Made by a program: the position numbers and the translations under genes. DNA of 32,114 nt from Acidimicrobiales bacterium (GTDB taxonomy: Bacteria; Actinomycetota; Acidimicrobiia; Acidimicrobiales; RAAP-2). This document shows, piece after piece, positions 1-32,114 of this stretch. The notes beneath the pieces were generated by a model. The model was not told where the DNA came from. It saw only the letters and a program-made list of their open reading frames with translations, and did no database searches. The DNA lies in assembly GCA_025351385.1 (NCBI GenBank), contig JANXWA010000016.1:1-32114 (forward strand). The letters run 5' to 3'. Every line of letters begins with the position of its first letter. Positions within the stretch are counted from its first letter, which is position 1.

Positions 1-609
1 GTCGCCGACCCGCTCATCGAGAAGATCGCCGAGCGGATCGACCGACTGAAGGTCGGTCCGGGGGACGACCCGTCGAGCGACTTCGGCCCGGTCATCACCA
101 AAGAGCACCGCGACCGCATCGTCGACTACGTGTCGACGGCCCCCGGCGACGGGATCACCGTCGTGCGAGACGGGACGAACCTCGCGAGCGGCCCGGGCTT
201 CTTCGTGGGGCCCTGCCTGCTCGACGGGGTGCGCCCCGGGATGCGGGCCTACGACGACGAGATCTTCGGCCCGGTGCTCGGCGTGGCACGGGTGGCCAAC
301 TACGACGACGCGGTCGCGATGATCAACGCCAACCCGTACGGCAACGGAGTGGCGCTCTTCACGCGCGACGGCAACGCCGCCCGGCTGTTCTCGCGCGACG
401 TCACCGTCGGGATGATCGGGATCAACGTGCCGATCCCGGTACCCATTGCCTCGTACTCGTTCGGCGGCTGGAAGAGCTCACTCTTCGGCCATTCGCACAT
501 CTACGGGCCCGAGGGATTCGCCTTCTACACCCGCGCCAAGGTCGTGACGACCCGCTGGCCCCAGCCGTCGGAGTCCCAGATCGACCTCGGCTTCCCCACG
601 ACCCGGTAG
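1..609 (+). CDS. mmsA: Methylmalonate-semialdehyde dehydrogenase (CoA-acylating), C-terminal part
   Basis: The reading frame is open from base 1 and ends at TAG 607-609, giving the last 202 residues of an aldehyde dehydrogenase. Family signatures are visible: DDEIFGPVLGV near residue 87, and a C-terminal stretch near residues 138-165 containing GINVPIPVPIASYSFGGW and then KSSLFG, typical of CoA-acylating methylmalonate-semialdehyde dehydrogenases rather than ordinary NAD-aldehyde dehydrogenases. These enzymes convert methylmalonate or malonate semialdehyde to propionyl-CoA or acetyl-CoA in valine, thymine and beta-alanine breakdown. The catalytic cysteine and most of the NAD fold lie upstream of the window. 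The next gene starts 3 bases after the stop, so the two are probably cotranscribed. Confidence 0.9.
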   Translation, partial: VADPLIEKIAERIDRLKVGPGDDPSSDFGPVITKEHRDRIVDYVSTAPGDGITVVRDGTNLASGPGFFVGPCLLDGVRPGMRAYDDEIFGPVLGVARVANYDDAVAMINANPYGNGVALFTRDGNAARLFSRDVTVGMIGINVPIPVPIASYSFGGWKSSLFGHSHIYGPEGFAFYTRAKVVTTRWPQPSESQIDLGFPTTR

Positions 610-612
610 CGA

Positions 613-2049
613 GTGGTCGCGTCGCTCAGTCCGGTGCTGCACTGGCTCGGCAGCGGGTTGAAGGAGGCCCTCGCCATGGTCTGGATGACCTGGTGGCCTC
701 TCGTGCTCGGCTTCAGCCTATCGGGGCTCGTGCAGAGCGTGCTGCCCCGCGACGGCCTGCGTTCGAGGCTCGGCACCACGTCGGCCGGCTCGGTCGCCCA
801 GTCGTCGCTCCTCGGCGTCATCTCGTCATCGTGCAGCTACGCGGCGAGCGCCATGGCCCGAGCGCTCTTCGCGCGAGGTGCTTCGTGGACCAACGCCCTG
901 GTCTTCATGGTGGCCTCGACCAACCTGGTGATCGAGCTCGGCGTCGTGCTCTACCTGCTGCTCGGTTGGCAGTTCGTCGCCGGCCAACTGGTCGGCGGAG
1001 TGTTGATGATCGCGGGGCTGGCCGTCTTGACCCACGTTGCCTTCTCGCGCCGCGACGAAGAGGCGCTGCGCGTGCGGGTCCTCGAGGACTCCCCGCCGCC
1101 TACGCGCACCGCGACCGAGGGGTGGCGTTCGCGCCTGTCCGATCGCGAGAGCTACCGCCTCGCCGCGCGCTACACGCGGGGCGATCTCACCATGTTGCGC
1201 AAGGAGCTGCTCGCGGGGTTCGTCATCGCAGGATTCCTCTCGGTCCACGTGCCCGCGTCGTGGTGGTCGAACGTCTTCGCGACCGGCCACGGGGGATGGA
1301 CGGTCGTCGAGAACGCGGCCCTCGCGCCGCTGCTCGCGGTCGTCTCGTTCGTCTGCTCGGTCGGCAACATCCCCCTGGCGGCGGCGTTGTGGTCCAACGG
1401 CGTGGCCTTCGGCGGGGTGATCAGCTTCATCTTCGCCGACCTCGTGACCCTGCCACTTCTGCTCATCTACCGTCGCTTCTACGGCACCCGCGCGACGCTG
1501 CGACTCTTCGCACTGCTCTGGTTCGTCATGAGCGTCGGCGGTCTCGTCGTCGACCGCGTGTTCCACCTCGTCCACCTCGTGCCGTCTTCGCACCGCACGG
1601 CCGTCATGAGCGGCCGATTCGACCTGGGTTGGACCCTGGGACTCAACATCGCCGCGACCGTCGTGCTGGTCGCGCTCTGGCTCGCGGCGCGCCCGCGACA
1701 CGACGACGGACGGGCCGCCACCGACCCCATCTGCGGCATGACCGTCGACACGGCGGCGCCCGCCGCGACCCGACACCGTGACGGGGTGGACTACTACTTC
1801 TGCTCGTTGCGCTGCGCCGAACGGTTCGACCGCACCGGACCTGATGTGATGGTCGAGGAGGTCGGTGGTGACGCTATCGACCCGGTTTGCGCGATGACGG
1901 TCTCGTCGACGAGTGCGTTGAGCGCCCTCGGCGTGGACGGAATCACCTACTATTTCTGCAGCGAAGGTTGTCGCACCTCGTTCCTCGACGGTGCCGCTCT
2001 GCCCACATCACAGAACATCGAGCTAGGACGTAAGCCAATCCATGAGTAA
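613..2049 (+). CDS. COG0701/ArsP-type permease fused to two C-terminal YHS domains
   Basis: 478 residues from a GTG 3 bases after the previous stop; an ATG at 676 is a possible later start. The first ~350 residues are a polytopic membrane protein with about eight hydrophobic segments. They contain the paired motifs of the COG0701 (DUF318) permeases: SSSCSYAASAMARALFARGA near residue 75 and a second copy-like SFVCSVGNIPLAAALWSNG near residue 250. After a charged linker come two YHS domains, about residues 371-412 (DPICGMTV, YYFCSLRC) and 423-463 (DPVCAMTV, YYFCSEGC). YHS domains bind soft metals through the Cys residues and are common in Cu/Hg/As handling proteins. I infer metal or metalloid export at the inner membrane; the substrate cannot be read from sequence. 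The stop overlaps the Nudix gene start by 8 bases. Confidence 0.8.
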   Translation: MVASLSPVLHWLGSGLKEALAMVWMTWWPLVLGFSLSGLVQSVLPRDGLRSRLGTTSAGSVAQSSLLGVISSSCSYAASAMARALFARGASWTNALVFMVASTNLVIELGVVLYLLLGWQFVAGQLVGGVLMIAGLAVLTHVAFSRRDEEALRVRVLEDSPPPTRTATEGWRSRLSDRESYRLAARYTRGDLTMLRKELLAGFVIAGFLSVHVPASWWSNVFATGHGGWTVVENAALAPLLAVVSFVCSVGNIPLAAALWSNGVAFGGVISFIFADLVTLPLLLIYRRFYGTRATLRLFALLWFVMSVGGLVVDRVFHLVHLVPSSHRTAVMSGRFDLGWTLGLNIAATVVLVALWLAARPRHDDGRAATDPICGMTVDTAAPAATRHRDGVDYYFCSLRCAERFDRTGPDVMVEEVGGDAIDPVCAMTVSSTSALSALGVDGITYYFCSEGCRTSFLDGAALPTSQNIELGRKPIHE

Positions 2050-2461
2050 ACAGCACACCAGCGTCCGTTCCTACGGCGTCCTCATCGACCAGGACCGCGT
2101 CGCGCTCGTACGCTCGTCCAACCCGCGCCACACTCCGCCCCTCTGGTGGCTGCCCGGTGGTGGCATCGACTTCGGCGAGGCGCCCGAGGACACGCTCGTG
2201 CGCGAGATCCGAGAGGAGACCGGCCTCGAGGTAGACCATCCCCGCCTGCTCGGCGTCACGAGCGACGTGCGCCGGCGCGACAACGGTGACCGCATCCACA
2301 CCGTGCGCATCCTCTTCACGGTCGAGCTCGCCGGCGGCGAAATTCGCCACGAGGTGCACGGCACCACCGACCACGCCAGCTGGTTCCCCCTCGCGGACCT
2401 CGTCGAGATGAACGTCGCGGACTACGCCCGCTCGGCCATTGAGTCAGCTCAGTCGAAGTAG
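2042..2461 (+). CDS. Nudix hydrolase
   Basis: 139 residues with a complete Nudix box at residues 40-62 (G-x5-E-x7-REIREETGL), the Mg2+-binding catalytic helix that hydrolyses nucleoside diphosphate-linked substrates. It is preceded by PLWWLPGGG, typical of small housecleaning or ADP-ribose-type members; the substrate cannot be assigned. The ATG lies inside the last codons of the permease gene (8-base overlap), so translation is probably coupled. The 3' end overlaps the convergent acyl-CoA synthetase gene by 13 bases, leaving no room for an intergenic terminator. Confidence 0.88.
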   Translation: MSKQHTSVRSYGVLIDQDRVALVRSSNPRHTPPLWWLPGGGIDFGEAPEDTLVREIREETGLEVDHPRLLGVTSDVRRRDNGDRIHTVRILFTVELAGGEIRHEVHGTTDHASWFPLADLVEMNVADYARSAIESAQSK

Positions 2462-4125
2462 ATCCGGGGCATCTCGCGCTTGAGGAACTTGCCGGCCGCG
2501 TTTCGCGGAAGCGACTCACGAGTGAAGGCCACGCGCGTCGGGATCTTGAAGTTCGCGAGGCGCGCGGTCAGATGCGCGTGCAGTCCGTCGAAGTCGAGGT
2601 CCTCGCCATCGCGCAGCATGACCACGGCCGCGACCTCTTCGCCGAGACGCTCGTCGGGCAGCCCGATCACCGCCGCCTCGTAGACCGCCCCATGCTCGTA
2701 GATCGCTGACTCGACCTCGGCGCAGTAGACGTTCTCGCCGGCGCGAAGGATCATGTCCTTCAGCCGGTCCTCGACGTAGAGGAATCCCTCATCGTCGACG
2801 TGGCCGAGGTCGCCGGTGCGCAGCCAGCCGCCCACGAGGGTCTCGCTGGTCGCGTCGGGCTTCTCCCAGTAGCCCCGGATCAACGTCGGCGACTTCATCC
2901 AGATCTCACCGCTCTCGTTGCGCGCCAACGCCCGCAGCTCCTCGTCACGGATCTCGATGTCCATGACGATGGTCGGCACGCGGCCGGTCGAGAGCGGATG
3001 ACTGAGGTAGTCCTCGCCGTAATTGCCCGGGCCGTAGGCGTTGGTCTCGGTCATTCCGTAGCCGAGCGTGGGGTGGCCCTGCTTGAACGAGCCCTCCACC
3101 CGCGCGACGAGAGTCGGTGGGGCCGGCGCCCCACCGCCGCCGACGGCGCTGAGCGACGACGTGTCGTGTTGGGCGAAGTGGGGGTTCTCCAGGAGGTCCC
3201 AGGCCTGGGTGGGCACGCCCACGAAGTTCGTGACCTGGTGTCGCTCAATGAGCTCGAGGGCGCGCTCGGGCTCCCAGCGGTACATCATGACGAGCTTCAG
3301 GTGCAGCGTGAAGCACGACATCATGACCGGGATGCAACCAGTGACGTGGAAGAGCGGGACGATCAGGATGAAGCATGCCGGAAGGCTCTCGGTCTCGTCG
3401 ACGGGGCCTCGGCGCACCGCCTGGACCGCGCCACTCGCCGAGAACGACATGATCGTCTGGCAGATCGACCCGTGCGTCGCGACCGCTCCCTTGGGGAACC
3501 CGGTCGTGCCTGAGGTGTAGAGGATCGTGGCGTCGGAGTCGGGGCCGATCTCCACCTCGGGCATCGAGACGCCCCGCACCAGCACGTCGTGCCAGTGCTC
3601 GACGCCGTGCTCGAGCGGCTCGAGTTCGTCGAGTCGCACGCCCAGCATCGCGACCCCCGCGCGCCGGCACGGACCGGCGGCCCGCTCGACTCGCTCAGAG
3701 TCCGCGATCAGGACCGACAGGCCCGAGTCGCCAATGGCGTACTCCAGCTCCTCCTCGGTCCACCACGCGTTGAGCGACACCGAGATCGCCCCGACCGAGA
3801 GGATGGCGGCGAACGAGATGATCCATTCGGGGTAGTTGCGCATCGCGATGCCGACCCGGTCGCCGACCTTCACGCCGAAGTGGTGGACCAGAGCGTATCC
3901 GAGGGCGTCGACCTCCTCCATCGTCCGCGCGAAGGTCCACTCCTCGTCCTCATACACGAGGAAGGTCTCGTCGATGCCGCGCGCGGTGTCGAAGATGTCG
4001 CGCAGGTTCGAGGGCGAGTTCTTGAACTCCCGGTTGGTGATCCCGCTGCGTTCGACCTCCACCACCTCGAAGAACTGGCCGGGCGCGCCGACCGCCGCGA
4101 TGGCCTCTGGGACACTCAACGCCAC
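2449..4125 (-). CDS. AMP-dependent acyl-CoA synthetase (fadD type)
   Basis: 558 residues. The start chosen is the GTG at 4125 (protein begins VALSVPEAIAAV), because GAGGAGGGG lies 5-6 bases upstream. The frame stays open further upstream, but that part is arginine-rich and unlike the family. ANL-superfamily motifs are present: the adenylate-binding P-loop YTSGTTGFPKG near residue 205, GYGMTETN, the YWEKPDAT and GWLRTGDLGHVDDEGFLY hinge region, and a C-terminal NAAGKFLKR carrying the catalytic lysine. It activates a carboxylic acid to acyl-AMP and then acyl-CoA, probably a fatty or branched acid. Length is normal. It converges with the Nudix gene and diverges from the YggU-family gene. Confidence 0.9.
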   Translation of the reverse strand: MALSVPEAIAAVGAPGQFFEVVEVERSGITNREFKNSPSNLRDIFDTARGIDETFLVYEDEEWTFARTMEEVDALGYALVHHFGVKVGDRVGIAMRNYPEWIISFAAILSVGAISVSLNAWWTEEELEYAIGDSGLSVLIADSERVERAAGPCRRAGVAMLGVRLDELEPLEHGVEHWHDVLVRGVSMPEVEIGPDSDATILYTSGTTGFPKGAVATHGSICQTIMSFSASGAVQAVRRGPVDETESLPACFILIVPLFHVTGCIPVMMSCFTLHLKLVMMYRWEPERALELIERHQVTNFVGVPTQAWDLLENPHFAQHDTSSLSAVGGGGAPAPPTLVARVEGSFKQGHPTLGYGMTETNAYGPGNYGEDYLSHPLSTGRVPTIVMDIEIRDEELRALARNESGEIWMKSPTLIRGYWEKPDATSETLVGGWLRTGDLGHVDDEGFLYVEDRLKDMILRAGENVYCAEVESAIYEHGAVYEAAVIGLPDERLGEEVAAVVMLRDGEDLDFDGLHAHLTARLANFKIPTRVAFTRESLPRNAAGKFLKREMPRIYFD

Positions 4126-4235
4126 AAACCCCTCCTCATCGTCCCCAAATCCTACGCAACGATCCACTGGTCCTTGAATCATTGCTAGACCGGGGCGGTG
4201 ACCCCCGACACTCCAGCATCGTGCGACGTGGGCTG

Positions 4236-4523
4236 ATGCGCCTCGCCGTGCACGTGCACCCCGGATCGAAGGTCCCGTCAGTGGGCGGCTCGTACGGCGG
4301 CGCGCTGAACGTCCACGTGCGCGCTCGGGCCGTCGACGGCGCCGCGACCAATGAAGTGGTGAAGGTCGTCGCGGCCGCCTTCGACGTGCGTACGAGCCAG
4401 GTCGCCCTCGTGCGCGGCGCCACCTCGCGTGACAAGACGCTGTCCATCGACGGAGACGACGCTGCGCTGGCGGCGCGGCTCGAGCAGCTCTTGGAAGCTG
4501 GGGAGGCGCACCGTCGGGGTTAG
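4236..4523 (+). CDS. DUF167 / YggU family protein
   Basis: 95 residues from the ATG at 4236; a GTG at 4221 in the same frame would add five residues. The sequence has the YggU/DUF167 pattern: LAVHVHPGSKVPSVGG at the N-terminus, then ALNVHVRARAVDGAATNEVV and a VALVRGATSRDKTLSIDG segment. This small alpha/beta family is widespread and has no established biochemical role. It diverges from the acyl-CoA synthetase gene across about 110 bases and is followed 36 bases later by a small membrane protein gene. Confidence 0.82.
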   Translation: MRLAVHVHPGSKVPSVGGSYGGALNVHVRARAVDGAATNEVVKVVAAAFDVRTSQVALVRGATSRDKTLSIDGDDAALAARLEQLLEAGEAHRRG

Positions 4524-4559
4524 ATTCGACGTAACAGTCGTTCTTCGAAAGGACACCCC

Positions 4560-4859
4560 ATGCTCGGCGCTGGCTACCCACTTCTCGACGTCTTCGTCTC
4601 GACGCTCTACTTCGTCCTACTCATCTTCTGGGTCGTCCTGGTCTTTCACATCTTCCAGGACGTCTTTCGCAGTCACGACCTGAGCGGCGCGGGCAAGGCC
4701 CTCTGGGTGCTCTTCATCCTGGTCCTGCCGCTGGTCGGATGCCTCATCTACCTCTTGGTGCGCGGCGGCTCCATGCACGAGCGCCAGTTGCGGGCGCTGG
4801 CGACTCAGCAAAAGGCGTTCGAGGACTACATCCGAAAGGTCGCCGGCACCAAGGAGTAG
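4560..4859 (+). CDS. Small membrane protein with PLDc_N (phospholipase D N-terminal) domain
   Basis: 99 residues, with AAAGGA 7 bases upstream of the ATG. Two transmembrane helices (about residues 8-33 and 47-68) flank a short charged loop. The arrangement, with FQDVFRSHDLSGAGKALW between the helices and LPLVGCLIYLLVRG in the second, matches the PLDc_N domain found alone in many actinobacterial membrane proteins and at the N-terminus of cardiolipin synthases. A 30-residue charged helix (MHERQLRALATQQKAFEDY) follows, probably cytoplasmic. No phospholipase catalytic HKD motif is present, so it is not itself a phospholipase. Function unknown. Confidence 0.8.
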   Translation: MLGAGYPLLDVFVSTLYFVLLIFWVVLVFHIFQDVFRSHDLSGAGKALWVLFILVLPLVGCLIYLLVRGGSMHERQLRALATQQKAFEDYIRKVAGTKE

Positions 4860-4869
4860 TGCGAGCGCG

Positions 4870-5799
4870 CTACGAGATGGCCGGCGTCGCGCCGGCCGCC
4901 TTCTGGGCCATGCGCTCGACGGTCTCGGTCATCTTGGCGAGGAACAGCGCGAGATCCTGGCGGGCCTTCTCGGCCTCGGCCGTGAGTCCGGCGAGGTGGT
5001 TGACGTCCCAGAGGCTCAGGACCGGATCGAGCACGTCCTTCAGGAACTGGCCGAGCCCGTAGATCCCCTCACGGGCGATCCGCACGGCGTGGCGCGTAAA
5101 GCTGGGGATGCCGGTGCCCGGCATCGCGAAGCTGGTGACCTGGCGGGCGGCGGCGATCATCATGGTCGAAGGGTCGATGGCGAAAGCCGCCAGGGCGAGG
5201 TCGCGGTAGAAGAGGTAGTGCTTCGTCTCGTCGCCCGCGATGAGGGCGAGCACGTTGCGACCCATCTTGTCGTCCTTGGGCAGCTTCGCGCCGGTGTTGC
5301 GGTGAGCGATCTGCGTGGCCCTCTCCTGGAACGAGACGTACGTGATGAGGTCGGCCATCGACGTCGGTTGGGGGACCTCGCCCTTGTGCATCTGCACCCG
5401 GCGCCCCTCCTCCAGGTACGTCGGGTCGATGCAGCGACTGATATGCACCCAGTCGCGCATCACCATCGAGTGGCGGTTCTCCTCCATTGTCCACTGGTGG
5501 TTCCAGTCGAGGATCGGGTGGCCCTGGGGGGCCTGCGCCAGCAACGTGTTGGTGTAGTAGGGCAGGTTGTCCTCGGTCAGCAGGTTGACGTAGATGGAGC
5601 TGCGCACGCCGTCGGAGAGGGGGTAGTCCTCAGGAGACCACGGACGGTCGGCGAAGTTCTCGCCCTCGCCCCAATTGATCTGCTCGTGGGGGAACCACAG
5701 CCGTGGGGCCTCGAGATGCCGGTTGTAGAGGCGTTCGACGTCGGGGGCGATTTCGCTCAGGAGATCAGTACCGCTCTTGGGTGATCGGCTCACGGACAT
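4870..5799 (-). CDS. Acyl-[acyl-carrier-protein] desaturase (di-iron, ferritin-like)
   Basis: 309 residues from the ATG at 5799; AAAGGCAG sits a few bases upstream and the frame further upstream does not look like the family. It has the ligand set of soluble stearoyl-ACP desaturases: E76 (LLTEDNLP), E107 with H110 (MEENRH), E159 (FQERA) and E191 with H194 (GDETKH). This is the E, ExxH, E, ExxH di-iron site of the plant and mycobacterial DesA enzymes, which insert a cis double bond into ACP-bound fatty acids using O2. No partner ferredoxin gene is adjacent. An inverted repeat at 5874-5893 lies about 75-95 bases upstream and may be an operator. Confidence 0.88.
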   Translation of the reverse strand: MSVSRSPKSGTDLLSEIAPDVERLYNRHLEAPRLWFPHEQINWGEGENFADRPWSPEDYPLSDGVRSSIYVNLLTEDNLPYYTNTLLAQAPQGHPILDWNHQWTMEENRHSMVMRDWVHISRCIDPTYLEEGRRVQMHKGEVPQPTSMADLITYVSFQERATQIAHRNTGAKLPKDDKMGRNVLALIAGDETKHYLFYRDLALAAFAIDPSTMMIAAARQVTSFAMPGTGIPSFTRHAVRIAREGIYGLGQFLKDVLDPVLSLWDVNHLAGLTAEAEKARQDLALFLAKMTETVERMAQKAAGATPAIS

Positions 5800-5873
5800 G
5801 CACTGCCTTTCGCTCGCCAGCGGCGAGCCACGACAACAAGCGTAACGCTGGGGACAGGCCGCCGACCCCACTA

Positions 5874-5893
5874 CTTGTGATTCGCCGCACAAG
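5874..5893. promoter_or_regulatory. Inverted repeat upstream of the desaturase gene (possible operator)
   Basis: CTTGTG, 8-base spacer, CACAAG: perfect 6-base arms with a repressor-like layout. It lies in the 253-base region between the divergently oriented desaturase (start 5799) and ABC transporter (start 6053) genes, which otherwise shows no gene. No regulator family can be named, and a 6-base repeat can occur by chance. Confidence 0.3.
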
Positions 5894-6052
5894 CACGAAC
5901 GGCGTCGCACGGGCAGAGGTCGTGGGTCAGCGACACGACCCGAGACCCGCGCCCAGTTCCTCGATGTCGTGACACACGTCGCGCTCCTCGAACCTCGACG
6001 CGGGCGCCGTCGGCCCGTTCGACAGCGCCACGCGCTGTGCAATAGTCGATTC

Positions 6053-6994
6053 ATGGATTCGAGCGCTCTCCCCCAGCGGGAAGAACCCGTGGTCCACATC
6101 CAGGACTTCACGATGGCGTTCGGCGACCGGGTGGTCATCGACGGGCTCTCGTTCGACATCCATCGCGGCGAGACGTTCGGATTCCTCGGGAGCAACGGCT
6201 CGGGCAAGACCACGACGATCCGGGCCCTGTTGGGCATCTACCAGCCGACCTCGGGAACCCTCCACATCGACGGACGGGTCTTTCGACCAGAGGACGGCAA
6301 GCGCCTGGGCTACCTACCCGAGGAGCGAGGGCTCTACAAGAAGGAGTCCGTCATGGACGTGATGGTCTACTTCGGCCGACTGAAGGGTCTCTCGCTTGCC
6401 GCAGCTCGGGAGTGGTCGTCGTCGTACCTCGAACGCGTCGACCTGGGCGACCAGGGGTCGACTCGGCTCGACAAGCTCTCGAGCGGCCAGCAGCAGAAAG
6501 TGCAACTTGGCGTCACCATCATGAACAAGCCCGAGCTGTTGATCCTCGACGAGCCAACCAAGGGCTTCGACCCGGTCAACCGACGGCTCCTCATGGACAT
6601 CATCGAGGACCAGAAGAGGGCCGGGGCCACCGTGATGATGGTCACCCATCAGATGGACGAGGTCGAACGGCTCTGCGATCGGGTGATCCTCTTGAAGGAC
6701 GGCCGCTCTGAGGCCTACGGCACCGTCAACGAGATCCAGGACCACTACGGCGGGCGCACCATCCGAGTGCGCTACGCCGGCACAATCCCTGCCTCGACGC
6801 ACTTCGAGGTCTCCCTGCTCGAGCGTAACTACGCCGAGTTGAAGTTCACCGACGCCACCGACGAGGCCGCAATCCTGAGAGAGCTCGTCGACTCCGGGCT
6901 CCAGGTGCGCGAGTTCACGACCAGCAAGCTGTCCCTGGACGAGGTGTTCTTGAAGGTCTACGGCGAAGAGCACCGGTCGGAGCTGTCGCAATGA
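6053..6994 (+). CDS. ABC transporter ATP-binding protein (NatA-like)
   Basis: 313 residues from the ATG at 6053; the in-frame extension upstream is arginine-rich and unlike ABC proteins. Walker A GSNGSGKT is at residues 46-53. The signature LSSGQQQKVQLG and Walker B LLILDEPTKGFDPVN follow, then the switch histidine in MMVTHQMDEVE. The C-terminal ~80 residues (about 230-313) form the extra domain typical of NatA-type ATPases that work with an ABC-2 permease. The permease gene overlaps by 4 bases (ATGA), so the two subunits are coupled. Likely role: ATP-driven export of Na+ or another small solute or drug across the inner membrane; the substrate is not established. Confidence 0.92.
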   Translation: MDSSALPQREEPVVHIQDFTMAFGDRVVIDGLSFDIHRGETFGFLGSNGSGKTTTIRALLGIYQPTSGTLHIDGRVFRPEDGKRLGYLPEERGLYKKESVMDVMVYFGRLKGLSLAAAREWSSSYLERVDLGDQGSTRLDKLSSGQQQKVQLGVTIMNKPELLILDEPTKGFDPVNRRLLMDIIEDQKRAGATVMMVTHQMDEVERLCDRVILLKDGRSEAYGTVNEIQDHYGGRTIRVRYAGTIPASTHFEVSLLERNYAELKFTDATDEAAILRELVDSGLQVREFTTSKLSLDEVFLKVYGEEHRSELSQ

Positions 6995-8217
6995 GCCGCC
7001 ACAACCTTCGCACCGTCGTCGGCTTCGAGGTCCACCGCACCATCACGAAACGCCGGTTCTGGATCGCCACGCTGATCGTCCCGATCGTGCTGGCGATCGT
7101 CTTCGGCCTCGTGTACCTCTCGAGCAGCGCGACGAACAGCAGCCTCGCGGCCCAGAAGAAGGCCACGTTCACCTTCGAGGTCAACGACCCCTCGGGGCTC
7201 GTGAGCTACGGCGTCGTGCGCCACTTCGGCGGCGTGAAGGAGCCGAGCGTCGCTCGAGGCATCGAGCGGGTCCGCTCCGGGCTCATTGACGCCTTCTTCG
7301 CCTTCCCTAAGCATCCGTCCACACAGGCGGTGCACGTCTACGGCAAGGACGTGGGCATCTTCAACAACGGCAAGTACTCCACCGTCGCCACCGAGATCCT
7401 CCAGCTCAGCGCCGACGTGAAGATCGCCTCGCCCGTGCTGTCGGTCCTCGCGCGCGGCGGCGTCAAGGTCGACTCGACGACCTATAAGGACGGCGTCAAG
7501 TCATCGGGGCTGAACGGCCTGATCCCACCTCTCATCTACCTGTTCATCTTCTATATCGTCCTGATTCTGCTCGGCAACCAGATGCTCAATAGCACCCTCG
7601 AGGAGAAGGAGAACCGCGTCACCGAAATGATCCTGACGACGGTCGACCCGAGCACGTTGATCACGGGCAAGATCCTCTCGCTCTTCACCGCGGGCGTCGT
7701 CCAGATGGCCGTCTTCTTGAGTCCCATCCTGGTCGGCTACTTCTTCTTCCGGTCCTCGCTCAACTTGCCCAACCTCAACCTGTCGACCCTCGACTTCAAC
7801 CCCGAGCGAATGACCGTCGGGGCGCTCCTGCTCCTGGGCGGGTTCATCTTGTTCACCGCCACACTGGTGGCGATCGGCGCCGTGATGCCCACGGCGAAGG
7901 AGGCCGGCGGCTTCTTTGGCGTCATGATGGCGCTCATCTTCATCCCCTTCTACGCGTCGAGCCTCATCGTGAGCCATCCCAGCTCGCTCATTGTCCAGGT
8001 CTTCACCTTCTTTCCGTACACCGCGCCGGTCACCGGCATGCTGCGCAACGGCTTCGGGTCCTTGAGCCTCGCCGAGGCGTCGGCCCTGGTGCTCGAGCTC
8101 TTCGCCTTCGGATACGTCGTACTGCGCCTGGCGGTCCAGCTCTTTCGTTACGGCTCGATCGAGTACACCAAGAAGGTGTCGATCCGCACCGCCTTAGGTC
8201 TGAATCACTTGAACTGA
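6991..8217 (+). CDS. ABC-2 type transporter permease (NatB-like)
   Basis: 408 residues, starting within the stop of the ATPase gene (ATGA overlap). Topology matches NatB-type subunits: one N-terminal transmembrane helix near residues 22-46, an extracytoplasmic region of about 130 residues, then a cluster of membrane helices from about residue 175. The coupling segment LEEKENRVTEMILTTV is the family hallmark, comparable to the EEK..R..E.LL motif of other ABC-2 exporters. It forms the membrane channel for the upstream ATPase. No terminator hairpin with a T-run is visible after the stop. Confidence 0.9.
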   Translation: MSRHNLRTVVGFEVHRTITKRRFWIATLIVPIVLAIVFGLVYLSSSATNSSLAAQKKATFTFEVNDPSGLVSYGVVRHFGGVKEPSVARGIERVRSGLIDAFFAFPKHPSTQAVHVYGKDVGIFNNGKYSTVATEILQLSADVKIASPVLSVLARGGVKVDSTTYKDGVKSSGLNGLIPPLIYLFIFYIVLILLGNQMLNSTLEEKENRVTEMILTTVDPSTLITGKILSLFTAGVVQMAVFLSPILVGYFFFRSSLNLPNLNLSTLDFNPERMTVGALLLLGGFILFTATLVAIGAVMPTAKEAGGFFGVMMALIFIPFYASSLIVSHPSSLIVQVFTFFPYTAPVTGMLRNGFGSLSLAEASALVLELFAFGYVVLRLAVQLFRYGSIEYTKKVSIRTALGLNHLN

Positions 8218-8353
8218 GCCGACGCAGCGCCCTCGATTCGACGATCTGCAGGGTTGGCTCGACCAAACCGCTTCAGTTTCCGGCTGGAACTTCTCCACCG
8301 GTCGTTAACGTCACTACACAACGCCGGTGGCGTTAGAAAGCAAACGTGGAACC

Positions 8354-8509
8354 ATGATTATCTTTGGCGTCGTACTCATCATCATCGGCGCGCTAGCCAA
8401 GATTCCGATTCTCTACTCGATCGGCGTCGTCGTGCTCGTCGTAGGCCTGGTCCTATGGGTCCTCGGAGCCATGGGTCACGCGGTCAAGGGCCGACGGCAC
8501 TTCTTCTAG
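8354..8509 (+). CDS. DUF6131-type small membrane protein
   Basis: 51 residues, starting at the ATG at 8354 (MIIFGVVLIIIGAL). An in-frame start at 8327 would add nine residues that do not match the family. It consists of two hydrophobic helices separated by a short turn, ending in the basic tail VKGRRHFF. This is the pattern of the DUF6131 proteins of actinobacteria, whose function is unknown. The 136 bases upstream hold no gene; CCACCGG at 8295-8301 can pair with CCGGTGG at 8324-8330 as a leader hairpin. It converges with the minus-strand membrane protein gene ending at 8516. Confidence 0.75.
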   Translation: MIIFGVVLIIIGALAKIPILYSIGVVVLVVGLVLWVLGAMGHAVKGRRHFF

Positions 8510-8515
8510 TCGCGA

Positions 8516-8998
8516 CTAGGCACCCTCGGGCTTGTCGCCGGTCGGCTTGTTGGCCCACGGCACCGCCTCACCGGAGCTGCGGAACATCTTCAGCGCGAAG
8601 AGGGCCTGAGCGATGCCGGCGATGAGCGTGAGATAGATGCCGATACTGGGGCCCCAGCTATAGCCCTGGATGCCCGATCCTCCGCTCGGCAGTGTCAGCC
8701 ACCGGATGATCACGATCAACGTCCCGATCAATGACGCACCCAGGACGATGACCGCTGGGCCGTAGGAGAAGTTCGGGACGTTCGACCCGGAGCGGATCAT
8801 GAGGAGATAGGCGGCCGCGCCGACGATGAGCAGCGCCCCGAGCCAGCCGAACCCGGAGCTGAAACCGCTTTCCGAAGCGCTGAACGGACCTGAGGAGACC
8901 CCCTCCCAAGGAAGGAATATCGAGATCAGTGCGACAACGCCGGCTCCCGCGATCACGCGATCACCCGTTGAAAGTTTCTTCATGTCAAATGCGGCCAT
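8516..8998 (-). CDS. Four-helix hypothetical membrane protein
   Basis: 160 residues from the ATG at 8998, preceded by GGGAGGGG at suitable distance. After the cytoplasmic start MAAFDMKKLSTGDRVIAGAG come hydrophobic segments near residues 15-33, 52-70, 82-101 and 122-145, then a polar tail ending KPTGDKPEGA. The LSTGDRVIAGAG opening followed by FLPW is shared with small actinobacterial membrane proteins of unknown role. I recognise no catalytic motif. It is divergent from the DUF3052 gene across 127 bases. Confidence 0.75.
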   Translation of the reverse strand: MAAFDMKKLSTGDRVIAGAGVVALISIFLPWEGVSSGPFSASESGFSSGFGWLGALLIVGAAAYLLMIRSGSNVPNFSYGPAVIVLGASLIGTLIVIIRWLTLPSGGSGIQGYSWGPSIGIYLTLIAGIAQALFALKMFRSSGEAVPWANKPTGDKPEGA

Positions 8999-9125
8999 GG
9001 GGGCCCCTCCCGGTCTTGGATTTCTCATGATTACCACAGTCTGGGCAGTCATGCGGGTGATACCCCGTCGAGTGGTCACGCTAATCGGCCGAGGTCTCGG
9101 ACCCGAATCGAGGATCGCGCTGTGA

Positions 9126-9596
9126 ATGTGGCAATCTACGCTCGCCACTGTGCCCGCCGGCTACTCGACCACCCCGCTCGCCACGAAGCTCGGCCTCAAG
9201 GAACGCCACCGCCTGGTACTGGCGCATGCGCCGGCCGGATGGACCGTTGGTGAACTGCCCGTGGGCGTGCGGGTCCTGCGACGCCGCACCGGCCACGCCG
9301 ACGTCCTCATCGCCTTCTTCCACCAGCTCACCGTCATGGAGCGAGAGGTCGCGGAGCTGGCCGAAGCGATCGAGTCCGACGGATCACTGTGGCTGGCGTG
9401 GCCGCGACGGGCCGGCGGCCACACGAGTGACATCACCGACAACGAAGTCCGGCGGGTGGTCCTCCCTTTCGGACTGGTGGACGTGAAGGTGGCCGCACTC
9501 GACGAAAACTGGTCAGAACTGAAGATGGTGTGGCGCAAGGAGCGTCGCTCGCGACGACCGACGGACTGCTCGGCGAGCGGCACCCGACCGGCGTAG
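9126..9596 (+). CDS. DUF3052 domain protein
   Basis: 156 residues. The body matches DUF3052: GYSTTPLATKLGLKERHR, PAGW, ADVLIAFFHQLTVMEREV, GSLWLAWPRR and DITDNEVRRVVLPFGLVDVKVAALDE spread over residues 12-125, then WSELKMVWRKE. The family is common in actinobacteria, and some members sit in stress regulons, but its biochemical role is unknown. The ATG at 9126 has no clear ribosome binding site; a GTG at 9150 just before the conserved GYSTTP is an alternative start. The last ~15 residues are low-complexity. Confidence 0.82.
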   Translation: MWQSTLATVPAGYSTTPLATKLGLKERHRLVLAHAPAGWTVGELPVGVRVLRRRTGHADVLIAFFHQLTVMEREVAELAEAIESDGSLWLAWPRRAGGHTSDITDNEVRRVVLPFGLVDVKVAALDENWSELKMVWRKERRSRRPTDCSASGTRPA

Positions 9597-9617
9597 CCGA
9601 TCGGAGGGGCCCTCGAT

Positions 9618-10097
9618 TCAGCCCTGGCAGGCCTGGTAGTTGGCGAGGGCCCACAGGTGGGCGACGACCGACGGAACGATCGAGGGGCAGAGCGGAATCC
9701 CGGCGTTGCCCTTCATCACCCAGTGGCCTGTCGTCGTGCGGAAGAAGACGCCGTAGCTGCCGCCGTCCTGAAACGACACCTTGGCCGCGTAACTGGCCGG
9801 CAGGACGAGATTGAAGTTAGCGAGCGCCCAGTACCGGTGGTCGACGGCGTCGTAGGCCATGAGCGGCCCGACGGGATCGGTCGTGCGCACGCGCGTCCAC
9901 TTGATGTGATCGGTCTTCTTCATCCCGTGACTGGCCAGCTTGTACTTGACGAACGTCGACTCGAGGACGGCGCGGTCAGCGCTGGTCGGGTGCACGACGT
10001 GCGAGGCCGTCGTCGCGGAACCGAGTGAACTCGACGCCAGCACGCCAACAGAACTCAAGGCAATCACCGACACCAGCGAGCGAAGAGGTCTCCTCAT
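9618..10097 (-). CDS. Secreted hypothetical protein
   Basis: 159 residues with a clear Sec signal peptide: basic MRRPLRS, hydrophobic core VIALSSVGVLASSSLG, then an SATTA-type cleavage region near residue 30. The mature part has several Trp, Tyr and Phe residues and two cysteines, near the C-terminus (CPSIV and the penultimate-region CQG), which could form a disulfide. No recognisable domain. A start at 10097 is consistent with the signal peptide. It converges with the DUF3052 gene, 21 bases apart. Confidence 0.72.
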   Translation of the reverse strand: MRRPLRSLVSVIALSSVGVLASSSLGSATTASHVVHPTSADRAVLESTFVKYKLASHGMKKTDHIKWTRVRTTDPVGPLMAYDAVDHRYWALANFNLVLPASYAAKVSFQDGGSYGVFFRTTTGHWVMKGNAGIPLCPSIVPSVVAHLWALANYQACQG

Positions 10098-10225
10098 AGC
10101 GTTCGAACCTACCCCAGCCCGGCGCGAAATCGAGGTCAGTTTTCAATTGTTGTGAATCGCCGCAAACGCCCAACCGTCGACGACGAATCGTCGGTCGGCC
10201 TGGTGGAAGCGACAGACCGAATCGG

Positions 10226-10476
10226 TTGTCGGGGCGCTTGATTGCTGGTCTAACGATGGGTGGGGCCGGGAGTCAGTTGGTGGTCACTGTGGCAACCTTC
10301 CTCGCGCCCGTGATCGTCGCCGAGCGTCGCGCGAGGCTCCAACGCGACGGTCGGGATCATCATGATGTCCGGCCCGCTCAACACCGCCGGGTCCGGTTCA
10401 GGAGGATTGAGGTCGCAGGACGCGGTCCCGAGATGGGCGTCTCTCAGTTGGGTCGGACCACTAGACGCAGTATTCG
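10226..10476 (+). pseudogene. Relic of an MFS (aromatic acid:H+ symporter-like) transporter
   Basis: The 390-base gap between the secreted protein gene and the LLM oxidoreductase gene holds no intact gene. One forward frame (10226-10336) reads RLIAGLTMGGAGSQLVVTVA and then FLAPVIVAERRA. The frame then shifts by one near 10335 and continues GSNATVGIIMMSGPLNTA, then RWASLSWVGPLDAVF. Joined, this resembles the TM4-TM5 stretch of AAHS-type MFS transporters (R-LAG-GxGGA ... RRA-xxVxIMxSGxxLGxAxGG ... W-xLFWVGG). I read it as a decayed, frameshifted fragment with both ends missing. Bases 10098-10225 show nothing recognisable. Confidence 0.42.
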
Positions 10477-10487
10477 TGCGAACGGCC

Positions 10488-11516
10488 CTAACTGGCCGAG
10501 ACTGCTCGAAGGCCGCTCACGATCGCGCTTCGGTACTCGTCATCCAACGGGTAGGGCACGTAGAGGCCGTAGCGGTCGATGACGTCGCCGAACCTCGTCT
10601 GGACGACGGCCGCCACCTCGTCGACGAGGCCAACGGTCGCGAAGGTGTTGAGCACGTCGTCGTCGATCAACGACGCCATCGCCGTCCAGTCCCCCACCCG
10701 CGAGAGCGCGTTCAGCTCGGTCTGCAACTCACCCCAACCGTGCAGTTCGAGCACTCCCCGGTAGGCGGGGGTGGAGCCGTAAAAGGCGATCTGGGAGCGC
10801 ACGGCGTTCTTCGCCGCCTCGAGCTCCACCGGCGTGCGACCCGTCGCCATCAGGCCCGAGAAGGAGATCTGGTAGGTGTCGAGCGACCGGCCGACCTTCG
10901 AGAGACCCCGTGCGAGCGCCGGCATCGTCACCTCGCGCAAGTAGCGCTCGGTCGTGAACGGGTGGACCAGCAGCCCGTCGGCGACCTCGCCCGCCACCTC
11001 GGTCATTAGCTCGCCGACGGCCGCGAGGAAGATCCGAGGCGGGCCGAACGGATTGGGACCGGGGTTGAAGAACGGCGTCATCAACGTGTGGCGGTAGAAC
11101 TCGCCGCGGAAGTCCATCGTCGTGCCCTCGTTCCAGCACGACCAGATGGCGCGCATCGCCAGGATGTACTCGCGCATCCGCGGGGCCGGATGCGACCACG
11201 GCATGGAGTAGCGCTTCTCGATGTGGGGCTTGATCTGACTGCCCAGTCCGAGCAGCAGACGACCGTGCGAGAGCAGCTGGACGTCGTTGGCCATCGTGGC
11301 GGTGATCATCGGACTGCGTCCGAAGGCGACCACGATGCCGGTACCCAGTTCGAGGCTCGTGGTGGCCGTCGCCGCGCCGGCGAGCATCAAGAGCGGGTCG
11401 TGGCCGACCTCGGCCGACCACGCGCCGTCGTAGCCTTCGGCCTCGGTCCGTCGGGCCCGCTCGGCGAAGTCGCCCGATCCGAACGAGATCTCACCGTCGA
11501 TCAAGAGTGGGCTCAT
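10488..11516 (-). CDS. LLM-class (F420/flavin-dependent) oxidoreductase
   Basis: 342 residues from the ATG at 11516, which overlaps the stop of the acyl-CoA synthetase gene as ATGA. It is a bacterial luciferase-like TIM barrel: GYDGAWSAEVGHDPLLMLAG near residue 30, then LELGTGIVVAFGRSPMITA, LLLGLGSQIKPHIEKRYSMP, and FGPPRIFLAAVGELMTEVAGE. The order and the TSLELGTGI motif match the actinobacterial F420-dependent TIGR03617-like group. Such enzymes use reduced F420 or FMN on diverse substrates. Coupling to an acyl-CoA synthetase suggests action on a CoA-activated or lipid-type substrate (inference). Confidence 0.85.
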   Translation of the reverse strand: MSPLLIDGEISFGSGDFAERARRTEAEGYDGAWSAEVGHDPLLMLAGAATATTSLELGTGIVVAFGRSPMITATMANDVQLLSHGRLLLGLGSQIKPHIEKRYSMPWSHPAPRMREYILAMRAIWSCWNEGTTMDFRGEFYRHTLMTPFFNPGPNPFGPPRIFLAAVGELMTEVAGEVADGLLVHPFTTERYLREVTMPALARGLSKVGRSLDTYQISFSGLMATGRTPVELEAAKNAVRSQIAFYGSTPAYRGVLELHGWGELQTELNALSRVGDWTAMASLIDDDVLNTFATVGLVDEVAAVVQTRFGDVIDRYGLYVPYPLDDEYRSAIVSGLRAVSAS

Positions 11517-13069
11517 ATGGTGCGACCTGCCTTCTCCCAGTAGGGGGCGCGCAACTTGCGCTTGAACATCTTGCCCGAGTCCTCGCGCGGCAGCTCGTCG
11601 TGGAAGGTGATGACCTTGGGCACCTTGTAGCCGGCCAGGTGCGCGCGCACGTGGGCGCGCACGTCGGCCTCGCCGAGCGACGAATTGGGCTCGAGCTTCA
11701 GCGCCGCGGCGATCGACTCCCCGAACTCGTCGTCGGGTATCCCGAACACGGCGCAGTCGGCCACCCCCGCGAGCTTCAAGAGGCAGGCCTCGATCTCGAT
11801 CGGGTAGATGTTGACGCCGCCCGAGATGACCATGTCGCGCACCCGGTCGCACAGGTAGAGGAAGCCGTCCTCGTCGAAGAAGCCGACATCCCCGCAGGTG
11901 ATCAGGCCGTCGCGCTCGACCTCAAGGCGCGCGTCGTCGCGTCCGTGGTAGGTGAAGTCGGAGAATCCCCGAGCGCGCACGAAGACCTCGCCGGTCTCGC
12001 CGATTGGCAGCGGGCCGTCCTCGCCAATGACCTCAATGTCGCAGTGGGCGAGCGCACGCCCGACCGTGCCGGGATGCGCGAGCCACTCGGTCGCGTCACA
12101 GCCCACGATCAGACCGACTTCGGTGCTGCCGTAGAACTCGGAAACGATCGGGCCGAGCCACTCGATGATGGCCCGCTTGACGTCGGGCGGGCACGGCGCG
12201 GCGGTGTGCGAAACGTTCAGCAGCGACGACAGGTCGTAGCGGTCGCGGACCTCGGGCGCCAAGCGCAGCAGGCGCACGAACATCGTCGGCACCATGTAGA
12301 GCGAGGTGATCCGGTGGCGCTCCACCAGTGCCAAGAGCTCCTCGGGCTCGAAGCGGTCCTGGATCACCACGAACCCGTCGTAGAGTCGCAGCGCGGCCGT
12401 CGCGTAGGTGAGGGGCGCGGAGTGGTACATCGGACCGGCGACGACCGTGCGCATCGAGGGGGCCAGACCGAACACCCGGGCGACGTCGCCCAGATAGTCG
12501 AGCACCCCTTCAGCGTCGTGCGTGTCGGGCAGCCGGCGCACGCCCTTCGGGTGGCCCGTCGTGCCCGACGTGTAGATCATCGACGTTGGCGCCCCGAGGT
12601 AGACCTCACCCAAGGGCACAAAGCCGTCACGCCATCCCGACCACTCGGTCACGCCCTCGGGCAACCTCGCCGCCGCCTCGGACACGTCGAAGGCCGCCGC
12701 AATACTGGGTGGCGTCGTCACGCCGAGCACCGTCAGGCCATCGGGAAGGGCGGCGTGGACCGGGGCCAACAGATCGGCGTGCGCGACGCACACCTTTGAA
12801 CCGGAGTCGGCCACGACGTAGGCCACCTCCTCGGCGCTACCGTGCCAGTTGATGGGCACCGGAGCCGCTCCCAGCGCCGACGCCGCAATCGACGCCTCGA
12901 AGAACTCAAGGTCGTTGCGCATCAACAGCGCAATCGTGTCACCGGGACCGACGCCGAGCGAACGCAGTCCGGCCGCGGCCCGCATCGCGCGGTCGTTCAG
13001 CTCCGGGCTCGCGACGAACGTGTCGCCTCGCAGGACGCCCGCGACGTGCGCCGGTCCGTGGTCATCCAT
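11513..13069 (-). CDS. AMP-dependent acyl-CoA synthetase (second copy, distinct subtype)
   Basis: 518 residues from the ATG at 13069, with GGGGGAC just upstream. The in-frame ATG at 13138 would add 23 residues unlike the family. ANL motifs: MIYTSGTTGHPKGV, FYGSTEVGLI, DGLITCGDVGFFDEDGFLYL, VRDMVISGGVNIYP, and C-terminal DSGKMFKRKL with the catalytic lysine. It forms acyl-CoA via acyl-AMP from an unknown carboxylic acid. It shares only general motifs with the synthetase at 2449-4125, so it is not a recent duplicate. Its stop overlaps the start of the downstream LLM oxidoreductase (ATGA), indicating coupled translation. Confidence 0.9.
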   Translation of the reverse strand: MDDHGPAHVAGVLRGDTFVASPELNDRAMRAAAGLRSLGVGPGDTIALLMRNDLEFFEASIAASALGAAPVPINWHGSAEEVAYVVADSGSKVCVAHADLLAPVHAALPDGLTVLGVTTPPSIAAAFDVSEAAARLPEGVTEWSGWRDGFVPLGEVYLGAPTSMIYTSGTTGHPKGVRRLPDTHDAEGVLDYLGDVARVFGLAPSMRTVVAGPMYHSAPLTYATAALRLYDGFVVIQDRFEPEELLALVERHRITSLYMVPTMFVRLLRLAPEVRDRYDLSSLLNVSHTAAPCPPDVKRAIIEWLGPIVSEFYGSTEVGLIVGCDATEWLAHPGTVGRALAHCDIEVIGEDGPLPIGETGEVFVRARGFSDFTYHGRDDARLEVERDGLITCGDVGFFDEDGFLYLCDRVRDMVISGGVNIYPIEIEACLLKLAGVADCAVFGIPDDEFGESIAAALKLEPNSSLGEADVRAHVRAHLAGYKVPKVITFHDELPREDSGKMFKRKLRAPYWEKAGRTI

Positions 13070-13125
13070 GACGTCCCCCAGTAGATGTATGTCTGTCCGG
13101 ACCTTAATGCAGGGCTCCGCAAAAT

Positions 13126-13140
13126 CCGTGCTCCGCACGG
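13126..13140 (-). other. Short GC-rich hairpin between two minus-strand genes
   Basis: CCGTGC, loop TCC, GCACGG: a 6-bp stem, followed directly by the palindrome GGCTCGCGAGCC at 13140-13151. It lies downstream of the PH-like gene and upstream of the acyl-CoA synthetase start in the direction of transcription. It could slow or end readthrough, but no T-run follows, so a terminator call is weak. Confidence 0.25.
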
Positions 13141-13189
13141 GCTCGCGAGCCAGTCGACGAGACCACGGAGTCGGTCGAGCGTCCGCGAG

Positions 13190-13543
13190 CTAGACGAGGG
13201 GACCGCGCGTGGTGGCGCCGGGTTCGAGCCGCGCGCCCTCGCGAATGATCGCCTCGAGCGCGTCGGGGTCGTCAGGCGTGACGAACGGCCGCACCCATTT
13301 GCCGACGTCGAGGATCAGGCCAACCGTCTTCGTCGGACGCTTCACGTCCAGGTTGACCCAGTACCGCGGATTGGCCGTGCCCCATATCCTGGCGCCTCCG
13401 CGCAGGGCGCTCAACTGGACCCGCTGGAGCGAGCGGACCTCGTCGAAGCGGACCCTCTTGGACCCCCAAGGGAAGTAGTAGCGCCGGATCGTGAGGCCCA
13501 CGGCATCGCACGAAAGCCCGCTGTCGCGGTACACGTCGACCAT
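13190..13543 (-). CDS. Hypothetical PH-like small protein
   Basis: 117 soluble residues with alternating beta-strand character and a C-terminal helix (DDPDALEAIIREGARL). The pattern, a strand pair GLTIRRYYFPWGSKRVRF, the ARIWGTANPRYWVNL centre, VGLILDVGKWVRPFVTPDD and a final helix, resembles bacterial PH-like domains. No catalytic residues are recognisable. It stands alone, with a gap of 120 bases to the synthetase gene downstream and 70 bases to the MFS gene upstream on the same strand. Function unknown. Confidence 0.7.
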   Translation of the reverse strand: MVDVYRDSGLSCDAVGLTIRRYYFPWGSKRVRFDEVRSLQRVQLSALRGGARIWGTANPRYWVNLDVKRPTKTVGLILDVGKWVRPFVTPDDPDALEAIIREGARLEPGATTRGPLV

Positions 13544-13613
13544 GGGCGCACCATACCGCCATGATCCGAGGCGTCCGGTCGGCCATCAAACTATGGAGAT
13601 CCGACCTCACCGG

Positions 13614-14834
13614 TCAGGACTCGGGGAAGTCCCTCATCTTGCCGAGAGGCGACGCGAGTAGCCAGCCGACCGCGAGGGATGAACCCGCCGCGCCGATCCA
13701 CAGCGCCCACCGAACACCGAACGCCGATCCAATGGCGCCGCCGGCGAGCGCCCCGATGGGGATGACCCCCCAGACGACGAAGCGCATGGTCGCGTTCATC
13801 CGGCCGAGCAGCGCCGGTGGGCAGAGGCGCTGGCGGAAGCTGACCTGGTTGACGTTGTAGAGCACGCTGCCGAATCCCATGAAAAACGAGCCCGTAGCGA
13901 AGAGGACGGCGCCGTTGGAGGGCGTCGCGCCGGGAACGATGAGCATCGCCGCCTCGAGGGCGATGCCGAGAAAGGTCGCGCGAGCACTGCCAATGCGCCG
14001 AGCGATGGCGGTGGCGCCGAGACCACCGAGCACGCCCCCTACTCCCGCCGACGACAGGACGAGGCCGATGATGCCCGGCGATAGGTGGATCACCCGCACG
14101 AGAAAGACAATCGCCACCGCGAAGGCCATCGACCCGAAGAGATTCGACGTCGCCGTGGTGAAGGCAATCGCCCGCAGGATCGGATGGCCGAAGACGAATC
14201 GCAGACCTTCGGCGATCTCGGTACGCAGGTGGGGATGGCTTCGCGGGGCGCGCGGCCCCTCCGGCTTTCGAATGCCGGCCACGGCGACCGCCGAGACGCC
14301 GAAACTCGCGGCGTCGACCGCCACCGCGAGGGGGCCACCGATCACTTGGACCAGCACGCCGGCCAGTCCCGGCCCCCCGACGCCGGCGAGTTGGGACGTT
14401 ACCTGGAGCTTCGAGTTGCCCTCGACGAGCGCCTCGAGTCCGATGAGGTCCGGGAGGTAGGACTGATAGGCGACGTCGAAAAACACCGTGAGAATCCCGG
14501 CGAGGAACGTGACGACGAAGAGCTGCGCGAGGGTGAGCCCCCCGAGCTCGTACGCCACCGGGATGCTCCCATATGCGGCGAGCCGACCGAGGTCGGAGAC
14601 AATCATGACCGGGCGTTTGGCCAGACGGTCGACCCAGGCACCGGCCGGCAGCCCGATGAGCAAGAAGGCCATCATCGAGGCCGCGTCCAGGGCGCCGACC
14701 TCGAAGGTCGAGGCGTGCAAGGTCCGCACTGCCACCAGCGTGATCGCGACGACACTGATCTGGCTGCCGAACTCACTCACCGTCTCGCCACCCCACAGCA
14801 TCCGGAAGTCACGGTGTCGCCAGAGGGAGGCCAT
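13614..14834 (-). CDS. MFS transporter (EntS/MFS_3-like exporter)
   Basis: 406 residues with about twelve hydrophobic segments. The N-terminus LWRHRDFRMLWGGETVSEFGSQ is the typical opening of the EntS-like MFS_3 group, and the motif A equivalent LPAGAWVDRLAKRPVM follows between TM2 and TM3. The second half repeats the pattern. Members export siderophores, macrolides or other small molecules by proton antiport; the substrate here is unknown. AAAGGAC lies about 7 bases upstream of the ATG. It is downstream of nrdJ on the same strand with a 183-base gap. Confidence 0.87.
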   Translation of the reverse strand: MASLWRHRDFRMLWGGETVSEFGSQISVVAITLVAVRTLHASTFEVGALDAASMMAFLLIGLPAGAWVDRLAKRPVMIVSDLGRLAAYGSIPVAYELGGLTLAQLFVVTFLAGILTVFFDVAYQSYLPDLIGLEALVEGNSKLQVTSQLAGVGGPGLAGVLVQVIGGPLAVAVDAASFGVSAVAVAGIRKPEGPRAPRSHPHLRTEIAEGLRFVFGHPILRAIAFTTATSNLFGSMAFAVAIVFLVRVIHLSPGIIGLVLSSAGVGGVLGGLGATAIARRIGSARATFLGIALEAAMLIVPGATPSNGAVLFATGSFFMGFGSVLYNVNQVSFRQRLCPPALLGRMNATMRFVVWGVIPIGALAGGAIGSAFGVRWALWIGAAGSSLAVGWLLASPLGKMRDFPES

Positions 14835-15017
14835 GGGTAGTCGTCCTTTCTATCCGATTCGAGCGGGCGGACCCGCCACGGGCGCCCTCGGTCGTCTGGG
14901 CGTCGAGCGATCATCGAGACGGGGCGGGAGTTGTCGAGTCGGCATCACAGCGCCACCGAGTGTCGAACTCACTCCCGCCGTCGGATCGTCGCCCGCTGGA
15001 GCTCGACCGCCGAGAGT

Positions 15018-17846
15018 TTAGGAGCAGCCGCTGGTTGCTCCGCACGTGGAGCACACGTAACACGAGCCGGCCCGCTGCATCGTGTTGCCGCACTGGTAGC
15101 ACATCGGTGCATCGCGCTGCTCGGATCGGTTGAGCAGCTTCGGCTCGTTCGACGGCCTCTCAGCCAGGTCCACGAGCGTCGGCTGGACGCTCGCGTTGAC
15201 CGACGGGGTGGCCTGCTCGACGACCTCGGGCAGCGTGGGCTGGATCCGCTCGCTCGTCGAGAGCACGCCCAGGTCCTCGCGCTCGCTCGGGTTCAAGTAG
15301 TCGAGCGCCAGACGTCGGAAGATGTAGTCGACGAGCGACGTGGCGATGCGCAGGTCGGCGTCGTCGGTCATGCCCGAAGGCTCGAACTTCATGTTGACGT
15401 ACTTGCGCACGTAGGTCGCGAGCGGCACGCCATGCTGCAGCCCGAGGCTGATCGAGATCGAGAAGGCGTCCATGATGCCCGCGAGGGTCGAGCCCTGCTT
15501 GGACACCTTGATGAAGACCTCGCCCGGGCGGCCGTCCTCGTACTCCCCGACAGTGACGTAGCCCTCGCAGTCGGCGACGCGGAACGAGAAGGTGGCCGAC
15601 TCGCGACGACGGGGCATGCGCTCACGCACCGCGCCGACGAGCACGTGCGAGCCCTCGGACTTGGCGAGCTCCAGAGCGGCCTCGAGCTTGTGGATCTTCG
15701 TGTAGAGCTCGGCCGCGACCGAGTCGGTCGCGGTGACCGACGACGACGACTCCCCACCGTCCTTGCGAGCCGTTGAGAGGGGTTGACCGACCTTGCAATT
15801 GTCGCGGTAGATCGCGACGGCCTTCACGCCGAGCCTCCAGGCGTCCATGTGCAGGTTCGCCACGTCCTCGATGGACGCGTCCTCTGGCATGTTGACGGTC
15901 TTGGAGATGGCACCCGAGATAAACGGTTGAACGGCACCCATCATCTTCACGTGGCCTAGGTAGTGAATCGTATTGTCGCCCATGGAGCAGGCGAAGACCG
16001 GCAAGTGCTCGGGCTTCAGTGCCGGCGCGCCAACGATCGACTTGTGCTCGTCGATGTAGGCCTCGATCGCCGAGACCTCCGCCTCGGTGTAGCCGAGCAC
16101 CCGCAGGGCGCGCGGAACAGTCTGGTTGACGATCGACATGTTGCCGCCGCCGACCAGCTTCTTGAACTTCACCAGCCCGAGGTCCGGCTCGATGCCGGTG
16201 GTGTCGCAGTCCATGAGCAGCCCGATGGTCCCTGTCGGCGCGAGCACCGATGCCTGAGCATTGCGCACACCATGGCGTGCGCCGAGGTCGACGGCCTCCT
16301 CCCAGGCGTGCTGGGCGGCCTCGAGGATCTCGCCTGGGGCCTTCGACTCGTCGATCTGATACGCAGCGTCGCGGTGCATTCGCAGGACGTCGAGCATCGG
16401 CACCGCATTCTCCGCGAAGCCCTCGTGGGGCCCCATTCGCCCGGCGGTGCGTGCACTCGTCGCGTAGGCGTGACCGGTCATCAGCGCCGTGATCGCCGCG
16501 GCCCAGGCACGACCCTCGTCGGAGTCGTAGGCGAGGCCCGAGGCCATCAGCAGCGCTCCGAGGTTGGCGTAGCCCAGTCCGAGCTGGCGGAATCGGCGAG
16601 AGTTCTCACCGATCTTCTCGGTCGGGTAGTCGGCGGCGCCGACGATGATCTCCTGGGCCGTGAAGAGGACCTCTATCGCGGCCTTGAAGGAGTCAACGTC
16701 GAAGCGCCCGTCGCCCTCGAGGAACTTCATCAGGTTCAGGCTGGCCAGATTGCAGGCCGAGTTGTCGATGTGCATGTACTCCGAGCACGGGTTCGAGCCG
16801 TTGATGCGATCGGTGTTAGACGACGTGTGCCACTTGTTGATGGTGGTGTCGAACTGCAGGCCGGGGTCGGCGCACTCCCATGCGGCGCGCGCGATCTGGC
16901 GCCACAGCTCACGGGCGCTGACGGTCTGGACGACCCGTCCGCCGTGTCGCGCCATGAGGTCCCAGTCGGCGTCGTTGAGAACCGCCTGCATGAATTCGTC
17001 CGAGACGCGCACCGAGTTGTTGGCGTTCTGGTACTGGATGGAGTGGATGTCCTTACCGTTGAGGTCCATGTCGAATCCGGCGTCGCGCAGCACGCGGGCC
17101 TTGTTCTCCTCGTTGGCCTTGCACCAGATGAACTCCTCGACGTCGGGGTGGTCCACGTCGAGGATGACCATCTTCGCCGCGCGGCGCGTCTTGCCACCGG
17201 ACTTGATCGTGCCGGCCGAGGCGTCCGCGCCGCGCATGAACGACACCGGGCCGCTGGCCGTGCCGCCGCCCTCGAGCATCTCGGCGCTCGAGCGGATCTT
17301 CGAGAGGTTGACTCCCGCGCCGGAGCCGCCCTTGAAGATGATGCCCTCCTCGGTGTACCAGTTGAGGATCGAGCGCATCGAGTCCTCGACGGCGAGGATG
17401 AAGCAGGCGCTGCCCTGCTGGGGCACGCCCTTCACACCGATGTTGAACCACACCGGGGAGTTGAAGGCGGCCTTCTGGGTGATGAGCAGGTGCTTGAGCT
17501 CGTCGCGGAAGGTCTCGGCCTCCTCGTCGTCAACGAAGTAGTCGCGCTCGACGCCCCAGGTCGTGATCGTGTCGACAATGCGGTCGACGACCTGCTTCAG
17601 ACTGGTCTCGCGCTGCGGGGTGCCCAGCGTGCCACGGAAGTACTTCTGGGCGAGGATGTTGGTCGCGTTGAACGACCAGCTCGCGGGGACCTCGACGTCC
17701 AACTGCTCGAAGGCGACCGATCCGTCGCGGAAGTTCGAGATGCGTGCGTCGCGGCGGTCCCAGACCACCTCGTCGTAGGGGTGACGGTCGTCCGTCGTGA
17801 AGAAGCGGCGAAGTCCAATTCCGAGTCGCTGAGGTGCGATAGCCAT
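15018..17846 (-). CDS. nrdJ: Vitamin B12-dependent (class II) ribonucleotide reductase
   Basis: 942 residues from the ATG at 17846 (GGGAC upstream); an ATG at 17888 would add 14 residues. It reduces ribonucleotides to deoxyribonucleotides using adenosylcobalamin instead of a di-iron radical, so it works with or without oxygen. Visible hallmarks: GSACFILAVEDSMRSIL with the first redox cysteine, GSNPCSEYMH with the N-x-C-x-E active site, NSACNLASLNL, LMDCDTTGIEP, and a C-terminal redox/zinc tail with CYQCGNTMQ, CYVCSTCG and final TSGCS. Length is normal for actinobacterial NrdJ. A sigma70-type promoter and two NrdR-type boxes lie upstream. No nrdR gene is in the window. Confidence 0.96.
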   Translation of the reverse strand: MAIAPQRLGIGLRRFFTTDDRHPYDEVVWDRRDARISNFRDGSVAFEQLDVEVPASWSFNATNILAQKYFRGTLGTPQRETSLKQVVDRIVDTITTWGVERDYFVDDEEAETFRDELKHLLITQKAAFNSPVWFNIGVKGVPQQGSACFILAVEDSMRSILNWYTEEGIIFKGGSGAGVNLSKIRSSAEMLEGGGTASGPVSFMRGADASAGTIKSGGKTRRAAKMVILDVDHPDVEEFIWCKANEENKARVLRDAGFDMDLNGKDIHSIQYQNANNSVRVSDEFMQAVLNDADWDLMARHGGRVVQTVSARELWRQIARAAWECADPGLQFDTTINKWHTSSNTDRINGSNPCSEYMHIDNSACNLASLNLMKFLEGDGRFDVDSFKAAIEVLFTAQEIIVGAADYPTEKIGENSRRFRQLGLGYANLGALLMASGLAYDSDEGRAWAAAITALMTGHAYATSARTAGRMGPHEGFAENAVPMLDVLRMHRDAAYQIDESKAPGEILEAAQHAWEEAVDLGARHGVRNAQASVLAPTGTIGLLMDCDTTGIEPDLGLVKFKKLVGGGNMSIVNQTVPRALRVLGYTEAEVSAIEAYIDEHKSIVGAPALKPEHLPVFACSMGDNTIHYLGHVKMMGAVQPFISGAISKTVNMPEDASIEDVANLHMDAWRLGVKAVAIYRDNCKVGQPLSTARKDGGESSSSVTATDSVAAELYTKIHKLEAALELAKSEGSHVLVGAVRERMPRRRESATFSFRVADCEGYVTVGEYEDGRPGEVFIKVSKQGSTLAGIMDAFSISISLGLQHGVPLATYVRKYVNMKFEPSGMTDDADLRIATSLVDYIFRRLALDYLNPSEREDLGVLSTSERIQPTLPEVVEQATPSVNASVQPTLVDLAERPSNEPKLLNRSEQRDAPMCYQCGNTMQRAGSCYVCSTCGATSGCS

Positions 17847-17942
17847 GTCAATTGTCCCTTTTCTTTCCGAATCCGACACTGCGTCCATGCCTCTGGCGCC
17901 GATTGGGTCGGGAAGTCGAGGTTAGTGCGTCCCGGCCCCCAG

Positions 17943-17958
17943 CCACAAGATGTAGTGG
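17943..17958. promoter_or_regulatory. NrdR box, nrdJ-proximal copy
   Basis: CCACAAGATGTAGTGG agrees with the NrdR consensus ACACWATATATWGTGT at 12 of 16 positions, including the CWA, central AT and WGTG elements. It lies about 31 bases centre to centre from a second box, the usual three-helical-turn spacing for NrdR, the ATP/dATP-sensing repressor of ribonucleotide reductase genes. Confidence 0.7.
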
Positions 17959-17973
17959 TCAAACCACTTCCCG

Positions 17974-17989
17974 TCGCAAGATGCTGTGT
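17974..17989. promoter_or_regulatory. NrdR box, promoter-proximal copy
   Basis: TCGCAAGATGCTGTGT shares CAAGATG and TGTG with the other box at exactly 31 bases offset and matches the NrdR consensus at 11 of 16 positions. It starts immediately after the -10 element of the predicted nrdJ promoter, so a bound repressor would cover the transcription start. Confidence 0.62.
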
Positions 17990-17990
17990 C

Positions 17991-18019
17991 ATTACAGCAC
18001 TGTAATTAGACCGCGTCAA
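17991..18019 (-). promoter_or_regulatory. nrdJ promoter
   Basis: On the minus strand, TTGACG (18014-18019), a 17-base spacer, and TGTAAT (17991-17996) form a near-consensus sigma70 promoter. The start would fall near 17984, giving a leader of about 138 bases before the nrdJ ATG. The -10 lies inside the 16-base palindrome ATTACAGCACTGTAAT (17991-18006; 7-base arms, 2-base centre), which may be a further operator. Confidence 0.6.
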
Positions 18020-18103
18020 CTCTATTTTAGCGATTTCTCGATAATTCTCTCGCTCGAAACCCAGGTCCCAGTAACTGCAGCGATTCTCACTAGCCTGACC
18101 CCC

Positions 18104-19579
18104 GTGGAACTCGTCCTCGCCCTAGACGCCGGCACCTCCGGGGTGCGCACGGTCGCCTTCGACCACCGGGCCCGCGTCGTCGACGGCGCCTACCGCGAGC
18201 TGACCCAGCACTTCCCCCGTCCCGGCGAGGTCGAACACGACGCCGCCGAGATCGCCGACCTCGCCGTGGCGACCCTGCGCGAGGTCGCCAACCGCGTCCA
18301 CCATGACGGCCACCACGTCGCCACGGTCGGGATCACCAACCAACGTGAGACGACGATCGCCTTCGATCGCGAGAGTGGACACCTCCCCCACCACGCCCTC
18401 GTCTGGCAGGACCGTCGCACGTCGCCCTACTGCGAGCGACTCGAGGCGGCCGGCCACGGTCCGCTGGTGCGCGCGACGACCGGCCTCGTGCTCGACCCGT
18501 ACTTCTCAGCGACGAAGATGCGCTGGTTCCTGGACCACGCCCACATGGACGCCCTCGCGGCGCCGAGCTTCGCCACGGTCGACACGTGGCTCGCGTGGTG
18601 GCTCACCGGCGGCGTCGACGGTGGCACCTTCGTCACCGAGCCGTCAAACGCCTCGCGCACGATGTTGATGGACTTGGGGACGCTCGACTGGTCGCCGGCA
18701 ATGACCGAGCTGTTCGACGTCGACGAGGGGATGCTCGCCGACATCCTGCCCTCGACCACCACGTTCGGCACGATCAGTGCCGAGGTCGTGCCCGAGCTCG
18801 GGGGCGTCGCCGTCACGGGGATCCTCGGCGATCAGCAGTCGGCGCTCTTCGGCCAGGCCTGCTTCTCACCCGGCGTCGTCAAGGCCACCTACGGCACCGG
18901 CGCCTTCGTCCTGGCCAACGTGGGCGACAGCGACCCGGGGGTCTTCGACGGGTTGGTCACCACCGTCGCCTGGGACCTCGGCGCATTCGGACCGGCCGCG
19001 TACGCGGTGGAGGGATCGGCCTTCGTCGCCGGGGCGGCGGTGCAGTGGCTGCGTGACGAGCTCGGCTTCCTAACGAGCGCGGCCGACCTCGAAGCGCTGG
19101 CCAGCAGCGTGCCCGACAGCGGTGGCGTGCAGTTCGTGCCGGCCTTCACCGGCCTCGGCTCGCCATTCTGGCGTGCCGGAGCGCGCGGCTCGATCAGCGG
19201 TCTCAGTCGCGGCGCCGGGCGCGGCCACGTCGCGCGCGCGCTCGTCGAGGCGCTCGCCTACCAGGTGCGCGCCATGACCGACGCGTTCGCGCAAGGCGGC
19301 ATCGCGCTGCGCGAGGTGCGCGCCGACGGAGGCGCGGCGGCGATGGACCTCCTGATGGAACTCCAGGCGACGAACTCCCGCCTGCCCGTACTGCGCAGCT
19401 CCTCACTCGAGGCGACCGCGCGCGGCGCCGCGACCGTCGCCGGGCTCGAGATCGGACTGTGGGGCTCACTCGACGAGCTCGCCGGACTCTGGGAGTGCGA
19501 TCGACGCTTCGAACCCGACGAGCCGACCTTCGCGGACCTCGGCTACGCGGCGTGGCGAAGGGCTGTCGAACGCTCGTAG
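18104..19579 (+). CDS. glpK: Glycerol kinase
   Basis: 491 residues from the GTG at 18104; the open frame upstream is not family-like. FGGY kinase features: N-terminal phosphate loop LALDAGTSGVRTVAFD, GITNQRETTIAFD with the Arg-Glu pair that binds glycerol, WQDRRT, LDPYFSATKMRW with the substrate-contact Tyr, and GDQQSALFGQ with the catalytic Asp, followed by KATYGTGAFVLAN. It phosphorylates glycerol to glycerol-3-phosphate. No Shine-Dalgarno sequence precedes the GTG, but a TANNNT-type -10 (TAGCCT, 18091-18096) ends 7 bases before it, so a leaderless transcript is possible. It is divergent from nrdJ. Confidence 0.9.
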   Translation: MELVLALDAGTSGVRTVAFDHRARVVDGAYRELTQHFPRPGEVEHDAAEIADLAVATLREVANRVHHDGHHVATVGITNQRETTIAFDRESGHLPHHALVWQDRRTSPYCERLEAAGHGPLVRATTGLVLDPYFSATKMRWFLDHAHMDALAAPSFATVDTWLAWWLTGGVDGGTFVTEPSNASRTMLMDLGTLDWSPAMTELFDVDEGMLADILPSTTTFGTISAEVVPELGGVAVTGILGDQQSALFGQACFSPGVVKATYGTGAFVLANVGDSDPGVFDGLVTTVAWDLGAFGPAAYAVEGSAFVAGAAVQWLRDELGFLTSAADLEALASSVPDSGGVQFVPAFTGLGSPFWRAGARGSISGLSRGAGRGHVARALVEALAYQVRAMTDAFAQGGIALREVRADGGAAAMDLLMELQATNSRLPVLRSSSLEATARGAATVAGLEIGLWGSLDELAGLWECDRRFEPDEPTFADLGYAAWRRAVERS

Positions 19580-19617
19580 GAGCGGTAGTTTCTTAGCACG
19601 AGCAACCGGGGGGAATC

Positions 19618-20490
19618 GTGGAGAGTCTGACGTCCAAGGTGGTGCGCGAGGGTCTGTCGTTCGGCGAGAGCCCGCGGTGGCACGACGGTCGGCTGTGGTA
19701 CTCGGACTTCTATCGCCACGGCGTCTTCTCGATGGACGCCGACGGCTGGCACGAGCGTCTGGAGCACCCGGTGCCCGGCCAGCCGTCGGGCCTCGGCTGG
19801 CTGCCTGACGGCGACCTCCTTTGCGTCTCGGCAACCGACCACCGGGTGTTGCGCTTCGGCCCTGACGGCGAGTCGGTCTTCACCAACATCGCCGAGTACT
19901 GCGGCTTCTGGGCCAATGACATGGTCGTGTCGGCGAGCGGCCACAGCTACGTGGGCAACTTCGGATTCGACCTGCACGCGGTGCTGCGAACTGGCCAGTT
20001 GCCCCTCCCCGCACCAACCACCAACGTCGTCGTCATCAACCCCGTCGGGCGGGTCATTCAGGTGGTTCCCGACATGTCGTTCCCCAACGGCTCGGTGATC
20101 TCCCCCGACGGCGCGACCCTGATCGTCGGTGAGACCATGACGAATCGCTTGAGCGCCTTCACGATCGACGTCGACGGAACGCTGCGCGACCAGCGCGTAT
20201 GGGCGCAGCTCGACTTCGTCTTCAACGACGGGATGTGCCTGGACGCCGACGGCCAGATCTGGCTGGCCAACGCGATCACGAACCAATGCTTGCGAGTGCA
20301 GGAGGGAGGCGTCGTCACGGGCGTCGTGACGACGTGTGAGACCGCCTTCGCGTGCATGCTCGGCGGCGACGACGGGCGCACCCTCTACGTGATGACCGCC
20401 CCGTCCAGCGACCCACTCGAGATCGCCCAAGTCACGCTCGGCAAGATCGAGACCGCGGAGGTGGCCACTCCCGGCGCTGGGCTACCGTGA
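19618..20490 (+). CDS. SMP-30/gluconolactonase family protein
   Basis: 290 residues from the GTG at 19618, preceded by GGGGGGAA. It is a six-bladed beta-propeller of the SMP-30/gluconolaconase-like family. Likely metal ligands: Glu in LSFGESPRWHDG (about residue 17), Asn in MSFPNGSVISPDG, and Asp in FVFNDGMCLDADG; WANDMVV supplies a substrate-site Asn. Characterised members hydrolyse sugar lactones or related esters, but the substrate here is unknown. The stop overlaps the start of the DUF1254 gene (GTGA), so the two are coupled. Confidence 0.88.
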   Translation: MESLTSKVVREGLSFGESPRWHDGRLWYSDFYRHGVFSMDADGWHERLEHPVPGQPSGLGWLPDGDLLCVSATDHRVLRFGPDGESVFTNIAEYCGFWANDMVVSASGHSYVGNFGFDLHAVLRTGQLPLPAPTTNVVVINPVGRVIQVVPDMSFPNGSVISPDGATLIVGETMTNRLSAFTIDVDGTLRDQRVWAQLDFVFNDGMCLDADGQIWLANAITNQCLRVQEGGVVTGVVTTCETAFACMLGGDDGRTLYVMTAPSSDPLEIAQVTLGKIETAEVATPGAGLP

Positions 20491-21821
20491 CCCTCGATCC
20501 GACGCTGTCGCGCTCCGAGCTGGACCGGATTGCGCTCGACGCGTACCTGTACTTCTATCCCCTCGTCCTCATGGAGACGACGCGACTGGCGACGACCAAC
20601 TGATCGTACGGCGAGCGCGCCGGCGTCGGACCGATGGGCACGCTGGCCCATTCGAGGGCCTTCCCACCGGCGCACTTTCTAACGGTCGTGCGCCCCAACT
20701 TCGACACGCTCTACACGACGGCGTGGCTCGACCTCACGAACGGTCCCTACGTCATCGCGCTGCCGGCGATGGAGGGCCGATTCTTCATGCTCCCTCTCTA
20801 CGACATGTGGACCGACGTGTTCGCCTCACCGGGCACCCGCACGAACGGCACCGCCGCCTTCACCATCGCGATCTGCGCACCAGAGTGGCGCGGCACGCTG
20901 CCCGAGGGCGTCGCGCGTATCGACGCGACGACGCGCCGGGTCTGGGTCATCGGTCGGACCGAGACCAGGGGACCGGCGGACTACGGTGCCGTTCACGCGC
21001 TCCAGGACGCGATGGCGATGGCGCCACTCGCCACCTGGCCGCACTTTGCGCCGCCCCCCGACGACAAGGACCCGTCGCTCGACACGAAGACGCCGCCGAT
21101 GCGAAAGGTCGACCAGATGTCGAGCGCCGAGTTCTTCGCGACCGCCGCGCGCCTGGTCGCGACCGAGCGGCCCCACGCCACCGACTGGGGCATGGTGACC
21201 CGCCTCGCGCGCGTCGGGCTACGCGTCGGCGAGCCGTTCGCCGTGCAGGCCCAGTCGGGCCCCGTCATCGAGGCCTTCACTGGGGCACCCGGCGCGGCAC
21301 AGCGCGAGATGGCGTCGCGCGCACGCGCAGTCGCCCCCTCGGTCGACGGATGGATCGCCTCGGGTGAGCTCGGCGTCTACGCCAACAACTACCTAAGGCG
21401 TGCGATGACGGCGCGCTGGGGTCTCGGCGCCAATCCGCCCGAGGAGTCGATCTACCCGAACCTCGAGCGCGACGCGCAGGGCTCGACGCTCGACGGGACC
21501 TACCGCTACCTGCTGCGCTTCGAGGCCGGCGGCCTCCCACCGGTCGACGCGTTCTGGTCACTCACGGTCTACGACCGCCAGGGCTTCCACGTCGCCAACG
21601 AGATCGACCGCTTCGCGTTGGGTGACCGTGACGAGCTCATCTACGGCGCCGACGGCTCGCTGGAGATCCTGCTCGCCCACGAACGGCCGAGCGACGAGTG
21701 GGTCGCCAACTGGCTACCGGTCCCCGCCGAGGGCTTCATGGTGACGCTGCGCCTCTACCTGCCCCGTGAGGACGCCGTCACGCAACGCTGGACGGCACCG
21801 GCGGCCGTGCGGCTCGGCTAG
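20487..21821 (+). pseudogene. DUF1254/DUF1214 protein gene with an in-frame TGA
   Basis: Read from the GTG at 20487 (4-base GTGA overlap with the SMP-30 gene) the frame encodes a normal-length DUF1254-DUF1214 protein of about 444 codons, except for a TGA at 20601-20603. The 38 codons before it carry the family N-terminus (LDAYLYFYPLVLMETTRL, then ATTN). In the same frame after it come SYGERAGVGPMGTLAHSRAF, VVRPNFDTLYTTAWLDL and FASPGTRTNG (DUF1254), and PPVDAFWSLTVYDRQG (DUF1214). Everything downstream is intact to 21821. Explanations: a nonsense mutation, a sequencing error (TGG to TGA), or reinitiation at the ATG at 20634, giving 395 residues. The family has no settled biochemical function. 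Confidence 0.75.
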
Positions 21822-23021
21822 CTAGTCGAGCTTCGTCAGCGCCCTCTTCAGGTTGCGCACGGCCTGGTGCGTGCGCAGCTCGTTCTCGATCAGCGCGAAG
21901 CGCACGTGGCCGTCGCCGCCCCCGCCGAAGCCGACGCCCGGGCTGGTCGCCACGTCCGCCTCCTCGATGAGGAACTTGGAGAACTCCAGCGAGCTCATCT
22001 CGCGGTAAGGCTCGGGGATCGGCGCCCAGACGAACATCGAACCGCGCGGCGTCGTCACCGGCCAGCCGATGCGCGCGAGGCCCTCGATCAGGGTGTCACG
22101 ACGGGACTGGTAGATCACGCGCAGCTCTTCGGGGTAGTCGACGGCCTCATTCATCGCCACAATCGCCGCGATCTGTACCGGCTGGAAGGTGCCGTAGTCG
22201 AGGTAGCTCTTCAGCTTGGTCAGCGCCGCCACGATCTCGGCGTTGCCGACCATGAAGCCGACGCGCCAGCCCGCCATCGAGAACGACTTCGTGAGCGTGT
22301 AGAGCTCGACGCAGCACTCCCGGGCGCGCGGCACCTGGAGGATCGAGGGCGGCCGGTAGCCGTCGAAGCCGAGGTCGGCGTAGGCGAAGTCGTGGCAGAT
22401 CACGATCCCGTGCTCGAGGGCGAAGCCGACCAGGCGCTCCATGAATGCCAGGTCCACGCACGCACTCGTGGGATTGTGTGGGAAGGAGCAGATGATGGCT
22501 CGGGGCTTCACGACGGCCCCCTCCCACGCGGCGACGAGCCCGTCGAAGAAGTCGTCACCGGGGTCGTTGGTGCTGGTGCCCGGGTCGTGCATGGGCACGG
22601 TGATCACAGTCGCCCCGGCGAAACCGGGGCCGGCGAGGTGGATCGGGTAGCTCGGGCTCGGCACGATGGCGCTGTCACCCGGACCGAGCAGGACCCACAT
22701 CAGGTGGGTCAGGCCCTCCTTGGCGCCGATGGTCGTCACCACCTCGGTGTCGGGGTCGAGGTCGACGTCGAAGAGGCTCTTGTAGCGCGTGGCAATCGCG
22801 AGGCGGAGGTTGGGGATGCCGCGACTGGCGCTGTAGCGGTGATTGCGCGGGTTGCGCGCGGCCTCGGCCAGTTTGGCGACCGCCACGTCGGGGCTCGGCA
22901 GGTCGGGGTTCCCGAAGCCGAAGTCGATCACGTCGCGCCCCGCGGCGCGCGCCTCGGCCTTCAGTCCGTTGATCTGGGCGAAGACGTAGGGCGGCAGTCC
23001 GTTGATGCGGCGAAATTCCAT
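21822..23021 (-). CDS. alaC: Alanine/glutamate-pyruvate aminotransferase, AlaC-like
   Basis: 399 residues, PLP fold type I. It follows E. coli AlaC closely along its length: RINGLPPYVF at the N-terminus, DFGFGNPDLPSP, HRYSASRGIPNLR, VPSPSYPIHL, FPHNPTSACVDL, CHDFAYADLGFDGY, and TLTKSFSMAGWRVGF with the PLP lysine; the end matches VRFALIEN. It makes alanine from pyruvate with glutamate as donor. It begins 17 bases after the LLM oxidoreductase gene and ends immediately beside the convergent DUF1254 gene, with no base between the two stop codons. Confidence 0.87.
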   Translation of the reverse strand: MEFRRINGLPPYVFAQINGLKAEARAAGRDVIDFGFGNPDLPSPDVAVAKLAEAARNPRNHRYSASRGIPNLRLAIATRYKSLFDVDLDPDTEVVTTIGAKEGLTHLMWVLLGPGDSAIVPSPSYPIHLAGPGFAGATVITVPMHDPGTSTNDPGDDFFDGLVAAWEGAVVKPRAIICSFPHNPTSACVDLAFMERLVGFALEHGIVICHDFAYADLGFDGYRPPSILQVPRARECCVELYTLTKSFSMAGWRVGFMVGNAEIVAALTKLKSYLDYGTFQPVQIAAIVAMNEAVDYPEELRVIYQSRRDTLIEGLARIGWPVTTPRGSMFVWAPIPEPYREMSSLEFSKFLIEEADVATSPGVGFGGGGDGHVRFALIENELRTHQAVRNLKRALTKLD

Positions 23022-23038
23022 CGTTGCAATTTACTTAG

Positions 23039-23713
23039 TCATCGAGTCGAGCGCCATTCACCCAATGCGCCGATCGGCGCGTCCGGGCTGAGGATCGCCC
23101 ACGTCGCTCCGGCGAGGGCCAGTCCGTCGAGGCGCTGGCCCAGTTCCGTTGGCACCGGGCCGGCCCAGTTCACCGGACCGCGCTGGGCCACTTCCCGCAG
23201 CCGCTCGTCGTCGACGTTCCAGAGGTTCACCGTGGCGCCGAGCTCGCGCGCCAGCTCGTTGGTCGCCTCGGCCCCGGCCCCGATCCACACCGGCATCGTC
23301 GGCAGGAGGGCGAGGGCCGCCTCTCGGATCAGGGTCCGTCGGGCGTCGGGCGAGAGCGACGCCAATCCGTAGGCCTCGTTCTCGGGGGCCGAGAGGTGGT
23401 CACCGGCGCCGAGCGCCGCGATGACCCGACCCGGGGCGATTCGCTCCAGGGTCCGGAACTGGCCCACCAGGTGCTCGGTGCCAACGAGCCCGACGCGTGC
23501 GACGAGCGGTCCGACGACGAGCCCTTCGTGTCGCCGGGCGATCGCCGCGAGCAGCGGGAACGGGGCGAGCGACGGACGCAGCGGCGAGCCTATGGGCCAG
23601 AGGTGGTCGTAGGCGAAGACGCCGTCGAGCCCGCAGCGCGCGGCCTCGTCAGCGAGGGCGAACGCGTCGTCGCCCCCGCTGCGAAAGGTCGGCAGCAGGA
23701 CGCCCAGTCTCAC
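23039..23713 (-). CDS. Short LLM-class flavin/F420-type oxidoreductase
   Basis: 224 residues from the GTG at 23713, inside the stop of the ROK kinase gene (GTGA overlap). Luciferase-like motifs: VRLGVLLPTF, ADEAARCGLDGVFAYDHLWP, GPLVARVGLVGTEHLVGQF, ERIAPGRVIAALGAGDHLSAP, and a C-terminal LAGATWAIL strand. It is shorter than most LLM enzymes (280-340 residues), with the middle barrel segment reduced. Coupling to a sugar kinase makes a sugar-phosphate substrate, as in F420-dependent glucose-6-phosphate dehydrogenase, a possibility, but the sequence alone does not show this. Confidence 0.8.
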   Translation of the reverse strand: MRLGVLLPTFRSGGDDAFALADEAARCGLDGVFAYDHLWPIGSPLRPSLAPFPLLAAIARRHEGLVVGPLVARVGLVGTEHLVGQFRTLERIAPGRVIAALGAGDHLSAPENEAYGLASLSPDARRTLIREAALALLPTMPVWIGAGAEATNELARELGATVNLWNVDDERLREVAQRGPVNWAGPVPTELGQRLDGLALAGATWAILSPDAPIGALGEWRSTR

Positions 23714-24681
23714 GAATGACGCTCGAAGGCGACGAGAGCGGCGCCCATCGCCCCGGAGCGGGGACCGAACATTGAGGAAGTGACGGTGATCGCCGGGCGG
23801 GCGCTGTAGCCCTCGACGAGGTCCACGAGGTACTCCCGGGCCGAAGGCAGCACGAGCTCGGACGCGCTCGAGAGCCCGCCGCCGATCACGAAGTGGCCGC
23901 AGTCGAGGATCGCGGCGAGATTGGCCAGTCCCAGCGCGAGCCACCAGCCGACCTCCTTCATGAGCATCACGGCCTCGTCGAGGCCCCGGGCGGCGGCGGC
24001 CGTCACGTCCTCGGCGCGAACCGAGGCCGCATTGCCGCACTCGGTCACGAGCGTCGGCAGGCGGCCGGCGATGGCCGCCTCGCGGGTCAGTCGATGAAGC
24101 CCCCCGCCCGAGGCGTAGCGCTCCCAGCAGCCATGACCCCCGCAGTGGCAGGCCGCGCCGCGAGCGACCACGACCATGTGGCCGATCTCGCCCGCGAAGC
24201 CGCTGCGCCCGCGCACCAGCTTGCCGTCAGCGACCACGCCCCCGCCGATGCCCGTGCCGAGGGTGACCATCACGAAGTCGTCGATGCCCCGTCCGGCCCC
24301 CCACTCGTGCTCGGCGAGTGCAGCGCAGTTGGCGTCGTTCTCGCAGAACACGATCGAGCTGGTGAGGGACTGGCCGAGCAGCGCGCCGAGGTCCGCGCCC
24401 GAGGCGGTCTGGAGGTTCGGCGCGAAGGCGAGTCGCCCGTCGCGACGCATCATGCCCGGCAGCCCGATGCCGACGGGCACATCACCGGACCGCACTCCCT
24501 GGCGATCGCACAGCTCCTTGATCAGCTCGGTGAGGACCTTCGCGGTCGCGGCGCCGGCGCCGTCACTGTGGTCGTGGGGCGTCTGGGCCCGAACTTCGCC
24601 CAGCACCCGCCCGTCGCGCGCGACGATCAGCGCCAAGGCCTTCGTCCCGCCGACGTCGACGCCGATCGCCACGTCGGTCAT
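23710..24681 (-). CDS. ROK family sugar kinase (probable glucokinase)
   Basis: 323 residues. N-terminal phosphate-binding DVGGTK at residues 9-14; catalytic Asp in FCENDANCAALAEHEWG; GTGIGGGVV; FAGEIGHMVV followed by the ROK zinc motif CHCGGHGCWERYASG (His and three Cys). The GEIGH histidine and catalytic ENDAN match the glucokinase branch rather than repressors, and no N-terminal helix-turn-helix is present. It phosphorylates glucose or a related hexose with ATP. The ATG overlaps the SRPBCC gene stop (4 bases), and its own stop overlaps the LLM start. Confidence 0.88.
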   Translation of the reverse strand: MTDVAIGVDVGGTKALALIVARDGRVLGEVRAQTPHDHSDGAGAATAKVLTELIKELCDRQGVRSGDVPVGIGLPGMMRRDGRLAFAPNLQTASGADLGALLGQSLTSSIVFCENDANCAALAEHEWGAGRGIDDFVMVTLGTGIGGGVVADGKLVRGRSGFAGEIGHMVVVARGAACHCGGHGCWERYASGGGLHRLTREAAIAGRLPTLVTECGNAASVRAEDVTAAAARGLDEAVMLMKEVGWWLALGLANLAAILDCGHFVIGGGLSSASELVLPSAREYLVDLVEGYSARPAITVTSSMFGPRSGAMGAALVAFERHS

Positions 24682-25118
24682 GCCAGCTGCTCAGCCCGTG
24701 CCTTCAACTCATGAAGGGCCTGTGTCTGGATGCGGTAGGCCGCGCGAGACTTGATGAACGACGGGATCGGCACGAGGAGCTCGACCTCCAGGTCGTAGGT
24801 GACCTTCGTCCCCCCGCCCGACGGCTCGAAGCGGTACTGGCCGTTGAGGGTCTCGGTGAGGTCGCCCTCGATCTGGTGCCAGGACAGCTGTTCGGGCGCC
24901 CGGCCGTAGTCGTAGCGCAGCGTGTACGTCGTCGAGCGACCGAAGGCGGCGGCTCGGAACTCGACCTCGAGCGCTCGGCCCTCGGCGTCGCGCTGGACGA
25001 CCTCGATCCGCTTGAGGTCACCGACCCAGTTCGCGTAGTGCTCGAAGTCGGTCACCACGTCGTAGACGGCGCGCGGCGACGCGTTCACCACTATCGACTC
25101 GGTCGCTCGTTGCGTCAC
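24678..25118 (-). CDS. SRPBCC (polyketide cyclase/START-like) protein
   Basis: 146 residues forming a helix-grip fold: ATESIVVNASPRAVYDVVTD at the N-terminus, FEHYANWVGDLKRIEVVQRD, GGGTKVTYDLEVELLVPIPS, and a long C-terminal helix (YRIQTQALHELKARAEQLA). Such proteins have a hydrophobic ligand cavity. The gene sits between pimB and the sugar kinase and overlaps the kinase start by 4 bases. From memory, mycobacteria also carry an SRPBCC gene (Rv2185c) close to pimB (Rv2188c), so the neighbourhood may be conserved. Confidence 0.85.
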   Translation of the reverse strand: MTQRATESIVVNASPRAVYDVVTDFEHYANWVGDLKRIEVVQRDAEGRALEVEFRAAAFGRSTTYTLRYDYGRAPEQLSWHQIEGDLTETLNGQYRFEPSGGGTKVTYDLEVELLVPIPSFIKSRAAYRIQTQALHELKARAEQLA

Positions 25119-25139
25119 GGCACCTCCCTGACGACCACC

Positions 25140-26300
25140 TTACGACAGTTGGAATTCGTCCCCGAAGTGGTCGAATGGCGCCAAGTCGTACGAAAGCTGC
25201 GCGGCGAGCCGGTCCCACTGGGATCGCTGCACGGCCACCTCCCGCGCCCGACGCCCGTACGAAATCCGTCGCTCGTCGTCCACGACGAGCGCGCGAATCG
25301 CGTCGGCGAGGGCATCGTCGCTGCGCGAGTAGGCGACCACGGTGCCGGTGACGCCGTCGAGAACGGCCTCGTGACTGCCGCCCGAGCGACCGGCGACCTG
25401 GGCGACGCCAGTGGCGGCCGCCTCGAGGAACACGATCCCGAAGCCCTCCTGCTCCAGTCCGAGCCACCGGCTCCGACAGTCCATCACCATGAGGTCGCTC
25501 GCCCCGAGCCACGACACCAACTGCTCGTCGGGGACCCGCCCGAGGAACGTCACCGGCGCGTGCAATTTCGCCGCCATCCGTTCGAGCCGGGCGCGGTCTC
25601 GGCCGTCGCCGCCGATCGCGACGCGCAGCTGGGGGAACTCGACGGCGAGGCGAGCCGCGGCGTAGATCAGCGTGTCCATGCCCTTGCGCGGAACGAGACG
25701 CGAGTACGAGCTCACGAGGAACGCGTTCCCGTCGAGGCCGAGCGATCGTCGCACGTCGACGCGCCGTGACGGGTCGAGCGGGATGAAACGACTGGTGTCG
25801 ACACCCGGCGGGACGCGGATCACCGGGGGCATCTGGTCGGCGGTCACGCGTCGGGCCTCGTCCTCGGGGTAGCTTCCGGCGCAGATCGCGACCTGCGCGT
25901 GGCGCAGTACGTGGCGAAGAGTCGACGCCACGAAGGGAAGTCGACCGGGTATCGCCACCTCGGCCCCGTGCAGCACGACGCCGTAGGGACGCGAGAGGAG
26001 CGGCCCCAGGAGACCGAGGGGCCACGCCGGGTCCAGCAGGACCAGGTCGGGCCGGTGGCGCTCGATCGCCGCTTCGATCGCCGAGAGCGCCCTGGGGGTG
26101 GGCAGGTAGAGCGTCGAGGCCGGGACCCGCTCCACCACGAGCGGGGACGACGCGTCGAAACCCGGGGCGTCGGGGTGCGAGGAGGCCGTGAGCACGGTCG
26201 CGCGCCCGGCTTCGAGCCGGGTCCACAGTTCGTGGAGGTAGACCTGGATACCTCCGGTCTTCGGGGGGTAGTCGTTGGTCACCAAGAGGTGGCGGGCCAT
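25140..26300 (-). CDS. pimB: GT4 glycosyltransferase, PimB-like phosphatidylinositol mannoside mannosyltransferase
   Basis: 386 residues, two Rossmann domains (GT-B). N-terminal LLVTNDYPPKTGGIQVYLHE is the acceptor-side glycine loop of the PimB' group. VVLHGAEVAIPG and SYSRLVPRKGMDTLI follow. The donor-site segment RSRWLGLEQEGFGIVFLEAA contains the E-x7-E motif and is nearly that of mycobacterial PimB', with VAGRSGGSHEAV after it. PimB' adds the second mannose from GDP-mannose to phosphatidylinositol monomannoside at the inner face of the membrane. It follows the small CxxC gene by 36 bases and precedes the SRPBCC gene by 21. Confidence 0.83.
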   Translation of the reverse strand: MARHLLVTNDYPPKTGGIQVYLHELWTRLEAGRATVLTASSHPDAPGFDASSPLVVERVPASTLYLPTPRALSAIEAAIERHRPDLVLLDPAWPLGLLGPLLSRPYGVVLHGAEVAIPGRLPFVASTLRHVLRHAQVAICAGSYPEDEARRVTADQMPPVIRVPPGVDTSRFIPLDPSRRVDVRRSLGLDGNAFLVSSYSRLVPRKGMDTLIYAAARLAVEFPQLRVAIGGDGRDRARLERMAAKLHAPVTFLGRVPDEQLVSWLGASDLMVMDCRSRWLGLEQEGFGIVFLEAAATGVAQVAGRSGGSHEAVLDGVTGTVVAYSRSDDALADAIRALVVDDERRISYGRRAREVAVQRSQWDRLAAQLSYDLAPFDHFGDEFQLS

Positions 26301-26336
26301 GGGGCAACGCTACTCAACGGGTCGGACCCGTCGACG

Positions 26337-26546
26337 CTACGGCGTGGCGGAGCGGTGCTGGAACTTCAGTCGGGGGATCATCCCCTGGTTGGTGAGGAGT
26401 TGGACGACATCGGCGTCGTGACTCGTCATCACCAGTTCGTCGGGCGTGTCGCCGAGCACGTACGTCACGAGGCAGTCGGCGCAGTCGGGTGTGCCACGCC
26501 GCACGCACTCATTGCAGCTGATCGAGAGTTCAATGCCGTTAATCAT
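26337..26546 (-). CDS. Small C-x2-C / C-x2-C protein
   Basis: 69 residues from the ATG at 26546 with AAAGGTGC upstream. SISCNECVRRGTPDCADC carries C-x2-C-x7-C-x2-C, a likely zinc or iron-sulfur knuckle near residues 10-23. A soluble tail follows (VTYVLGDTPDELVMTSHDAD, then VVQLLTNQGMIPRLKF). I do not recognise a named family. It lies between the thioredoxin-like gene and pimB in a co-directional run. Confidence 0.75.
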   Translation of the reverse strand: MINGIELSISCNECVRRGTPDCADCLVTYVLGDTPDELVMTSHDADVVQLLTNQGMIPRLKFQHRSATP

Positions 26547-26593
26547 AAGTGCACCTTTCGCTTCGCCCCACTCTGCCTGAGGGCTGTGACAGG

Positions 26594-27010
26594 TCAGGGG
26601 CGTACGAACCTCCTGACCTCCTCGGCCACCTGCGAGGGACCGAACACCACCCCCTCGGTGATGACGCGACGGGTCGCGGGGTCGACGAGAACGTAGAAGG
26701 GCGGCCATCGCACGTTGAGGTCTTTGAGCGCCTCCGGCGCGACGAGCACCGGCCGCAGAGCCTCGTCCCACTCCCCTTCGTCGTCGTCGGTCGCGCTGAC
26801 GACGACGACCGTCAGCCCGTCGAGCTCGTGGCCGGGGTCCCGCACAAAGTCCCGACATCCATCACATCGGGTCTTGATCACTACGACCAGCGTCAGCTCG
26901 GTGAGCTCGATGGTCACGTCCTCACCGTTCGACCAATGGCCGCGCAGGGACGTCGGAGCGGCCCGATCGCGCGGGCGGTCGAAGGAGTGGACGTTCGAGT
27001 CGTCGGGCAC
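26594..27010 (-). CDS. Thioredoxin-fold (redoxin-like) protein
   Basis: 138 residues from the GTG at 27010, which shares one base with the TAG of the upstream zinc ribbon gene (TAGTG). After an N-terminal segment come LVVVIKTRCDGCRDFV, with a CDGC dithiol motif after the first strand, then GLTVVVVSATDDDE, the cis-proline strand RWPPFYVLVDP and VVFGPSQVAEEVRRF. This is a thioredoxin fold with the active-site CxxC in the expected place. It is probably cytoplasmic, since no signal peptide is seen. Partner and substrate unknown. Confidence 0.78.
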   Translation of the reverse strand: MPDDSNVHSFDRPRDRAAPTSLRGHWSNGEDVTIELTELTLVVVIKTRCDGCRDFVRDPGHELDGLTVVVVSATDDDEGEWDEALRPVLVAPEALKDLNVRWPPFYVLVDPATRRVITEGVVFGPSQVAEEVRRFVRP

Positions 27011-27225
27011 TACGACTCTGGAATCGCCTCGACTGCCCGTCCGTGACCACACCAGCGACACGTGACCGATTCGACGCTGCGCGCGATCAGCTCGGGCTCC
27101 TCGACCGAGAGGTCGCCACCGACGGTGTAGTGGTGGAAGGCCCGCACCGAGGTCGTCTCCACGACGTCGAACCGAGTCAGGTTCCCGCACGCGGTACAGC
27201 GGTATCGAGTCGTCACAACTATCAC
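27010..27225 (-). CDS. Zinc ribbon small protein
   Basis: 71 residues. RYRCTACGNLTRFDV at the start and VTCRWCGHGRAVEAI at the end give two C-x2-C knuckles about 40 residues apart, a zinc ribbon with a charged insert. The TAG overlaps the GTG of the next gene by one base. It starts 22 bases after the bPH2 protein gene. The fold is common in actinobacterial proteins of unknown role; nothing indicates DNA binding specifically. Confidence 0.75.
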   Translation of the reverse strand: MIVVTTRYRCTACGNLTRFDVVETTSVRAFHHYTVGGDLSVEEPELIARSVESVTCRWCGHGRAVEAIPES

Positions 27226-27247
27226 GGTACTTGGATAACACTGGCGG

Positions 27248-27820
27248 TCATTCAGGCCGATCGCGAGGTGGACGCCGACGTGGGCGGACCTCGTAGTCGA
27301 AGGGATCGGGCTCTTCGAACGTGAACACCGTGTCGAGCGGCAGCGGACCCGACGCTGAACCCGTCCGCTCGGCGTCGATCAGACGGCACAGCGCTGCGGG
27401 ATGGCGCACGTGGTCGATCACGACCGGCCCGGCCGCGGTCTCGAGCAGCACGATCCCCTTGCGGGTCAGCCGCTCCGAGACGCGTTGATCGACGCGCGTC
27501 GCGACCACGTCGCGCAACTCGACGGAGCTGCGATGATGGTGCAGCACCCCGCCCTCCAGGACGATTCGCAGATTGGTCACGTGGACCTTGTGCGAGCGCC
27601 AACGCCCGGCGCGAGTGAGGGCGACGAGCCCGAAGGGGCCGACGAGGAGGAGCCCGATCAGTGTCTCGTGCTGGTGCACGATGTGGACGTGGCTCGCTCC
27701 GACGACGACCAGGGCCACCGCGGCGATTGTCGCGAGCACGGGGCGCCACAGCCCGCGCGCCACTGGCGTCACGGAGATAATGCGCACTTCGCCGTCTCGC
27801 ATCACCAGTCGCCGACTCAT
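27248..27820 (-). CDS. Membrane protein with bacterial PH domain (bPH2-like)
   Basis: 190 residues. Two hydrophobic helices at about residues 26-43 and 53-69 are followed by a bacterial PH domain: HKVHVTNLRIVLEGGVLHHH, RSSVELRDVVATRVDQ, GIVLLETAAGPVVIDHV and a helix HPAALCRLIDAE. The tail is acidic and then arginine-rich. Proteins of this build are widespread in actinobacteria and lack an assigned activity. It lies 67 bases downstream of glbO. Confidence 0.8.
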   Translation of the reverse strand: MSRRLVMRDGEVRIISVTPVARGLWRPVLATIAAVALVVVGASHVHIVHQHETLIGLLLVGPFGLVALTRAGRWRSHKVHVTNLRIVLEGGVLHHHRSSVELRDVVATRVDQRVSERLTRKGIVLLETAAGPVVIDHVRHPAALCRLIDAERTGSASGPLPLDTVFTFEEPDPFDYEVRPRRRPPRDRPE

Positions 27821-27887
27821 ACCAACCAGCGTAAGGACTCGTCGGTCCCCGTCACGTCACCGACCATGAAGGTCGCGTGACGTTCCT

Positions 27888-28262
27888 TCAGACGTTGCGC
27901 ATCTGGTTGGCGGCCATGACGAAGTATGCGGAGAGCTCCTCGTACTGCGCGTCGGTCAGCTCCGAGCGCAGACCGTCGAGGGCACCGGCCATCGCCGTCA
28001 ACCACGCGTCGCGCGCCCTTTTGGTGATGCGAAACGGCTCGTGGCGCATGCGCAACCTCGGATGCCCGCGCTCTTGCATGTAGGTCGCCGGTCCGCCCCA
28101 GTACTGAACGAGGAACAGCGTCAGGTGGCGTTTGGACTCGGTGAGGTCATCGGGGTACATGGCGAGGAGCAGTTCGTCGCGGACGACCGACCGGTAGAAG
28201 GCCTCGACGAGGCGTTCGAAGAACGGCTCACCGCCGACCTCATCGTAGAACGTGGTTTCCAC
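27888..28262 (-). CDS. glbO: Group II truncated haemoglobin (trHbO)
   Basis: 124 residues from the GTG at 28262. It aligns without gaps to mycobacterial trHbO at key positions: FYDEVGG at residues 5-11, Tyr23 (B10), Tyr36 (CD1), QYWGGP at 53-58, proximal His74 in GHPRLRMRH, and Trp87 (G8) in RDAWL. Group II proteins bind O2 tightly and are linked to O2/NO and peroxide chemistry, often near the membrane. It is first in the minus-strand run and lies head to head with the tRNA-Gly gene, 51 bases away. The start has only a weak GTGG ribosome site. Confidence 0.92.
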   Translation of the reverse strand: METTFYDEVGGEPFFERLVEAFYRSVVRDELLLAMYPDDLTESKRHLTLFLVQYWGGPATYMQERGHPRLRMRHEPFRITKRARDAWLTAMAGALDGLRSELTDAQYEELSAYFVMAANQMRNV

Positions 28263-28312
28263 GCCACCACGCTAATGGCGTCAATTAGACTCGTCGGAGT
28301 CCCGAGGGGACG

Positions 28313-28384
<72 letters not shown>

Positions 28385-28439
28385 CTCACGCATTTCGCCC
28401 CACGCGCCAACTGCCACTTGCCTTTTCGATTGGCCACCG

Positions 28440-28521
28440 TTGTCCGCCCTTGTCCGCGACACACCGCGGTGAAGTGCCCAGAGGTGCCCAAATGGTCGAG
28501 AGGATGCCCACGGAGTGCCCA
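28440..28521. repeat. Helically phased short repeats next to the tRNA (possible integrase arm sites)
   Basis: The 232-base gap between the tRNA and hipA holds no gene. It contains TTGTCCGC at 28440 and 28450 (10 bases apart), then GTGCCCA at 28474, 28484 and 28515 with the variant ATGCCCA at 28504 (steps of 10, 20 and 11 bases). Short direct repeats on one DNA face beside a tRNA 3' end resemble arm-type sites of tyrosine integrases. No integrase gene is in the window. Confidence 0.45.
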
Positions 28522-28616
28522 TCGTCCTTCGACAATGCACCAAAGTGCTCGATGAGCGACACGTGGTGCTGCGCCATGCGACGAGTCGGTGTGACCTTGC
28601 GTTCTCCGGCGACCGT

Positions 28617-29840
28617 CTATTCCTCGCGAAGCGCCCGGAGCTGTGATCGAACGGTGTCCAGCACTTCGGGGGCGACGTGCTCGGTCTCGGTCGCGGCGAG
28701 CTCCATCGCTTCAGGTACCCGTGAGACCACGTCGTCGGTTACGCCCGTCGCCGTCTCTCGTGACATGCCCCATCGCGCGGCCTCGTTGATGACTCGTGAA
28801 CCGGTCACCCGGTCAAGACGCTGAACACCGTCGACGTACATCGCGAGGTGCTCGACTCCGTAGCGGTGCGTCGACATGACGTCGTAGAGCGGCGCCAGCG
28901 ACAGGATGCCTTCTCGAGAATGCAGCAGTGAGTAGTTCTTCGCGTGCGCGTCGCCGTTCGCGACGAGGACGTGCACGACGAGGTACGCCAGAAGTGTCGA
29001 AAGCGACTCGGGGTCGACTCCACTCAGCGTGTGCGCCAGATCGCGAAGGCCGGGCCCGCCGTCTTCTTGATACTTACGGCCCGGGGGATATCCCAGGGCC
29101 TGACAGAAGTCCTCTTGGTGCACCCGCGTGACCGTCCCGTGGGCGTCCACGAGGCGGTCGTAACGCTCGACGACGAGCACGGGGCGACCGTGCACCTCAA
29201 TCGTCTCGACCCCGGCCACGGGAACGCTCAAGTGCTTCGCGAGTCTCATGCAGAACGCCTCGTTCGCCACCGAGCGAGGAATCCGACGGATCTCCGGCTT
29301 CAAGATGTGCGTCGATGGCGTGCCGTCAACCGGGCGGCCCCAGTGTCCATCCGGCATGCGCGTGAGCAGCAACTTCTGCTGCGCACCCCCCAGAGAAAGG
29401 CGCACGCGAGTGCTCGCCCCGAGAGGCGCCGTGCGCAAGTTGGCGATGAGCTCGGCCAACTCGCCCTCATCGAGAGGCTCCGCCGTCGTGGTCGTCTCCG
29501 GCCAAGGTGGTGATTCTCCTGCTGGCTGGATGACGAGTGCGCCGGCGCACTCCCTTCCCAGTACCGCGAGCATCCCGAAGACGTCATCCACCCGAAGGCC
29601 GAGTTCTGCGGCGAGCGCCCCGAGGGGCTCCTCTTCGGGCAGCAGGCCAGCGAGGAAGGGACGCACCGAGCCACTGGTGAAGGTTTCACCTGACACCGGC
29701 AGCGACAGCGACAGGAGCGGCGTGCCGAGGGTAAACGTCGCTCGGGCCTCGGGCGTGTAGGCGAGGCGTAGGCGCTGTCGGTGTCGCTCCACCGTGGCGA
29801 CTCGGATGCCGTAGAGCCAGAGCTCCAGGACGTCGGCCAC
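28617..29840 (-). CDS. hipA: HipA-type serine/threonine kinase toxin
   Basis: 407 residues from the GTG at 29840, sharing one base with the hipB TAG (TAGTG). HipA features in order: N-terminal subdomain ELWLYGIRVATVER, LLPEEEPLGALAAELGL, the ATP-site loop RVRLSLGGAQQKLLLTRMPD, THILKPE with the ATP-binding lysine, VANEAFCMRLAKHL, VERYDR, HQEDFCQALGYPPGRKYQED, the catalytic NGDAHAKNYSLLH and the metal-binding PLYDVMST. All kinase residues I can check are present, so the toxin should be active. Classical HipA phosphorylates glutamyl-tRNA synthetase and induces dormancy; the target here is unknown. A much longer frame upstream is an overlap with hipB. Confidence 0.9.
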   Translation of the reverse strand: MADVLELWLYGIRVATVERHRQRLRLAYTPEARATFTLGTPLLSLSLPVSGETFTSGSVRPFLAGLLPEEEPLGALAAELGLRVDDVFGMLAVLGRECAGALVIQPAGESPPWPETTTTAEPLDEGELAELIANLRTAPLGASTRVRLSLGGAQQKLLLTRMPDGHWGRPVDGTPSTHILKPEIRRIPRSVANEAFCMRLAKHLSVPVAGVETIEVHGRPVLVVERYDRLVDAHGTVTRVHQEDFCQALGYPPGRKYQEDGGPGLRDLAHTLSGVDPESLSTLLAYLVVHVLVANGDAHAKNYSLLHSREGILSLAPLYDVMSTHRYGVEHLAMYVDGVQRLDRVTGSRVINEAARWGMSRETATGVTDDVVSRVPEAMELAATETEHVAPEVLDTVRSQLRALREE

Positions 29841-30109
29841 TACCAGTCCGACCGCTGAAGAGTCATGCGAACCCCTAGGCGCTTGAGGATGACCACGATC
29901 CGTCGCAGCTGCTCGGTCTCCTGGCCGTTCTCGAGGCGCGACAGGTAGGGCGCACTCACGCCGACGCTGTCGGCCAACTCGGCCTGGGTGAGTCCGGCCT
30001 GGAGGCGGTAGTGGCGGATGGCGGGTCCCAAGGAGGCGGCCGTGTACACCCGGTACGGGTCTTCTGAAGTCGGGTTGTCGAACTTGCTCATATCCATAAG
30101 ATAGTGCAT
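29840..30109 (-). CDS. hipB: HipB-type Xre antitoxin/repressor
   Basis: 89 residues. The ATG at 30109 is chosen because AAGGA ends 5 bases upstream; in-frame ATGs at 30097 and 30091 lack a ribosome site. The Xre helix-turn-helix is clear: GPAIRHYRLQAGLTQAELAD, then SVGVSAPYLSRLENGQE near residues 45-62, with a C-terminal helix RIVVILKRLGVRMTLQ. It should neutralise the coupled HipA kinase and repress the operon. The upstream region carries a promoter and two palindromes. Confidence 0.9.
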   Translation of the reverse strand: MHYLMDMSKFDNPTSEDPYRVYTAASLGPAIRHYRLQAGLTQAELADSVGVSAPYLSRLENGQETEQLRRIVVILKRLGVRMTLQRSDW

Positions 30110-30123
30110 TTTGTCCTTGATTC

Positions 30124-30133
30124 CGAATATTCG
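30124..30133. promoter_or_regulatory. Palindrome in the hipBA leader
   Basis: CGAATATTCG, a perfect 10-base palindrome in an AT-rich stretch between the predicted hipBA transcription start (about 30149) and the hipB ATG. Its position suits a downstream operator, though its half-sites are unlike those of the upstream palindrome. Confidence 0.3.
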
Positions 30134-30156
30134 TAAGATGAGTCTTTCGGGCAGAT

Positions 30157-30186
30157 ATTACAGATAATCGCAATGCTCGACGTCAA
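30157..30186 (-). promoter_or_regulatory. hipBA promoter
   Basis: On the minus strand, TTGACG (30181-30186), an 18-base spacer, and TGTAAT (30157-30162). The same two hexamers form the nrdJ promoter in this window with a 17-base spacer. The predicted leader is about 40 bases. The TTG of the -35 is the last part of a perfect 22-bp palindrome. Confidence 0.5.
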
Positions 30187-30205
30187 CTCCGATCGATCGG
30201 AGTTG
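30184..30205. promoter_or_regulatory. Perfect 22-bp palindrome overlapping the hipBA -35 (candidate HipB operator)
   Basis: Two 11-base arms with no spacer: CAACTCCGATC followed by its exact complement GATCGGAGTTG. The promoter-side end supplies the TTG of the -35 box, so a dimeric repressor bound here would block RNA polymerase. It differs from the E. coli HipB site TATCC-N8-GGATA. Confidence 0.5.
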
Positions 30206-30222
30206 GCCCGTACCCGTGATGG

Positions 30223-30313
30223 CGAGGACTCGGCCTTGTTGAAGCGACACCAGTCATTGAGAGCGTGCGCGACGAACTCTGGTCCATTATCCATGCGCAA
30301 GAAGTGCGGCTGT
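30223..30313 (-). pseudogene. Fragment of a second IS3-type transposase (OrfB core)
   Basis: The minus strand reads QPHFLRMDNGPEFVAHALND followed by WCRF, the segment around the second catalytic Asp of IS3-family OrfB proteins of the DNGPEF type. The frame is still open upstream and downstream, but the sequence no longer resembles a transposase after WCRF, and the expected ESFN Glu motif is missing. It differs in type from the neighbouring OrfB, so it belongs to another element. Confidence 0.6.
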
Positions 30314-30373
30314 AAACGCGCATCGAAAGTAGCCACACTTCGCCTCTGAAACGCGTATCGAAATCAGCCACAC
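30314..30373. repeat. Tandem imperfect 25-bp repeats, IS21-like end
   Basis: Copies at 30314-30338 and 30349-30373 (35 bases apart) match at 22 of 25 positions. On the minus strand each copy reads GTGTGGCT, A/G-rich change, then TTTCGATnCGCGTTT. Repeated GTGTGGCT-type units at an element end are typical of IS21-family insertion sequences. No IstA or IstB gene is present, so at most one end remains, or the repeats are of another origin. Confidence 0.45.
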
Positions 30374-30393
30374 CCAACAGCCTCGGCTGACAA

Positions 30394-30415
30394 GTTGGTT
30401 CCCTAGGGAATCAAC
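30394..30415. repeat. Near-perfect 22-bp inverted repeat at the OrfB break
   Basis: Minus-strand arms GTTGATTCCC and GGGAACCAAC flank a central TA, with 9 of 10 positions paired. It contains the premature stop of OrfB (CCC TAG) and marks the point where transposase homology ends. Confidence 0.5.
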
Positions 30416-30966
30416 CAGCGGCGCGAGTAGATCGCCATCTCGAGTGCGTCGATCGCCAGGTCGCTGCGCAGTGATGTCGAGATCTGCCAACCCACGATGA
30501 ACCGACTGAACACGTCGATGATGAACGCGACGTAGACCCAACCGGTGAAAGTCTTCACGTAGGTGAGGTCCGCGACCCAGAGACGGTTGGGCGCACTCGC
30601 GACGAACTGGCGATCGACGAGGTCACTCGGTCGGTGCTGATTCTCGTCGCTGATCGTCGTCACCTTGAACTGGCGGCCGCGTCGAGCACCCGACAGACCC
30701 TCCTCTTTCATCAGGCGCCTCACCGTGCAGTGCGCGACCATGACTTCCTCGCGATTCAACTGCTTCCACACCTTCTTGGCGCCGTAGACACCGTCGAGGC
30801 TGGCGCCATAGACTCGTTGAATCTCGAGTTTCCGGGACTCGTCCGTGACCCGGCGCGCACTGGGTGGCCGGCCCCTGGTCGCGTAGTACGTGCTGGGGGC
30901 GAACTGCAAGACCCTGCAGATCGGCTCGACTCCCCATCGATCCCGTCGCGAGTCGATGTAGCGCAC
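30403..30966 (-). pseudogene. IS3 transposase OrfB, C-terminally truncated
   Basis: 187 residues from the GTG at 30966, sharing one base with the OrfA TAG. The HTH_21 region (YYATRGRPPSARRVTDESRK, then YGASLDGVYGAKKVWKQL) precedes the integrase core start with the first catalytic Asp in RLWVADLTYVKTFTGWVYVA, then DVFSRFIVGWQ and ALEMAIYSRR. It then ends abruptly with WLIP and a stop inside an inverted repeat. The HSDRG and E parts of the DDE triad, about 100 residues, are missing. OrfB lies in the -1 frame relative to OrfA, but a TGA in the OrfB frame just upstream limits where a frameshift could occur; coupled initiation after AGGAGG is more likely. Confidence 0.82.
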
Positions 30967-31286
30967 TACCTCCTGGTTTGACCGTCGAGCTCAGTCGCAA
31001 AGAAAATCGACGCGTCCTTCAGAATCGCGTTGGCGCGCTTCAGGTCTTTGTTCTCGCGCTCGAGTTGCTTGAGCCGTGCGCGCTCGTCGGTAGTGAGTCC
31101 GGGGCGAGAGCCGGTGTCGATCTGGGTTCTTCGAACCCAGGTCCTGAGCGTTTCCGGAGACATGCCGAAGAGTTTCGAGGTCGCGGTTAACGCGGCCCAC
31201 TCCGACGGGTAGTCCGGGCGGTTATCGATCACCATCCTCACGGCTCGTTCACGCAGTTCGGGTGAGTAACGGGTTGATCCTGACAT
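30966..31286 (-). CDS. IS3 transposase OrfA
   Basis: 106 residues. The N-terminal helix-turn-helix (YSPELRERAVRMV, LFGMSPETLRTWVRR) binds the element ends. A leucine-zipper-like coil follows (RLKQLERENKDLKRANAIL), then the usual ending LKDASIFFATELD. Length and order are those of intact IS3 OrfA proteins. Its ribosome site AGAGGA lies in an inverted repeat (31293-31307), 7 bases before the ATG. Confidence 0.88.
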   Translation of the reverse strand: MSGSTRYSPELRERAVRMVIDNRPDYPSEWAALTATSKLFGMSPETLRTWVRRTQIDTGSRPGLTTDERARLKQLERENKDLKRANAILKDASIFFATELDGQTRR

Positions 31287-31292
31287 GGAGAC

Positions 31293-31307
31293 ATCCTCTC
31301 AGAGGAT
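31293..31307 (-). promoter_or_regulatory. Inverted repeat covering the OrfA ribosome binding site
   Basis: Minus strand ATCCTCT-G-AGAGGAT: perfect 7-base arms around one base, so in RNA at least five pairs with a five-base loop. The AGAGGA used by OrfA is one arm. Such hairpins often limit transposase translation from readthrough transcripts. Confidence 0.4.
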
Positions 31308-31336
31308 TCACTCTCCAACTTTCCCGGCACGATTCA
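31308..31336 (-). repeat. IS3 terminal inverted repeat (OrfA side)
   Basis: On the minus strand it begins TGAATCGTGCCGGG and continues to the OrfA leader. The TGA start and CCGG core match IS3-family ends in actinobacteria. The partner repeat is absent, so the boundary is set by pattern only. Confidence 0.45.
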
Positions 31337-31414
31337 ATCCAAGTCTACGGTTGCACGCCTCTCCTGATAGGTTCGCACTTGTCTCAGAGAACATGCTCGA
31401 AGAAAGGGGCAACC

Positions 31415-32114
31415 TTGCGCGCCGTCGTCTTTTCAGGAGTTGGCCAGCCTATTGAAGTTCAGGACGTGGACTTGGCGCCACCCGGGTTCAAGGAGGTCAG
31501 GGTCAAGATTGCGGCGGCTGGCGTCTGCCACTCCGACCTGCATGTTCGCCGCGGCGAATGGGTGGTGCCCACTCCCCTCGTCATGGGCCACGAAGGTTCG
31601 GGAACTGTGATCGAAATCGGACCGGGGGTCACCACACTCAAGGAAGGGGACCACGTCGTCCTCTCCTGGGTTCCCTCGTGCGGAGAGTGTCGTTTCTGCA
31701 AGGCCGGCAAGGAAGCCCGTTGCCAGGTAGCCGCCACCATCGTGGCGCCGAGAGGCGTGCTCCAAGACGGCACATCGCGTCTCAGTCGCAATGGCCAGAT
31801 GATCCACCACTACCTAGGTGTGTCATCCTTCGCCGAAGAGGTCGTCGTTCCAGAGACCGGGGCCATCAAGATCCGTGATGACGCACCTCTTGACACCATG
31901 GCCCTGGTTGGCTGCGCAGTGGCGACCGGAGTGGGTGCAGTGACCAACACGGCCCACGTCCAGCCGGGAGCCACCGTGGTCGTCATCGGATGCGGCGGCG
32001 TGGGGCTCTCCGTAGTTCAAGGTGCCCGCCTGGCGGGCGCCCAGCGCATCATCGCGATCGACATACGGCCTGAGAAGACGACCTTGGCCATGACTATGGG
32101 CGCCACCGACCAGC
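31415..32114 (+). CDS. Zinc-dependent alcohol dehydrogenase, class III/NDMA-type (N-terminal part)
   Basis: Starts with TTG at 31415 behind AAAGGGG at good spacing; the frame is open to the window end (233 codons). MDR-family features: AAAGVCHSDLHVRRGEW with the catalytic-zinc Cys, LVMGHEGSG with the His, structural zinc site CGECRFCKAGKEARC (C-x2-C-x2-C-x7-C), HHYLGVSSFAEEVVVP, and the Rossmann loop VIGCGGVGLSVVQGARLAGA with a following Asp that favours NAD. The overall pattern is closest to actinobacterial class III/NDMA-dependent alcohol dehydrogenases. It oxidises an alcohol or thiol adduct; the substrate is not determined. The 78 bases between the IS end and the TTG show no clear promoter. 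Confidence 0.88.
   Translation, partial: MRAVVFSGVGQPIEVQDVDLAPPGFKEVRVKIAAAGVCHSDLHVRRGEWVVPTPLVMGHEGSGTVIEIGPGVTTLKEGDHVVLSWVPSCGECRFCKAGKEARCQVAATIVAPRGVLQDGTSRLSRNGQMIHHYLGVSSFAEEVVVPETGAIKIRDDAPLDTMALVGCAVATGVGAVTNTAHVQPGATVVVIGCGGVGLSVVQGARLAGAQRIIAIDIRPEKTTLAMTMGATDQ

Follow-up and report, generated by a model that had tools for sequence, protein, structure and literature searches.

The stretch of DNA analysed here (the window) comprises bases 1–32114 of contig C24 in a draft assembly of 2.18 Mb (36 contigs, 97.08% complete). It carries a gene of the DUF1254/DUF1214 family with an in-frame TGA, flanked by an SMP-30/gluconolactonase-like gene and an aminotransferase gene. The features are given below with the basis for each.

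19618–20490, plus strand: SMP-30/gluconolactonase-like gene directly upstream, frame intact (PF08450, 8.6e-35).
20487–20490, plus strand: GTGA, in which the stop of SMP-30 and the start of DUF1254 overlap (sequence; the same junction is present in 3 of 12 relatives).
20487–20603, plus strand: 5' fragment of 38 sense codons with the N-terminal helix, then TGA (translation, alignment of relatives, helix predicted at residues 9–37).
20601–20603, plus strand: in-frame TGA at codon 39 (sequence and translation; the 20 homologous places, found in 19 of the 99 genomes of the genus, have no other internal stop).
20634–21821, plus strand: remaining open frame from ATG 20634, 395 amino acids, DUF1254 plus DUF1214 (open reading frame list, Pfam).
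21822–23021, minus strand: convergent aminotransferase gene, frame intact, a conserved neighbour (PF00155, 7.5e-52).

The DUF1254/DUF1214 frame runs from GTG 20487 to TAG 21819–21821. In the translation of bases 20475–22000 its sole interruption was the TGA at 20601–20603, which is codon 39 of 445 and is followed by 405 sense codons up to the TAG. Translated in a single frame, the gene reads AYLYFYPLVLMETTRLATTN, then the TGA at 20601–20603, then SYGERAGVGPMGTLAHSRAFPPAHFLTVVRPNFDTLY. The gene belongs to the DUF1254/DUF1214 family, as both domains scored above their gathering cut-offs in the part from ATG 20634 onward (PF06863, 5.3e-43, 146.9 bits against 22.2; PF06742, 8.4e-33, 113.7 bits against 25), and the 38 residues before the TGA align with homologues. 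The GTG start overlaps the SMP-30 stop (TGA 20488–20490) as GTGA. The preliminary description had reported an in-frame TGA within an otherwise intact gene of this family, family-like sequence on both sides of it and a start overlapping the SMP-30 gene through GTGA, and these observations were all confirmed. A second DUF1254/DUF1214 copy, which could make the window copy dispensable, was not found in the organism's own genome at E ≤ 0.001.

Of 32 non-duplicate relatives, 12 have an SMP-30 homologue immediately upstream, and in the flank of the other 20 nothing matched at E ≤ 1e-4. The GTGA junction recurs in three of these 12 (L010, L017 and L019). An aminotransferase homologue, 80–90% identical, was present in the flank of 11 non-duplicate relatives, and the nearer relatives keep the gene order SMP-30, DUF1254, aminotransferase. 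Elsewhere in the window, the listed Pfam-supported luciferase-like and ROK frames on the minus strand (23039–24040 and 23710–24681) have about 330 bases in common, the true start of the luciferase-like gene probably being later than that of its longest frame, and a tRNA-Gly (TCC) on the plus strand at 28314–28385 lies near a HipA-like gene at 28617–30173 on the minus strand (PF07804, PF13657).

The sequences on both sides of the TGA are those of one DUF1254/DUF1214 protein. Third-position GC was 0.89 before the stop and 0.90 after it, with 0.90 in the SMP-30 gene. In the predicted model of the read-through protein (mean pLDDT 91.3) there is a helix at residues 9–37, and the loop after this helix contains the stop. 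In the alignment of relatives the first helix is conserved, with a mean majority share of 0.63 at residues 9–37 against 0.41 at the linker, residues 38–49. Structure comparison matched the read-through model to 3u07_C (Z 34.4, rmsd 3.9, 379 aligned; the model range, 11..444, gives end residues only) and to 3vb9_A (Z 33.7, rmsd 3.8, 408 aligned; model range 3..443, likewise end residues only); the more distant 6ans_A (Z 17.6, 280 aligned) was matched only from residue 31 on. Rows beneath the top four had Z ≤ 5.0 and were taken as background, as were ranks 9–13 of the structure search, with TM-scores ≤ 0.14 despite E ≤ 0.001. As modelled, the read-through protein fits the solved DUF1254/DUF1214 fold with its first helix included. 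It is similar in sequence to the family members VPA0106 (PDB 3u07) and VPA0735 (PDB 2p3y and 3vb9), and its overall fold is that of 3u07 and 3vb9; unlike these two, the window gene is interrupted by a stop past the first helix, and ordinary translation therefore yields no full-length protein. Among the papers searched, none named both DUF1254 and DUF1214. The alternative that ATG 20634 is the true start and the upstream similarity arose by chance was rejected, because relatives can be aligned over the 38 residues that precede the stop, and these residues include the predicted, conserved first helix.

Homologues of the gene were then searched for stops in overlapping genus, family and class samples. 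Within the genus, 19 of 99 genomes held a homologue (20 places, three genomes having partial matches only), and an internal stop was seen in the window copy only. In the family sample, 40 places were found in 36 of 150 genomes, and two of them had a stop, the window copy and G139; in the class sample, with 32 places in 28 of 395 genomes at E ≤ 1e-30, the window copy alone had one. The genus and class samples show a disrupted frame where the relatives have an uninterrupted one, as in a young pseudogene. Among named records with a similar gene, three of six are titled Acidimicrobiaceae, including the most similar one (62%).

Two of the homologues are themselves unusual. The distant homologue in G139 (L038, contig C470) has an in-frame TAA just before the first helix, at about locus base 1500, with MSGTDELPPEKL upstream of it and a Met two residues past it; perhaps the true start simply lies after the TAA. 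In a class homologue from another family (L103, G415:C47:30400–32386), the helix MTITAADARTIAKEAYIFHYPLVMYYR and the body DIVTPNNDSPYSYAW... are in different frames (about locus bases 530–720), which represents a frameshift or an assembly error between the two. The stop counts do not show frame changes; G415 alone was inspected for one, since its match began at residue 65.

For comparisons at the level of single residues, a core set of 27 relatives plus the window was used. From this set were dropped two copies of the window (L001 and L008), three entries judged from their identical rows to duplicate the genomes of L010, L019 and L017 (L002, L006 and L007, respectively), one C-terminal piece (L022) and five sequences below 40% identity (L020, L021, L036, L037 and L038). 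Trees were built from 12 sequences, or 11 for FGGY, which was only partial in most rows. In the gene tree the sister of the window copy is L010 (support 0.994), which carries TGG (Trp) at the stop column; L010 is likewise sister in the aminotransferase tree (0.814) and is not so in the SMP-30 and FGGY trees, where support is weak. The 27 relatives have Val (7), Thr (5), Gly (5), Ser (4), Cys (2) and one each of Trp, Ile, Ala and Leu at this column, L033 having Thr in the multiple alignment and Glu in a pairwise one. It had been proposed that Trp in an alignment of orthologues would point to a change from TGG to TGA. The codon of the sister agrees with this, but Trp occurs in just that one relative of the core set, and on the strength of L010 tryptophan is a plausible earlier residue. 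Residue 39 ranks seventh of 444 in variability (29 relatives), and since the column is so variable, no particular residue seems to be needed there.

One rival reading is that the TGA is decoded as an amino acid, whether Trp, Sec or another, and the Trp of the sister at this column speaks in its favor. No UCA anticodon was present among the 48 tRNA hits of the assembly, all of which have anticodon calls (L061 through L041, the identical place), and tRNA-Trp was of the CCA type only. No tRNA-Sec scored above the cut-off among the 150 of 416 candidates that were scored; the best reached 44.8 against 47 and is called tRNA-Ser by ARAGORN. SelB was also not found above its cut-off in the assembly (97.08% complete), the best match (201 against 242) lying within a frame of 398 codons, the size of EF-Tu. 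TGA is the commonest stop of the 17 Pfam-supported window genes (TGA 8, TAG 6, TAA 3). The 60 bases from the UGA onward fold at −25.5 against −24.87 for shuffled sequences (sd 2.86, z −0.22), giving no sign of a hairpin, and Cys stands at the column in just two of 27 relatives. Selenoprotein genes are unlike this one in having tRNA-Sec and SelB in the genome and a hairpin after the UGA, and genomes that read UGA as Trp differ in having a UCA tRNA and in leaving TGA unused as a stop. Recoding as Trp or Sec was rejected on the tRNAs present, the SelB and tRNA-Sec scores, the use of TGA as a stop and the folding of the RNA, and a decoded TGA of any kind is scarcely credible.

Restart of translation was considered next to recoding. 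By this account the gene is still functional: ribosomes would restart at ATG 20634, and the 395-residue protein would be sufficient by itself or with the 38-residue peptide. The ATG is in frame and lies 30 bases 3' of the stop, the Pfam matches of both domains fall wholly inside the 395 residues, the break comes at the variable linker, and 6ans_A, which has the same fold, is matched just from model residue 31. An E. coli ribosome profiling paper refers to studies of restart past nonsense mutations in E. coli phoA and argues that restart by retained ribosomes is not a major coupling mechanism (PMC7538156); literature searches for premature stops and for restart at nonsense codons returned mostly studies of eukaryotes. 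The in-frame ATG shortly past the stop is what the window gene shares with bacterial cases of restart after a nonsense codon, and the lack of a strong predicted ribosome-binding site sets it apart from them. Computed Shine–Dalgarno pairing, for which we assumed the anti-SD core, was −2.6 kcal/mol at ATG 20634, against a median of −2.7 kcal/mol over 889 ATG and GTG codons on the plus strand of the window and −9.4 kcal/mol at the SMP-30 start. The native GTG 20487 was predicted to be about equally weak, at just −3.0 kcal/mol, which means that the weakness of a site does not prove it unused. Also against restart are the helix at residues 9–37 that would be lost, which is well conserved, confidently predicted and inside the range matched to 3u07 and 3vb9, and the other genus places, none of which (0 of 19) has an internal stop, partial matches only being available for three genomes. 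A separate promoter for ATG 20634 was rejected on a scan of 19400–22100 for sigma-70 promoters, which found none ahead of the ATG; the promoters of the organism itself may differ. The same scan region held terminator-like sites at 19571–19584 and 20200–20212 (0.6 expected), neither of them between the stop and the ATG. From the sequence, restart at 20634 is weakly possible, and a gene kept functional by it is improbable. As to the reinitiation at 20634 suggested in the preliminary description, the in-frame ATG makes it possible; the predicted ribosome-binding site, however, is of average strength, and the conserved helix would be missing from the product.

A further variant is a two-chain protein, in which the 38-residue helix peptide, coupled to SMP-30, and the 395-residue body from ATG 20634 would assemble non-covalently. 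It gains slightly from the position of the stop at the variable linker after the first helix and from the split copy in G415, and is nonetheless very hard to credit.

The age of the event was assessed from conserved columns, substitution rates and branch lengths. The window protein departs from 2 of 74 conserved columns, and the 27 relatives depart from 0 to 8 of 55 to 77. Its terminal branch in the gene tree is 0.325, against 0.334 for the sister L010. In pairwise comparison with the seven nearest full-length relatives, the downstream part gave dN 0.30–0.39 and dS 0.68–1.34, and the 5' fragment dN 0.22–0.32 and dS 0.65–1.71; dN is thus lower than dS on either side of the stop, though dS is high and the 5' fragment spans just 29–37 codons. 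None of these three measures gave a clear sign of relaxed selection, at low power: because the closest relative is 64% identical, the tests have little power for the last short piece of the branch and say only that the gene was constrained along nearly the whole of it. An old pseudogene was rejected on the conserved columns, third-position GC, dN against dS and branch length. As there is no decay, with few changes in conserved columns and a branch length like that of the sister, the event is young, if real, or else an error. In the SMP-30 tree (12 sequences, rooted at L024) no sequence lies farther from the root than that of the window (0.735, the others 0.34–0.686), its SMP-30 frame being intact; this might hint at looser constraint on the SMP-30/DUF1254 pair, tree support being weak there.

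Taken together, the locus probably records a recent single-base nonsense substitution, fixed in the lineage or carried by the dominant strain of the sample, that turned codon 39 of an otherwise undamaged gene into TGA. From GTG 20487, ribosomes would make 38 residues and stop at the TGA, and at most a small amount of the shortened 395-residue protein would come from ATG 20634. What is seen directly is the stop, the intact remainder, the stop-free copies in relatives and the recoding machinery undetected in the assembly; we infer a genuine base, a loss or strong reduction of function, and tryptophan as the ancestral residue. The trees of SMP-30 and FGGY that do not place L010 as sister count against this reading, as do the long SMP-30 root-to-tip distance and the place of the break in the variable linker just past the helix, where it might do less harm than elsewhere, and an assembly or consensus error would look identical. 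Such an error in the draft genome, the real gene being intact, is the main rival and is rather unlikely. It would fit a draft assembly in 36 contigs and damage confined to a single codon of a gene that otherwise appears constrained. Against it, the SMP-30, FGGY and aminotransferase frames are open across their full matches, so the stretch is not visibly error-rich, and a single transition separates the TGA from the codon of the sister, as is often the case for real mutations.

Read as a nonsense substitution, the window gene resembles young bacterial pseudogenes interrupted by a nonsense codon, with one premature stop, stop-free relatives and no further decay yet. Nothing sets it apart from them; the stop happens to fall in the variable linker that joins the first helix to the body. 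Of the explanations offered in the preliminary description, the recent event is favored by the lack of further decay, the normal branch length, the intact genus copies and the Trp codon in the sister, whereas bypass of the stop found no support in the tRNA, SelB, stop usage and RNA folding results and reinitiation stays at the level of a possibility. The interruption has the appearance of an ordinary mutation of recent date or of an error in the assembly, and not of a special reading of the code.

Were the two-chain protein true, the locus would be a natural experiment in which one base change turned one protein into two chains. As it stands, the importance of the finding is small, another premature stop in a draft genome, and its use is as a worked negative in which tRNAs, selenocysteine machinery, stop usage, RNA folding and conservation of the site are all ordinary.
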